Shown piece by piece: positions 1 through 64,000 of a stretch of DNA of 64,000 nucleotides. Below the pieces are notes generated by a model. The model was given only the letters and a program-made list of their open reading frames with translations. It was not told the DNA's origin and did no database searches. The DNA comes from Cytobacillus firmus (GTDB taxonomy: Bacteria; Bacillota; Bacilli; Bacillales; Cytobacillaceae). The stretch is from NCBI RefSeq assembly GCF_023612095.1, contig NZ_CP086235.1, positions 3,049,501 to 3,113,500 on the forward strand. The letters run 5' to 3'. Each line of letters starts with the position of its first letter. Position 1 is the first letter of the stretch. A program made the position numbers and the translations under genes.

Positions 1-772
1 CTTCGATTTTAGCATGTTTAACTTTCTCTGAATTCCATATTTTAACCACTTTGCCGTCAAATGTTGTATAAGCAACCGGCCATGGGTTTAACCCTCTAAT
101 GTGGTTATAGATTTCTTCTCCGGTTTTGCTCCAGTCGATTTTTTCCTGTTCTCTTTTAATGTTATAGGCAAAAGTGGCTTCTTCATCATTTTGCTTAATG
201 GGATTCAGTTCGTCATTCAGCAGTTTTGGCAGGGTTTCAGACAAAAGCTTGGATCCTGCCTCGCTAAGTTTATCGTGAAGAGTGCCTACTGTATCTGTTT
301 CAGTAATCGGCACCTCAACTTGTGTTAATATATCGCCTGCATCCAGCTTTTCAGCCATATACATAATGGTGATACCTGTTTTTTCTTTTCCCTGCAGAAT
401 GGAGTAATGAATGGGTGCACCGCCGCGCAATTCCGGAAGCAATGATGCATGAACATTTATACAGCCATACTTAGGCGCATCCAGAAGCGCCTTAGGCAAA
501 ATTTGCCCAAACGCTGCTGTGACAACAAGGTCTGGCTTAAGAGCAAGAACTTTCTCCAATTCATCCGGCTGGCGGATTTTTTCAGGCTGAATCACAGGGA
601 TGCCCTGTTTTTCAGCTTCGACTTTTACAGGAGGGGGAGTAAGGACCTTTTTCCTTCCAACCGGCCTGTCAGGCTGGGTAACCACTCCGATCACTTCATA
701 TCCATCGTCTATTATTTGCTTTAGTACCGGCACTGAAAAATCGGGTGTGCCCATAAAAACGATTTTTGTCAT
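1..772 (-). CDS. fmt: Methionyl-tRNA formyltransferase (partial, C-terminus beyond left edge)
   Basis: This enzyme formylates the initiator Met-tRNA using 10-formyl-tetrahydrofolate, in the cytoplasm. Translating the minus strand from the ATG at 772 gives [18 protein letters not shown], then a [20 protein letters not shown] stretch, which is the family signature SLLPxxRGxAPI with its catalytic Asn/His. Further on it continues through [20 protein letters not shown] into the C-terminal domain and runs off the window. The start overlaps the def stop as ATGA, so the two are translationally coupled; def-fmt pairing is the usual arrangement because deformylase removes the formyl group that Fmt adds. 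Confidence 0.97.
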
Positions 773-1254
773 TCAGCTTCCAATCCTTCCAACTCTTCTT
801 CATTCAAGTATCTTGTTACTTTTGAGGTAAATAGCACCCCATGCAAATGATCAATTTCATGGAGGATCGCTCTTGCCAGGAAATCCTCAGCCTCCAGGGT
901 AAAAAATTTCCCTTTGCGGTCCTGTGCCTTTATTTTGACATATTCAGGCCTTGTAACTTCTCCATATAACCCCGGAAAACTCAAGCATCCCTCAGGGCCT
1001 GTCTGCTCCCCATCCGTTTCAAGAATTTCCGGATTGATCATTTCAATTGTTCCAAACTCATCATCTATATCAACAATGGCAATTTGCAGCTTTTGCCCAA
1101 TTTGCGGAGCAGCAAGCCCGACACCATCGAATTCCAGCATCGTATCATACATATCATTTAACAATTTGCCAAGCTTCTTATCAAAGACTTTAACTGGTTC
1201 GCATTCTGCCTCCAGAATTTCAGCCGGATAAGTAACAATTTTTTTTACCGCCAA
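769..1254 (-). CDS. def: Peptide deformylase
   Basis: This metalloenzyme removes the N-formyl group from nascent proteins. All three family motifs are present: [17 protein letters not shown] and the metal-binding HEIDH. I place the start at a TTG at 1254 (product begins [14 protein letters not shown]), because a strong GGAGG lies 7 bases upstream and this matches the N-terminus known from B. subtilis Def. A longer reading frame reaches 1284 but has no ribosome binding site. About 161 residues, normal for the family. It sits downstream of priA and overlaps fmt by four bases. Confidence 0.95.
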
Positions 1255-1360
1255 AACGTTTCCTCCATTTTTATCTATTTTCAACCAATTTGGGTTTATT
1301 CATAACCAGAAAAGCAGAAGCGCCTTAATACACTCCTTCTAAAGCTGACTCTTTTAGAAA

Positions 1361-3774
1361 CTACATTAAAATATATGGATTCAGGTCAATTGAGACAGTT
1401 AAGCCCCCTGAAGAAATTTCCTGCTGGTAATTATCCAGAATTTTTTTCAGCGTCTGGCCAAGTTCCGGCTCCCGCTTGTATTTTATCAGACATTGATACC
1501 GATATCTATTATTGATACGAGGTATCGGGGAGGCAACCGGACCAAGAACAATGCTCTCTGCAGATAATTTTGACTGAATGTACTGCGTGATCTTCTCGGT
1601 TACAGAAACAGCCTTCATTAATTCTTCGTGACTGACTGTGACAAGGGAGATATAGAAGAAAGGAGGATATCTATGAATTTTACGGACCATCATTTCTCTG
1701 TCGTAAAATTTATCGTAATCCTGCTCCCCGCCAGCTCAATACTATAATGTTCAGGTGTGTAGGTCTGAATGATTACCTCACCCTCTAATTCATGCCTCCC
1801 AGCTCGCCCGCTTACCTGTGTCAGCAGCTGAAAGGTTTTTTCAGACGAGCGGAAATCAGGCAAGTGCAGCATGGTGTCTGCCGAGAGTACTCCCACTAAA
1901 GTAATATTGGGGAAATCAAGGCCCTTAGCAATCATCTGGGTCCCAAGAAGAATATCTGCATGTCCTTCCTGGAATTGATCGAGGAGCTTTTCATGTGCAC
2001 CCTTCCTGCTGGTGGTGTCGACATCCATCCGTATTACCCTCGCTTCCGGCAGAATCTTTGCCAATTCCTCTTCCACTTTCTGCGTACCGGTCCCAAAATA
2101 GCGTATATGCTCACTTTCACATTCCGGGCATGCATTTGGAACCGATGCCTCATATCCGCAATAATGGCATTTCATCTGCTGGTTATAACGATGATACGTC
2201 AAAGAAATATCACAATGCGGACAATTAATAACATATCCGCAGTCCCTGCACATAACAAATGAAGAGTGCCCTCTTTTATTTAAAAATAATACGATTTGTT
2301 CTTTTTTCTCAAGACGGTCTTTTATTTTTTCAAGGAGCTTCCTTGAGAACATAGACCGGTTTCCTTCTCGCAGCTCTTCCCGCATATCAATGATATCAAC
2401 GGCAGGGAGAGCCTGATTGTTCATTCGGTTTTTGAGAGTGAGGATATGGTAAACTCCTTTTTGTGCCCGTGCGAAAGATTCCAATGAGGGAGTTGCACTG
2501 CCGAGCACCACAGGACATTTATGATTTTCCGCTCTTTTGATGGCAACGTCCCTTGCATGGTATCTTGGGTTTTCTTCCTGCTTATAGCTGGTTTCGTGCT
2601 CTTCATCAATTATAATAATTCCGAGGTTTTCAAATGGGGCAAAAATCGCCGAACGGGCTCCGACAACAACCTTGACTTCCTTCCGCTGAACCTTTCTCCA
2701 TTCATCATACTTTTCTCCTGCTGAAAGGCCGCTGTGCATAACCGCAACCTGATCGCCAAACCTTCCTTTAAAGCGTTTGACCATCTGCGGAGTTAAAGAA
2801 ATCTCAGGAACAAGGACAATGGCTTCTTTGTCATCCTCAAGCACCCGCTGGATGGATTGCAGATAAACCTCCGTTTTCCCGCTCCCTGTAACTCCATAGA
2901 GCAAAAAGGTTTCATGCCTGTTATCTTCAATAGAATCAAGGATGGGGATAATGGCATTTTTTTGTCCATCAGTCAAAGCGAGCGGTTTCGTTCTTTCGAA
3001 TTCACGGTCTCCAAAAGGATTGCGGTAAATTTCCACGTCCTTCTGGCCAAGCAGCCCTTTTTGCAAAAGCCCTTTTAATGTGGAAGAAGTGATTCCAAGC
3101 AAGGAAAATAACTCTTTCTGATCGACCGGTCCTTCCTCCCGGAGAAAATACTCCAGCACTTCCTTTTGCTTAGTTGCATTGCCTGGAAGGTTTTGAAGGT
3201 AATCAGCAAGCTTTTCAGGGGGGGCGGCCGCAAACACCTGCTTGACTTTTTTCTTTTTCACCCGTTCTTTTACCTGGTAAATAATATCGATATTTCCATT
3301 GGATGCTTCCTTCTGAAGAAGCGGCAAAGCACCGCCCTTTACAGCATCATCCCAGGTGATTTCATCAGCATTATGAAAGAGTGCGCATACTTTTTCAGGG
3401 AGCAGCTTACGATCTGCATTTTCCGCCATGACAAGCTTCTTTTCATATTTTGCCTTCAATGCTGCAGGCAGCATTGCCTGAAAAGCTGAAATTTTGTAGC
3501 ATAATGTTTTTTCTGTCAGCCAATCACCAAGATTCAAAAGCTCCTGATTAAGAACTGGATTTAGATCCATCGGCTCTAAAATGGATTTTAACTGCTGAAA
3601 ATCCGACTCTTCTTTTAATCCTGTAACAAACCCCTGTATTTTCCTCGGCCCAAATGGAACAACCACCCTCATGCCGGGGAAAATGACACCTTTCAGATGA
3701 GAGGGTATTTTATAGTCAAACGCCCGGTCAGTCTGTTTGGCAGGAACATCGACAATTACACTGGCTATGTTCAT
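1361..3774 (-). CDS. priA: Primosomal protein N' (replication restart helicase), frameshifted in this sequence
   Basis: PriA reloads the replication machinery at collapsed forks. The first 694 codons (to 1690) carry the DNA-binding N-terminus, Walker A GVTGSGKTEVYLQSI, the DEEH box and the eight zinc-binding cysteines (CRDCGYVINCPHC, CHYCGY, CPECESE). The last 110 residues lie in another frame (from 1693, beginning MMVRKIHRYPPF). The break is at a run of four C on the + strand (1726-1729): adding one base restores ELAGEQDYDKFYDREMMVRK, and the joined product would be about 804 residues, the normal size. ATGA overlap with coaBC upstream. A sequencing deletion is more likely than a real mutation. 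Confidence 0.93.
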
Positions 3775-4978
3775 TCATGCTCATCCTTTAGAAGCTTCGA
3801 GGCTTCTTCAAGAATTTTTACAGCCACATCTTTTTTAGACATTAGCGGAAGTTTTTCCGACGACCCATCCTTTTTAAAAAGTGTAACAATATTAGTGTCA
3901 GTTCCAAAGCCGGCACCTTCAGCAGTTACATTATTGGCAACGATCATATCGGCGTTTTTCTTCATTAGCTTGCCCTTTGCATACTCTTCGACCTGTTCAG
4001 TTTCAGCCGCAAACCCTATCAGGATTTGCTTCTCCTTTTTTGTCCCAGCTCGAACAATATATCCTTTGTTCTTTCAAGCTCCAATACTTCATCGCCGGGC
4101 TGTTTCTTCATTTTTTGCGCAGAAGCCACCTTTGGGCGATAATCGGAGACGGCAGCTGTCTTGATGACAACATCGGCATTAACAAATTCATTTAATGCCG
4201 CTTGATACATTTCTTCAGCAGATTCCACCTTTATCAGTTTTAATCCTGCAGGCGCATTAATTGAAACCGGGCCGGATATCAATATAACTTCAGCACCTGC
4301 AGAGACGGCAGCTTCCGCTATTGCATAGCCCATTTTCCCTGTAGAATGGTTCGTTATATAACGGACAGGATCAATTTTCTCCCTCGTTGGGCCCGCAGTT
4401 ATGACCACTTTTTGGCCAGTAAGCTCCAATCTGGAAGGCTTGAAAAATTCACTGATCGTTTCTGTAATTTTCTCAGGCTCTTCAAGCCTTCCTTTTCCAA
4501 CATAACCGCATGCAAGATACCCTTCTGAAGGCTCTATGAATCTGCAGCCAAAACCATATAAGGTTTCAATGTTTTTTTGAACAGCGGGATGGCTGTACAT
4601 ATGCACATTCATTGCAGGTGCAATCCAAATCGGTGATGATGCAGCCAAAAGGGTTGTAGTGATCATATTATCTGCAATTCCATTGGCAAGCTTCCCGATC
4701 ACATTTGCTGTAGCGGGAGCAACAAGAATTAAATCTGCCCAATCAGCCAGGTCGATGTGAGCAATAACCTTCGAGTCTTTTTCATCAAAAGTGTCTGTAT
4801 AAACATCATGTCTTGAAAGGGCCTGAAAAGTTAATGGTGCAACAAAGTTAACAGCCGATTCACTTAGGATCACTTTCACCTGCGCTCCTGCCTGTGTCAG
4901 TTTGCTTGTTAAGGCTGCAGCTTTATAAACAGCAATTCCTCCGGTTACACATAATAAAATCTTCTTTCCAGTCAGCAT
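3771..4978 (-). CDS. coaBC: Bifunctional phosphopantothenoylcysteine decarboxylase / phosphopantothenate-cysteine ligase, frameshifted in this sequence
   Basis: CoaBC performs two consecutive steps of coenzyme A synthesis. The N-terminal flavin-dependent decarboxylase half shows TGGIAVYKAA, PAMNVHMYSHPA and CGYVGKGRLEEP; the ligase half starts near GQKVVITAGPTREKIDPVRY. The main frame ends early after ELGQKRRSKS, while the conserved continuation (KKEKQILIGFAAETEQVEEY, then MKKNADMIVANNV) is in the next frame. The break is in a run of six T on the + strand (4036-4041); one extra base repairs it to about 402 residues, the expected length. It heads the coaBC-priA-def-fmt operon and is cut off from rpoZ by terminators. 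Confidence 0.93.
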
Positions 4979-5015
4979 TATATGACCCCACCAATCTCAA
5001 AAATAATTCTTCTCT

Positions 5016-5057
5016 ATAAAAACGGCCTGGCTATCTATTTCTATATAAAGCCTGGCC
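5016..5057 (-). terminator. Possible second terminator between rpoZ and coaBC
   Basis: Read on the minus strand, GGCCAGGCT pairs with AGCCAGGCC with one central mismatch across a 16-base loop, followed by GTTTTTATAG. It would stop read-through into coaBC, or be a second stop after the rpoZ terminator. Confidence 0.55.
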
Positions 5058-5136
5058 ATTAATGGCAAATTGCTTTCATGATAGTTTTATTATGCAAGAA
5101 GAGCAGTGAATTTTCATCTAATAAAACCTCAAACAA

Positions 5137-5166
5137 AAATAACAACCTTTTGAAAGGTTGTTATTC
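5137..5166 (-). terminator. Rho-independent terminator after rpoZ
   Basis: On the minus strand, AACAACCTTT is followed by CAA and AAAGGTTGTT, then ATTTTTGTTT. It lies directly after the rpoZ stop codon and ends the yicC-remA-gmk-rpoZ transcript. Confidence 0.8.
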
Positions 5167-5173
5167 AGCGATT

Positions 5174-5395
5174 TCACTCGTATGATTCATTGGCCGTTTT
5201 TTCGCCCAGGCGGTAATGAAGCTGGTCTGCATGTATTTCCTCAAGTGCTTTGCCCACATTTTTATGTGATTTGTATCTTTCAAGCTGCGGTTTGGCATTA
5301 AGCTGAAGCTTGCGTGCACGCTTGGCAGCAACTGAAACAAGTGAATATTTGGAGTCAATCTTTGTCATTAGGGAATCAATAGAAGGATAAAGCAT
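5174..5395 (-). CDS. rpoZ: DNA-directed RNA polymerase omega subunit
   Basis: Omega helps assemble and stabilise RNA polymerase by clamping the beta' subunit. The 73-residue product begins [20 protein letters not shown] and contains the family's [11 protein letters not shown] helix and the [10 protein letters not shown] segment. The size is typical of Firmicutes omega. The start lies two bases after the gmk stop, with its GGAGGTAG ribosome binding site inside the end of gmk. The order remA-gmk-rpoZ-coaBC-priA matches B. subtilis. A different-frame reading of the same bases (5161-5358) has no family resemblance and was discarded. Confidence 0.95.
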
Positions 5396-5397
5396 AT

Positions 5398-6286
<889 letters not shown>

Positions 6287-6346
6287 TTGGGTCCTCCAAT
6301 CATCAGTTATTTAGTTTGACCCCCAGAGCCGGAATCTAAACAACTG

Positions 6347-7219
6347 CTATTCAATATTTTGAACCTGTTCCTTCATTTTTTCCAATAAACTCTTTATTTC
6401 TACCACTTCGGCAGCTATATCTGCACTATTTGCCTTAGAGCCGATCGTATTGGCCTCCCGGTTCATTTCCTGCAGAATAAAGTCGAGCTTTCTGCCTGCG
6501 GGTTCTGTAAGCTGAAGTGTATGCTCAAACTGGCTTATATGGCTTTGCAGCCTTATCAGTTCTTCACTGATATCCGCTTTATCAGCGAATATTGCTACCT
6601 CTGTCAAAATTCTCGGTTCATCCACCTGGCCATCAAGAAATTCCTTCATACGCTTATGCAATCTTTCCTGGTAAAGCTGTGCAACCTTTGGTGCATACTC
6701 TCTCAGTTTGCTGACACTATTGCTTAAAAGACTAAGATGGCTGCGAAGATCTCTTTCCAGCTCATCACCCTCTGCTTTCCTCATTTGCATTAACTGCAGG
6801 CATGCCTCTTCAGCTGCAGAAAGGACCAGCTGGCTCATTTCCTCATTGCCGGACTCTTTCTCTTCAATGTCAATCAATTCTTCGCGAATGACATCACCGA
6901 TGGATAGTTCCGTTTGAATTTGATACTTTGCTTGAATTGCAGTTATGTATTGATAATATTCATCTAATAGTTCCCAGTCAACATTTACTTTCCTGCTGGC
7001 CAGGACATCACCGTCAACGGTGATAAAAACCTCGATTCTTCCTCTTTTGATATGCCTATTAAGCTTTTTCTTTATTTTGTCTTCAATATGCATCAGCTGT
7101 CTGGGCATTCTTATTTGAAATTCGGAAAAACGATGATTTACAGTTTTGATTTCAACCGTAATGGAGCCTTGCCCGGAATCTTTCTTGCTTCTGCCATAAC
7201 CAGTCATGCTTACTGCCAT
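6347..7219 (-). CDS. yicC: YicC/YloC family endoribonuclease
   Basis: A 290-residue member of the YicC family, which in other bacteria has endoribonuclease activity. The N-terminal signature MAVSMTGYGRSKKD and the C-terminal DUF1732 hallmark FILQEMNREANTIGSKA are intact, with a long helical middle. The length fits B. subtilis YloC. It starts the yicC-remA-gmk-rpoZ transcript and is separated from the upstream calcium ATPase by a terminator. The substrate here is unknown. Confidence 0.93.
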   Translation of the reverse strand: MAVSMTGYGRSKKDSGQGSITVEIKTVNHRFSEFQIRMPRQLMHIEDKIKKKLNRHIKRGRIEVFITVDGDVLASRKVNVDWELLDEYYQYITAIQAKYQIQTELSIGDVIREELIDIEEKESGNEEMSQLVLSAAEEACLQLMQMRKAEGDELERDLRSHLSLLSNSVSKLREYAPKVAQLYQERLHKRMKEFLDGQVDEPRILTEVAIFADKADISEELIRLQSHISQFEHTLQLTEPAGRKLDFILQEMNREANTIGSKANSADIAAEVVEIKSLLEKMKEQVQNIE

Positions 7220-7342
7220 TTCTCACACTTCCTTTTGGGAAAAGCACAGCTTATAAAAAGCACTTACTTTCAGTTAGCGGCATGGTGCCTGTGCAGTTTA
7301 TGTATAAAAATCAAGTAGTGATGGAGATTTATATGTTTGCGC

Positions 7343-7378
7343 AAAAAAGAAAGGTAATAGAGTTCTTCTCTACTACCT
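7343..7378 (-). terminator. Rho-independent terminator after the P-type ATPase
   Basis: Minus strand: AGGTAGTAGAG, a 5-base loop, CTCTATTACCT, then TTCTTTTTT. The 11-bp stem plus T tract lies 19 bases after the ATPase stop. Confidence 0.85.
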
Positions 7379-7396
7379 AAAGGATTATAACATATT

Positions 7397-10075
7397 TTAT
7401 TTTGTTTTTCTTGCCAAAAATGTGCCTGCCAGTAAAAATGTTGGAATGGCTGAGAGTCCTGTGATCATAAACCAGTCGCGCAATTCAATAGGGACAGTGT
7501 GGAAAATTGGCTGAAGCGGCGGATAGTATATGACAATCAGCACTAAAACAAGGGAAGAGATGACTGCCCAGACTAAATATTTATTGCCTAATGGATTTCT
7601 TGAGAACACTGATTTTTCACTGCGGCAATCAAATACATGGATCAGCTGAGCCATAACCAATGTGGCAAACGCTACTGTCTGTGCGTATGCAAGATGATCC
7701 GGATTTGCCCGGTAGGCAAAAATAAACGCCAGTAATGTCACAAGGCCAATTAAGAATCCCCTTGAAACCACTTTCCAGCCAAGCCCTCTTGAAAAGACAC
7801 CTTCCTTAGGACTCCTTGGTTTCCGCTTCATCACATTCTCCTCAGGCTGATCAAGGCCCAGAGCCATTGCAGGAAGCCCATCCGTTACGAGGTTCACCCA
7901 GAGAATCTGAATTGGCACTAATGGCAGCGGAAGGGCCAGAAGCATAGCAAACAGCATTACCAGAATCTCGCCAACATTTGATGCAAGCAAATACCTGATG
8001 AACTTGCGGATATTTTCGTATATATTTCTTCCTTCTTTTATCGCGGCTTTTATGGTAGCAAAATTATCATCAAGCAATACAAGTGCAGATGCCTCTTTAG
8101 CAACATCTGTGCCTGTAATGCCCATTGAAATGCCAATATCTGCTGCTTTAATGGCCGGAGCATCATTGACTCCATCACCTGTCATGGCAACGATATGACC
8201 TCTATTCTGGAGAGCCTTGACGATTTTCAATTTATGCTCGGGAGATACTCTGGCAAATACTGCGACATCCTCAACCACATCTTCGAGGTCTTCTACAGAC
8301 ATCTCCGCAAGGTCTTTTCCCTGAAGTACTTTGGAACCTTCTGTTAAAATGCTTAACTGTTTGGCAATAGCCTGTGCTGTAATCACATGATCTCCTGTGA
8401 TCATGATCGTTTTAATTCCTGCTTCCCTGCATTCCTTGACTGCTTCTTTAACCTCCGGCCTTGGCGGATCAATCATCCCCTGCAGCCCAATAAAAGTTAA
8501 TCCCTTCTCCGCCTCTTTTTCATCAAGAATGACATTCTTAGACGGGATTTCTTTATAGCCAATCGCGATGGTTCTTAATGCTTGTGAAGCCAAATCTTCA
8601 ATGGCTGCCTGAATTTCACCAGAAAGCTCCCTGGAAAGAATCTGCCGCCTTCCCTCCCAAAGAACCGATTCGCTTTTCCCGACTAAGACATCGGGAGCAC
8701 CTTTGGTAACAATAAATTGTCTTCCATTATGATCCTTTACCACAACACTCATCATTTTTCTGGCAGAGTCAAACGGAAACTCATTAATAATCTGAAATTG
8801 ATTCAGGAGACTGCTCCTGTTATAACCGGCTTTCATGGCTGCTACAAGGAGAGCACCTTCAGTTGGGTCACCGTCAATCACAAACTCATTATTTTTCTGC
8901 TGTATTTCCGCATGATTGCATAACATGCCAAACATCAGCATCTGCTGGAGCGATTTATCACTTTTCGGTTCAATTTGGCTCTCATTTCGATAAAACTGCC
9001 CTTGCGGTTCATACCCGACTCCATCAACTCTCCATTCTTTTCCTCCGCTCCAGAGATGGGTGACGGTCATTTTGTTTTGGGTCATGGTTCCGGTTTTGTC
9101 TGAACAAATAACAGATGCACAGCCAAGAGTTTCAACTGCAGGAAGTTTCCGTACGATTGCCTTTTTCCTGATCATTCTTTGAACTCCAAGCGAGAGCGCC
9201 ACCGTGACAATGGCAGGCAGCCCTTCTGGAATTGCCGCAACAGCCAATGAGACACCAGCAAGGAACATTGTATATAATTCCTGTCCCTGCATCACACCTG
9301 CCGCAACAACGAGAACTGTAAGGAAAATCGCTGCGGTAATGAGGATTTTGCCGAGCTGTTCCAATCTCCGCTGGAGCGGTGTGGTCATGGTTTCGGCATT
9401 TTGCAGAAGATCAGCAATTTGTCCCATAGCGGTATTCATCCCTGTTCCGACAACCACACCCAATCCATTGCCGCGGGTCACCATTGTACCCATAAAAGCC
9501 ATATTTTCCATATCGCCAATAGCGAGGTTAGGCGTTTTCAGGGATCCGGTCCTCTTTTGAACAGGCAGCGACTCTCCCGTTAAAGCAGACTCCTCAATCT
9601 CAAGGCTATTGGATTCTACTATTCTTACATCTGCACCCACTCTGTCGCCCGTAGAAAATTTAAGCAGATCCCCGACTGCCACTTCTTTGGAAGGAATTTT
9701 CCTCCACCCTCCATCCCGAAGTGCAATTACTTGGGGAGCGGATAACTCTTTAAGTGCACTCAGCGACTTTTCCGCTTTCCTTTCCTGAAAGAAGCCCAGA
9801 AATCCATTTATGATTACAATTGCAATAATGGCAATTGCATCAATATATTCACCAAGCAGCCCCGAAATCAAGGTGGCAGCTAATAAAACAAGAACCATGA
9901 AATCTTTAAATTGACTAAAAAATAAGAGTAAAGCAGACTGCTTTTCTCCCTCTTTCAATTCATTAAATCCATATTGTTTGTGGCGTTTTTTTACATCATC
10001 CTCTGTTAAGCCTGCCTTAATGTCTGTATTTAAGGCCTGCTCAACCTCCCTTTCATTCATTTCATGGAACTTCAT
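7397..10075 (-). CDS. yloB: P-type calcium-transporting ATPase (YloB type)
   Basis: An 892-residue P2A-type cation pump of the membrane, expected to export Ca2+ driven by ATP. Visible are the actuator motif ALTGESLPV, the membrane segment AAIPEGLPAIV, the phosphorylation site SDKTGTMTQNK, the hinge MTGDGVNDAPA, and six C-terminal membrane segments with NLVTDGLPAMALG. Start at 10075 (MKFHEMNEREVEQAL) agrees with B. subtilis YloB; the frame extends upstream 30 codons without homology. A GGAGG lies about 15 bases upstream, slightly far. It has its own terminator, and upstream is a repeat-filled region, so it is probably monocistronic. Confidence 0.94.
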   Translation of the reverse strand: MKFHEMNEREVEQALNTDIKAGLTEDDVKKRHKQYGFNELKEGEKQSALLLFFSQFKDFMVLVLLAATLISGLLGEYIDAIAIIAIVIINGFLGFFQERKAEKSLSALKELSAPQVIALRDGGWRKIPSKEVAVGDLLKFSTGDRVGADVRIVESNSLEIEESALTGESLPVQKRTGSLKTPNLAIGDMENMAFMGTMVTRGNGLGVVVGTGMNTAMGQIADLLQNAETMTTPLQRRLEQLGKILITAAIFLTVLVVAAGVMQGQELYTMFLAGVSLAVAAIPEGLPAIVTVALSLGVQRMIRKKAIVRKLPAVETLGCASVICSDKTGTMTQNKMTVTHLWSGGKEWRVDGVGYEPQGQFYRNESQIEPKSDKSLQQMLMFGMLCNHAEIQQKNNEFVIDGDPTEGALLVAAMKAGYNRSSLLNQFQIINEFPFDSARKMMSVVVKDHNGRQFIVTKGAPDVLVGKSESVLWEGRRQILSRELSGEIQAAIEDLASQALRTIAIGYKEIPSKNVILDEKEAEKGLTFIGLQGMIDPPRPEVKEAVKECREAGIKTIMITGDHVITAQAIAKQLSILTEGSKVLQGKDLAEMSVEDLEDVVEDVAVFARVSPEHKLKIVKALQNRGHIVAMTGDGVNDAPAIKAADIGISMGITGTDVAKEASALVLLDDNFATIKAAIKEGRNIYENIRKFIRYLLASNVGEILVMLFAMLLALPLPLVPIQILWVNLVTDGLPAMALGLDQPEENVMKRKPRSPKEGVFSRGLGWKVVSRGFLIGLVTLLAFIFAYRANPDHLAYAQTVAFATLVMAQLIHVFDCRSEKSVFSRNPLGNKYLVWAVISSLVLVLIVIYYPPLQPIFHTVPIELRDWFMITGLSAIPTFLLAGTFLARKTK

Positions 10076-10295
10076 CCGGACATCACACTTCCTCCTTTGT
10101 GGTTTGAGAAAAGCCATGAGTGCCTGGGTGCAGGGTAATATCATCGAGAAAAATCCCGTAAGCACTCACAGCCAGACTTTAAGGGAATCCGCCAGATGGC
10201 AGACTATCCTCTTCTGCTAAAACAAGGCAGAGTTGTCCAATCTCACTCTAAAGAAAGCATATTCAGCCCTGTCCAAAAAAATGCTATTATTAATA

Positions 10296-10423
10296 AGAAA
10301 AGCGGAAGGCGCCCGCTTATCGGCGACAAGCATAAGACGAGCCGGCATGAAGGTTGTTTTTTAACCTTCTTGACGGATTGACTTATGACCTCGAGCCGAT
10401 GGCGCCTGGAGCTAGACAGCATT
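10296..10423. repeat. Composite intergenic repeat, unit 1 (type A)
   Basis: A 128-bp unit beginning AGAAAAGCGGAAGGCGCC and ending GGCGCCTGGAGCTAGACAGC plus ATT. Its ends can fold on each other (GGCGCC...ATCGGC against GCCGAT-GGCGCC), with an inner hairpin AAGGTT-GTTTTTT-AACCTT. It is almost identical to unit 3 (10551-10678): I see one difference, A versus G at about 10381. It lies in the roughly 700-base gap between the calcium ATPase and rqcH, which otherwise shows no gene. Confidence 0.9.
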
Positions 10424-10550
10424 AGAAAAGCGGAAGCGCCTTGCCCACCCCGAAAAGCACAAGACGAGGCTCCCGGAAAGGCGTCCTTTGCCTTTTTGGG
10501 AGGTCCGGCTTGTGACCTCGAGGGGGTAGGCGCTGGAGCTAGACAGCATT
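10424..10550. repeat. Composite intergenic repeat, unit 2 (type B)
   Basis: A 127-bp unit sharing the borders of type A (AGAAAAGCGGAAGCGCC at the left, GGCGCTGGAGCTAGACAGC at the right) but with a different core containing AAAGCACAAGACGAGGC and CTTGTGACCTCGAG, which pair with each other. It directly abuts units 1 and 3. Confidence 0.9.
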
Positions 10551-10678
10551 AGAAAAGCGGAAGGCGCCCGCTTATCGGCGACAAGCATAAGACGAGCCGG
10601 CATGAAGGTTGTTTTTTAACCTTCTTGACGGATTGGCTTATGACCTCGAGCCGATGGCGCCTGGAGCTAGACAGCATT
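10551..10678. repeat. Composite intergenic repeat, unit 3 (type A)
   Basis: A second type A copy, 128 bp, matching unit 1 with one visible substitution, including the ATT that joins it to the next unit. Confidence 0.9.
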
Positions 10679-10701
10679 AGAAAAGCGGAAGGCGCCTGAA
10701 A
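10679..10701. repeat. Composite intergenic repeat, unit 4 (left-end fragment)
   Basis: Only the left border (AGAAAAGCGGAAGGCGCC) is present before the sequence diverges into AT-rich DNA in front of rqcH. It looks like a truncated fourth copy. Confidence 0.75.
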
Positions 10702-10794
10702 TAGAAAAACCAAGCAGTAAAACTTGATTTTTATTTAATAAATGAAAGAATAATGTATATCTAATGTAATTTTTATAGAAGAGGATGTTCCGAT

Positions 10795-12510
10795 ATGTCA
10801 TTTGATGGTTTGTTCACAAGAGCTATGACGAAAGAGCTCATAGATACTTTAAAGGGTGGCAGAATCAATAAGATTCAGCAGCCATATAAAAATGAAATTA
10901 TTTTAGTTGTGAGGGCAAACGGGAAGAATCACAGGCTTTTGCTGTCTGCCCATCCAAGCTATGCGAGAGTGCAACTGACGAATGAAACACATGAAAACCC
11001 TTCAGAGCCGCCGATGTTCTGCATGCTTTTAAGAAAGCACCTGGAAGGCTACATACTTGAAGATGTCCATCAAATCGGGCTTGACCGTATTATCGTGTTT
11101 GAGGTGAAAGGCAGGAATGAGATTGGCGATACATCTTATAAACAGCTGATTGTTGAGATTATGGGCAGGCACAGCAATATTACGCTCGTGGATAAATCCC
11201 GCAATATTATTCTCGACAGCATCAAGCATGTTTCTTTTGCCGTTAATAGCCATCGTGCGATTTTGCCCGGACAGGAGTACTTACTCCCTCCATCTCAGGA
11301 TAAAATGAATCCTTTCGAGGCGGATGAAGAAGCTATACTGCGTAAGATTGATTTTAACAGCGGGAAAGTTGATAAACAGCTTGTGGCGGGTTTCTCCGGA
11401 ATCTCACCGCTTTTTGCAAAAGAAGTGATGCACCATGCAGGCCTTGTAAACAGGACAACTGTTCCTAAGAGTTTCCAGCATTTTATTGACTTGCTGAAAA
11501 TCCATAGAATAAGGCCGGCCATTACAGAAGGGGAAAATAAAGAAAGCTTTTATTTATTGCCCCTCCAGCATTTAAAAGGGGAAAGCCGGGAGTTTAATTC
11601 CCTAAGTGAAATGCTGGACCGCTTTTATTTTGGCAAAGCCGAAAGAGACCGGGTCAAACAGCAATCCAATGATCTTGAACGGTTTATTGTAAATGAGAAA
11701 GAAAAGAATGAAAAGAAAATTGATAAGCTGAAAATAACCCTTCATGAAGCGGAAAATGCCGATAAACATCAATTATATGGGGAATTGATCACGGCGAATA
11801 TTTATGCGATTCAAAAGGGAATGAAGGAAGCGAAAGTCATCAATTATTACGATGAAAATGGCGCTTCAGTCATCATTCCATTGGATCCTCAGAAGACTCC
11901 TTCCGAGAATGCACAAAAATATTTTACAAGATACCAAAAAGCAAAAAATGCCATAATTGCAGTAAAAGAGCAAATCAAGAAAGCAGAAGAGGAAGCGGCA
12001 TACTTCGAGTCTTTACTTCAGCAAGTAGAAACGGCATCTACAAGAGACATTGCCGAAATAAGAGAAGAGCTTACTGAAGGCGGTTATATCCGTGAAAGGC
12101 AGAAACGGGGAAACAAGAAACAGCAAAACCTAAAGCCTGTTTTGGACCGTTATACTGCCACTGACGGAACGGAAATTCTAGTTGGGAAAAACAACAAGCA
12201 AAATGACTATTTAACGAACAAATTAGCCGGAAGGGATGAAATCTGGCTGCATACAAAAGATATCCCCGGTTCACATGTGGTGATTCGAAGCAAGGAGCCG
12301 GCAGAAGATACAATTCTTGAAGCTGCATCCCTCGCAGCTTACTTCAGCAAGGCCCGCAATTCCAGTTCCGTACCCGTTGACTTCACCCAGGTCAGACATG
12401 TAAAAAAGCCAAGCGGCGCGAAACCTGGATTTGTTATATATGACAACCAGCAGACTGTTTACGTTACGCCTGATGAAGAAACCGTTCTGTCATTAAAACA
12501 AAATCTTTAA
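10795..12510 (+). CDS. rqcH: Ribosome quality control protein RqcH (NFACT family; YloA/FbpA)
   Basis: RqcH binds stalled 50S-peptidyl-tRNA complexes and directs C-terminal alanine tailing of the stuck peptide. The 571-residue product has the NFACT-N domain ([30 protein letters not shown]), a middle coiled coil (about residues 290-420) and the C-terminal NFACT-R domain with [19 protein letters not shown] and the [13 protein letters not shown] loop. Length matches B. subtilis (572). AGAGGATG precedes the ATG. It is one of only two + strand genes here and converges on pyrE, sharing a terminator. The name fibronectin-binding protein is an older label for the same family. Confidence 0.95.
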
Positions 12511-12517
12511 ATAAATG

Positions 12518-12549
12518 AAAAAAGCAAGCTCCGATGCTTGCTTTTTTTC
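12518..12549. terminator. Bidirectional terminator between rqcH and pyrE
   Basis: AAAGCAAGC-TCCGAT-GCTTGCTTT with A tract on one side and T tract (CTTTTTTT) on the other, placed between the converging ends of rqcH and pyrE. Confidence 0.88.
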
Positions 12550-12555
12550 GTTTGA

Positions 12556-13180
12556 CTAAACCTGAGATACTTTTCCCCACTCAGCAGGGTCTTTTCGCCA
12601 TTCAATCAGCTTCTTCATATCCTCTTCCTGGATAAAGCCCTTTTCCACAGCTACTTTTGTGAGAGCTTCAATATCAGTCAGAGTATAGGCTGTGATGTTC
12701 TCTTCAGCCAGCATTTCTTTTCCTTTTTCAAGCTGGTATGTGAAGATGGCCGCCACACCCAGCACTTCACAGCCTGCTTCTCTTAAAGCCTTGACAGCAG
12801 TAATGGCACTTCCACCTGTTGAGATCAGGTCTTCTACAACAACAACCTTCTGGCCTTTATTCGCCTGACCTTCAATTTGCTTTCCTTTTCCATGGCCCTT
12901 TGCCTTGGAACGGACATAGCACATTGGCAGTTCCATATTGTCACTGACCCAGGCTGCATGAGGAATGCCCGCTGTGGCAGTCCCGGCAATTAGTTCTGCT
13001 TCCGGAAATTTATCCAGAATGATAGCCTGAAGACCGGCAGCAATTTCTTTTCTGACTTCAGGATAAGACAGTGTCAGACGGTTATCACAATAAATTGGGG
13101 CACGCAGTCCTGAAGACCAAGTAAACGGATCGTTTGGGTTTAATGCTACAGCCTTTATATCCAGTAATTTTTCTGCGATT

Positions 13181-13191
<11 letters not shown>
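12556..13191 (-). CDS. pyrE: Orotate phosphoribosyltransferase
   Basis: PyrE joins orotate and PRPP to give orotidine 5'-phosphate, the fifth step of UMP synthesis. The 211-residue product carries the PRPP-binding motif [17 protein letters not shown] and the N-terminal [17 protein letters not shown] substrate loop. It is the last gene of the pyr operon, overlaps the pyrF stop by 11 bases and ends just before the terminator shared with rqcH. Confidence 0.97.
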
Positions 13192-15581
<2,390 letters not shown>

Positions 15582-15585
<4 letters not shown>

Positions 15586-18500
15586 GATAAAACCGCCTCC
15601 CGGACTTCTTCTGGTTTATCCATCGCGTCTGCTGAAAAATTCATTGATTCGATTACTTGAAGGATTGCTTCTGCCGTATCAAGTGAGGTTAGGCATGGCA
15701 CCCCATTTTCCACTGATTCACGGCGGATGCGGAAGCCATCTCTTGCAGGCTGTTTTCCTTTTGTTAAAGTATTAATAACAAATTGCGCTTCGCCATTTTT
15801 TATGACATCCAGAAGGTTAGGACCTTCCGAGCCGATTTTCCCAGTCACTTTTACAGGTATGCCTTCAGTTTTCAGGAATAAAGCCGTTCCGCTTGTCGCC
15901 ATTAGCCTGTAACCGATGGATACAAATCTTTTTGCCAGCTGCAGAGCTTCTTCCTTATCCTTGTCGGCGACAGTCATTAGTACAGTTCCAAACGGCTGGA
16001 TTTTCATGCCGGAAGCAACAAGACCTTTATAAAGGGCTTTTTCAAGCGTGGAATCTTTCCCCATAACTTCACCAGTTGACTTCATTTCTGGCCCTAAAGT
16101 GATGTCTACTCTTCTTAATTTTGCGAAAGAGAACACAGGCACTTTTACAAACACGCCTTTTCTCTCAGGAATAAGGCCGGACCCAAAGCCCTGCTGAGCT
16201 AGAGTTTGGCCCATGATAACCTTTGTGGCGATCTTAGCCATTGGCACATTTGTAATCTTGCTCAAAAAAGGAACTGTCCGGCTTGAACGCGGGTTGACTT
16301 CCAGGACATATACTTGTCCTTTAGCCACTACATACTGGATATTTAGCAGACCTATAATGCCAAGTCCTTTGGCCATCTTCTCCGTGTACTCAACAAGCTT
16401 GTTTTTGATTGCTTCTGATATATTTTGCGGAGGATAGACTGCAATGGAATCTCCTGAGTGTACTCCAGCTCTTTCTATATGCTCCATGATGCCTGGAATG
16501 AGCACATTTTCCCCATCCGAGATAGCGTCCACTTCAATTTCCTTCCCAGTCAAATACCGGTCAATTAATACTGGATGCTCCGGGTTAACTTTTACAGCAT
16601 TTTCCATGTAGTATAGAAGCTCATCTTCTTTATAAACGATTTCCATGGCTCTTCCGCCAAGTACATATGATGGCCGGACGACCACTGGATATCCGATTTC
16701 ACCGGCAATTGCTACTGCCTGTTCCACTGACAGGGCAGTCTTTCCTTTAGGCATTGGGATGCCAAGCTCTGCAAGAGCTTGCTCAAATTTATCCCGGTCT
16801 TCTGCCCGGTCTAAACTTTCAAGTGAAGTTCCCAGAATTTTTACGCCTCTTTCAACCAGATCTGCTGCAAGGTTAATAGCCGTTTGACCGCCAAATTGCA
16901 CAACTACACCTTCCGGTTTCTCAAGGTCGATAATGTGCATGACATCTTCAATTGTCAGCGGCTCAAAATAGAGCTTATCGGAGATGCTGAAGTCAGTAGA
17001 CACTGTTTCAGGATTATTATTAATGATGATTGCTTCATATCCTGCTTCCTTGATGGCCCATACCGCGTGTACAGTTGAGTAATCAAACTCCACTCCCTGC
17101 CCGATCCGGATTGGTCCTGAGCCCAGAACGACAACACTTTTTCGGCCAGTTACTTCCGATTCGTTCTCATCTTCATAAGTTCCATAGAAATACGGGGTTT
17201 CCGATTCAAATTCCGCTGCACATGTATCAACCATTTTATAAACCGGTACAATCGCATGTTCTTTTCTCCAGCTGTATACTTCCATCTCATTTGAATCCCA
17301 CAGCCTGGCAATTACCAGATCGGCAAAGCCCATTTCCTTTGCAGCTTTCCCTGTTTCAGGGTCAAAAGGATTTTCAGTTAGTACATTCTCAAAATCTATG
17401 ATTTTCTTAATCTTATAAAGGAAGAATAAATCAATTTTGCTCCATTCATGGATCGTCTCGATAGTGATTCCCCTTCTGATGGCTTCACCGATATAAAACA
17501 GACGTTCATCTCCAGCTTTACGGATTCGCTTTTCGATCAATTCGTCAGAAATTTGGCCGGCATCCTTCAGTTCAAGATGATATATGTTTGCTTCAAGTGA
17601 ACGTACTGCTTTCAGGAGAGATTCTTCAAAAGTCCGCCCTATCGCCATTACTTCTCCTGTAGCCTTCATTTGGGTGCCAAGCGAACGGTTTGCAGATTCG
17701 AACTTATCAAACGGCCAGCGCGGGATTTTTGAGACAATATAATCCAATGCCGGTTCAAAGCAGGCATATGTTTTTCCTGTCACAGGATTCATCATTTCAT
17801 CAAGTGTCAGCCCTACCGCTATCTTGGCTGCCAGTTTGGCAATCGGATAACCTGTCGCCTTTGAGGCCAGCGCAGATGAGCGGCTTACACGCGGGTTAAC
17901 TTCGATGATGTAATAATTGAAGCTGTCCGGATCAAGCGCCAGCTGTACATTGCATCCTCCTTCAATCTCGAGGGCACGGATAATTTTTAATGAAGTGTTT
18001 CTAAGCAGCTGATACTCACGATCACTCAGAGTTTGGCTCGGGGCTACAACGATTGAATCTCCTGTGTGGACCCCTACTGGATCAAAATTCTCCATATTGC
18101 AGACAACAATCGCATTGTCATTGGAGTCCCTCATCACTTCATACTCAATTTCCTTAAAGCCTGCAATGCTCTTTTCAAGCAAACACTGTGTAACAGGGCT
18201 ATTCTTTAAGCCGCTGGTCACAATTTCGATTAGCTCTTCTTCATCATGGCAAATTCCCCCGCCTGTTCCCCCTAAAGTGAAAGCAGGGCGTACAATGACC
18301 GGATAGCCAATCCTGTTTACAAATTCATATGCTTCATCCAGGTTATGAATAATTTCACTTTCAGGCACTGGTTCGCCAAGCTCATTCATCAAGTTTCTGA
18401 AAAGGTCCCGGTCTTCCGCCTTTTGGATAGCAGATAATTTTGTACCCAGGATTTCAACCCCGCATTCTTCCAAAACACCTGATTCAGCAAGCTCTACTGC

Positions 18501-18793
18501 CAGGTTTAATCCCGTCTGTCCCCAAGAGTTGGAACAAGCGCATCAGGACGTTCTTTCCGGATAATGCGGCTGACGAATTCCAGCGTAAGCGGCTCTATAT
18601 ATACCGCATCAGCAATCTCGGTATCCGTCATAATGGTAGCAGGATTTGAGTTTACAAGAATTACGCGGTAGCCTTCCTCTTTCAAAGCAATGCAGGCCTG
18701 TGTTCCGGCATAATCAAACTCTGCTGCCTGCCCGATGACAATTGGTCCTGATCCGATTACTAAAATGCTTTTTATATCTGTACGCTTTGGCAT
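15582..18793 (-). CDS. carB: Carbamoyl-phosphate synthase large subunit (pyrimidine-specific), frameshifted in this sequence
   Basis: CarB makes carbamoyl phosphate from bicarbonate, ATP and the ammonia released by CarA. The first 95 residues ([20 protein letters not shown]...) are in one frame and the remaining 963 in another. The join is a run of four C on the + strand (18520-18523); one extra base restores [20 protein letters not shown] and yields about 1,070 residues, the normal length. Both ATP-grasp halves are visible ([13 protein letters not shown] and [13 protein letters not shown]), followed by the C-terminal MGS-like regulatory domain. It overlaps carA by 22 bases. Confidence 0.94.
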
Positions 18794-19874
18794 GCTGCAG
18801 CACCTTCCTCTTTATGTGATTCAATCATTTGCAAGAATTGTTCAAATAATCCGTTTGCATCCTCCGGACCCGGTGAAGCTTCAGGATGATATTGCACAGT
18901 GAATGCAGGGACTTCTTTATGCTTTAAGCCTTCAATTGTTCCATCGTTTAAGGCGATATGTGTTACTTCAAGCGGAGTACCAGTAATTGAATTTTCTTCT
19001 ACTGAGTATCCATGGTTTTGAGATGTTAAAGCGACTTTTCCGGTTTGCAGATCTTTTACCGGATGGTTTGAACCGCGATGGCCGAATTTTAGTTTTTCTG
19101 TATTGGCACCGCAAGCAAGGGCAAAAAGCTGATGTCCCAGACAAATTCCGAAAATCGGTACTTTTCCTAGCAGTCCTTTAATCATTGTGATGGCTTCAGG
19201 AACATCTTTCGGGTCTCCAGGGCCATTTGAAAGCATAACACCATCCGGGCTCATGCTGAGTATTTCTTCAGCTCCTGTGTTATAAGGCACAACAATTACA
19301 TCACAATCCCGTTTGTTCAATTCTCTTAAGATCCCGTGTTTCATGCCGAAATCTACAAGGACTACCCTTCTGCCGCGGCCAGGGCTCGGATAAGGTGTCC
19401 CAGTAGACACTTGCTTAACCTGATCGTTTCGCAGCTTGGTTGCCCGCAGTTTTTCAATGATTACTTCGGGGTTTTCACTAATGCTGCAAATTGCGCCTTT
19501 CAGCGTACCATGCTGCCTGATAATTCTTGTTAATTTCCTGGTATCAATGCCAGCAATTCCAGGGATGTTTTTCATCTTAAAATATTCTTCAATCGATTGT
19601 TCATTTCTCCAGTTTGAAGGAAACTCGCAGGCTTCTTTCACAATGAAACCTGAAATTGCCGGGGAGATCGATTCAAAATCGTCTCTGTTAATCCCATAAT
19701 TTCCGATTAAAGGGTATGTCAAGGTTACGATTTGGCCGCAGTAGGATGGGTCAGACAGGATTTCCTGATAACCCGTCATTCCAGTATTGAATACTACTTC
19801 TCCAATCGAATTCGCATCACTTCCGAATCCCTTTCCAATAAAAATTGTTCCGTCTTCCAGAATCAGCTGTTTTT

Positions 19875-19878
<4 letters not shown>
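18772..19878 (-). CDS. carA: Carbamoyl-phosphate synthase small (glutaminase) subunit
   Basis: CarA hydrolyses glutamine and channels ammonia to CarB. The class I amidotransferase triad is visible: nucleophile Cys in [15 protein letters not shown] and the His/Glu in [13 protein letters not shown]. The N-terminal half shows [13 protein letters not shown] and [16 protein letters not shown]. The start at 19878 ([11 protein letters not shown]) has a GAGGGAG site. 368 residues. It overlaps pyrC by four bases and carB by 22. Confidence 0.97.
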
Positions 19879-22065
<2,187 letters not shown>

Positions 22066-22080
22066 TTATCCTCCTCTTCA

Positions 22081-22115
22081 AAAAAAGCACCCTGCCGATT
22101 TGGTCAGGGTGCTGC
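22081..22115 (-). terminator. PyrR-controlled attenuation terminator before pyrB
   Basis: Minus strand: GCAGCACCCTGAC...AGGGTGC followed by TTTTTT; the stem is GCACCCTG paired with CAGGGTGC. It lies between the third PyrR-binding loop and pyrB. Confidence 0.88.
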
Positions 22116-22177
22116 AAAGTTGAGGCAGCCGGATATACGGATACACTGATACCGTATAGCCAGGTTTGCCGCCAACA

Positions 22178-22210
22178 CCCTTTTAAGCCTCCCGGGACTT
22201 AGTTAAAAAG
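22178..22210 (-). promoter_or_regulatory. PyrR-binding anti-antiterminator, site 3 (pyrB leader)
   Basis: The minus strand reads AAGTCCCGGGAGGCTT, fitting the PyrR RNA consensus ARUCCNGNGAGGYU. When UMP-bound PyrR holds this loop the downstream terminator forms and pyrB onward is switched off. Confidence 0.88.
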
Positions 22211-22217
22211 CATTAAG

Positions 22218-23515
22218 CTACATTATTTTTTTTTCGTTTTCTGTTTCAAACATATCTTCCTTAGCCTCTTCCCTGCCAGGGAGAATCAGGTTCAGGAGAA
22301 CACCGCTGATAGCTGCCAGTGCCATTCCTTCCAGTTTGAATGCCCAAATCTCGATATGAGCTCCGCCAATTCCCAGGACAAGGATGACTGATGCGATAAC
22401 CAGATTGCGGTTGTTTCCAAAATCCACTTTGCTGTCAACCAGCATTCTTAATCCTGATGAAGCGATGATCCCGAACAGCAGGATCGATACGCCGCCCATT
22501 ACTGGAGTAGGGATCGAGCTGATCAGTGCTGTCACCTTGCCGATGAATCCGAAGATAATGGCGATGACTGCAGCACCCGCAAGTACATAGACACTGTAAA
22601 TTTTCGTGATGGCGAGTACACCAATGTTTTCACCGTATGTTGTCTTTGGCGGACCCCGATTAATGCCGAGATCATTGTTCCTGTTCCATCAGCAAGTATG
22701 GAGCGGTGAAGACCCGGTTCTTTAATGTAATCTTTACCAACTACTTTTCCAAGGACAAGCTGATGACCGATATGTTCTGAGATTGTGACAACAGCTACTG
22801 GAATCATTAGAAGCGCTAGATCCAGGGTTATCCTCACTTCATAATCAGCGAACGGGAATAAGAATTCCGGCATTTCGAACCAGGCTGCCTGCTGTACAAG
22901 CGAGAAGTCGATCAGGCCCACAGCCAGTGAGTAAACATAGCCGATGATGATCCCTGCCAGAATCGGCACCATACTGAGCATGCCTTTTGCATAGATGGAA
23001 AAGATGATTGTTGCACCTAAAGTGATAAGCGCTGCTGAAAAATGAAGCATGCTGTATTCACCAGTTTCAGGATTGTTCATAGCCATCCCGACTGCTGTCC
23101 CTGCTAATGCCAATCCGATTACAATGATCACAGGTCCTACCACAATTGGCGGAAGCAAATTCATAATCCAGCGGTAGCCTGCTTTTTTGATGATCAGGGC
23201 TACTGCCCCATACACAAGTCCAGCCATGAAGCTGCCGATCATGGCAGCACCCGGGCCACCGGCTGCTTTGGCAGCTATGATCGGGGCAATGAATGCGAAA
23301 GATGAACCAAGGTATGCCGGCACCTGCCATTTTGTAATGATTAGAAAGGCTATCGTTGCCAGTCCGCTTGAGATTAGCGCAATGGCAGGATTTAATCCTA
23401 CTAAGTATGGTACAAGTATAGTGGCTCCGAACATTGCGAATAAATGCTGTAAACTTAATGTCAGCCAATGGGCTGGTTTTGGAATATCCTTTATATCTAA
23501 GATAGGTTTATTCAT
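22218..23515 (-). CDS. pyrP: Uracil permease (nucleobase:cation symporter-2 family), frameshifted in this sequence
   Basis: PyrP imports uracil across the cytoplasmic membrane. The first part (from MNKPILDIKDIPKPAHWLTL at 23515) holds most membrane helices; the last 105 residues are in another frame. The break is at four C on the + strand (22654-22657). One extra base restores SALIGGPPKTTYGENIGVLA, which is the NAT/NCS2 signature region for substrate binding, and gives about 432 residues. A GGAG site precedes the start. It lies between the second and third PyrR attenuators. Confidence 0.93.
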
Positions 23516-23540
23516 TACGATCTCTCCTCTGCATTTTATT

Positions 23541-23574
23541 AAAAAACCCTCTTTGCAGGAGTGCAAAGAGGGTG
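23541..23574 (-). terminator. PyrR-controlled attenuation terminator before pyrP
   Basis: Minus strand: CACCCTCTTTGCA, loop CTC, TGCAAAGAGGGT, then TTTTTT. A 12-bp stem 26 bases before the pyrP start. Confidence 0.88.
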
Positions 23575-23612
23575 CAAGAGCACAGCAAAAGACAGACCGA
23601 TTCTGCTGTGTT

Positions 23613-23648
23613 CCCCTTTGCCAGCCTCTCTGGACTGCATTTAAAAGG
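23613..23648 (-). promoter_or_regulatory. PyrR-binding anti-antiterminator, site 2 (pyrP leader)
   Basis: The minus strand reads CAGTCCAGAGAGGCTGG, a match to the PyrR consensus, placed between pyrR and the pyrP terminator. Confidence 0.9.
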
Positions 23649-23653
23649 GCTAT

Positions 23654-24223
<570 letters not shown>

Positions 24224-24231
24224 TTATATAC

Positions 24232-24261
24232 AAAAAACCTCTCACCGATCAGGTGAGAGGG
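24232..24261 (-). terminator. PyrR-controlled attenuation terminator before pyrR
   Basis: Minus strand: CCTCTCACCT, loop GATC, GGTGAGAGG, then TTTTTT. It lies 30 bases before the pyrR start. Confidence 0.9.
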
Positions 24262-24315
24262 TAAACGACTTCTTTCTGCAGAATAAGGACACAATTCTCC
24301 TTATTCAATCCGTTT

Positions 24316-24346
24316 CCTTCCCAGCCTCACGGGACTGTTTTAAAGG
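24316..24346 (-). promoter_or_regulatory. PyrR-binding anti-antiterminator, site 1 (pyrR leader)
   Basis: The minus strand reads ACAGTCCCGTGAGGCTGG, an excellent match to the PyrR consensus ARUCCNGNGAGGYU, within the leader between the promoter and terminator 1. Confidence 0.9.
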
Positions 24347-24364
24347 ACTTATTCAACTATAGTC

Positions 24365-24393
24365 ATCATATAGCACAATTGGACAATTGTCAA
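24365..24393 (-). promoter_or_regulatory. SigA-type promoter of the pyr operon
   Basis: Minus strand: -35 TTGACA (24388-24393), 17-base spacer, -10 TATGAT (24365-24370). The TGA inside the -35 box is the stop codon of rluD, so the promoter overlaps the end of the preceding gene. Confidence 0.85.
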
Positions 24394-25301
24394 CGGTTAT
24401 TTGCCAGGCTCTCTACCAGTTCCTTAAAATAAGCAGGTGCAGGTGCTTCAAATTCAAGGTACTCGCCAGAACGTGGATGTTCAAAGCCAAGAACGCCTGC
24501 ATGAAGTGCCTGTCCCCCGATACCAATTGTTTTTCTGGGACCGTATTTAGGATCTCCTGCAAGAGGATAGCCAATGTATTTCATATGAACACGGATTTGA
24601 TGTGTTCTTCCCGTTTCCAGCTGGCATTCCACCAGTGTGAAATCCCTGAATCGCTCAATGACCTGAAAATGCGTAACCGCATGTTTTCCATTGTCCACAA
24701 CGCTCATACTTTGACGATCTTTGGGATCGCGGGCGATTGGTGCATCAATAGTACCGTAGTCGTGTGGAATAACTCCATGGACAATAGCCCGGTACTTACG
24801 TGTAACAGTTTTGTTCATCAGCTGGTTCACAAGACTCTCATGTGCCATATCATTCTTTGCAACCATGAGAAGCCCTGACGTATCTTTATCGATTCTATGA
24901 ACTATTCCGGGCCGCATGACCCCATTAATTCCTGATAAGTCTTTGCAATGAGCCATAAGACCATTTACAAGTGTTCCTGTTCCGTGCCCGGCTGCAGGAT
25001 GGACAACCATTCCTTTCGGTTTATTTACTACGAGGACATCCAGGTCTTCATAATAAATATCCAAATTCATTTCTTCAGGCACTACATCCAGCTCTTCTGG
25101 TTCAGGAATTGATATTTCAATTTTATCGTTTGTGGAACATTTGTAATTAGTTTTAGGCTTTTGGCCATTCACTAAAACATTGCCATCCTTGATCCATTGC
25201 TGTACCTGAGTTCTTGACCAATCCGCATTCAATGTGGATAACACTTTATCTATTCTTTCTCCTGCCTGTTCATCAGGAATGATGTGTTCCATTTTCTCCA
25301 T
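24390..25301 (-). CDS. rluD: RluD-family 23S rRNA pseudouridine synthase (YlyB)
   Basis: A 303-residue RluA/RluD family protein. An N-terminal S4 RNA-binding domain ([21 protein letters not shown]) is followed by the catalytic domain with [15 protein letters not shown], whose Asp is the catalytic residue, and [13 protein letters not shown]. The start at 25301 ([12 protein letters not shown]) is preceded by AAAGGAG and overlaps the end of lspA by 29 bases. The exact uridines modified cannot be read from sequence. Confidence 0.93.
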
Positions 25302-25770
25302 AAGATTTCTCCTTTTTCTTTGCTTCTCCCTCTTCAAGCAGCATCTGAATCATCAATAGTCCTACCCCAATGACCAGCGCCGAGTCAGCAATATTGAAAA
25401 CGGGAAAGTCATAGCCAAAAATATAAGTGTTTACGAAATCCACCACTTCTTTTCGAAATACCCTGTCAATAAAGTTTCCAATTGCTCCGCCCAGCATCAG
25501 GCCCAAAGAGACTCCAAGAAGCAATTTGCCTTTGGCTGCTTTTTGAATGTAATAAATGATACCAATTATGACAATAACGGTTATAACGTAGAAAAACCAC
25601 ATTTGCCCCTGCAGGATGCCCCAGGCAGCGCCACGGTTGCGGTGTGATGTAATATAAAGAAAGTCCTCAATAACTTTAACACTTTCCCCTAATTCAAAGT
25701 TCTTTACAATCAGCCACTTCGTTAACTGATCAAGTGCAATAACGAACAATGCAATTATGTAATAAAACAC
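25273..25770 (-). CDS. lspA: Lipoprotein signal peptidase (signal peptidase II)
   Basis: LspA cleaves signal peptides from prolipoproteins in the membrane. Four membrane helices and both catalytic aspartates are visible: [13 protein letters not shown] and [12 protein letters not shown] prefer the GTG at 25770 (product [19 protein letters not shown]), which aligns with the B. subtilis N-terminus and has GGGGGT 7 bases upstream; an ATG at 25785 is in frame but lacks a ribosome binding site. The tail is a little longer than usual and overlaps rluD. Confidence 0.93.
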
Positions 25771-25849
25771 AAAGGCAACCCCCATATCTCATATCATTAC
25801 CTTTGCATTTTAGCACAATCTGAATAAAAAACACAGCACACGCTTAAAC

Positions 25850-26137
25850 TCAGTGGAAAATAGACTTTCTGTAGAAATTCCCCAGTCTGCTGCAATCCTC
25901 CATTGTTTTTAAAGTAGGAATTATCTGCAGCAAATCCTCAGGCAGCAGCTCACCCGAAATTTCACACTTTCCGAAATTTCCTGATTCCATTTTGGTAAGT
26001 GTTTGTTCAATATCATGCAGCTCTTCCAATAAAATAGGCTTTATCAGCGGGGAACTGTTGCCTTCCATAAGCTTTTCCAATATTTCCTGTCTTGTATTAC
26101 GGAGTTCTGTATATAGCCCTTCTGCTTTTGCATCCAT
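25850..26137 (-). CDS. DksA/TraR-like protein with degenerate zinc finger (YlyA-like)
   Basis: A 95-residue protein. An N-terminal helical hairpin (residues 1-50, LYTELRNTRQEILEKLMEG...LLEELHDIEQTL) precedes a region matching DksA/TraR zinc fingers (MESGNFGKCEISGELLPEDLLQIIPTLK...MEDCSR). Only one cysteine of each CxxC pair remains, so zinc binding is probably lost. Position between lspA and ileS corresponds to ylyA in B. subtilis. The family acts on RNA polymerase; its role here is unproven. Confidence 0.75.
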   Translation of the reverse strand: MDAKAEGLYTELRNTRQEILEKLMEGNSSPLIKPILLEELHDIEQTLTKMESGNFGKCEISGELLPEDLLQIIPTLKTMEDCSRLGNFYRKSIFH

Positions 26138-26274
26138 GCTTTTTCCTCCGTTCTGAGATGTTTACTTTATTATTTTCTCGGAACGGAATTCAGACACGGA
26201 CAAACTTTTAGCAAACGGCACAACATTTAGTGAAGGTGGAATTATTTATAAAAAAGGATTTGAAGAAGGTAATT

Positions 26275-26303
26275 AAAAACAGTCCCCCAAATTTGAGGGA
26301 CTG
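26275..26303 (-). terminator. Rho-independent terminator after ileS
   Basis: Minus strand: CAGTCCCTC, short loop AAATTT, GGGGGACTG, then TTTTTAATT, immediately after the ileS stop. Confidence 0.85.
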
Positions 26304-26310
26304 CCGGTAT

Positions 26311-29082
26311 TTAAGCCAAGTGGCTATAATTATTTTTTACAACATCAGCACAGCGGGGGCAAAGCGTGTCATATCCTTCTGTCTTGCCAACTTCTGGAGT
26401 GACTGTCCAGCAGCGGTCGCATGTTTCGCCTTCTGCTTTGGAAACAATAATAGCAGTGTTTTCAAATTTCACGGCATTTTCAGGAGCATCTGAAAGGCTG
26501 CCTGCTACTTCGAATCCAGATACGATAAAGAGCTGCTGAAGATTTTCCTGAATTGAATCCAGAAGGCTCTTGGCTTGATCATTTACATAAAGGGTTACTT
26601 TAGCAGTAAGTGATTTGCCGATCACCTTCTCATTACGTGCTTCTTCCAATGCCTTAAGGACATCATTGCGAAGCTTCATGAATGAAGTCCATTTATCTTC
26701 CAGCTGTTTAGCGTTCGGAAGCTCTGTATATTCAGGCATATCTGTTAATTGAACACTTTCTTCTTTCACATTCGGTATAAAGTTCCAAACTTCATCAGAT
26801 GTGTGGGAAAGAATAGGTGCAACAAGCTTCGTAAGAGCAATCAGGCTCTCATAAAGAACCGTTTGGATTGCACGGCGTTCTGCATTATCTTTTGCTTCAA
26901 TATAAAGGACATCTTTTGCAAAATCAAGGTAAAATGCACTAAGGTCCAATGTGCAGAAATTGTTAACAGCGTGGTAGATGCTGGCAAATTCATAGCGATC
27001 ATAGGACTCGCGAACACTCTTGATCAGCTTGTTCAGCTTCACTAGCATAAACTGATCCACTTCACGCAGGTTCTCAAAGGATACCAAGTCTGCTTCAGGA
27101 TTAAAATCATCCAGATTTCCAAGCAAGAAACGGAAAGTATTGCGAATCTTTCTATACACTTCTGCAACCTGCTTCAGAATAGCATCAGATACCCGGACAT
27201 CAGCCTGATAATCAACTGAAGCCACCCATAAACGCAAAATGTCAGCACCAAGCTGGTTCATAACTTTTGCCGGAACAACTACATTTCCGATGGATTTACT
27301 CATTTTCCTTCCTTCACCATCAAGGGTGAAACCGTGGCTCAGTACTCCTTTGTAAGGCGCTTTCCCTGTCACTGCTACCGCAGTTGAAAGCGAAGAGTTA
27401 AACCAGCCTCTGTATTGGTCAGAACCTTCTAGGTATAGATCTGCTGGACGCTGTAAATCGTCGCGCTCTAAAAGAACTGCCTGGTGGGAAGAACCGGAAT
27501 CAAACCAAACATCCATGATATCCGTTTCTTTTGAAAACTGGCCATTCGGGCTTCCTGGATGTGTAAAACCTTCAGGCAGCAACTCTTTCGCTTCTTTCTC
27601 GAACCAGATGTTTGAACCTTGTTCACGGAAAAGATTTGATACATGTTCAATCGTCTCATCTGTGATAATTTCTTCGCCATTTTCCGCATAAAAGACCGGA
27701 ATAGGCACTCCCCATACACGCTGGCGGGAGATGCACCAATCTCCGCGATCCCGGACCATATTAAATAGTCTGGTCTCACCCCATGCAGGATACCAATTTG
27801 TTTCTTTAACAGCTTCCAAAAGCTCATTGCGGAAATCCTTAATGGATGCAAACCATTGGGCAGTAGCACGGAAAATAACAGGCTTTTTCGTTCTCCAGTC
27901 ATGCGGATATGAGTGAGTAATAAAAGTCAGTTTTAATAATGCTCCTGCTTCCTCAAGTTTCTCAGTTATCGGCTTATTGGCTGCATCATAGAATAACCCT
28001 TCAAAGCCGGGAGCTTCATTTGTCATGTTTCCTTTATCATCTACCGGGCATAATACGTCAAGCCCGTACTTCATGCCGACTTGGAAATCATCTTCCCCAT
28101 GTCCGGGAGCAGTATGAACACATCCTGTACCGGCATCAGTTGTAACATGATCACCAAGCATTACAAGGGAATCACGGCCATAAAGCGGATGTTCAGCAAT
28201 TACATTCTCAAGGTCAGTCCCCTTAACTGTCTGGACAACTTGATAACCTTCCCATTCGAACTCTTTAGCCACAGCTGCCAATAAGTCTTCTGCAACCATA
28301 AACTTTTTGCCGTTTGCCTCCACTACAGTATAAGAAAGGTCCGGATGAACTGAAATTCCAAGGTTTGCTGGAATGGTCCATGGAGTTGTAGTCCAAATGA
28401 CGATATGAGTATCTTGATCCAATACTTCTTTGCCATCTTTTACTTTAAATGCAACATAAATGGATGGCGAACGTTTGTCTTTATATTCAATTTCCGCTTC
28501 TGCCAAAGCAGATTCAGATGATGGAGACCAATAAACAGGCTTTTTGCCTTTATAGATATAGCCTTTTTTCGCCATTTCCCCGAAGACCTTAATTTGCTGA
28601 GCTTCATACTCCGGCTTAAGTGTGATGTATGGGTTCTCCCAATCACCGCGGACACCTAAGCGCTTAAATTGTCCGCGCTGGCTGTCGATCTGCTCATATG
28701 CATATTCTTCACAAAGCTCGCGGAACTCAGCAACACTCATTTCTTTACGCTTTACGCCTTTGTTTGTCAGCGCCTGCTCAATTGGCAGACCATGAGTATC
28801 CCAGCCAGGAACATAAGGAGCATTATAGCCAGTCATCGACTTAGAGCGTACGATGAAATCCTTTAAGATCTTATTTAGCGCATGGCCGATGTGGATGTCG
28901 CCATTTGCATATGGAGGGCCATCATGCAGCACAAACATCGGACGCCCTTTTGTCCGTTCCTGGACCTTTTCATAAATGTTCATTTCTTCCCATTTCGCCT
29001 GGATTTCAGGTTCTCGCTTTGGAAGATTGCCGCGCATTGGGAATTCAGTTTTTGGCATTAATAAACTATCTTTGTAATCCAT
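26311..29082 (-). CDS. ileS: Isoleucyl-tRNA synthetase
   Basis: IleRS charges tRNA-Ile. The 923-residue product starts [18 protein letters not shown] at 29082 after an AGGAGG site; the frame extends upstream through the T-box leader but that part is non-coding. Class I motifs are [19 protein letters not shown] (HIGH) and [12 protein letters not shown] (KMSKS), with an editing domain between them and a C-terminal zinc finger CDRCWTV...CPRCA. It is controlled by the T-box upstream and closed by a terminator, so it is transcribed alone. Confidence 0.97.
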
Positions 29083-29157
29083 TCCTTTTCCTCCTGTTTG
29101 TAACTCATTAAATACCATGATAGCCAATGAGAGCTTAGAAAAACCTCGGGAAAATAC

Positions 29158-29196
29158 AAAAAACCCTCTCATCCCAAAAAGGGACGAGAAGGTTTT
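29158..29196 (-). terminator. T-box-controlled terminator before ileS
   Basis: Minus strand: AAAACCTTCTCGTCCC, loop TTTTT, GGGATGAGAGGGTTTTTT. The stem competes with the T-box antiterminator. Confidence 0.88.
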
Positions 29197-29455
29197 ATTC
29201 TCCCGCGGTACCACCCTTGTAGATGAAATATAATGAAATTTCATCCGCTCAAAGCATTCTTAACGTGAATGATCCGCCTTGGTCTACTGATTTTTGTACG
29301 TTCGGCAAGGAACTAAAGGGTGATTTTCCAGCTTTTGCTTATACCCGGGCTTCCACCATCCCCGGCTCGCTTTCAGAGTGAGTATGCGCCTCTGATCATA
29401 AGCTTTTTGAAAAGACTGTACTGTCCCTCTCATTGTTGATAAACATTGTATTTAC
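29158..29455 (-). promoter_or_regulatory. T-box riboswitch leader of ileS (isoleucine)
   Basis: Read on the minus strand the leader contains the T-box sequence AAGGGTGGTACCGCG (29204-29218), whose UGGN part pairs with the uncharged tRNA acceptor end. A codon ATC followed by A (29322-29324) fits the specifier position for tRNA-Ile. The leader ends in a strong terminator (29158-29196). Low isoleucyl-tRNA charging would favour the antiterminator and ileS expression. Confidence 0.93.
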
Positions 29456-29466
29456 TTTGTTTTAAA

Positions 29467-29496
29467 ATTATATGCGATATTTCCGGCTTTCGTCAA
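29467..29496 (-). promoter_or_regulatory. SigA-type promoter of ileS
   Basis: Minus strand: TTGACG (29491-29496), 18-base spacer, TATAAT (29467-29472). The TGA within the -35 box is the divIVA stop codon. Confidence 0.8.
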
Positions 29497-30011
29497 GCCA
29501 GTGATTCTTCTTCTTCTCTTAATGATTTCAGCTCAGTGGAATCCAGCTTATATTCCATTAAATGATCCCAATCATCGTTATTCAGCATATCAAGCTGTGC
29601 TTCAACAAGCATTTTAAAGCGTGTCCGGAATACTTTGGACTGTTTCTTTAAATCTTCAATATCCAGTGCGATTTTTCTTGCTTTGGATAGGGATTCATTC
29701 ACAATCCTGTCAGCATTTTTTTCAGCTTCTTTGATGATAAGCTTTGCTTCTTTGTGGGCATTGCGTTTTAATTCTTCTGCAGCTTCCTGTGCAACCACAA
29801 TAGATTTATTAAGTGTTTCTTCAATTGTGGTAAAGTGGCCAATGCGGTCATTCGTTTCGTTGAGCTTTTCTTCCAGCTCTTTTTTTTCCCTGATCAGGAT
29901 TTCATAGTCCTTTATGATTTGGTCGAGGAATTCGTTCACTTCATCTTCGTCATAACCGCGGAATCCTTTGCTGAATTCCTTGTTATGAATATCTAACGGT
30001 GTTAATGGCAT
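29493..30011 (-). CDS. divIVA: Cell-division/polarity protein DivIVA
   Basis: DivIVA binds negatively curved membrane at septa and poles, anchoring MinJ/MinD and, during sporulation, chromosome origins. The conserved start MPLTPLDIHNKEFSKGFRGY, which includes the membrane-insertion residues, is followed by long coiled coils (about residues 25-150) and an acidic tail. I choose the ATG at 30011, six bases after GGGAGGTG; a GTG nine bases upstream is in frame. 172 residues, versus 164 in B. subtilis. It follows ylmH at some distance, separated by a repeat. Confidence 0.94.
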   Translation of the reverse strand: MPLTPLDIHNKEFSKGFRGYDEDEVNEFLDQIIKDYEILIREKKELEEKLNETNDRIGHFTTIEETLNKSIVVAQEAAEELKRNAHKEAKLIIKEAEKNADRIVNESLSKARKIALDIEDLKKQSKVFRTRFKMLVEAQLDMLNNDDWDHLMEYKLDSTELKSLREEEESLA

Positions 30012-30190
30012 GAGTGCCACCTCCCAGGTCTGTTGATCTTATGTAAATTGGTTTGAGCCTGCTGGTTCTATTTAATTATAGCAGACTCCGTTGTCTTTTG
30101 ATTATTTATTCGACAGGTTGTTTCAAAATCCTTCAAATTTAAATTATTTCTTTTAACTGTCTTTTAATTGTTTTTGGCTTTTAAATGTAG

Positions 30191-30322
30191 CCCGTTGATT
30201 TCCGCTGCGGACACTTGCTTTCCACGGGGCGGGCGGTGAGCCTCCTCGGTGCTTTGCACCTGTGGGGTCTCACCTGTCCCGCTGCTCCCGCCGGAGTCAA
30301 GTGCCCTACGCTCCAATCAACT
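30191..30322. repeat. Palindromic intergenic repeat of about 130 bp
   Basis: Nested inverted repeats frame the element: GTTGATT at 30194-30200 with AATCAAC near 30316, CACTTG with CAAGTG inside that, and a GC-rich core GGCGGTGAGCCTCC...GGTCTCACC. The GC content is visibly higher than the AT-rich flanks. It occupies the 390-base gap between ylmH and divIVA, where I see no gene. Similar palindromic elements are common in Bacillaceae intergenic DNA. Confidence 0.85.
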
Positions 30323-30408
30323 CAGCAGATGAACAATATGTTGCATTTTGAACGACAAACTTAAAAAACAGCCTCAAAATAGGTTTGTTAAAACCCTCTC
30401 CTACTTTA

Positions 30409-31182
30409 CTATCTCTGTCTCCCGGCAATAATTCTCCATTTGTCCTTTTTTGTTTTCCCATCTATTTCTATGATTTTGGATCGGCCTTGTCCCCTGACTG
30501 AGATGATGTCGCTTTGCTGGCATTCAAATGAGGGGTTTTCTATTTGCGTCCAATTGACTTTAACGTGTCCCTGTTGGATATAGAGCTGGGATTTCTGTCT
30601 TGAGATATTGTAGATGGATGAGATGACTGTGTCCAACCTCAGGGATGAAGAGGTGATGGAGCTTTCTTTCCACACTTCTGGTGATTGAATCGCCTTTGAA
30701 AAAGGCTGTATTTCCAACGATACGGAAGCTCTGCCAATTGACTGAAGCTGCAGGCTGATGTACTCTTCAATTTCTTGAGCAGCAAAAAACTGGATTCTGT
30801 CCTCTTCAAACAGGATGTCACCAAATTTCCCTCTTTTTAGTCCCAGTGACATCAGGCTGCCGAGGACTTGCGGGTGTTCAATGGTAACAAACTTCTTTGG
30901 ATATTCCAATTCAAACAGCCGAATTTTAAAATCTTCTTCATCGCTTTCATAATAATCCGGAAATAACAGTGCTCTCTTTCTCTCAGACCCTGTTGTTCCG
31001 CCAAATAAAGCAAATAAGATTCCCGAATCCTGTCCTATGATGCTTTTTAGGATATGCTGCTCCCTTGGATCAAGAAAATCAGTAAGCTTTGGTGCATATG
31101 TATTTTCCACAAGATTTTTCCAGTTAAGGACCTGGTCAATAAATTCTCTTTCTTCCGGCCGGAAGTGCTGATAAATAGACAA
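30409..31182 (-). CDS. ylmH: S4-domain RNA-binding protein YlmH
   Basis: A 257-residue protein with a C-terminal S4 RNA-binding domain (RLDTVISSIYNISRQKSQLYIQ). In B. subtilis YlmH is a ribosome quality control factor that binds stalled 50S particles and supports alanine tailing along with RqcH, which is also encoded in this window. Length equals the B. subtilis protein. It ends the ylmC-to-ylmH block; a weak hairpin lies between it and ylmG. Confidence 0.92.
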   Translation of the reverse strand: MSIYQHFRPEEREFIDQVLNWKNLVENTYAPKLTDFLDPREQHILKSIIGQDSGILFALFGGTTGSERKRALLFPDYYESDEEDFKIRLFELEYPKKFVTIEHPQVLGSLMSLGLKRGKFGDILFEEDRIQFFAAQEIEEYISLQLQSIGRASVSLEIQPFSKAIQSPEVWKESSITSSSLRLDTVISSIYNISRQKSQLYIQQGHVKVNWTQIENPSFECQQSDIISVRGQGRSKIIEIDGKTKKDKWRIIAGRQR

Positions 31183-31210
31183 ATTTTTGCGGGCCTCCTT
31201 TTACACAAAT

Positions 31211-31234
31211 AAAAAAGGGCCATTATGATAGCCC
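31211..31234 (-). terminator. Weak terminator after ylmG
   Basis: Minus strand: GGGCTAT, loop CATA, ATGGCCC, then TTTTTT. The seven-pair stem includes one G-U pair, so it may only reduce read-through into ylmH. Confidence 0.6.
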
Positions 31235-31247
31235 AGTTTTGTCAGTC

Positions 31248-31511
31248 TTATGAAATCCAATAAAAAAGCTGCTGCAAGCCTCCCGTGGCAAATCGCAAAA
31301 CTAAGATAGCCACAATCGGAGAAATATCAATCATTCCAAGCGGTGGAATGATTTTGCGGAAAGGCTCAAGGTATGGTTCACAAATCCTTGCCAGAAACTG
31401 GCCAAAAGCCGATTCCTTTGCATTAGGGAACCAGGACAGCAGAATATAAATAATCAGTGCCCATGAGTAATAATAAATTGCAGATGACAATATTCCAAAT
31501 ACTAATTCCAT
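31248..31511 (-). CDS. ylmG: YggT family membrane protein YlmG
   Basis: An 87-residue integral membrane protein with two hydrophobic segments (about residues 3-25 and 63-85) flanking the family's central [32 protein letters not shown] loop. YggT/YlmG proteins are associated with division or membrane protein organisation, but the biochemical role is unknown. Six bases separate it from sepF. Confidence 0.9.
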
Positions 31512-31517
31512 TAAGTG

Positions 31518-31964
31518 CTACCACCTCGTATTTTCTAATTCTTGTTCTTTCATCAGCTGAGAGATGTTCCCTGATACTTCAACATTGTCAGGTGTACATA
31601 AGAAAATATCAGTACCAATCTTCTGAATGTCTCCACCGATGGCATAAACGGTCCCGCTAAGGAAGTCAACAATGCGCTTTGCCTGATCTTTTTCTATTCT
31701 CTGCAGATTGACTACAACAGCTCTTCTGTTCTTCAGCTGATCCGCAATATCCTGCGCTTCTGCATATACCCGCGGTTCAACAAGAACTACTTTAGAAGAC
31801 TTCTGCACACTTTGAAGGCTGACAATATTCTGTTTTTGAACTGGCTGCTGCTGTTTCTGCACCTGCTTCACCGGCTCTCTTTCTTCTTCGATGATTTCCT
31901 CTTCCTTATAGTCATATTCATCATCCAGGAAGAAAAATGTTTTAAATTTTGATTTTATACTCAT
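31518..31964 (-). CDS. sepF: Cell division protein SepF
   Basis: SepF binds FtsZ and anchors Z-ring filaments to the membrane. The product begins [19 protein letters not shown], with an amphipathic membrane-targeting helix, then an acidic and Gln-rich linker (residues 20-50), then the folded domain with [27 protein letters not shown], and [18 protein letters not shown]. 148 residues, close to B. subtilis. It is adjacent to ylmE upstream and ylmG downstream. Confidence 0.95.
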
Positions 31965-31965
31965 T

Positions 31966-32655
31966 TTATTTAACCTCCTGACCCTCTTGGCCTACTAAAG
32001 CTGTCCCAATCCTAACCATTGTGGCACCTTCTTCAATTGCCAGAGAAAAATCATTGGACATACCCATTGAAAGCTCAGTGCAGGGAGCAAAATCAAATCC
32101 CAGATCTTTAACCTGTTTTTGAAGGTCCTTGAGCTTCCGGAAACAGGCACGCAGCAGATCTTTGTCTGATGTATGCGGCGCCATTGTCATCAGGCCAATG
32201 ATATTGATATTTTTATATTCAGCCAGGCTTGAAATAAAGTCAGCTGTCTCTTCAGGGTTTATTCCCTGTTTCGACTCTTCGCCTGAGACATTGACCTGTA
32301 CAAAGCAATTTATCTTTCGGTCTGCCCGCTTGTCGATTTCCTTTGCAAGGGATAGCCTGTCCAGTGAATGAATATAGTCAACTTTATCAATAATATTCTT
32401 TACTTTGCGCGTTTGCAGTGTTCCGATAAAATGCCAGGTTGGCCTGTCCTTTAAAATTTCCCTTTTAGCAAGAAGTCCTTCATCCCTGTTTTCACCTAAA
32501 TGATGAATACCTGCTTCTAAGGCTTCTTGTGCCCTTTCCGCTGAAACGTACTTAGTAACAGCAATTACGGTAATTTCTTCCGGCTCGCGGTTCGCCTTTA
32601 TGCACGCTTCGTGGATGGCTGTCTTTATGTGCTTTAAATTATCCTCTACTCTCAT
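31966..32655 (-). CDS. ylmE: PLP homeostasis protein (YggS/YlmE family)
   Basis: A 229-residue PLP-binding protein of the YBL036C/PLPHP family, resembling the N-terminal barrel of alanine racemase. The PLP lysine is in [18 protein letters not shown], and [26 protein letters not shown] and [23 protein letters not shown] are all family hallmarks. It is thought to buffer free PLP. It abuts pgeF with no gap and sepF by one base. Confidence 0.93.
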
Positions 32656-33483
32656 TTAGTTCCCTGCTTCCTCCTTCCAGCCAATAAAACTCATCATCCT
32701 GCCGGTATTCCCCTTATTTCTTCGGTGGGAGAAAAAATAGTCTGCATGACAGCTTGTGCAAAAATCAGTCATCATGATATTTTCAAAAGGAATCCCCGCA
32801 TTTGCAAGGATTTTTTTATTTAGTTCTTTTAGGTCAAGCTGGAATTGATTGTCACTAATTTGATTATATGGCTTTATATCGACATCTTCTAGTATTTTTT
32901 GCACTTTTGAAATAACACGATCATCAACAATATAACAGTTACCGCAAATGGAAGGGCCAATCACGGCTTGGACCTCTCTTAAGTTTATGCCTTCACCTGC
33001 AAACAGTTCAGCCATATTCCTGCCGATCCCGCCAACAGTGCCTTTCCAGCCGGCATGGGCAATGCCTATGGCTCCTGTCTTCTCATGCAGGAAATAAAGG
33101 GGCACACAATCGGCATAACACAGGGTCATCAGGACACCTTTAGAATATGTGAAAAAACCGTCGGTACCTGAAAAGGAATCCTCGTAAACTAGAGCTCCTT
33201 TTCCTTTATCATTTTCAGTAACTTTTTTTATATTTACCTCATGTGTTTGTTCAGCACCGACCCAATTTTCGATAGAAAAGCCAAGCAAGTCAGCCACATG
33301 CTGCCGATTTTGGCTGACTGCTTCATAGCTGTCATTCACATGTAATCCTACATTTAGAGTTTCATATTGATTGCGGCTGAAGCCGCCATTTTTTGTTGTA
33401 AAACCAGCCAACATATTAGGAAAACGATCCGCCCAATCTTTTATGACAAAATACTCTTCCTTTTTTAAAGAAAATGGTTCCAT
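32656..33483 (-). CDS. pgeF: Peptidoglycan editing factor PgeF (YlmD, multicopper-oxidase-like/purine nucleosidase family)
   Basis: A 275-residue protein of the YfiH/PgeF family, which keeps L-Ser-containing muropeptides out of the wall in E. coli and has purine nucleoside activities in vitro. The conserved metal-site segments are CYADCVPLYFL, IGIAHAGWKGTVGGI and IGPSICGNCYIV. It precedes ylmE with zero spacing. Its position in the dcw-adjacent block suits a wall-related role. Confidence 0.9.
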   Translation of the reverse strand: MEPFSLKKEEYFVIKDWADRFPNMLAGFTTKNGGFSRNQYETLNVGLHVNDSYEAVSQNRQHVADLLGFSIENWVGAEQTHEVNIKKVTENDKGKGALVYEDSFSGTDGFFTYSKGVLMTLCYADCVPLYFLHEKTGAIGIAHAGWKGTVGGIGRNMAELFAGEGINLREVQAVIGPSICGNCYIVDDRVISKVQKILEDVDIKPYNQISDNQFQLDLKELNKKILANAGIPFENIMMTDFCTSCHADYFFSHRRNKGNTGRMMSFIGWKEEAGN

Positions 33484-33552
33484 ACGATTAACCCCATTTT
33501 ATTTTTCTATAGTTTACCACAAGGAAGGCAGTGATGACACCATTAACAACTC

Positions 33553-33822
33553 TTATGCTTCATCCTCTATATATTTAGGCTCAATCGCATCCTGATAGCG
33601 GACAAGTATGACATCTTCACCGATTTTTATAATATTTTTCCAGGGAATGACAATATCTGCGTCCCTGCCAAAGAAGCCTAATACTTTCCCCGCTCCTCCG
33701 ATAATGACCGCTTCAATTTTTCCTGTATTAATATTAATATCTATATCCCCAATATTTCCAAGTTTTTTGCCGTCAGCTACATTTACAACATCCTTCATTT
33801 GAAATTCAGATATTTTCACCAT
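33553..33822 (-). CDS. ylmC: PRC-barrel protein, YlmC/YmxH family
   Basis: An 89-residue PRC-barrel domain protein: KISEFQMKDVVNVADGKKLG, then GDIDININTGKIEAVIIGG and VIPWKNIIKIGEDVILVR. Start is either ATG 33822 or GTG 33828, both behind GGGAGTGA. Members of this family are sporulation-associated in Firmicutes, with unknown biochemical function. It lies between sigG and pgeF as in B. subtilis. Confidence 0.9.
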   Translation of the reverse strand: MVKISEFQMKDVVNVADGKKLGNIGDIDININTGKIEAVIIGGAGKVLGFFGRDADIVIPWKNIIKIGEDVILVRYQDAIEPKYIEDEA

Positions 33823-33895
33823 CGACACTTCACTCCCAATTTATGTTCTAATTCAATATATGTTTGCTTCTATGAGAAAAATGTTTAGTAAATAT

Positions 33896-33918
33896 AAAAA
33901 GCAGCCAATTTGGCTGCT
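33896..33918 (-). terminator. Rho-independent terminator overlapping the end of sigG
   Basis: Minus strand: AGCAGCCAA, ATTGGCTGCT, then TTTTATATTT. The left arm begins within the sigG stop codon region. Confidence 0.8.
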
Positions 33919-34696
33919 AGCTTTGAATATTCTTATTCATTTGTTTGATGGCCGCTTTTTCAAGCCTTGAAACTTGTGCCTGGGAAATGCCGATTTCCTC
34001 CGCCACTTCCATTTGAGTTTTGCCCTGGAAGAAGCGTTTTCTGAGAATCAGTTTTTCCCGTTCATTCAGTCTCCTCATTCCTTCTTTGAGCGCTATTTCC
34101 TCAATCCATTGAATATCTTTGTTTCGTTCATCGCTAAGCTGATCCATCACATAAATTGGATCCCCGCCATCATTATAAATCGGCTCAAATAAAGAAACAG
34201 GATCCTGGATGGCATCCAATGCAAAAACGATTTCTTCATGAGGCACATCCAGCTCTTTAGCTATTTCTTCAGCTGTAGGCTCTCTGGACGTTTTACTCAT
34301 GAGACGTTCCCTTACCTGCAGAGCTTTATAAGCAATGTCCCTTAAAGAACGAGAAACACGGATCGGATTATTATCACGCAGATACCTGCGTATTTCCCCA
34401 ATAATCATCGGAACGGCATAGGTGGAAAACTTAACGTTTTGACTTAAATCAAAATTATCAATAGATTTCATCAGACCGATACAGCCGACCTGGAAAAGGT
34501 CATCAACAAATTCGCCTCTGTTGTTAAAACGCTGAATCACACTCAATACGAGACGCAAATTGCCGTTGACGAGTTTTTCCCGTGCGGTTATATCCCCCTT
34601 ATGCATTTGCTTGAAGAGCTCTCTCATTTCTTCGTTTTTTAAAACTGGAAGCTTTGAAGTATCAACACCGCAAATTTCTACTTTATTTCGAGTCAA
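33917..34696 (-). CDS. sigG: RNA polymerase sporulation sigma factor SigG
   Basis: SigG drives late forespore transcription. The 259-residue product begins with a TTG start at 34696 (MTRNKVEICGVDTSKLPVLK) behind a GGAGGG site. Region 2 (NLRLVLSVIQRFNNRGE...DDLFQVGCIGLMKSIDNFD), region 3 and region 4 (EEIGISQAQVSRLEKAAIKQ) are complete and almost identical to B. subtilis. A candidate SigF promoter lies upstream and a terminator overlaps its end. Confidence 0.97.
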   Translation of the reverse strand: MTRNKVEICGVDTSKLPVLKNEEMRELFKQMHKGDITAREKLVNGNLRLVLSVIQRFNNRGEFVDDLFQVGCIGLMKSIDNFDLSQNVKFSTYAVPMIIGEIRRYLRDNNPIRVSRSLRDIAYKALQVRERLMSKTSREPTAEEIAKELDVPHEEIVFALDAIQDPVSLFEPIYNDGGDPIYVMDQLSDERNKDIQWIEEIALKEGMRRLNEREKLILRKRFFQGKTQMEVAEEIGISQAQVSRLEKAAIKQMNKNIQS

Positions 34697-34733
34697 TCCA
34701 TTTCCCTCCTCACAGGAGCTGCTGTACAAAAAA

Positions 34734-34762
34734 CAGTATCTCCTTGGAAAGGAAAAATATGC
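34734..34762 (-). promoter_or_regulatory. Candidate SigF-dependent promoter of sigG
   Basis: Minus strand: -35 GCATA (34758-34762), 14-base spacer, -10 GGAGATACT (within 34734-34743). These fit the SigF pattern GYWTA / GGNRANANT; the spacer is one base shorter than usual. SigF control of sigG is established in B. subtilis. Confidence 0.6.
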
Positions 34763-34864
34763 ACCGGCTAATCCGGATGAAAGATGGGGAAATGGTCAAA
34801 GCATTATTAATACTAGGTTTTCACCTTGCAAAATTTTGTAAAAAATATTGCCAGCTTTAATATT

Positions 34865-35584
34865 CTAAACCATCTTATTAAATTCTTTTTTTAGTCTTTT
34901 TATTATTCTTTTTTCCAGGCGTGAAATATAGGATTGGGAAATACCCAGCATATCTGCCACATCCTTTTGAGTTTTTTCTTCGCCTGATCCGAGGCCAAAC
35001 CTGAGTTCCATGATCTGTTTTTCACGATCTGAAAGCTGATACAATGCCTTTAACAGCAGCTTTTTATCAACATTCGCTTCGAGATCTTTTGTTATGATGT
35101 CATCCTCAGTGCCCAGAACATCAGATAGAAGAAGTTCATTGCCATCCCAATCAATATTTAGGGGTTCGTCAAAGGAAACTTCAGAACGAATTTTATTGTT
35201 CCTTCTTAAATACATGAGAATTTCATTCTCAATACAGCGGGATGCATATGTAGCCAGTTTGATTTTCTTCTCCGGGTTAAAAGTATTTACTGCTTTAATA
35301 AGCCCAATCGTTCCAATACTGATTAAGTCCTCTATATTAATGCCTGTATTTTCAAACTTTCTGGCAATATACACAACAAGTCGAAGATTTCTTTCAATTA
35401 AAATGGACCTTGCCGCTTTATCACCTTTTGGAAGCTTAATCAGGAGCATTTCTTCTTCTTCCTTACTGAGTGGAGGAGGCAATGCTTCGCTGCCGCCTAT
35501 ATAATATACTTCATCTGTTTTGATCCCCAGCTTAATCAACAATTTATACCAATAGTAGGATAAGCGAAGTTTTAACTTTTTCAT
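34865..35584 (-). CDS. sigE: RNA polymerase sporulation sigma factor SigE precursor
   Basis: SigE is the early mother-cell sigma factor, made as inactive pro-SigE and cut by SpoIIGA. The 239-residue product (start ATG 35584, GGAGG site) has the amphipathic pro-sequence [20 protein letters not shown], then the cleavage neighbourhood [16 protein letters not shown]. Regions 2 and 4 ([20 protein letters not shown] and [18 protein letters not shown]) are complete. It follows spoIIGA by 44 bases, so both are co-transcribed. Confidence 0.97.
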
Positions 35585-35628
35585 GAATTGTCCTCCTTCT
35601 AAATTAAGTTCGTGCAGAGTATAGTATA

Positions 35629-36567
35629 TTAACTTACTTTTGCATCGGGCTTTATTGTACTTCTGCCTGTAAGCATCTTGGGGTGCACGATGCACTGAAA
35701 CGAATCGTCTGATGAAAGCTGCTGCATGGAAAATGATATTAACCCGCGTTCTGCTTCGATTATTTCATTCTCTTTTTCAAAGAGAATCCGGTCAGGCTTG
35801 AACCCTATGATTAATTGGTGTTCTTGTCCAACAACCTTACATGGAATGACCCTCATTTTATGCTCCCAATCCGCTCCAATTGACTCGCTGCCCATAATGA
35901 TATCCTCCGGGTTTCCTGCCATTTTACTGATTTCAGGCGGAAACTCATCCAGCCTGTCTTTTATGGATATGAACATAACAGGCATTTTCGAAATAGGATC
36001 GTATAACTGGTTGCCGCTGTCAATCAGGCCCTTGAAGCAATATTCTGTTTCATTGATCACAACACGCACCAGGATTAAAGAGTCATACTGAATTTTTGTC
36101 ATCTCAATTCCCTCAACATTTCTCTTTGAAAAATGCCAGGCAAGGGGAAACCCAATAACCACGAACAGCCAGCTGATTGGATCACCAAAGCCTTTTATGC
36201 TTGCCATCATGACAGATGAAGAAAGCTTAAAATCAAAATTGATAAAATAATGAATGCCTATTAAGGAGCCTCCAACTAAAAAAGTAGCAAAATAAAAAGT
36301 CATGAGAGCTTTTACAAAATAACGTAAACGCTTAAAGCCGAAAACAACCAATACCATTACAATCGAGAAGAGCAGCTTAGTGAACGGATGACCTGAATAT
36401 TCTTGAAAAGGTGTAAATGCTAATAAAATAATGATGGAACCTATGAAGCCGCCCGCAAAAATTTTCCATAGTCCGGTTTCTCTTTTTAGAATTATGGCTG
36501 TTAAATAAAGGAGCAGGCTGTCAAACATAAAATTCAATGCCCAGATAACATCCAAATAGACCGTCAA
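35629..36567 (-). CDS. spoIIGA: Sporulation sigma-E factor processing peptidase SpoIIGA
   Basis: A membrane aspartic protease that activates pro-SigE. Five N-terminal hydrophobic segments (about residues 1-150) lead into the protease domain with the catalytic Asp in [19 protein letters not shown] and the [15 protein letters not shown] tail [12 protein letters not shown]. Start is TTG at 36567 behind AAAGGAGGAAG. 312 residues versus 309 in B. subtilis. It is first in the spoIIGA-sigE pair. Confidence 0.95.
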
Positions 36568-36662
36568 TTATCTTCCTCCTTTATAAAAATCAGAATCTGA
36601 TAGATTGACGTGAGGTTCCAATTCTCTCATATAGTTAAAGTGCTATGATTCTGTTAGAAAAT

Positions 36663-36696
36663 AGTATAGCGCATTTCAGTAACGAAAGTGTGTCGC
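36663..36696 (-). promoter_or_regulatory. Candidate Spo0A-controlled promoter of spoIIGA with 22-bp spacing
   Basis: Minus strand: -35-like GCGACA (36691-36696), 22-base spacer, -10 TATACT (36663-36668). Two imperfect 0A-box-like heptamers lie on the + strand at 36680-36686 (TAACGAA) and 36691-36697 (TGTCGCT), 11 bp apart. The B. subtilis spoIIG promoter is known for the same unusual 22-bp spacing and Spo0A binding. Confidence 0.5.
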
Positions 36697-36786
36697 TTTC
36701 TGTATGCAAAAAGATAGAAATTTTCCCTATTCCCAACGGATTTTGTCATTATTTTTCTATTCATTGCCTCTCCTATTTTCACTGGG

Positions 36787-36829
36787 TGTGATTTATATCA
36801 CATTTTTTGTTTTCATTATCAACTATAAT
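36787..36829 (+). promoter_or_regulatory. Candidate Fnr-activated promoter of hmp
   Basis: A perfect CRP/Fnr-type palindrome TGTGATTTATATCACA occupies 36787-36802. A -10 box TATAAT is at 36824-36829 and no good -35 hexamer is seen. If transcription starts near 36836, the palindrome is centred at about -41.5, the class II activator position. B. subtilis Fnr recognises TGTGA-N6-TCACA. Confidence 0.7.
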
Positions 36830-36863
36830 GACAGTGAAAATATTAAAAAGGAGTTTTGCTGAT

Positions 36864-38093
36864 ATGTTAGACACAAAAACAATTGAAATTATTAAAAGCA
36901 CCGTACCTGTACTTGAAAAACACGGTGAAGATATTACGAAAACCTTCTATAAACTATTGTTTACAAATCACCCTGAACTGCTGAACATTTTCAATCACGC
37001 AAATCAAAAACAGGGCCGTCAGCAAAGAGCACTTGCCAACTCAGTATATGCGGCTGCAAAATATATCGATAATCTCGAGGCTATTATTCCGGTTGTCACA
37101 CAAATCGCACATAAACACAGATCATTGGGGATTAAACCTGAACATTATCCAATTGTGGGAGAGCACTTAATTCTTGCAATTAAGGAAGTACTGCAAGAGG
37201 CTGCAACTGAAGAAATTATTGAGGCGTGGGTTAAAGCATATGGTGTGATATCTGATGCATTCATCGGATTGGAAAAAAATCTTTATGAGGATACATCAAA
37301 TAAGCCAGGAGGCTGGGATGACTTCAGAACTTTCACTGTGGCCAAAAAGGTGAAAGAAAGTGATGTGGTTACATCCTTCTACTTTACACCGGCTGATGGA
37401 GGAAATATTTCCACTTACCTTCCTGGTCAATATATTAGTGTAAAATTAACGATTCCTGGCGAAGAATACACACAAATCCGCCAATACAGCCTGTCTGATT
37501 CCCCGGAAAAGACTTATTACCGGATTTCTGTAAAGAAAGAAGAAGGCTTCTCGGAAAAGCCGGACGGAAAGGTTTCCAACTATCTTCATAATGATCTTAA
37601 CGAAGGCGATCAAATAGATATTAGTGCTCCTGCTGGAGAATTTGTTCTGGAGAATGTGGATAAGCCTCTGGTTCTGCTTAGCGGCGGGGTAGGCATTACA
37701 CCAATGCACAGCATGTTGCGTCATCTTGATGCAACAGGAGTAAATCATGAAACTATTTTTGTACATGCTGCACTTAATGGAAATGTACATGCCTTTACCG
37801 GCGAAGTTCAGGAGATTGAAAAGAATAATCCATTAGTTAAAACATATTTCTGCTATGAAAAGCCAACAGAAAAAGATAAAACCGAAAAAGTCTACAGCAA
37901 AGAAGGCTATATTACTTCTGAGTGGTTAAAAACAATCGTGCCAAATAAAGAAAGTATGGTTTATATGTGCGGTCCAGTTCCTTTCATGCAGGCTATGTAT
38001 GAAGCATTACTTGATGCTGGTTTTAAAAAGGAAAATATCCACTATGAATTCTTCGGTCCATCAATGCAATTAAAGGAAACTCAATCAGTTTAA
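36864..38093 (+). CDS. hmp: Flavohemoglobin, nitric oxide dioxygenase
   Basis: Hmp converts nitric oxide to nitrate using O2 and NAD(P)H. The 409-residue product starts MLDTKTIEIIKSTVPVLEKH at 36864 behind AAGGAG. The globin domain (1-140) has the proximal His region QIAHKHRSLGIKPEHYP; the reductase part has the FAD motif IRQYSLSD, the NAD site VLLSGGVGITPMHSML and MVYMCGPVPFM. It is oriented against its neighbours and sits between ftsZ and spoIIGA, where B. subtilis has another gene. Likely controlled by the Fnr-type site upstream. Confidence 0.97.
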   Translation: MLDTKTIEIIKSTVPVLEKHGEDITKTFYKLLFTNHPELLNIFNHANQKQGRQQRALANSVYAAAKYIDNLEAIIPVVTQIAHKHRSLGIKPEHYPIVGEHLILAIKEVLQEAATEEIIEAWVKAYGVISDAFIGLEKNLYEDTSNKPGGWDDFRTFTVAKKVKESDVVTSFYFTPADGGNISTYLPGQYISVKLTIPGEEYTQIRQYSLSDSPEKTYYRISVKKEEGFSEKPDGKVSNYLHNDLNEGDQIDISAPAGEFVLENVDKPLVLLSGGVGITPMHSMLRHLDATGVNHETIFVHAALNGNVHAFTGEVQEIEKNNPLVKTYFCYEKPTEKDKTEKVYSKEGYITSEWLKTIVPNKESMVYMCGPVPFMQAMYEALLDAGFKKENIHYEFFGPSMQLKETQSV

Positions 38094-38102
38094 AAATGTT
38101 AT

Positions 38103-38133
38103 AAGCATGGCTCATTATTTTGAGCCATGCTTT
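38103..38133 (+). terminator. Terminator after hmp
   Basis: AAGCATGGCTCA, short TTATTT loop, TGAGCCATGCTT followed by a brief T run. It begins nine bases after the hmp stop. Confidence 0.75.
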
Positions 38134-38161
38134 AATGTGAAAAAACATTTATGACAACTGT

Positions 38162-38201
38162 AAAAAACACCTGGAATCGAGGCTGATTCCAGGTGTTTTT
38201 T
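38162..38201 (-). terminator. Terminator after ftsZ
   Basis: A symmetrical stem ACACCTGGAATC / GATTCCAGGTGT with T runs on both sides; it ends the dcw transcript on the minus strand and could also work on the other strand. Confidence 0.88.
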
Positions 38202-38211
38202 CATTCATATA

Positions 38212-39357
38212 TTATCTTCTGCGGTTGCGATTACGCAGGAACGTCGGGATATCCAACGTTTCTTCCGGCTGATGAGATTGGCTGCTTCTTACAGTTTCCT
38301 GTTGAGCTTCCTCTCTCTTTGGCTCACGCTTCATACTACTTCCCATATTTGGAGCAGATTTAGGCTGGCCGAATGATGGCCTCGTGGGCTTAGGCTGGAT
38401 CACTTCTTCATTAAATCCCGTTGCAATGACCGTCACGACGATCTCATCTTTAAGATTTTCATTTATAACGGAACCGAAGATCATATTTACGTCCTGATCT
38501 GATGCCGAAGCAACAATGTCAGCAGCCTCCTGTACTTCATAAAGGCTTAGATTCGACCCGCCGGTAATATTCATTAAGACGCCTTGTGCTCCATCAATGG
38601 ATGTCTCAAGTAAAGGAGATGAAATCGCTTTTTTCGCGGCTTCTGCTGCACGGTTTTCTCCTGCAGCAACACCAATTCCCATTAAGGCTGAACCTTTATT
38701 TGACATGATTGTTTTCACATCTGCAAAGTCAAGGTTAATTAATCCCGGGACAGCGATTAAATCGGAAATACCCTGAACACCCTGGCGAAGAACATTATCC
38801 GCTTCGCGGAATGCTTCAAGCATTGGAGTGCTTTTATCAACGATTTCTAATAGCCTGTCATTTGGAATGACGATCAGCGTATCAACCGCTTCCTTCATAG
38901 CAGCAATTCCGCCGGCTGCCTGAGTGGAACGCTTGCGGCCTTCAAAGGTGAATGGACGTGTAACGACACCAACAGTAAGAGCTCCTAAATCGCGTGCGAT
39001 CTGGGCAATGACTGGCGCCGCTCCTGTTCCAGTTCCTCCTCCCATACCAGCAGTAACGAATACCATATCCGCACCTTTAAGAGCTTCTTCTACCTGCTCT
39101 TTACTTTCTTCTGCTGCTTTTTTGCCTACCTCAGGGTTGGCACCAGCCCCAAGTCCCCTTGTAAGCTTGCCTCCGATTTGCATTTTCACTTCTGCTTTTG
39201 ATAAATTCAGCGCCTGTGCATCCGTGTTAACTGCAATAAACTCGACCCCTTGAACACCATGCTCAATCATTCTGTTTACTGCATTGTTACCGCCGCCTCC
39301 AACGCCGATGACTTTTATAGTTGCTAATGAATCCAAATTTGTATCAAATTCCAACAT
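38212..39357 (-). CDS. ftsZ: Cell division protein FtsZ
   Basis: FtsZ is the tubulin-like GTPase that forms the division ring. The 381-residue product shows the GTP loop [16 protein letters not shown], the T7 loop region [13 protein letters not shown], and the C-terminal interaction tail [15 protein letters not shown] with its basic end. It is the last gene of the dcw cluster, 148 bases after ftsA. Confidence 0.98.
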
Positions 39358-39505
39358 GACTTATCCTCCTAATTCGTCGACATTCCTAAGAACACCCTTA
39401 TTTGATTCGCTTTTTAACGCACTCCCATAATGGGGCTGCAGTGCTTTTTCTATCCGCCGTTTGGCTTTCGATTCCGTTTCCCTAACCCTTGCGAATCAAA
39501 TCAAG

Positions 39506-40791
39506 TTATTCGAAAAAGTATCCGAGGAACTTTTTAACTCTTGATGTGATCTTTTCTTCCGGCTGTTTTTCCGGCTTTGTTTTCGGTTGCGGTTGCGGTT
39601 TTTGCACTCGGTTATCTTTTGCTTCAGGGACAGTCACTGGCTGCTCCATTTTTCTGCCCTGTATTTTAGCATTCTTATATGCGAACTTAATCAATCCAAC
39701 AGCAGTTGTGTACTGCGGTTCCCTTACTCCAATATAATCTGGAATGGCAATGCGGACTCTGTTCTGGAAAACATCCTGTGCCAGTTCAAGGATCCCCTGA
39801 GTGTTCGCAACCCCCCAGATAATACATAGCCGCCAGGAAGATCTTTTGCACCCAGACGTTTCACTTCGTGCTGGATAAGATCAAAAATCTCTTCCATTCG
39901 CGCTTCAATAATATCTGAAATTTCCAGCTGATTAAATTGCTGATGCTGATCGCTTCCGATGATGGGCACACTGAATACCTCATCTTCAGATGCATGATCA
40001 TAGAAAGCATAGCCATACTTTGTTTTAATTTTTTCTGCATCTTCTGTAGAAGTACGGAGCCCGATTGATAAGTCTTTTGTAATGTGGTCTCCACCTACAG
40101 GAAGGACACTGGTTGCTTTTAAATAACCATTTTCGAATATGGCAATGGTTGTGGAGCCGCCCCCAATATCAACAAGTGCAACTCCAAGATTTTTCTCATC
40201 CTTGGATAATGCGAATGCACCTGCCGCCAGAGGCTGAAGTGTAATATCCATGATTTCAAGGCCAGCGCGTTCCACACACCGCAGAGTGTTATGTAAGATC
40301 GTTTTTGATCCGGTAATAATGGTGCCTTCCATTTCCAGACGCACACCAATCATTCCTCGGGGATCACTGATCTCGTCCAATCCGTCGACAATAAACTGTT
40401 TTGGAATGACATCAATGATATCCCTTTCCGGCGGGATCGATACAACTTGTGCCGCATCTATAACTCTAGCAACATCTTCGTCTGTTATTTCCCTATTTTC
40501 ACTCGAGACCGCGACAACACCATGGGATGGCTGAAGCATAACATGATTGCCTGTTATTCCCACAATCACATTTTTTATTTCCATACCTATCATTCTCTCA
40601 GCCTGTTCGATTGCCTTTTTAATAGAATGAACTGTTTCGTCTATATCAACAATAGAGCCCTTGCGCAGACCCTCTGAATGTACATTGCCAACACCAATAA
40701 TATTTAAAGTGTCATTGACCATTTCCCCAATGATTACTTTCACACTGGATGTACCGATGTCAAGACTAACATATATTTCATTGCTGTTCAT
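39506..40791 (-). CDS. ftsA: Cell division protein FtsA, frameshifted in this sequence
   Basis: FtsA is the actin-like protein that tethers FtsZ to the membrane. The main frame (MNSNEIYVSLDIGTSSVKVI, VALVDIGGGSTTIAIF) runs 340 codons, then breaks in a run of six C on the + strand (39811-39816). Adding one base restores YVLSGGVANTQGILELAQDV, and the other frame continues to the amphipathic membrane anchor SRVKKFLGYFFE. The repaired length is about 428 residues. Without the repair the anchor would be lost and the cell should not divide normally, which argues for an artefact. Confidence 0.93.
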
Positions 40792-40914
40792 TCTCTGGCA
40801 CCTCCTTTTTTTTGCTATTCCGAATATTGAACAACAATCATTTTTTGCTGTTATTTGTTTTAATAAGTTAGTTTATCTATAAAATTATTCGTCAAAACTA
40901 ATATTTTCCCTTTT

Positions 40915-41283
40915 TTAAATATCATTTTTTTCTGTTTTTTCTCTGTTTTGAGACCATTTTGCAATCAATATTCTTCTGATGACTGCAATATTCTGGAATA
41001 GCCTGACCCCAAAAGCAAATACTGCTGCTAAATACAAGTCTACACCAAGATGCACACCCAGAAAAGCTAAACTTGCTGCCAGCAGGATGTTAAAAAAGAA
41101 ACCGGAAACGAAAACTTTTTCATCATAAATGTTTTGAAGCTGCGCCCGAATGCCGCCAAATAGAGTATCCAATGCAGCAAGAACAGCGATGGACAGATAA
41201 TTCGAGTATTCATCCGGCACTTTTATATCTGTCATAAGTCCAAGTATCACACCTATGATCAATCCTAAAACGGGAAGCCACAT
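40915..41283 (-). CDS. sbp: Small basic protein (DUF1290, Sbp)
   Basis: A 122-residue membrane protein of the DUF1290 family. Hydrophobic segments (about 1-20, 28-45, 57-80 and 83-100) surround the family stretch LSIAVLAALDTLFGGIRAQL. Its function is unknown. The start overlaps the ylxX stop by one base. Order ylxW-ylxX-sbp-ftsA-ftsZ is conserved in Bacillaceae. Confidence 0.9.
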   Translation of the reverse strand: MWLPVLGLIIGVILGLMTDIKVPDEYSNYLSIAVLAALDTLFGGIRAQLQNIYDEKVFVSGFFFNILLAASLAFLGVHLGVDLYLAAVFAFGVRLFQNIAVIRRILIAKWSQNREKTEKNDI

Positions 41284-42014
41284 TATGATTTGCCTCCTTC
41301 ATCAGGTTTCACAGGCTCCATATATCTGATTCTCAATGTCTCATCATATGCAGGAACAGTAATTGGCTCTGCAGACTTTTCCACCTTTACCCGGAGATTG
41401 TCAATAAAGAATTCTTCTGCAGATTTCGATACCTGCATGCGGTTAAAGAGCTTCTCTGCAGATTGAAAATTCTCAGTGATTACTTTCACTTCAATAGGCA
41501 GGGATTTTAAGGCATATCCGTCTATCATGGTCTCCCTGTTAATGTCCCTTATGACGGTAGTGTTGATGACCCTTCTGCCTCCAATGGATATGTGCATGGC
41601 ATCATACATGTTTAACTCGTTGACCAGCCGCTTAAGTAAATCAGGGGAAACAGAATCAGCCTGCTTGCCCAGGAGCAGTTCTTCATGTACGGGTTCTATG
41701 GTTAAGATTATGCCAGGTCCAGACACTTCACTTAATCCGGCTTCCATTTTTAATTCCTCGAGCGTCTCACGAAGCACTTGTTCTTTGCTTTGCTTGCGCT
41801 TTGTTTCATATTGGGCAATTTTTTCTTCGTTTGAACTGATTTCACGCAAAAGTTTTAATTGCAGTTCCTTTTCTTTAAGGATGTCAGCTCTAAGCTCCCA
41901 AGTGTCTCTTGTATCCCGGACAACAGGTTCCTTAACTGTTTGAAACTGTATGGCAATCATAAAGCCAATTACAACTGTTATAAAAGTAAAGCTGAACTTC
42001 TTTTTGCTGTCCAC
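41283..42014 (-). CDS. ylxX: DUF881 family protein YlxX
   Basis: A 243-residue DUF881 protein with an N-terminal membrane anchor (residues 7-25), a coiled coil (about 45-85) and a folded extracytoplasmic domain (GPGIILTIEP, NELNMYDAMHISIGGRRVI). GTG start at 42014 behind AAGGTGG. It is a paralogue of the preceding ylxW. Function unknown; conserved position points to division or wall work. Confidence 0.88.
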   Translation of the reverse strand: MDSKKKFSFTFITVVIGFMIAIQFQTVKEPVVRDTRDTWELRADILKEKELQLKLLREISSNEEKIAQYETKRKQSKEQVLRETLEELKMEAGLSEVSGPGIILTIEPVHEELLLGKQADSVSPDLLKRLVNELNMYDAMHISIGGRRVINTTVIRDINRETMIDGYALKSLPIEVKVITENFQSAEKLFNRMQVSKSAEEFFIDNLRVKVEKSAEPITVPAYDETLRIRYMEPVKPDEGGKS

Positions 42015-42083
42015 TTTAATTCCACCTTGCTTTCCCGAATAAATTATTCTGTGGACAAATTTTATACGAATGCTGGTTTGGCT

Positions 42084-42779
42084 TTACGAACCCAGTAATG
42101 GTTCAATGATAATTTCGCCCTTTTCCTCTAAAGTGAATTGGATGTTTTCATCTACCAATGTATCTTTCACTCCGCCTGTCAGATTCAGGGCTGAAGAAAG
42201 AACTTCGGCATCACCAATAGCAGTAATGACAAAAGGGGCAGGGTGCTGATAGCCGTCTACTTCTATCACAGGCCCATTGCATACAATATATGAACTGTGA
42301 GAAAGCCTCTGCCCGTTTATGGCAACTGCGGAGGCACCGGAAATATAGAGCTCATTAATTACTTTAAAGACATGGTGTTCATGTACAATATAATTATTAA
42401 TGTTATCTTCATCAGGATCATAATCGCCATCTGCAAGAGTAACTTCAACACCCTGGCCCTTTACTTTAACTTTCCCCAGATGCATCCTGTACTTCTCAGC
42501 ATCCTCGGCTAGATTAAAATAAACCTGCGCTTCCTGTGATAGCTCCTTTTCAATATCAAGAACGTTTTCCTGCTTTTGATGTAATTCTTTTTGAAGAGCT
42601 CTGTTTTTTTCCTCCAGCTCAACAAGCTGATTACGGAGCTCCAGGTCTCTTTCCCATTGCTTCCCGCTTAATGCCGGCTTTTCTTCTTCTCCCTGTGTAA
42701 GGTGATAGGAAAAAGCCATCATGTAACCCAGCACGAGAAAGACCAGGGAGAATATTACATGATTACCCTTCACCTTCAT
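42084..42779 (-). CDS. ylxW: DUF881 family protein YlxW
   Basis: A 231-residue DUF881 protein: N-terminal anchor (HVIFSLVFLVLGYMMAFSYH), long coiled coil (about residues 40-85) and the domain with GQGVEVTLADGD and VINELYISGASAVAINGQRL. I place the start at ATG 42779 (MKVKGNHVIF); the ribosome binding site is poor. If divIB is read through its frameshift, its tail overlaps this start by 17 bases, which would allow coupled translation. Confidence 0.87.
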   Translation of the reverse strand: MKVKGNHVIFSLVFLVLGYMMAFSYHLTQGEEEKPALSGKQWERDLELRNQLVELEEKNRALQKELHQKQENVLDIEKELSQEAQVYFNLAEDAEKYRMHLGKVKVKGQGVEVTLADGDYDPDEDNINNYIVHEHHVFKVINELYISGASAVAINGQRLSHSSYIVCNGPVIEVDGYQHPAPFVITAIGDAEVLSSALNLTGGVKDTLVDENIQFTLEEKGEIIIEPLLGS

Positions 42780-43553
42780 TTTCTTCTTCAATCTCTTCAG
42801 CTCCCTCTTTTTCATAAGCTTTAAAATAAGAGCCTACTTCCAAGTCAATGACTCCCTTTTTTCGGGATCCAGCTGGCTTATGATAGAAGGGTAGTGTGCC
42901 ATTTTTTCTGAAAAACTTCTTAGTGTAGCGCTGACTTCAAAACCATCATTCATATACAAAGTAATATGATTGGAATCTGTCTTTTTTGGAGAGTGGTGGA
43001 CTTCCGAAATTGAATTTAATACCTCTTCGGGCAGTGTTTCCAGTTCTCCGATCATCATATCAAGGATGTCACCCTCAGAAAAGCCATTTAGGATTGGTGC
43101 GTTAACAGGGATCTCTGCGGCTTTTTCATCCTTTAATATGCTCCCATTCTCCATAACAGGAAGGTAGTGCTTCTCTTTCGCTATGTAGGCAATGCGCTTT
43201 AATTCATCTACCTGTATAATTATTGTGCTAGGCAGCTGAATCTTAACAGTTGAAGATTTTATTTCAGGCAGCTCTTTAAGCTTACCCTCCATACCCTCTT
43301 CATCAACCTTCCAAATATTTGTTTTTTCAGTAACACCGCTGATTTGGATAATTTCTTCTTTATCATAAATTGAATTGCCGGATACTTTAATTTGTTTAAT
43401 ATGACTTAAGGGCGATTGAAAGTAGATAACTAAAACAATCAGCGAGAAAAAAAGCAGCAGCAAAAAGATCAGTCTTCTGTTGGCTTTCTTTTTTCTTTGC
43501 TGCTTAAGCTTCGGGATTCGATCCTCAAGCGAGACAACCTTACTTTTCTCCAC
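42763..43553 (-). CDS. divIB: Cell division protein DivIB (FtsQ), frameshifted in this sequence
   Basis: DivIB is a bitopic septal protein that works with FtsL and DivIC. Product starts at a GTG (43553; MEKSKVVSLEDRIPKLKQQ) after GGGGTGAT, with a membrane helix (RRLIFLLLLFFSLIVLVIYF), a POTRA domain (ISHIKQIKVSGN-like start) and the YMNDGFEVSATLRSFSEKMA region. The frame stops early at 42834; a run of six T on the + strand (42857-42862) is one short. Repair gives DPEKKGVIDLEVGSYFKAY and a stop at 42763, about 263 residues, the same as B. subtilis. Confidence 0.9.
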
Positions 43554-43650
43554 ATTTATCACCCCATCAAGAAAAGCGCAAGGACAATATATTAAATTAA
43601 TCAAATGGCTTGTCCAGCACAATTTATGCAACCAAAAAATTAGGGAAGAG

Positions 43651-43673
43651 AACGGCATGTGACACATGCCGTT
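43651..43673. repeat. Perfect 23-base inverted repeat between murB and divIB
   Basis: AACGGCATGTG, one base A, CACATGCCGTT: a perfect 11-bp stem. It lacks an adjacent T tract, so it may be an mRNA processing or stability hairpin or an operator rather than a terminator. Confidence 0.75.
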
Positions 43674-43745
43674 AACACTGCATACACTGTTATCTAATTA
43701 ATCATTATATCACAATAAATGGTATCTGTGAGGTATTATTTCCCG

Positions 43746-44654
43746 TTACTTTCGACCGATTATTTCCACTTCTGTCTCCATTTTTACTCCGTACATATCA
43801 AAGATTGTATCCTTAATATGCTGAATAAGCGCCAGGACATCTTCCGCTTTTGCATCTCCCGCATTCACGATGAAATTCCCATGCATATTGGAAATTTGAG
43901 CTCCTCCAATGGAGTGGCCTTTCAAGCCGGCTTTCTCAATGAGCTGACCGGCATATTCAGGGAGCGGGTTACGGAAAATACTGCCTGCACAAGGAAAGTT
44001 CCACGGCTGTGTTTCCTTCCTGTAATCCTTATTCTTTTGCATTGCGGAGGATATTTTTTCCCGGTCTCCCTCTGTAAGCTGAAAAACAGCCTCAAGAACA
44101 ATTCCTGGACGCTTCTTTTGAAGAACGGAGGTTCTATAAGAAAATTCCATTTCTTCATTTGTGAGCCAGCCCATCTTCCCATCTTCAAAAAGAACATGTG
44201 CCTTTGTCAGAATTTGTGAAATATCTGAACCGTGAGCACCTGCGTTCATATAAACTGCTCCGCCTACCGACCCGGGAATCCCGCTGGCAAACTCAAGTCC
44301 TGACAAGCCTTTTTTGCTGATTATGGTGGATAGAGCTACTAAAGAATAACCGCCGCCAGCTCTCAGCTCCGTTCCCTTAACATCCATGTGGTCCATCCCG
44401 CGGCCTAATTTAATGACCACGCCTTCTATGCCGCCATCAGATACGAGCAGATTCGATCCTCTTCCAATCGCTCTCCAGTTCAATTCAAATTGACGGATCA
44501 ATTCCATCGCTTTTGCCAGGTTTTCTATGGAAGAAGGCTCAATAAACACATCGGCGGGACCGCCAATCTTCATTGTTGTATGATTAGCCATTGGTTCATT
44601 TTCTTTGATTGTTCCAATGTTTAATTCTTTAAGTTTGCTGATAAATTCGTCCAT
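43746..44654 (-). CDS. murB: UDP-N-acetylenolpyruvoylglucosamine reductase
   Basis: MurB reduces UDP-GlcNAc-enolpyruvate to UDP-MurNAc using FAD and NADPH. FAD-domain motifs [31 protein letters not shown] and [18 protein letters not shown] and the substrate domain [19 protein letters not shown] are clear. Start ATG 44654 has GGGAGG; the upstream extension of the frame is not conserved. 302 residues. It lies between murG and divIB as in B. subtilis. Confidence 0.97.
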
Positions 44655-44720
44655 ATTTACCTCCCTTTCTATTGATTCCAACCTAAATTTATTTATTCTA
44701 TGCAAATTTACGATACAGGG

Positions 44721-45824
44721 CTACTTCCCGCTGCCTGAAACCAATTCTGCCATTAATTTGTAAAGTCTATTTGATGCATCGCGGATTCCCAGCTTTCTTG
44801 AAGCTTCCTTCATGCTATCCATTTTATCTTTATTGAGTATAATTCGGTCAATGCTATCAATAAGCTTTTTGCCTGTTAACTCTTTTTCAAGCAACAGCTC
44901 TGCAGCACCATGGTCACTAAGCGCCCTTGCATTTTTCTCCTGGTGGTTATTTGTAACATATGGGCTTGGGATTAATATGCTTGGTATGCCTAAAGAAGTT
45001 ATTTCTGCCAATGTAGTGGCTCCTGCACGTGATACGACAAGGCTGGCTCCGGCCAGCACTTCTGGCATATTGTGAATAAATGGTTTGATTATCACGTTTT
45101 CAGGATTCCCAACGAGTTCTACTTCTTTTTGTACATCATCATAATGCACATCACCTGTTATATAAAGAACCTGATATGGCTTTTCACCAAGCTCAGCCAG
45201 TGTTTTTAATACTGCATCATTTATTGGTCTTGCTCCTCTGCTGCCGCCAAAAATTAACACAGCAGGAACACCTGTCTTTAATCCTGCAGACAGCCTTCCC
45301 CTGATTCCATCCTGTCCCAAAACCTCTGATGCACGCGGGTTCCCTGTCATGACGGTTTTAGTTTCCGGAAAAAAGGCCTTTGCTTCTTCAAAACAAACTG
45401 CAATTTTATCTACATACCTGCTTAAGAATTTATTGGTTAATCCAGGGACGCTGTTTTGCTCATGAATAATGGTTGGGACCCCAAGCTTGGAAGCAGCATA
45501 TACCACAGGTCCGCATACATATCCGCCTGTTCCGATAACAACATCCGCCTTAAATTCCTTAAGCATCTTTTTGCTGTCACGAACGCCTTTCAGGAACCTT
45601 AAAACAGTTTTCACATTATCCAGAGAGATTTTTCTTTTAAAACCGGTTATATGTATTGATTTAAAAGGGATATTTTCACGATTCACAATCGTGTTTTCAA
45701 GCCCTTTTTCAGTTCCAATATATAAAAATTCAGCATCCTTATGTTCTTTCTGAATTTGTCTTATAAGCGCAAGTGCCGGATATATATGACCGCCAGTTCC
45801 TCCGCCGCTAACAGCAATTTTCAT
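44721..45824 (-). CDS. murG: Undecaprenyl-PP-MurNAc-pentapeptide GlcNAc transferase
   Basis: MurG converts lipid I to lipid II at the inner face of the membrane. The 367-residue GT-B glycosyltransferase shows [15 protein letters not shown], the [16 protein letters not shown] stretch, [12 protein letters not shown] and the donor-site [22 protein letters not shown]. It follows a 284-base gap after spoVE and its terminator, so it probably has its own promoter. Confidence 0.97.
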
Positions 45825-46056
45825 TCTTTCACCTCATAAAAGAGTAATAATCTATAGTATTCCTTTGTAAGCCCTCGGTAAATAATTATGAAGGCCAACA
45901 GCGCGTTGGAGTGCAAACACTCCCCCTCAATTCCCTATTCTACTATATTCAAAACAAATAGATAGGAACGAACATCATAATGTTAAAGAAATGTAATAAA
46001 GTGCAAAATTGCAAAGAAGTTTGATAATTCCACGTGCCGGATTTGTTGTTGCTTCC

Positions 46057-46086
46057 AAAAAAGAAACCCTGCTTCACAGGGTTTCC
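46057..46086 (-). terminator. Terminator after spoVE
   Basis: Minus strand: GAAACCCTG, loop TGAAG, CAGGGTTTC, then TTTTTT. The rest of the gap to murG (about 230 bases) shows only an unplaced small hairpin (GGAGTG/CACTCC near 45910) and no gene. Confidence 0.85.
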
Positions 46087-46108
46087 TAAAATGCATGTTA
46101 TTAATGCG

Positions 46109-47209
46109 CTAGTACCTTGCATATCTGCTAATATTAAGCAGAACCCCTATAGCCATTAGCATCAGTGTCAGGGAAGATCCCCCGTAGCTCAGAAATGGAA
46201 GCGTGATTCCCGTAACAGGCATCAGACCTGTTACAACCCCTATGTTGATCATTACCTGTATAGCGACCATGGCTATAATCCCAACAGCCAAAAAACTCCC
46301 ATATAAATCAGGGGCACCAAGAGCAATGCGGATGCCTCGCCATAAAAGAAGGGCAAATAACAATATGACAAAAGATCCGCCAATAAACCCAAGCTCCTCA
46401 GCTAAAATGGCAAAAATAAAATCTGTCTGCGGTTCAGGAAGATAGAAAAACTTTTGTCTGCTCTGTCCCAGACCAAGGCCAAACAGCCCTCCAGGCCCAA
46501 TTGCATATAAGGATTGGATAATCTGGAAACCGCTGCCCAGCGGATCCTCCCATGGGTCAAGAAAGGATGTTATCCTCTTTATTCTGTAAGGGGCTGACAG
46601 AACCAGTGCCACAAATCCGGCCAGACCCGCAGCGGCAAACCAGACAAAGTGGCTGATTCTGGCCCCTGCAATGAAAATCATGACAACACAGGTCCCCACC
46701 ATTACAGTTCCTGTCCCTAAATCAGGCTGCAGCATAATTAATCCAAATGCTAAAAACACCAGCCCTAAAGATGGTACAAGGCCTTTTCGGAAAGAAGTGA
46801 TCAGCTTTTGTTTTTCGGAGAGGAATTTTGCCATAAACACAATCATGGCAAGCTTCATAAACTCCGAAGGCTGTATGGAAAATGCACCAACGCCAATCCA
46901 GCTCCTCGAACCGTTTCTCACGTTTCCTACACCCGGAACCAGCACCAGAAGCAAAAGCACAAAACAGATGATGATTAACACTTTTGCCCAAGTTCTCCAG
47001 GTCCAATAATCCACATTCATAATAAAAAACATCGCAATAATTCCAACTCCGGCAAAAAGCATTTGCCTTTTCGCAAAAAAGAAAGAATCGTCAAATTTAT
47101 AATCCGCCCAAATTGCACTGGCACTGTATACCATAGTCAATCCTACAGCAAGCAGCGTTAAGGTGACGATCATTAATATAAAATCGGGAGTGGTTTTTTT
47201 AGCCGGCAA
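46109..47209 (-). CDS. spoVE: Stage V sporulation protein E (SEDS glycosyltransferase)
   Basis: SpoVE is a SEDS-family peptidoglycan polymerase or lipid II-linked protein needed for the spore cortex. Ten membrane segments are apparent, with GNVRNGSRSWIGVGAFSIQPSEF, FILAEELG-like FIFAILAEELGFIGG and PVTGITLPFLSYGGSS. I place the start at TTG 47209 (MPAKKTTPDFIL), six bases after GAGGTG, which gives exactly 366 residues as in B. subtilis; the ORF extends further upstream. It works with SpoVD, which is also in this cluster. Confidence 0.94.
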   Translation of the reverse strand: MPAKKTTPDFILMIVTLTLLAVGLTMVYSASAIWADYKFDDSFFFAKRQMLFAGVGIIAMFFIMNVDYWTWRTWAKVLIIICFVLLLLVLVPGVGNVRNGSRSWIGVGAFSIQPSEFMKLAMIVFMAKFLSEKQKLITSFRKGLVPSLGLVFLAFGLIMLQPDLGTGTVMVGTCVVMIFIAGARISHFVWFAAAGLAGFVALVLSAPYRIKRITSFLDPWEDPLGSGFQIIQSLYAIGPGGLFGLGLGQSRQKFFYLPEPQTDFIFAILAEELGFIGGSFVILLFALLLWRGIRIALGAPDLYGSFLAVGIIAMVAIQVMINIGVVTGLMPVTGITLPFLSYGGSSLTLMLMAIGVLLNISRYARY

Positions 47210-47379
47210 CGAAAACACCTCGAATGCAAGTTTTAGGGCTGTCAAAATAGAACAATATGCCCTGCCAAAATAAGCTTATCCGCTTTCCGGCAGTCTTTTG
47301 TATCTATTTAAAGCTCTAAATGCCACGCGAGGAAGTTCAATGCCTTTGCTGAAAGTTTCTTAGTCCCGCAGACAAGCCC

Positions 47380-48732
47380 TTAACTAAGTTTATGCACCGC
47401 ATCTATAAACATGTCTCCCCGAACCTCAAAAGTTTTATATTGGTCCCAGCTTGCACAGGCAGGAGAAAGAAGAATCACATCTCCCGGCTCCGAAAGCTTG
47501 AAGGCTGCAGGTACGGCGTTTTCAACATTATCGACACGCTCAATTGTTTTTATTCCCGCTTCCATTGCTGCTTTTTCAATCTTTTCAGCAGTTTGTCCAA
47601 AGGTTACCAGAGCCTTTACCTTTTTAAGAGATGGGATGAGTTCATCAAAGCTATTTCCGCGGTCAAGACCTCCTGCTAGAAGAAGAACAGGCTGATCAAA
47701 TGCTGCGACCGCATTCTTCGTTGCAAGGATGTTCGTTGCTTTAGAATCATTATAAAATTTCCTGTTTTGATATTCCCCAACATATTGCAGGCGATGCTTT
47801 ACACCTGTAAACGAACCCAGAACCCGCCTGATGGCTTCATTCCCGATTCCTGTCAGCTTGGCAGCTGCCACTGAGGACAGGATATTCTCTAAGTTGTGCT
47901 CCCCTGGCAATGAAACATCTTTTCTTTCGATCACTTGTTCATCATTAAAATAAATCCAGCCATCTTTCACATATGCACCTTCAGACAGCACTTTGGAAGT
48001 CGAAAAAGGAATGATCTGAGCCTTTGAGCGGGCAGCCGCTTCCAATACTTTATCCTGGTCGGCATTTACAATGAAATAATCCTGTTCAGTCTGATTCATC
48101 GTAATGTTTGCTTTGGCTGCATGGTATTCTTCTCTTGTGCCATGGTAATCCAAATGGGCATCATATAAATTGGTCAAAATGGCAATTCTCGGCCTGAAAT
48201 CCCGAATGCCCATCAGCTGAAACGATGAAAGCTCAATCACGATATTGTTTTCTTCCGCGGCATCCTGGGCAACTTCGGAAGCTACTGTACCAATGTTTCC
48301 AGCGATCAGCGGCATCTTGCTCCCTTCCTGAAGCATTTCAAAAACAAGTGTTGTGGTTGTCGTTTTTCCGTTTGTGCCAGTAATCGCAATAAAAGGAGCT
48401 TCAGAAACCTGATAGGCAAGCTCCACTTCTGTAATAACCGGTATGCCCTTTTCAAGGGCTCCTTTTATCATTGGATTATGATATGGTATACCGGGATTTT
48501 TTACGATCAGCTCAAACCCCTCTTCAAGGAGTTCAATGGGATGCCCACCGCATATAACCGTAATCCCCTGCTCAAGCAGTCCTTGTGCTTCAGGATTCTC
48601 TGCAAGCGGCTTATAATCATTGACAGTCACAAATGCTCCTAGCTTATGTAAAAGGGAAGCTGCACTCACTCCGCTTTTCGCCAGTCCCAATACTAATATT
48701 TTCTTATGTCGATAGCGATTTATTTCTTTCAC
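47380..48732 (-). CDS. murD: UDP-MurNAc-L-alanine:D-glutamate ligase
   Basis: MurD adds D-glutamate to UDP-MurNAc-L-Ala. The 450-residue product has the N-terminal nucleotide-binding fold ([21 protein letters not shown]), the ATP loop [14 protein letters not shown], and the Mur ligase C-domain with [17 protein letters not shown]. It directly follows mraY with no gap. Confidence 0.97.
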
Positions 48733-49707
48733 TTACACCCACACCTCAATATAAATTCCTAAGATTGCAAACAATAACCCAACCGTCCAGAACGTAACAA
48801 CAACCCGCCATTCAGACCAGCCTACCAATTCATAATGATGGTGAAGCGGGCTCATGCGAAAAATCCGTCTGCCGGTGGTTTTAAAAGAGGCAACCTGCAG
48901 AATAACAGATACTGTTTCAATAACAAAAACCCCGCCGATAATAATCAGGATGATTTCAAGCTTTGTCAGGATGGCTATGGTCGCAATAGCACCCCCAAGA
49001 GCCAGTGAACCTGTGTCTCCCATAAACACTTTTGCAGGATGGGCGTTAAAGACAAGGAAACCCAATACTGCTCCAACTACTGCTACAGAAAAAATGGATA
49101 CTTCAAATTGGGATTGATTCCAGGCCAGTACTGCAAATGCTCCAAAAGCGATTGCGGCCGTCCCGGAAACAAGTCCATCAAGTCCATCTGTCAGATTGAC
49201 AGCATTCGAGAATCCGACCAGCCAGAAAATAATAAATAAAACATATCCCCAGCCCAAATCAACCGAAATATCTGTCAGTGGAATATGTACTTCTGTTGAT
49301 AAGTCATTCTGCTTATAAACAAAATAAAAAATCACGGAAATAATAATCTGGCCCAGAAGCTTCTGTTTTGAAGTCAGGCCTAAATTACGCTTCAATACCA
49401 CTTTAATAAAATCATCCAGAAAACCGAGGAGTCCAAACCCCAGGGTAACCAGAAGCAGCAAATATGTTTCTACTGCAGGCTGTGAAAATTTACCGGTCAT
49501 AAATAAAGTGGTCACCGTGACGGATAGAAGAATCATAATTCCGCCCATTGTCGGAGTACCTGTCTTCTTCATATGGGATTTCGGGCCTTCTTCACGGATG
49601 CTTTGCCCAAATTTTAACCTTCTCAGGAAGGGAATAAATATGGGAGACAGCAATACCGTAATTAAAAAACCTGCCAATATTGTGAAAAAAATAACTTGCT
49701 CCATCAT
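48733..49707 (-). CDS. mraY: Phospho-MurNAc-pentapeptide transferase
   Basis: MraY makes lipid I by joining phospho-MurNAc-pentapeptide to undecaprenyl phosphate in the membrane. The 324-residue multi-span protein shows [10 protein letters not shown], the catalytic aspartates in GFLDDFIKV and [14 protein letters not shown], and [14 protein letters not shown]. Two adjacent ATG codons (49707, 49704) follow a strong GGAGGGG. It begins right after the small Mur-domain gene and abuts murD. Confidence 0.97.
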
Positions 49708-49709
49708 AC

Positions 49710-50159
49710 TTATCCCCTCCTTTCGCGTTTGGCATTACCCGCAGTTTCCGCTAATCTTGCAGCCATTACAGCAATATCATATGTTGTTTCTTTTTCTTTA
49801 AGACTTTCTTCATCCGAAATAAGGAAATTAGTTGTGTTCATCTTTTCTTCTGCTTTACTTAATTTATTAATATATAATTCCATGATATCCTTTAAGCCTT
49901 TCGTTAAGTCGTTAGTATAAAAAATAGGGAAATGATTCGGGGTGTATGACGGCGTTTCGGCATTCTTATTCCAGATTGCAGCAACAGCCCCTCTTTCAAT
50001 AGCTTCCTTCAGATTTCCGTCTTCCCCGAAAGGAATATAAATTCCTTTTGGCTGCAGGTCAGAAGAGGACGATGCCACGGTATGAAATTCCAGCTCATGA
50101 TCCTTTATTCCTTTGACTGCCGGAAACAATTCCGCTAAATCCTGATACGTCAAATACAT
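49710..50159 (-). CDS. Stand-alone Mur ligase N-terminal domain protein (MurF-like), no catalytic domain
   Basis: A 149-residue protein. Residues 1-100 ([60 protein letters not shown]) match the UDP-MurNAc-binding N-domain of Mur ligases, best MurF: compare the MurE N-domain next door ([21 protein letters not shown]). No ATP loop (GTNGKT-type) and no third domain exist. The tail (100-149) is polar and basic at the end. Gaps are one base to murE and two to mraY, so translation looks coupled. There is no room for a lost catalytic part and no frameshift to repair. Function unknown. Confidence 0.8.
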
Positions 50160-50160
50160 T

Positions 50161-51621
50161 TTATCGCTCCTCTATAGCCTCTTTTGCCACCAGACGGTCA
50201 TCAAAATCAAAAACATGGCTGCCTACAATCTGATAGGTCTCATGACCCTTTCCTGCTATTAAAATAACGTCTCCTGCACTGGCTTTTTTCACCGCATAGT
50301 GAATGGCTTCTTTTCGATCGACGATTACTTTATAACTTTCTTCTTTTACTCCCTCTTCCATATCCCTCAGGATTTGGATCGGGTCTTCACTTCTCGGATT
50401 GTCTGAAGTAAAGATTGGGTCTGTACTGTACTGGCATGCAATTTCAGCCATAAGCGGACGTTTGGATCTGTCTCTGTCTCCTCCGCAGCCCACGATGGCG
50501 AAAATGCGCTTCTGTGCAAATTGCTTTACTGTTTCCAGTGCATTTTTCAGGCTGTCCGGAGTATGTGAATAATCAACGATCACAGAAAAATCCTGGCCTG
50601 CATCTACGGTTTCAAATCTGCCGGCTACACCTTTAACTTCTTCTGCAGATTTAATGATTTGAGAGATTGATATCCCTGCAGCGATACCTGCTCCAATACT
50701 GGCAAGGACGTTATAGATGCTGAACTTGCCTATCATTTTTAAAGAAACTTTATGCTTTCCGAATGGAGAGATTAAGTCAAATTCCGTACCGGCAGCAGTC
50801 ATTTGAATATTAACGGCCCGCAGATTAGCTTCCTGATCAATTCCATAGGAAATGACATGAGCAGCCGTCGATTTTTCATATTCTGCAGAAGCAGGGTCAT
50901 CTGAATTTAAAATGGCATACTTCGGTTCTCCATGATTATAGGCGCTTCCAAGCTGGGCAAACAACAGCCCTTTTGCTCTCCTGTATTCATCCATCGTTTT
51001 ATGATAATCCAGGTGATCCTGTGTCAGGTTCGTAAATACGGCTATATTAAAATCACAGCCATGAACACGGCCTTCAACAAGTGCATGAGAAGACACTTCC
51101 ATTACAGCTGAATCCACACCGGCATCTGCCATTTTTCTAAATGTGCTTTGCAGAGTCAGGCTTTCAGGAGTAGTATTTTTCACTTCAAAAGTTTCATCGG
51201 CAATCTTCGTATACATCGTGCCAATTAAGCCGGTCTTTCTTCCTGCGTCTGCAAGAATCTTTTCAATTAAATGACTTGTTGTTGTTTTGCCATTAGTCCC
51301 TGTTATGCCAATTAAATGAAGCTGCTTGCTCGGCTGTCCATAAAAAGCATCAGCCAGCACGGCCAACGCCCGTTTTGTATTTTTAACTACTATAACCGGG
51401 ATATCCAAGTCCAGTTCTTTTTGGGCAACAACAGCTGCTGCACCTTTTTCGGCAGCAGAAGCTGCAAAATCATGGCCATCTACCGTATAGCCCTCAATGC
51501 AAACAAACAGACTTCCAGGCAGAACTTTCCGGTTATCGTTAACAATCGCTGTGATTTCAGGGTTTTCACCTTTATATGTCATATAAGGCTGTAAAAATCG
51601 CAGCAGTCTATGTAATTCCAT
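50161..51621 (-). CDS. murE: UDP-MurNAc-tripeptide synthetase, mDAP type
   Basis: MurE adds meso-diaminopimelate to UDP-MurNAc-L-Ala-D-Glu. The ATP loop [29 protein letters not shown] and [17 protein letters not shown] are complete, and DNPRSEDP is the motif specific to mDAP ligases. I use the ATG at 51621, nine bases after AGAGGA, giving 486 residues; an ATG at 51630 is in frame. It is followed within one base by the small Mur-domain gene. Confidence 0.97.
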
Positions 51622-51811
51622 CTTTACCATTCCTCTCATGTTAAAACAGAGCAAACTATTCCCTTTTTTAATGAAACTGGTCAAAATAAATAAATATAAT
51701 CAAAACAACATTCTAAATGATGGCGATATATATTGTACAGGATAATTGCTTTTTTAGCTATTTTATATATAGAAGCAGAACCACGAAAGTATGTTACAGT
51801 TTCCTTACAAA

Positions 51812-51845
51812 CAAAAAAATTCAGGCGGCGCAGAGGAAGCCGCCC
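51812..51845 (-). terminator. Possible terminator after spoVD
   Basis: Minus strand: GGCGGC, loop TTCCTCTGC, GCCGCC, GAATTTTTTTG. The six-bp GC stem and T tract could separate spoVD from murE transcription. Confidence 0.65.
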
Positions 51846-51857
51846 TCATTCCTTATC

Positions 51858-53773
51858 TTATTTATTATCAAAATACAGGCGGATCGTTGAACCTTCCTTT
51901 AACTTAATGCCCGGCTGCGGCGTTTGTTTTACCACCGTATTCCCTGTCCCGCTGGCATCAATTTTCAGGTTAAGATATAGTTCCCCAAGGTCTTTCTTTG
52001 TCATACCTACCATATCAGGAACCTCAATCATTGGGGAATCCATCCATGTCAGCTCTTTTTCAATTTGATTTTTGCGGGGCTTTACACCCATCGCGCGCAG
52101 GCTGTCCCCCATGATTTCCCCTACAATCGGAGCAGCTACAACACCCCCAAATTGAACGGTTCCTTTTGGATTATCCACAGCCACATACACGACGAGCTGA
52201 GGATCATCAGCAGGTGCAAACCCTATGAATGATACGATATGGTTATTTTCCAGGTACCGGCCATTTTGCGCTTTTTGTGCAGTCCCCGTTTTCCCCCAAC
52301 ACGATATCCATCAACGAACGCTTTTTTTCCTGATCCTTTTGCCACAACTGACTCAAGCGCTTTGCGGATTTCATCAGATGTTTCCTTTGAAATTACTTTT
52401 CTTTTTGCATCAGGCGATTTTTTCATCAATACTTCACCTGTTGCTGGATTTATAAGCTCTTTTGCTATATAAGGCGTATATAATGTTCCCCCATTAACCG
52501 CAGCTGAAATGGCTGCTACCTGCTGAATCGGGGTAACGGAAACCCCCTGACCAAAAGCAGTGGTTGCCTGCTCGACTGGGCCAACCCGATCGAGATTAAA
52601 CAGGATCCCTTTCCCCTCTCCCTGAAGGTCGATACCGGTCTTTTCGCCGAACCCGAAGTCCCGGATATATTTAAATAGTGACTCTTTGCCTAATCTTTCA
52701 CCCAGCTCTACAAAGCCGGGATTGCAGGAATTCTGTACTACTTCAAGATAAGTCTGACTGCCATGTCCGCCTTTTTTCCAGCATCTCAGTCTGGCACCGC
52801 CAACTTCAACAGATCCCGGGTCGTGGAAATGATCTTTTTCCAAATTTACCTTTCCCTCTTCTAATGCAGCTGCCAGAGTAATGATTTTAAATGTTGAACC
52901 TGGCTCGTATGTACTCCATATCGGCAGATTACGGTTGTAGATCTCAGGAGGAACATTTTTAAAATTCGCCGGGTCAAAATCCGGTCTGCTGGACATCGCA
53001 AGAACCTCTCCATTATTTGGATTCATGGCAATTGCAATTATTCCATCAGGATTATATTCCGCCTGAGCTATATCAAGCTCCCTTTCTACAATAGTCTGTA
53101 TCTTTGAATCGATGGTAAGCTTTAAGTCCATTCCATCAACCGGCGGCTTATAGTCATCCGCCATATCGTTCATGCGCTCTCCCTTTGCATTCGCATAAAA
53201 CTTAACAGAACCCTTTTTCCCTTTTAGCTTTTCATCATAATATAACTCAAGGCCCATAAGACCCTGATTATCAATACCCGCAAACCCCAGAACATGAGAT
53301 AGGTAATTACCGAAAGGATAATGGCGTTTTGAATCTTCACCAATGTAAATTCCTTCAATACCCAATGCACGGATTTCTTTCGCTTTTTCATGGGAAATCT
53401 TTCTGCCTTGAGGAATCTTCACACTTGATGCCTTTTTGGTGATAAGCTCGTAGGCTTTTTCCTTTGACATATTCAGTACTGCAGCCAATTTCTCTGCAGC
53501 ATCTGCAGGATCTTTGATTTGTCTGGGTACAACATAGACAGTTGGAGCACTGACATTCGTAGCCAGTGGAACACCATTTCGGTCAACGATTTCTCCTCTT
53601 TCCGGTTCGAAGGGGATATCTCTGCTCCAGAGCTCCTTTGCGCCATCTGTAAGCATATTCCCCAGAAAAAACTGAACATATCCCAGACGCAAATCAATTA
53701 TAAAAAAAACGAGAATACCAACAAACAACGCTGCAGTCAGCCGTTTTCGAACGGTTACATTTGAAACACGCAT
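51858..53773 (-). CDS. spoVD: Stage V sporulation protein D (penicillin-binding protein), frameshifted in this sequence
   Basis: SpoVD is a class B PBP required for spore cortex synthesis, partner of SpoVE. Visible are an N-terminal membrane helix, the dimerisation domain, the STFK active site in YEPGSTFKIITLAAALEEG, the SCN motif and, C-terminal, a PASTA domain (EVPDMVGMTKKDLGELYLN). The KTG motif falls at the frameshift: a run of four T on the + strand (52289-52292) is one short. Repair gives YRVGGKTGTAQKAQNGRY and about 638 residues. A candidate SigE promoter lies upstream. Confidence 0.93.
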
Positions 53774-53808
53774 CTACGGACGAACCTCCTTAAATTATGG
53801 CTCGTTCC

Positions 53809-53837
53809 AATATATGCTTGTACCAAAACGAATAGAA
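53809..53837 (-). promoter_or_regulatory. Candidate SigE promoter of spoVD
   Basis: Minus strand: -35 TTCTATT (53831-53837), 14-base spacer, -10 CATATATT (53809-53816), a partial fit to SigE patterns KMATATT / CATACANT. SigE control of spoVD is established in B. subtilis. Confidence 0.45.
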
Positions 53838-53865
53838 CGCACTGCCGCACATCCGGCAGTACGTT
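53836..53865. repeat. Inverted repeat between pbpB and spoVD
   Basis: AACGCACTGCCG, loop CACATC, CGGCAGTACGTT pairs over about 11 positions with one mismatch. No convincing T tract follows it, though TTCTATTCGTTTT does downstream; it may weaken read-through from pbpB. Confidence 0.6.
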
Positions 53866-53871
53866 CCCCAA

Positions 53872-56094
53872 TTAATCAAGCACTGTTTCCTCTTCTTCCT
53901 GCTGCTCTTCTGATTTGAGGTTCTCCTCATTATATTTCTCAGCAGGATGCTCTAGTTCGACTATTAAATAGTCACCTTCCCTAAGTACAGAACCGGCTTT
54001 TAGATTTTGTTTCACCACATATCCGCTTCCAACAGTATTAAGCTTTAAGTCAGCAAGCTTCGCTACCTTCATGACGTCCCTTAGAGACCATCCAGACATA
54101 TCAGGCACTGTTAATTCACCATCTGTCTTTAAAATCACTCGTTCGCCTTCAAGCAAATTGTACATATTGCCAGGGACCTGCCTTTGTATCTTGGTGCCCT
54201 TTCCCAGCACTATTGCCTCAAATCCGGATTTTTTTAAATGTGCTTTTGCTTCCTCAACTGTTTTTCCTTCAACTTCAGGCGCATGTTCCGAGTTTGCCTT
54301 TAGTTCTTTTGCCGGTTCTATATTTAAATATTGCAGACTGCTTTTCATTACCGGTGTAAAAATCTTAGCAACAGGTTCTGCACCATTTGTACTGAGATCA
54401 ATTTCCGGCTGCTGGACCGCTACATAGATGATCAGTTCAGGATCATCTTTTGGCGCCATTCCTAAAAACGAGAAGATGAAATTCTCATGACCTGTTAAAT
54501 ATCCCCCGCCATTTGGATCGGGGATTTGGGCAGTCCCCGTTTTTCCGGCAACCTCGTAGCCTTCGATATTATACCTTTTATAACCTGTTCCTTTTTCAGA
54601 AGACACAACTGTTTCCAGGATATCCCTGGCTTTCTTTGCCGTTTCTGCAGAAATAGGATTTCCCTTCACTTTCGGCTTTGTTTTTTTCACGACTTCCTTT
54701 TTATCGCTATCAACAATACTGCTGATTACATGCGGCTGCATCATTTTGCCGTCATTCGCGATGGCAGTGGCTGCCTGTATCTGCTGAATAGGCGTAATGG
54801 CCGAACCTTGTCCAAATCCCGTAGTTACCTTATCAAGCGGCCACTCATAAGCGATCTTTCCGCCCGTTTCATTCGGCAGGTCAATTCCCGTCGGATTTTC
54901 AAAACCGAACTTTGTTATATATTCCCTGTATTTTTCATACCCAAGTTTTTCTTTCACTATTTTGGCAAAAGCCACATTCGATGAACGCTGAACACCTTCA
55001 AGATAAGTAATCGATCCCCAGCCGCGTCCCTGATTATGGTCCCGTATAGCCGGTGAATTTTCGGTCACTTTATAACTTCCTGATTTATACCATTCATTCG
55101 GATCAAACTCACCCTCCTCAATGGCAGCAGCCAAAGTAAAAATCTTCATGGTTGATCCGGGTTCAAATGAGTTCTCAATCACTTCATTATGCCAGGTGTC
55201 TTCGATGCCTTCCTTTGTTTTAGGATGAAAGGATGGCCTCTGTCCCATTGCCAAAATTTCACCTGTTTTAGCATCAGCGACTACTGCAACCATTTTTTTC
55301 GGCTGATATTCCTCGTCTACTTTATTCATAGAATCTTCGAGAAAAGTCTGGATCTTCTTATCGATCGTAAGATACACATCTTTGCCATTTTGAGCAGGCT
55401 GGATTTTTTGATCTCCATTAGGAAGCAGATAGCCCCATATATCACTTTCATAGCTGAATTTCCCATCTTTTCCTGTGAGCACCTTATTTAAGCTCTGCTC
55501 GAGGCCCAGCATCCCGACTGTATCGGTCTTATTGGTTTTTGATTTTTTCTTTTCAACATACCCGACTAAATGCGAGGCGAAGACCCCATTTGGATAAAAC
55601 CGCTTGGAATCTGTTATGAATGTAATCCCGGGCAATTTCATATCTTCTATTTCTCTTTTTGTCTTTAACGGAAGATCGCGGCCCTCTTTTCCAAATTCAA
55701 CCTGGAATGGTTTATCTCCATCTTTTGTTTTCTTTGTTAAAATCCTGTAAATCTCTGACTCTTCCAGGTCAATAACTTTCGAAAGCGCGGCTGCTGTTTT
55801 TCCGGGGTCTTTCACATAATCAGGTTTCATGTCTTTGTCCAGGATTGCTACAAGCTTGTAAGAAATCGTATCCTCGGCAATGACCTCTCCATTCCGGTCA
55901 TAAATGGTGCCCCTTTTGGCCTGAATGGTCTTTTCGCGTTCATATTTCTGCTGGGCTTTAGCCGCAAGTGCGTGGCCTGCTGCCTCACCTGTTGCCTGAA
56001 TAGAAACAAAGCGAAAAATTAATACAAAAAAGAGCAGGCTGAATATTAAAAATAATATCGCTGCTCCAAAATTGATATTTGGCTGTTTCTTCAT
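53872..56094 (-). CDS. pbpB: Penicillin-binding protein 2B (division transpeptidase)
   Basis: PbpB is the essential septal transpeptidase (class B PBP). The 740-residue product has one membrane helix (AAILFLIFSLLFFVLIFRFV), a dimerisation domain, the STMK active site in SFEPGSTMKIFTLAAAIEEG, SSN, KTGT in VAGKTGTAQIPD and two PASTA repeats at the C-terminus (EVEGKTVEEAKAHLKKSGF and VPDMSGWSLRDVMKVAKLA). It overlaps ftsL by one base; SpoVD downstream is its sporulation paralogue. Confidence 0.96.
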   Translation of the reverse strand: MKKQPNINFGAAILFLIFSLLFFVLIFRFVSIQATGEAAGHALAAKAQQKYEREKTIQAKRGTIYDRNGEVIAEDTISYKLVAILDKDMKPDYVKDPGKTAAALSKVIDLEESEIYRILTKKTKDGDKPFQVEFGKEGRDLPLKTKREIEDMKLPGITFITDSKRFYPNGVFASHLVGYVEKKKSKTNKTDTVGMLGLEQSLNKVLTGKDGKFSYESDIWGYLLPNGDQKIQPAQNGKDVYLTIDKKIQTFLEDSMNKVDEEYQPKKMVAVVADAKTGEILAMGQRPSFHPKTKEGIEDTWHNEVIENSFEPGSTMKIFTLAAAIEEGEFDPNEWYKSGSYKVTENSPAIRDHNQGRGWGSITYLEGVQRSSNVAFAKIVKEKLGYEKYREYITKFGFENPTGIDLPNETGGKIAYEWPLDKVTTGFGQGSAITPIQQIQAATAIANDGKMMQPHVISSIVDSDKKEVVKKTKPKVKGNPISAETAKKARDILETVVSSEKGTGYKRYNIEGYEVAGKTGTAQIPDPNGGGYLTGHENFIFSFLGMAPKDDPELIIYVAVQQPEIDLSTNGAEPVAKIFTPVMKSSLQYLNIEPAKELKANSEHAPEVEGKTVEEAKAHLKKSGFEAIVLGKGTKIQRQVPGNMYNLLEGERVILKTDGELTVPDMSGWSLRDVMKVAKLADLKLNTVGSGYVVKQNLKAGSVLREGDYLIVELEHPAEKYNEENLKSEEQQEEEETVLD

Positions 56095-56458
56095 TAATCT
56101 TCCACGACCTTGACATTATTTCCGCTGAATTTGAGACCCATTGCTTCAGCTTTCGCTTTAATGCGTTCGTATGTACTTAATTCGCTCACTTGCATGCTAA
56201 GATCTGTATTCACTTTGGTCTGCGTTTGGATTGCTTCTTCTGTTTGCTGAATTTCTTTGTTTACTTCGTAAATGGCCGCCTGATTTGAAACCATTTGCAC
56301 TGCACCAAAACAAACAATGCCAGTGAAAGCAAGTCCCAGTATTTTCTCGCCGGGGAAAGCCAGGACTTTTTTGTTTTTAATTTCTTTGGGGCCTGTACGG
56401 GCTGGGTTTGAACATCAAATTGTTTTTCTTCCTGTATTTTTCGGGCTAAATTGCTCAT
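56094..56458 (-). CDS. ftsL: Cell division protein FtsL, frameshifted in this sequence
   Basis: FtsL is a small bitopic septum protein that pairs with DivIC. The start MSNLARKIQEEKQFDVQ is in one frame and the coiled-coil part (IYEVNKEIQQTEEAIQTQTK...YERIKAKAEAMGL) in another. The break is at four G on the + strand (56352-56355); one added base restores SWLSPGEKILGLAFTGIVCF, the missing membrane helix. The repaired product is about 121 residues. It precedes pbpB with a one-base overlap. Confidence 0.9.
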
Positions 56459-56491
56459 AATTCCCCTCCTGTAATTTTATTCTCTATTCGA

Positions 56492-57424
56492 TTAAAGCTT
56501 TTCTGCTATTCTCAGCTTTGCGGACCTTGCTCGATTATTATGTTCCAGCTCTTCCTCTGAAGGCAGAATCGGCTTTCTGTTAATTAACTTTAAGATTGGT
56601 TTATATTCATCTGGAATAATCGGCAGGCCAGGAGGCAGATTTGGTGTTTCGCTGGCTTTTTTTAAGGCAGCTTTACAAATTCGGTCCTCCAGTGAGTGAA
56701 ACGTAATTACGCTGATTCTTCCATTGGGATTTAATATGTCAATAGCCTGGTGCAGAGAATCTTCAAATACACCTAGTTCATCATTAACAGCTATTCTGAT
56801 TGCCTGAAAAACACGCTTGGCGGGATGTCCGCCTTTTCGCCTGGCAGGTGCAGGAATGGCCTCTTTAATAATTTCTACCAGCTGGCCTGTTGTTTCTATT
56901 GGAGAAACTTCCCTTGCCGCTTCAATTTTCCTCGCAATTTGCTTTGAGAATTTCTCTTCACCATACCTGAAGAAGATTTTCACAAGTTCACCATATTCCC
57001 AGCTGTTTACCACATCATAAGCGGAAATATCAGCACCGGTATCCATTCTCATATCAAGCGGGGCATCATTATGATAACTGAATCCTCTTTCAGGTGTATC
57101 CAGCTGAGGTGAAGAAACGCCAAGATCATATAAAACACCATCCACTTTAGAAACACCAAGGTTTTCAAGCTCTTCTTGAAGATACTTAAAATTACTTTTG
57201 ATAATCGTGATTCTGTCACCATATTCAGCCAGTTTTTCTTTCGCGTGTGCAATTGCTGTGTCATCCTGGTCAAATGCGTATAGCTTTCCTTTTTCAGACA
57301 GCTGGGAAAGAATTAATTTACTGTGGCCTGCTCCGCCCAGCGTACAATCCACATACACACCATCTGGATGGATGTTTAAGCCTTCTACTGTTTCTTTTAA
57401 TAGTACTGTTGTATGTTCAAACAT
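56492..57424 (-). CDS. rsmH: 16S rRNA m4C1402 methyltransferase
   Basis: RsmH (MraW) methylates 16S rRNA using S-adenosylmethionine. The 310-residue product from ATG 57424 shows [16 protein letters not shown], the SAM motif [12 protein letters not shown], and [13 protein letters not shown]. Ribosome binding site GGAAAGG. It follows mraZ after a 111-base gap that holds a decayed repeat copy, and precedes ftsL by 33 bases. Confidence 0.97.
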
Positions 57425-57449
57425 TGTTGAATGAATCCACCTTTCCAAT

Positions 57450-57493
57450 CAGAGAAGCACAAGACGCAATGTAAGCATCCGGAGCTAAACAAG
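57450..57493. repeat. Decayed copy of the composite repeat seen at 10.3-10.7 kb
   Basis: AGAGAAGCACAAGACGC and CCGGAGCTAAACAAG resemble the AGAAAAGC...AAGCACAAGACG core and the GCTGGAGCTAGACAG end of the type B repeat. The middle is missing. It sits between mraZ and rsmH inside the dcw operon. Confidence 0.55.
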
Positions 57494-57535
57494 TATCTTT
57501 GTTTCACGGGAAATTATATTACTAAAACATTCCCA

Positions 57536-57967
57536 TTATATATCAAACCCAATCATATTTTCCGCAATATCAGCAAAAGATTCCTCTGATTCTGCAAAAT
57601 AGTCTTCCCAAAGATTTTTGCTCCATATCTCGATCCGATTGGAAACGCCCAGCACTACACATTCTTTTTCCAATTTTGCATATTGCAGAAGCGGGGAAGC
57701 AATATTTATTCTTCCTTGCTTATCTATTTCACATTCAGTGGCACCTGAAAAGAAAAAACGGGTAAAAGCACGGGCATCTTTTTTAGTAAGGGGAAGGCCT
57801 TTTAATTTCTCTTCAAGCTGCCTCCACTCATCCATGGGGTAGCCAAACAAACATTGATCAAGCCCGCGTGTCAAAACAAATGTTTCACCCAGGTTATCAC
57901 GAAACTTGGATGGCACGATGAGACGGCCTTTGTTATCAACGTTGTGATGGAACTCACCCATGAACAT
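57536..57967 (-). CDS. mraZ: Transcriptional regulator MraZ
   Basis: MraZ is an AbrB-like double swapped-hairpin regulator of the dcw cluster. The 143-residue product from ATG 57967 begins [20 protein letters not shown], with the second repeat [20 protein letters not shown] and [13 protein letters not shown]. subtilis protein has the same length. Five GTGG boxes lie upstream or overlap its ribosome binding site, suggesting self-regulation. Confidence 0.95.
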
Positions 57968-57969
57968 AC

Positions 57970-58023
57970 CCACTGCACCCACTTTCTAACTCAAATGTAC
58001 CACAATCCCCCACTTTCCTCCAC
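57970..58023 (-). promoter_or_regulatory. MraZ-type operator repeats upstream of mraZ
   Basis: On the minus strand GTGG occurs at 58020-58023, 58010-58013 and 58000-58003, exactly 10 bp apart (GTGGAGGAAA, GTGGGGGATT, GTGGTACATT). A second pair, at 57979-57982 and 57970-57973, is 9 bp apart and overlaps the ribosome binding site. MraZ binds TGGGN direct repeats separated by five bases in other bacteria. Confidence 0.65.
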
Positions 58024-58196
58024 ATGTTTTTAATTATTCTACCACTACATTTAAAATCCTGCTTCCTATAAGGTATTCACGCATTTTCCGTTCGTCTTTT
58101 TATTACATTTTCTTTAAACTCTTTACTGTTTTTTCACAAGGTTTTTCAAGGGGTAAATGCCAGGCGATAAAGAGGTTTCACCTTCTTTTTCATATA

Positions 58197-58229
58197 GAAA
58201 AGGACCTTATCCGAATGGATAAGGTCCTT
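58197..58229 (-). terminator. Terminator after bshC
   Basis: Minus strand: AAGGACCTTATCC, loop ATTC, GGATAAGGTCCTT, then TTCTATATG. A 13-bp stem that isolates the mraZ operon from bshC. The rest of the 260-base gap holds the mraZ promoter region. Confidence 0.85.
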
Positions 58230-58245
58230 AGAATAATGGCGAATA

Positions 58246-59880
58246 TTAAATTTTTATGACTTTGTGTGTCCCATCAAAATCAAACGAGAAATGGAGCAAT
58301 TCTTCAAGAAAATCTGTCCCATATTTATTAAGGTAATACAGAATATTCCACACTCTCTCCTGAGGAATGCCGCCCGGTCTAAGGGAGTTTTCAGCTTTTT
58401 CATATTTTTTAATGACCACATCATATTTTTGCTGTATGGATTTCTGTATTTTATTCTCCATGAAATCTATCTGCTTTAATAAAAGCTCTTCATTTTTCTT
58501 CAACAGTGGAAGAAGGGCACTAACATCTTTTAATGTAAGCTCTTCAATAAGCTCATAATTTTGTTTTAACTGCTCTTTTGTTTTACGGAACTGGTCTTCT
58601 ATACTTTCATTTTTAGTACTCTCTAGATAAACTTCCTTCACTTCTTCTGTTCCTGAAATGAGCACAGACTGTAAATCAAGTCCTAATTCGTCCAAATCAC
58701 TTTCTACAGACCGTTCTAAAAAAGTTATATTTAAACGTGGCATAATAGGAGGCATTTTCATCCCAAACCATTCAAATGCCATTTTCAGTTCTGCCCAATA
58801 AGCAATTTCGCCAGGCCCGGCTATAAAGCCAAGAACCGGAAACAGGCATTCCTGAGTGATCGGTCTTGTCACCACATTATTGCTGAGTCTTTCCGGATGA
58901 GTTTCTGCAATCTCCAGAAGCTCATTCATGGTAAATTCATGGAAGCATTCCTTACCTGTAAATACCTTTTTATCCTGATTGAACTCCAGTAGAATCCTTT
59001 CCTTATGCTTTTCATCATAATAGAACAGGTTGGCAGCATTATCACTTAAATCAATGGCATTTGGAAATCCCGAATTCTCCAGGTTTTGCTGCTGGCTTTT
59101 CACACGGTTTGTGATTTCTTCAAAGCCTTTGATCTGTTTGCCGAAAATACTGCTTTCAAGTTTGCGGAGCCTTTGGTCCCCGGAATCAACCAGAAGAAGC
59201 CCTGTTTCTTTAAATAGATGCATGATAATGCCTGCAAAGAAATCCACATACGTATGGGAGTGCATAATTATTTCTTCCAATATCAAAAGGATATTTTTTG
59301 TATGTTCGGTCTCTCCAAAAGTTTCAATGATGTCTTCCACCCATGCCCTGCACTTTTCACCGTTCAAAGGGACATTTGATACCATTTTCTTCTCCAGGAC
59401 TTTTTCAGGATAAGTCATTTTTTCCAATTTATTATTCTTCTCGATGAAAATGTGATTTACTTCCTGATAGTCATGATCCTCGCCTGCAATCCAGAAAACA
59501 GGTACAACTGGAATACCCAGCTTACTTTCCTGCTTTTTTGCAAGATGAATGATTGAGATGATTTTATGTATAGTATAAAGAGGTCCCGTCAAAATCCCTG
59601 CCTGCTGCCCTCCGATAATCACAGCACTATTTTCTTGCTTAAGCTTATTTAGCGAGTCATGAACTGCCGGGGAAGAAGGAAAACGATCCATAAACTCTCC
59701 AATATATTGAGAAAGTTCTTTTCTCATAAACGAACGGCCCTTCAGTTCAGCTAACCTTGCTTTATAATCAGAATCCGAATTATAACGATAGTGGAAAAAC
59801 TGCATAAGTTCTTCTGTTTGTGCAATATAATCTGTTGCAAACCGGTTTGTTGCCGGTAATGAGAGATTAAGAATCTCCAT
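58246..59880 (-). CDS. bshC: Bacillithiol biosynthesis cysteine-adding enzyme
   Basis: BshC adds cysteine to glucosaminyl-malate in the last step of bacillithiol synthesis, the Bacillaceae low-molecular-weight thiol. The 544-residue product from ATG 59880 (MEILNLSLPATNRFATDYIA) shows IGGQQAGILTGPLYTIHK, VPVFWIAGEDHDYQEVNH and GFIAGPGEIAYWAELK. AAGGAAG precedes the start. It stands alone upstream of mraZ, as yllA does in B. subtilis. Confidence 0.96.
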   Translation of the reverse strand: MEILNLSLPATNRFATDYIAQTEELMQFFHYRYNSDSDYKARLAELKGRSFMRKELSQYIGEFMDRFPSSPAVHDSLNKLKQENSAVIIGGQQAGILTGPLYTIHKIISIIHLAKKQESKLGIPVVPVFWIAGEDHDYQEVNHIFIEKNNKLEKMTYPEKVLEKKMVSNVPLNGEKCRAWVEDIIETFGETEHTKNILLILEEIIMHSHTYVDFFAGIIMHLFKETGLLLVDSGDQRLRKLESSIFGKQIKGFEEITNRVKSQQQNLENSGFPNAIDLSDNAANLFYYDEKHKERILLEFNQDKKVFTGKECFHEFTMNELLEIAETHPERLSNNVVTRPITQECLFPVLGFIAGPGEIAYWAELKMAFEWFGMKMPPIMPRLNITFLERSVESDLDELGLDLQSVLISGTEEVKEVYLESTKNESIEDQFRKTKEQLKQNYELIEELTLKDVSALLPLLKKNEELLLKQIDFMENKIQKSIQQKYDVVIKKYEKAENSLRPGGIPQERVWNILYYLNKYGTDFLEELLHFSFDFDGTHKVIKI

Positions 59881-60023
59881 TAATGAACTTCCTTTCTCAT
59901 AGCTGATCAATTTTGATTTTCATCTTATGAGTATAGCATTGTCTTAATTGAAAAGAAAAAAACTTTGCTTACCTAAATGCTTCAATTCTAAATGTTAAAT
60001 CATAATGTTTATAAACCTGTTTA

Positions 60024-60419
60024 TTAAGGTATGAAAACAACGGAAGTTACCCTTTGAACAAGACCGATTAGCATCAAGATGATATAAGCAGTTAAATAGA
60101 GCAGGAAATTAAATCTCCAGAATCCTTTAAATAAGATACGCATATTAATTTCATGCTTAATTCTCCAATGAATGATAATAAAAATGACAGCTGTAATGAG
60201 GAGGGATAGAATAATCATCCAGAGAAAAGATTTGTCCCAGATAACAATAATTAAATAGTGAACCGACAATATAAATAAAAAAGTGCTTACATCCAAGGCA
60301 ATATGTACAGATTTTTTATGTTTTTTTGTAATTTGTTTGCTGATTATAAAAACAGCCAGATACCCGAGCAGCGGTATAGTCACCAGTGTTGCAATCAGGC
60401 TTGAGAACACAGTGTTCAA
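60024..60419 (-). CDS. DUF3397 membrane protein
   Basis: A 131-residue protein with four hydrophobic segments (about 7-27, 42-62, 66-86, 104-127) and basic loops, matching the DUF3397 family of Bacillaceae. No catalytic motif. It follows the PanE-like gene by one base and so is probably co-transcribed with it. Function unknown. Confidence 0.8.
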   Translation of the reverse strand: MNTVFSSLIATLVTIPLLGYLAVFIISKQITKKHKKSVHIALDVSTFLFILSVHYLIIVIWDKSFLWMIILSLLITAVIFIIIHWRIKHEINMRILFKGFWRFNFLLYLTAYIILMLIGLVQRVTSVVFIP

Positions 60420-60420
60420 C

Positions 60421-61314
60421 TTATTTCCCCCTCTCCCTGCCTTTAATCTGACAATAAAGACTTTCTGTATACGGAGCAGACATCTTCTTCATTTCAGCTT
60501 CCTTGAGGATATAGCCTAAAATAGCATCTATCTCAGTTTCCCTGCCTTCTTCAATATCCTTAAGCATCGAGGATCTGTTCATCGCTGTTTCCTCACAGAC
60601 ACTTTTCACGTGGCTTAAAGCAGCTGTCTTATCAGTGATATTTAATATGGCACTTACTTCGTCAAACAACTTTAAAAATAGCTGATAATAATATTTATTC
60701 GAAAGCAGTTCACCATTTCTAACACGGAGAACTGCAGTGAGAGGGTTGATCAGACTGTTGACGATTAATTTTTGAATTAGCATTTCCAGATGATCTCCGA
60801 TGAAAGTAAATGGAAAAAAGCAAGATGCCGAATCGGATATTTTCCTCAAAAAATCCATATCTCCCTTTAATGCTGCCACTTTTGTGACTCCAACCCCCGT
60901 ATGCAGCACAGTATCAGACTCCGTCTTTAAAGCACCATGCTCAACGCTGCCCACAAAAAGGTTATCAGCTTCCAGCATTTCTGCCCACTTCAAGTGCCCC
61001 ATCCCATTTTGCAGAAACAAAAATGATCCGGATTTGCAAGCATTCATCTTCAATAAATCTTTTGTCAATTCAGGAATACTGTATTGCTTAACCGCAATGA
61101 TTGTTAAATCCTCTTCCCCCTTCCACTCACTAAAATGGCACGCCTTAATGCGGGTATTGCTGAGGATTCCATTTCTCTCGATTGTAAGTCCATTTTCGCG
61201 AAGCATATTCAGCTGATCGCTGTTTCTAACATAGATAAGCACATCATGATTTTCATTTAAGTAATGGGCAAACAGAAGGCCGACAGCGCCTCCTCCGATA
61301 ATAGCTATTTTCAT
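60421..61314 (-). CDS. Ketopantoate reductase family protein (PanE/ApbA-like)
   Basis: A 297-residue NADP-dependent reductase of the ketopantoate reductase family. The nucleotide site MKIAIIGGGAVGLLFAHYL, the NGMGHLKWAEM loop and the C-terminal KLIVNSLINPLTAVLRVRNG with the family Lys and Asn are clear. Start 61314 behind GGTGGAG. B. subtilis has a comparable gene (ylbQ) in this neighbourhood. It may be the pantothenate enzyme or a paralogue; sequence alone does not say. Confidence 0.85.
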   Translation of the reverse strand: MKIAIIGGGAVGLLFAHYLNENHDVLIYVRNSDQLNMLRENGLTIERNGILSNTRIKACHFSEWKGEEDLTIIAVKQYSIPELTKDLLKMNACKSGSFLFLQNGMGHLKWAEMLEADNLFVGSVEHGALKTESDTVLHTGVGVTKVAALKGDMDFLRKISDSASCFFPFTFIGDHLEMLIQKLIVNSLINPLTAVLRVRNGELLSNKYYYQLFLKLFDEVSAILNITDKTAALSHVKSVCEETAMNRSSMLKDIEEGRETEIDAILGYILKEAEMKKMSAPYTESLYCQIKGRERGK

Positions 61315-61449
61315 AACAGACTCCACCATTTTTACTTTTTAAACATATTTTAACAAAATAAGATAAATTCATGGGTAAAATGGAATATATTTTTAACATG
61401 AAATCTAATAGTTATTTCTTAATTCCATTTTCCATCCTTTAAATCCTTT

Positions 61450-61489
61450 AAAAAAAACCCTTTTTCGAAAATCGAAAAAAGGGTTTTTT
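61450..61489 (-). terminator. Terminator after the acyl-CoA carboxylase operon
   Basis: Minus strand: AACCCTTTTTTCGA, loop TTT, TCGAAAAAGGGTT, TTTTTT. The symmetrical structure may work on both strands. Confidence 0.85.
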
Positions 61490-61500
61490 AATGATGAGTA

Positions 61501-63042
61501 TTATACCGGATAAACTGGATGTTTCCGGACGCTGAATGTTAGTTCTTTAGTCTCGTAAAGAGTATATCGGTTAATTAAAACATTTCTTAAATCTGAAGGT
61601 GCAACAATATCGTCAACAATTAATTCAGAGGCAAGCTTGTAGATATCAATTGTTTCTTTATATTCCTGCTGTTTTTCCTGAACATACTTAATCTTTTCTT
61701 TTGGATCTTCAATCGCATTGATTTTATTGGAATAAACAGCATTTACTGCTGCTTCAGGTCCCATTACTGCAATTTGTGCTGTTGGCAATGCTATGCAGCA
61801 ATCAGGCTCAAATGCCGGACCAGCCATTGCATACAATCCGGCTCCATATGCCTTTCTTACAACAACGGAGATTTTCGGAACTGTTGCAGAACTCATGGCA
61901 GCAATAAGTTTGGCACCATGACGGATAATTCCGGCTCTTTCAACCTTCGTCCCGATCATGAACCCAGGGACATCCGCCAGGAATAACAGAGGGATATGGA
62001 AAGCATCACAAAGCTGAATAAACTTCGCTGCTTTATCCGCAGAATCCACAAATAAAACGCCGCCTTTAACCTTTGGCTGGTTGGCAATAATACCTACAGG
62101 TCTTCCTCCTATTCGGGCAAGTCCGGTAATCAGTTCCGCAGCAAAAAGCTTCTTAATTTCAAAAAAGCTGCCTTCATCAATTAAGGAATCAATACACTCA
62201 TACATGTCAAATGGGGCATTTTGATTTTTTGGGATGATTTCTTCAAGAGCACGACCGGATTTTGGCATGACGGCTTCCACTCTCTCAGGTTTTTCTTTAA
62301 AGCTTGCCGGGAAATATGCCAAATACCTTCTTGCTGACTCAATAGCCTCTTCTTCACTATAAGCAAGGACATCTCCACATCCACTGACAGAACAATGCAT
62401 GCGGGCGCCGCCCATTTCTTCCAGGGTAACCTTCTCCCCGATAACCTTTTCTGCCATTCTTGGTGATCCAAGATACATAGAAGCATTTTGATCTACCATA
62501 ATAACAATATCACAAAATGCAGGTATATATGCTCCGCCGGCCGCAGATGGTCCAAAAAGGAGGCAAATCTGCGGTATCATGCCTGAAAGCTTTACCTGGT
62601 TATAAAAAATTCTTCCTGCTCCGCGTCTATTCGGAAACATTTCAAGCTGATCGGTAATACGGGCACCGGCAGAGTCAACCAGGTATAGAATCGGAACTTT
62701 CAACTTCTCTGCTGTCTCCTGAATACGGATGATCTTTTCAACCGTCCTAGCACCCCAGGAGCCGGCTTTTACTGTTGAGTCATTCGCCATTACGCAAACG
62801 GTCTGGCCGTTGACTTTTCCAACTGCAGTAACTACTCCATCTGCAGGAAGGTCATTTTCCTGGCAGTTCGCAAATTTTCCATCTTCCTCATAGAATCCGT
62901 CATCAAACAAAAGTTCAAGCCGTCTTCTGACAAATAGTTTGTTTTGTGCTTCGTTTTTTTCATGATATTTTGGATGTCCGCCCGCTTCTATTACACGGCT
63001 TCTTTCCTGGAGCGTCTCAGTTAATGTCTTTGCAGTAGTCAT
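61501..63042 (-). CDS. Acyl-CoA carboxylase, carboxyltransferase subunit (YngE-like)
   Basis: A 513-residue carboxyltransferase of the propionyl-/methylcrotonyl-CoA carboxylase beta family. Residues GAGRIFYNQVKLSG, LLFGPSAAGGAYIPAFCD, the SMYLGSPRMAEKVIGE and ADVPGFMIGTKVERAGIIRHG segments are conserved, and RKHPVYPV ends it. Start 63042 lies six bases after GAGGAGG. It closely resembles B. subtilis YngE. With the biotin carrier and biotin carboxylase upstream it forms a three-gene enzyme. Substrate (methylcrotonyl- or another acyl-CoA) is inferred only. Confidence 0.9.
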   Translation of the reverse strand: MTTAKTLTETLQERSRVIEAGGHPKYHEKNEAQNKLFVRRRLELLFDDGFYEEDGKFANCQENDLPADGVVTAVGKVNGQTVCVMANDSTVKAGSWGARTVEKIIRIQETAEKLKVPILYLVDSAGARITDQLEMFPNRRGAGRIFYNQVKLSGMIPQICLLFGPSAAGGAYIPAFCDIVIMVDQNASMYLGSPRMAEKVIGEKVTLEEMGGARMHCSVSGCGDVLAYSEEEAIESARRYLAYFPASFKEKPERVEAVMPKSGRALEEIIPKNQNAPFDMYECIDSLIDEGSFFEIKKLFAAELITGLARIGGRPVGIIANQPKVKGGVLFVDSADKAAKFIQLCDAFHIPLLFLADVPGFMIGTKVERAGIIRHGAKLIAAMSSATVPKISVVVRKAYGAGLYAMAGPAFEPDCCIALPTAQIAVMGPEAAVNAVYSNKINAIEDPKEKIKYVQEKQQEYKETIDIYKLASELIVDDIVAPSDLRNVLINRYTLYETKELTFSVRKHPVYPV

Positions 63043-63155
63043 TCCCATCCTCCTCAATTCTAAATATCCAATTATAGACAAAACCCGAAAGACAGATAGT
63101 TACACGGAGCAAAGGGGCTTAGCAGCAGCCCCTTGTCATGTGTGTCCATGCCTGC

Positions 63156-63368
63156 TTATTCAAATACAACCAGCACATCGCCTTCGTTAACAAAATCTCC
63201 TATGCTGACCTTCACTTCAGCAACTTTTCCAGCAGTTTCGCTTTCAACTGGAATTTCCATTTTCATGGATTCAAGCATTAGTACTTCCTGTCCGGCACTA
63301 ACCTCCTGACCCGCTTCGACCAACACATTTAATACAGTACCTGCCATTGATGATGTAATTTCTTTCAT
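63156..63368 (-). CDS. Biotin carboxyl carrier protein (small, stand-alone)
   Basis: A 70-residue biotinyl domain: [20 protein letters not shown], then [20 protein letters not shown]. The AMKM-type motif SMKME has the Lys that receives biotin. It resembles YngHB-type carriers. An AGGAGG site lies upstream. It sits between the biotin carboxylase and carboxyltransferase genes, so it likely carries CO2 between them. Confidence 0.92.
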
Positions 63369-63383
63369 TGTTATTTCCTCCTT

Positions 63384-64000
63384 TTAGTTAACGGCAAAAG
63401 CCTTCTGGGTTAGATAGGATGTAGAATAATTTCCATTACGGAAATCTTCATCTTTTAAAATCTCTTTAAATAATGGGGCATTCGTTTTAATACCTTCAAT
63501 TTTCAGTCCATCAAAGAACTGCAGTGCATTTTTGATTGCTTCATCCCTTGATTGTCCATAGATAATGCATTTAGCGATCATAGGATCATAAAATGGGCTG
63601 ACTGCCGTATTTGAAGCATAACCGTAATCTACTCGTACTCCCGGGGAATCTGCCCATTCAAATTTTGACAATTTTCCAGGTGAAGGCATGAAGCTTACAG
63701 GATCCTCTGCATATAGCCTAAATTCAATCGAATGGCCCTGCTGCTCTATTCTGTTCTGTTCTAGAGGAAGCTTTTCCCCTCTTGCTGCAAGGAGCTGCCA
63801 TTCGACAAGATCAAGTCCGGTCACTTGTTCAGTTACGGGATGCTCAACCTGAAGTCTTGTATTCATTTCAAGAAAATAAAAATTCTCCTGTTCATCTACA
63901 ATGAACTCAATAGTACCGGCATTTTTATAACCGACTGCTCTGGCAGCAGTCAAAGCTGTATCATACATCTTTTGCTTTGTTTGCTCTGAAAGGAAAGGAG
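63384..64000 (-). CDS. Biotin carboxylase (partial, N-terminus beyond right edge)
   Basis: The C-terminal portion of an ATP-grasp biotin carboxylase. FYFLEMNTRLQVEHPVTEQVTGLDLV is the ATP-grasp/biotin carboxylase signature and EFRLYAEDP follows. The reading frame stays open to position 64000 (PFLSEQTKQK before the first in-window Met), so the start lies outside. It leads the carrier and carboxyltransferase genes and probably begins the operon or follows acyl-CoA metabolism genes. Confidence 0.93.
   Translation of the reverse strand, partial: PFLSEQTKQKMYDTALTAARAVGYKNAGTIEFIVDEQENFYFLEMNTRLQVEHPVTEQVTGLDLVEWQLLAARGEKLPLEQNRIEQQGHSIEFRLYAEDPVSFMPSPGKLSKFEWADSPGVRVDYGYASNTAVSPFYDPMIAKCIIYGQSRDEAIKNALQFFDGLKIEGIKTNAPLFKEILKDEDFRNGNYSTSYLTQKAFAVN

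Follow-up and report, generated by a model that had tools for sequence, protein, structure and literature searches.

The window analysed here, a stretch of 64,000 nucleotides from the spore-forming soil bacterium Cytobacillus firmus (contig NZ_CP086235.1), carries a division and cell-wall gene cluster in which a short ORF lies between murE and mraY. The ORF is separated by 1 base from murE and by 2 bases from mraY. The region comprises the following features:

48733..49707, minus strand: mraY, downstream of the promoter-like element
49710..50159, minus strand: stand-alone MurF N-domain gene of 149 codons, by sequence comparison a relic of the cluster's murF
49714..49721, minus strand: probable mraY ribosome-binding site, read from the sequence, within the last codons of the relic gene
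49764..49835, minus strand: tail, residues 109-132, a block very probably constrained at the DNA level, with a promoter-like element
49775..49783, minus strand: CATATGATA, minus-10-like element of the sigma-E/sigma-K class, inside codons Thr126-Ile129
49797..49803, minus strand: TCTTAAA, minus-35-like element, 13 bases from CATATGATA, with a Leu codon inside
49854..50159, minus strand: N-domain part, residues 1-102, with the MurF N-domain fold but DSR and DGH motifs lost (profile match 6-104, structure model and motif counts)
49860..49922, minus strand: second block of low silent change, residues 80-100 (pS values, 29 genomes of the genus)
50161..51684, minus strand: murE, given as the longest ORF; the true start is probably near 51621

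The stand-alone ORF ends where mraY follows, and the central ATP-binding domain and the C-domain of the MurF ligase (TIGR01143) are absent. The description in the earlier note of a MurF-type N-domain only, set tightly between murE and mraY, was confirmed. No NCBIfam match was obtained for the ORF, and PF01225 (Pfam Mur_ligase) was not among its matches at E <= 10, while the whole-genome search with this model returned four other genes. In the records examined, the gene is annotated only as “hypothetical protein” or as pentapeptide synthase, and it was not found among the titles and abstract openings listed from an open-licence library. Within the same cluster, spoVD is split into two ORFs (51858-53773 of the window, minus strand) with a frame change at the KTG box in its transpeptidase domain. 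The region is a single frame in the relatives L199, L201, and L206, and the split reflects either a true lesion or a mistake in the assembly. Outside of the cluster, there is a second MurE-like gene, encoding 486 residues (L002, G000:C1:3292186).

The predicted structure of the stand-alone protein shows the MurF/MurE N-domain fold, as had been proposed for it. The DSR and DGH motifs of the MurF N-domain have a role in UDP binding. Both are present in the N-domain of catalytic slot MurFs, i.e., MurFs encoded between murE and mraY, whereas neither motif occurs in any of 186 distinct stand-alones. For these counts, partial matches (<60 bits or start after profile position 30) were excluded and L066, a contig-cut full-length copy, was dropped. 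In the long set each motif was scored in 9 of 12 sequences, the other three being two 313-residue copies and L075; the latter was scored without motifs owing to a shifted start of the slice, and both motifs are present in full L075. Since DSR and DGH are missing in the stand-alones, normal substrate binding is unlikely. Judged from its motifs, the stand-alone protein has no catalytic activity and probably does not bind the substrate in the normal way. A PxxxPxxFP segment is kept in 180 of 187 rows; it is common to the slot MurFs and was not seen in the ddl-linked MurF.

Residues 11-80 yielded a pN/pS of 0.34 compared to 0.17 for murE and 0.08 for mraY, by the same measure in 29 genomes of the genus and with an identical 373 of 406 pairs for all three genes. 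For residues 1-102 the ratio is 0.345. The median whole-gene dN/dS is 0.34 for the stand-alone gene, 0.071 for murE, and 0.025 for mraY, where only pairs with pS 0.1-0.6 were used (385, 111, and 132 pairs, respectively), so that the sets differ between the genes. From these ratios, the N-domain is under weak to moderate selection at the protein level.

Matches to the stand-alone gene at E <= 1e-30 were found in 144 of the 193 genomes of the window's family, which includes Cytobacillus, Neobacillus, Mesobacillus, Niallia, and Robertmurraya (names from 80 named loci); the remaining 49 genomes are without such a match. All 144 matches are free of internal stops and about equal in length. Under 12 other family codes, short versions also occur in at least 67 genomes among the matches listed, where one short version has an internal stop and three comprise only 121 codons. 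Altogether, the stand-alone gene was found under 13 family codes of Bacillales among the matches listed. In 98 of 99 loci, the ORF matched, which is short or, in some families, full-length, shares its strand with murE and mraY and lies between them. With the exception of slots that hold a full-length murF, mraY is the immediate next gene in 98 of 99 loci; one locus ends before mraY, and the 99 loci include some places counted twice. For Geobacillus, which had been suggested to carry a full murF here, a stand-alone gene of about 150 residues annotated as hypothetical protein was found instead. Records titled Paenibacillus (L198), Pseudomonas (L208), and Chryseobacterium (L218) contain this Bacillaceae locus with 97, 73, and 49% identity, respectively, and their titles are probably mislabelled. 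Stops, frameshifts, or neutral substitution as marks of a pseudogene were not found, given zero stops in the 144 family matches and the pN/pS of 0.34; two copies are broken (L097, L098) and one is strongly diverged (L099). The earlier view that the gene is kept and does not represent debris is upheld by these values.

In other Bacillales families, the same murE-mraY slot is occupied, among the matches listed, by a full-length murF encoding 450-468 residues. One such full-length slot MurF has its closest named relatives in genera such as Calidifontibacillus, Anaerobacillus, and Aquibacillus, which is a comparison of the proteins and not of the slot. A profile (A1) that was built from stand-alones only gave about 60-93 bits for the slot MurFs of other families compared to about 40 bits for the family's own ddl-linked MurF, and slot MurFs were its top match among MurFs. 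A TIGR01143 search (E <= 1e-50) was carried out with 43 genomes. In the ten genomes where a full-length slot murF was checked, no further MurF scores above the TIGR01143 cut-off, and the 21 stand-alone genomes have exactly one, which is located outside of the slot; three of these 21 also have MurF-like genes under the cut-off. The remaining 12 genomes comprise three degraded family members, one contig-cut case, two with a dead copy, and six whose slot was unchecked. In genomes with a ddl-linked MurF, the slot contains either the stand-alone piece or nothing. This includes the genome of the window, where a murF was located beside ddl, the place at which the earlier note had suggested to look for it.

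The distribution of these states was followed on a MurE+MraY tree of 72 genomes, which was calculated with a quick method, is unrooted, and has 23 weak branches among 69 inner ones. The full-length state is spread across deep branches and the stand-alones are found in one derived part, with three full-length rows sitting weakly beside one stand-alone. Between full-length and stand-alone the tree requires two changes of state, whereas absence requires 18. This distribution suggests essentially one old truncation, which was followed by many losses. By profile scores, MurF counts per genome, and the tree, the gene at 49710-50159 is a relic of the cluster's own murF, as one of the two options in the earlier note had it. 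In two genomes of another family (L069, L070), the slot contains a 313-residue MurF without DSR, DGH, or P-loop. In the genomes with a dead slot MurF, the sole TIGR01143 match at E <= 1e-50 is a MurF-like protein of about 525 residues (L278 in G442, L279 in G399), which adjoins a distant ddl and whose N-terminus, by eye, is apparently membrane-spanning and replaces the N-domain. This second case supports the path, as in it too the catalytic motifs of the slot copy are lost, the N-domain part is kept, and another MurF-like gene is present.

The tail of the gene shows a different pattern of conservation from the N-domain. In residues 113-132, pS is 0.22 and pN 0.15, compared to a pS of 0.54 in residues 11-80. 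Nine-codon windows with pS < 0.30 account for 36 of 141 windows in the stand-alone gene, but only for 1 of 490 in murE and 1 of 316 in mraY. Apart from those in the tail, such windows are located at the gene start and in residues 78-97. Residues 81-100 have a pS of 0.26, with 9-codon windows as low as 0.14 (29 genomes of the genus), and this block perhaps contains a translation start inside the gene or another DNA element. Behind the constrained part of the tail, pN/pS rises to 0.95 (residues 133-149).

The sequence [TS]YD is encoded in the tail by 107 of 126 distinct short ORFs. In 106 of these 107, the codons are (A/T)CA-TAT-GAT, i.e., CATATGAT, compared to 23.5 expected from the murE and mraY codon use of each genome and a maximum of 40 in 20,000 draws; TAC, GAC, and other Thr or Ser codons are avoided. 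The codon test was limited to ORFs encoding [TS]YD (107 of 127 short ORFs, with L066 among the 20 excluded), and the counted sequences are related, hence the counts are not independent. A Leu codon 19 bases upstream is CTT, CTG, or CTC in all 95 ORFs that have Leu there (of 106), whereas TTA, TTG, and CTA do not occur although 52 were expected. The conserved DNA reads as a TCTTAA-like box, 13 bases counted from the 7-mer, CATATGATA, and then AGCTGT, about 75 bases before mraY, with conservation extending to the CTGT beyond the minus-10 box. No motif was found in 19 of the 126 short ORFs, including that of Geobacillus (L094) and four from the genus of the window (L034, L099, L100, L101). Past the minus-10 box (CATATGAT), third codon positions are more variable than first and second positions, which argues that some peptide-level constraint remains. 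Overall, the tail is very probably under constraint at the DNA level and, from its pattern of conservation, is regulatory-type DNA, a point that goes beyond the earlier note.

The family genomes without the gene give further insight. Thirty genomes without a strong stand-alone hit were taken, in which the gap between murE and mraY measures 1 base in two (L109, L116) and 118-286 bases in the other 28, referred to as gap-only genomes. CATATGAT is kept in 20 of the 28, at 54-75 bases before mraY and with near-identical conservation at both boxes, and the element is lacking in the other eight. The comparison of these gaps shows that the DNA element outlives the gene. In this context, the claim of a dedicated tail has to be divided: conserved the tail is, but mainly as DNA and not as a protein feature, given that silent sites are nearly as constrained as amino-acid sites and that the DNA is kept in 20 of 28 gap-only genomes. 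The element was absent before mraY in all of 30 further genomes without a strong stand-alone hit, which include five with a MurF-sized slot ORF and L159, whose mraY start is poorly anchored, and in all of 12 loci whose slot MurF is full-length or long but dead. The mraY match of L159 (G210) has two in-frame stops in a 3.2 Mb genome.

In the 120 bases before mraY of the 20 element-keeping gap genomes, the frame of the element has 2 stops compared to 77 and 94 in the other frames, and this tail frame often has its own start. In the 28 gaps, the longest ORF that runs up to mraY measures 41.5 codons in the median (range 17-59), compared to 15.5 codons in dinucleotide shuffles, and reached p < 0.05 in 18 of the 28, including four of the eight without the element. 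In four gap-only genomes (L120, L126, L129, L132), bridge sequences are present but a tail motif is not visible. In families without a remnant the effect is weak, with p < 0.05 in only 4 of 15. Since the gap frames stay open up to mraY, these data suggest that, in the window's family, the slot stays open because it serves as a translated bridge into mraY. In some genomes, the open frames may also be inherited from the coding state.

We consider it fairly probable that the tail element is a promoter; a sigma-E type is a tentative assignment, to which we give slightly less than an even chance. CATATGATA agrees with the CATA-type minus-10 box of sigma-E promoters. The minus-35 consensus of sigma-E is KMATATT. 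Compared to it, 47 of 106 ORFs have 0-2 mismatches and 59 have three or more. The commonest upstream boxes, TCTTAAT and TCTTAAA, differ at two and three positions, respectively, two of which are highly conserved. In other stand-alone families, upstream boxes include TCATATT, TCATAAT, ACATAAT, and TCTTATT at a spacing of 13, and in three related loci CATATGATT is retained together with an upstream box that does not resemble the consensus. The pattern TCATATT-N12..14-CATAnnnT occurs at 14 sites in the genome of the window and the reversed pattern at none; at nine of these 14 sites, an ORF with a ribosome-binding site is found close by. One of the sites lies 52 bases upstream of an ORF which we take to be spoIIIAA, a sigma-E gene, and other nearby ORFs resemble luxS or thiolase genes. 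Since only this one sigma-E gene was recognised, the genome count is a weak control. A spacing of 12 +/- 1 between blocks of 8 and 10 bases is given for sigma-E in a figure legend of PMC517825, and the 13 bases between 7-mer and CATA agree with it.

Upstream of spoIVA in 20 genomes, no uniform match to the sigma-E consensus was found. A sigma-E scan between murD and spoVE did not discriminate, since many matches also scored in the last 60 bases of murD, and the presence of spoIVA in all 66 genomes tested leaves no contrast with non-sporulators. For B. subtilis, the accessible parts of PMC1925097 and PMC517825 describe that spoVE-murG is controlled by sigma-E from within this operon and that spoVE has two promoters. 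A sigma-70 promoter in the tail was rejected, as the one site in 49600-50300 is located outside of the tail and does not score above shuffles. An antisense gene was rejected as a cause of the low silent change as well: the ORF 49696-49920 (plus strand) is not kept open in relatives. Across the final 70 codons, a given antisense frame lacks stops in at most 4 of the 29 genomes of the genus, and in none of the 30 others. RNA structure was not detected by RNAalifold in the 65-base block, and Rfam yielded a single match, under the gathering score, in murE.

Taken together, we favour, at a little better than even probability, that the gene is a non-catalytic relic, which persists as a translated bridge and contains a promoter, perhaps of the sigma-E type. 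By comparison, the slot murF has lost its ATP and C-terminal domains as well as the DSR and DGH motifs, so that the front third remained; in the order of events that we infer, this happened when the ddl-linked MurF took over catalysis in the ancestor of a large Bacillales group. The frame of the relic would then serve as a bridge carrying ribosomes from murE to mraY. Given the predicted fold and the moderate selection, the N-domain protein probably has a minor, dispensable, and non-catalytic role, e.g., contact with other Mur proteins. The last approximately 40 codons would hold a promoter of sporulation (sigma-E) type that starts mraY-murD-spoVE-murG in the mother cell for cortex synthesis. 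A reading with two reused layers, in which the N-domain protein belongs to a vegetative wall-precursor complex, the tail promoter hands mraY-murD-spoVE-murG to cortex synthesis, and the same path has begun again in a distant family, appears possible but rather doubtful.

It might also be that the gene is a plain fossil, with an N-domain that decays slowly without function, so that only the promoter-like DNA matters. Its constraint is indeed below that of the neighbours, both by whole-gene dN/dS (0.34 compared to 0.071 and 0.025) and by pN/pS of residues 11-80 (0.34 compared to 0.17 and 0.08), 49 of 193 family genomes are without a match, and broken (L097, L098) or strongly diverged (L099) copies exist. 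However, a pN/pS of 0.34 is far below 1, and the fold residues and the open frame are kept under 13 family codes among the matches listed, probably since one old truncation; we regard mere decay as unlikely. That the protein binds UDP-MurNAc-peptides and tunes the flow from MurE to MraY, as proposed in the earlier note, would agree with the MurF/MurE N-domain fold and the gene position, but we consider it very improbable, as DSR and DGH are gone in 186 of 186 stand-alones and present in catalytic slot MurFs. A sequencing or assembly error that truncated a full murF is refuted by similar-length matches in 144 of 193 family genomes and by mraY lying directly next in 98 of 99 loci, and is practically out of the question.

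Regarding the tail, it could encode a small functional peptide or leader, i.e., a nested mini-gene from about residue 93 for which the N-domain is a dispensable extension. The frame that stays open in the 20 element-keeping gap-only genomes, often with its own start, would fit here, as would the codon periodicity after CATATGAT and the low silent change around residues 80-100, which resembles that at the starts of the stand-alone gene and mraY. A selected peptide does not account for the avoidance of TAC, GAC, and other Thr or Ser codons in 106 of 107 ORFs, the four bridges without a visible tail motif, or the pN/pS of 0.95 in residues 133-149, which makes this explanation quite improbable. 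Similarly, we consider it rather improbable that the conserved DNA serves as a binding site, or as some other DNA element, without being a promoter. Conservation on to CTGT past the minus-10 box and the imperfect upstream box speak for such an element, whereas the two boxes with constant 13-base spacing, their fitting distance from mraY, and the lack of both RNA structure in the block and Rfam matches above the gathering score speak against it.

The preferred explanation of a relic with bridge and promoter describes an old gene that looks reused and not discarded, and in whose far end a switch that turns on the following genes may also reside. Although few operons have been studied as well as the division and cell-wall cluster, this gene, present under 13 family codes among the matches listed, bears only the names “hypothetical protein” or pentapeptide synthase in the records examined. 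If the explanation is true, the locus shows the displacement of an essential enzyme whose remains turned into regulation, gives a handle on the switching of wall-precursor genes from growth to spore-cortex synthesis, and warns against naming these 150-residue proteins a synthase.

Among known systems, the closest is the slot copy of MurF (UDP-MurNAc-tripeptide--D-Ala-D-Ala ligase) in other Bacillales, which shares the slot, the N-domain fold, and the PxxxPxxFP-type segment, whereas the stand-alone is without P-loop domain, C-domain, and DSR or DGH motif. The Mur-ligase fold is also found as a subunit of another complex in 8r6s, which we take to be the MurE-like subunit of plastid RNA polymerase; unlike the stand-alone, this subunit is a nearly whole protein in another context. 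A precedent for Mur ligases as physical complexes is the MurE-MurF fusion of Bordetella pertussis with its MurG scaffold, although the Mur ligases in the portion of that report at hand are whole proteins and no stand-alone N-domain (PMC6420597). For the tail element, the spoVE promoters P1 and P2 of B. subtilis offer a parallel as internal sporulation promoters of the murE-mraY-murD-spoVE operon. In the accessible parts of these two reports the promoters are described for spoVE, whereas the element found here precedes mraY and is located inside the relic gene (PMC517825, PMC1925097).
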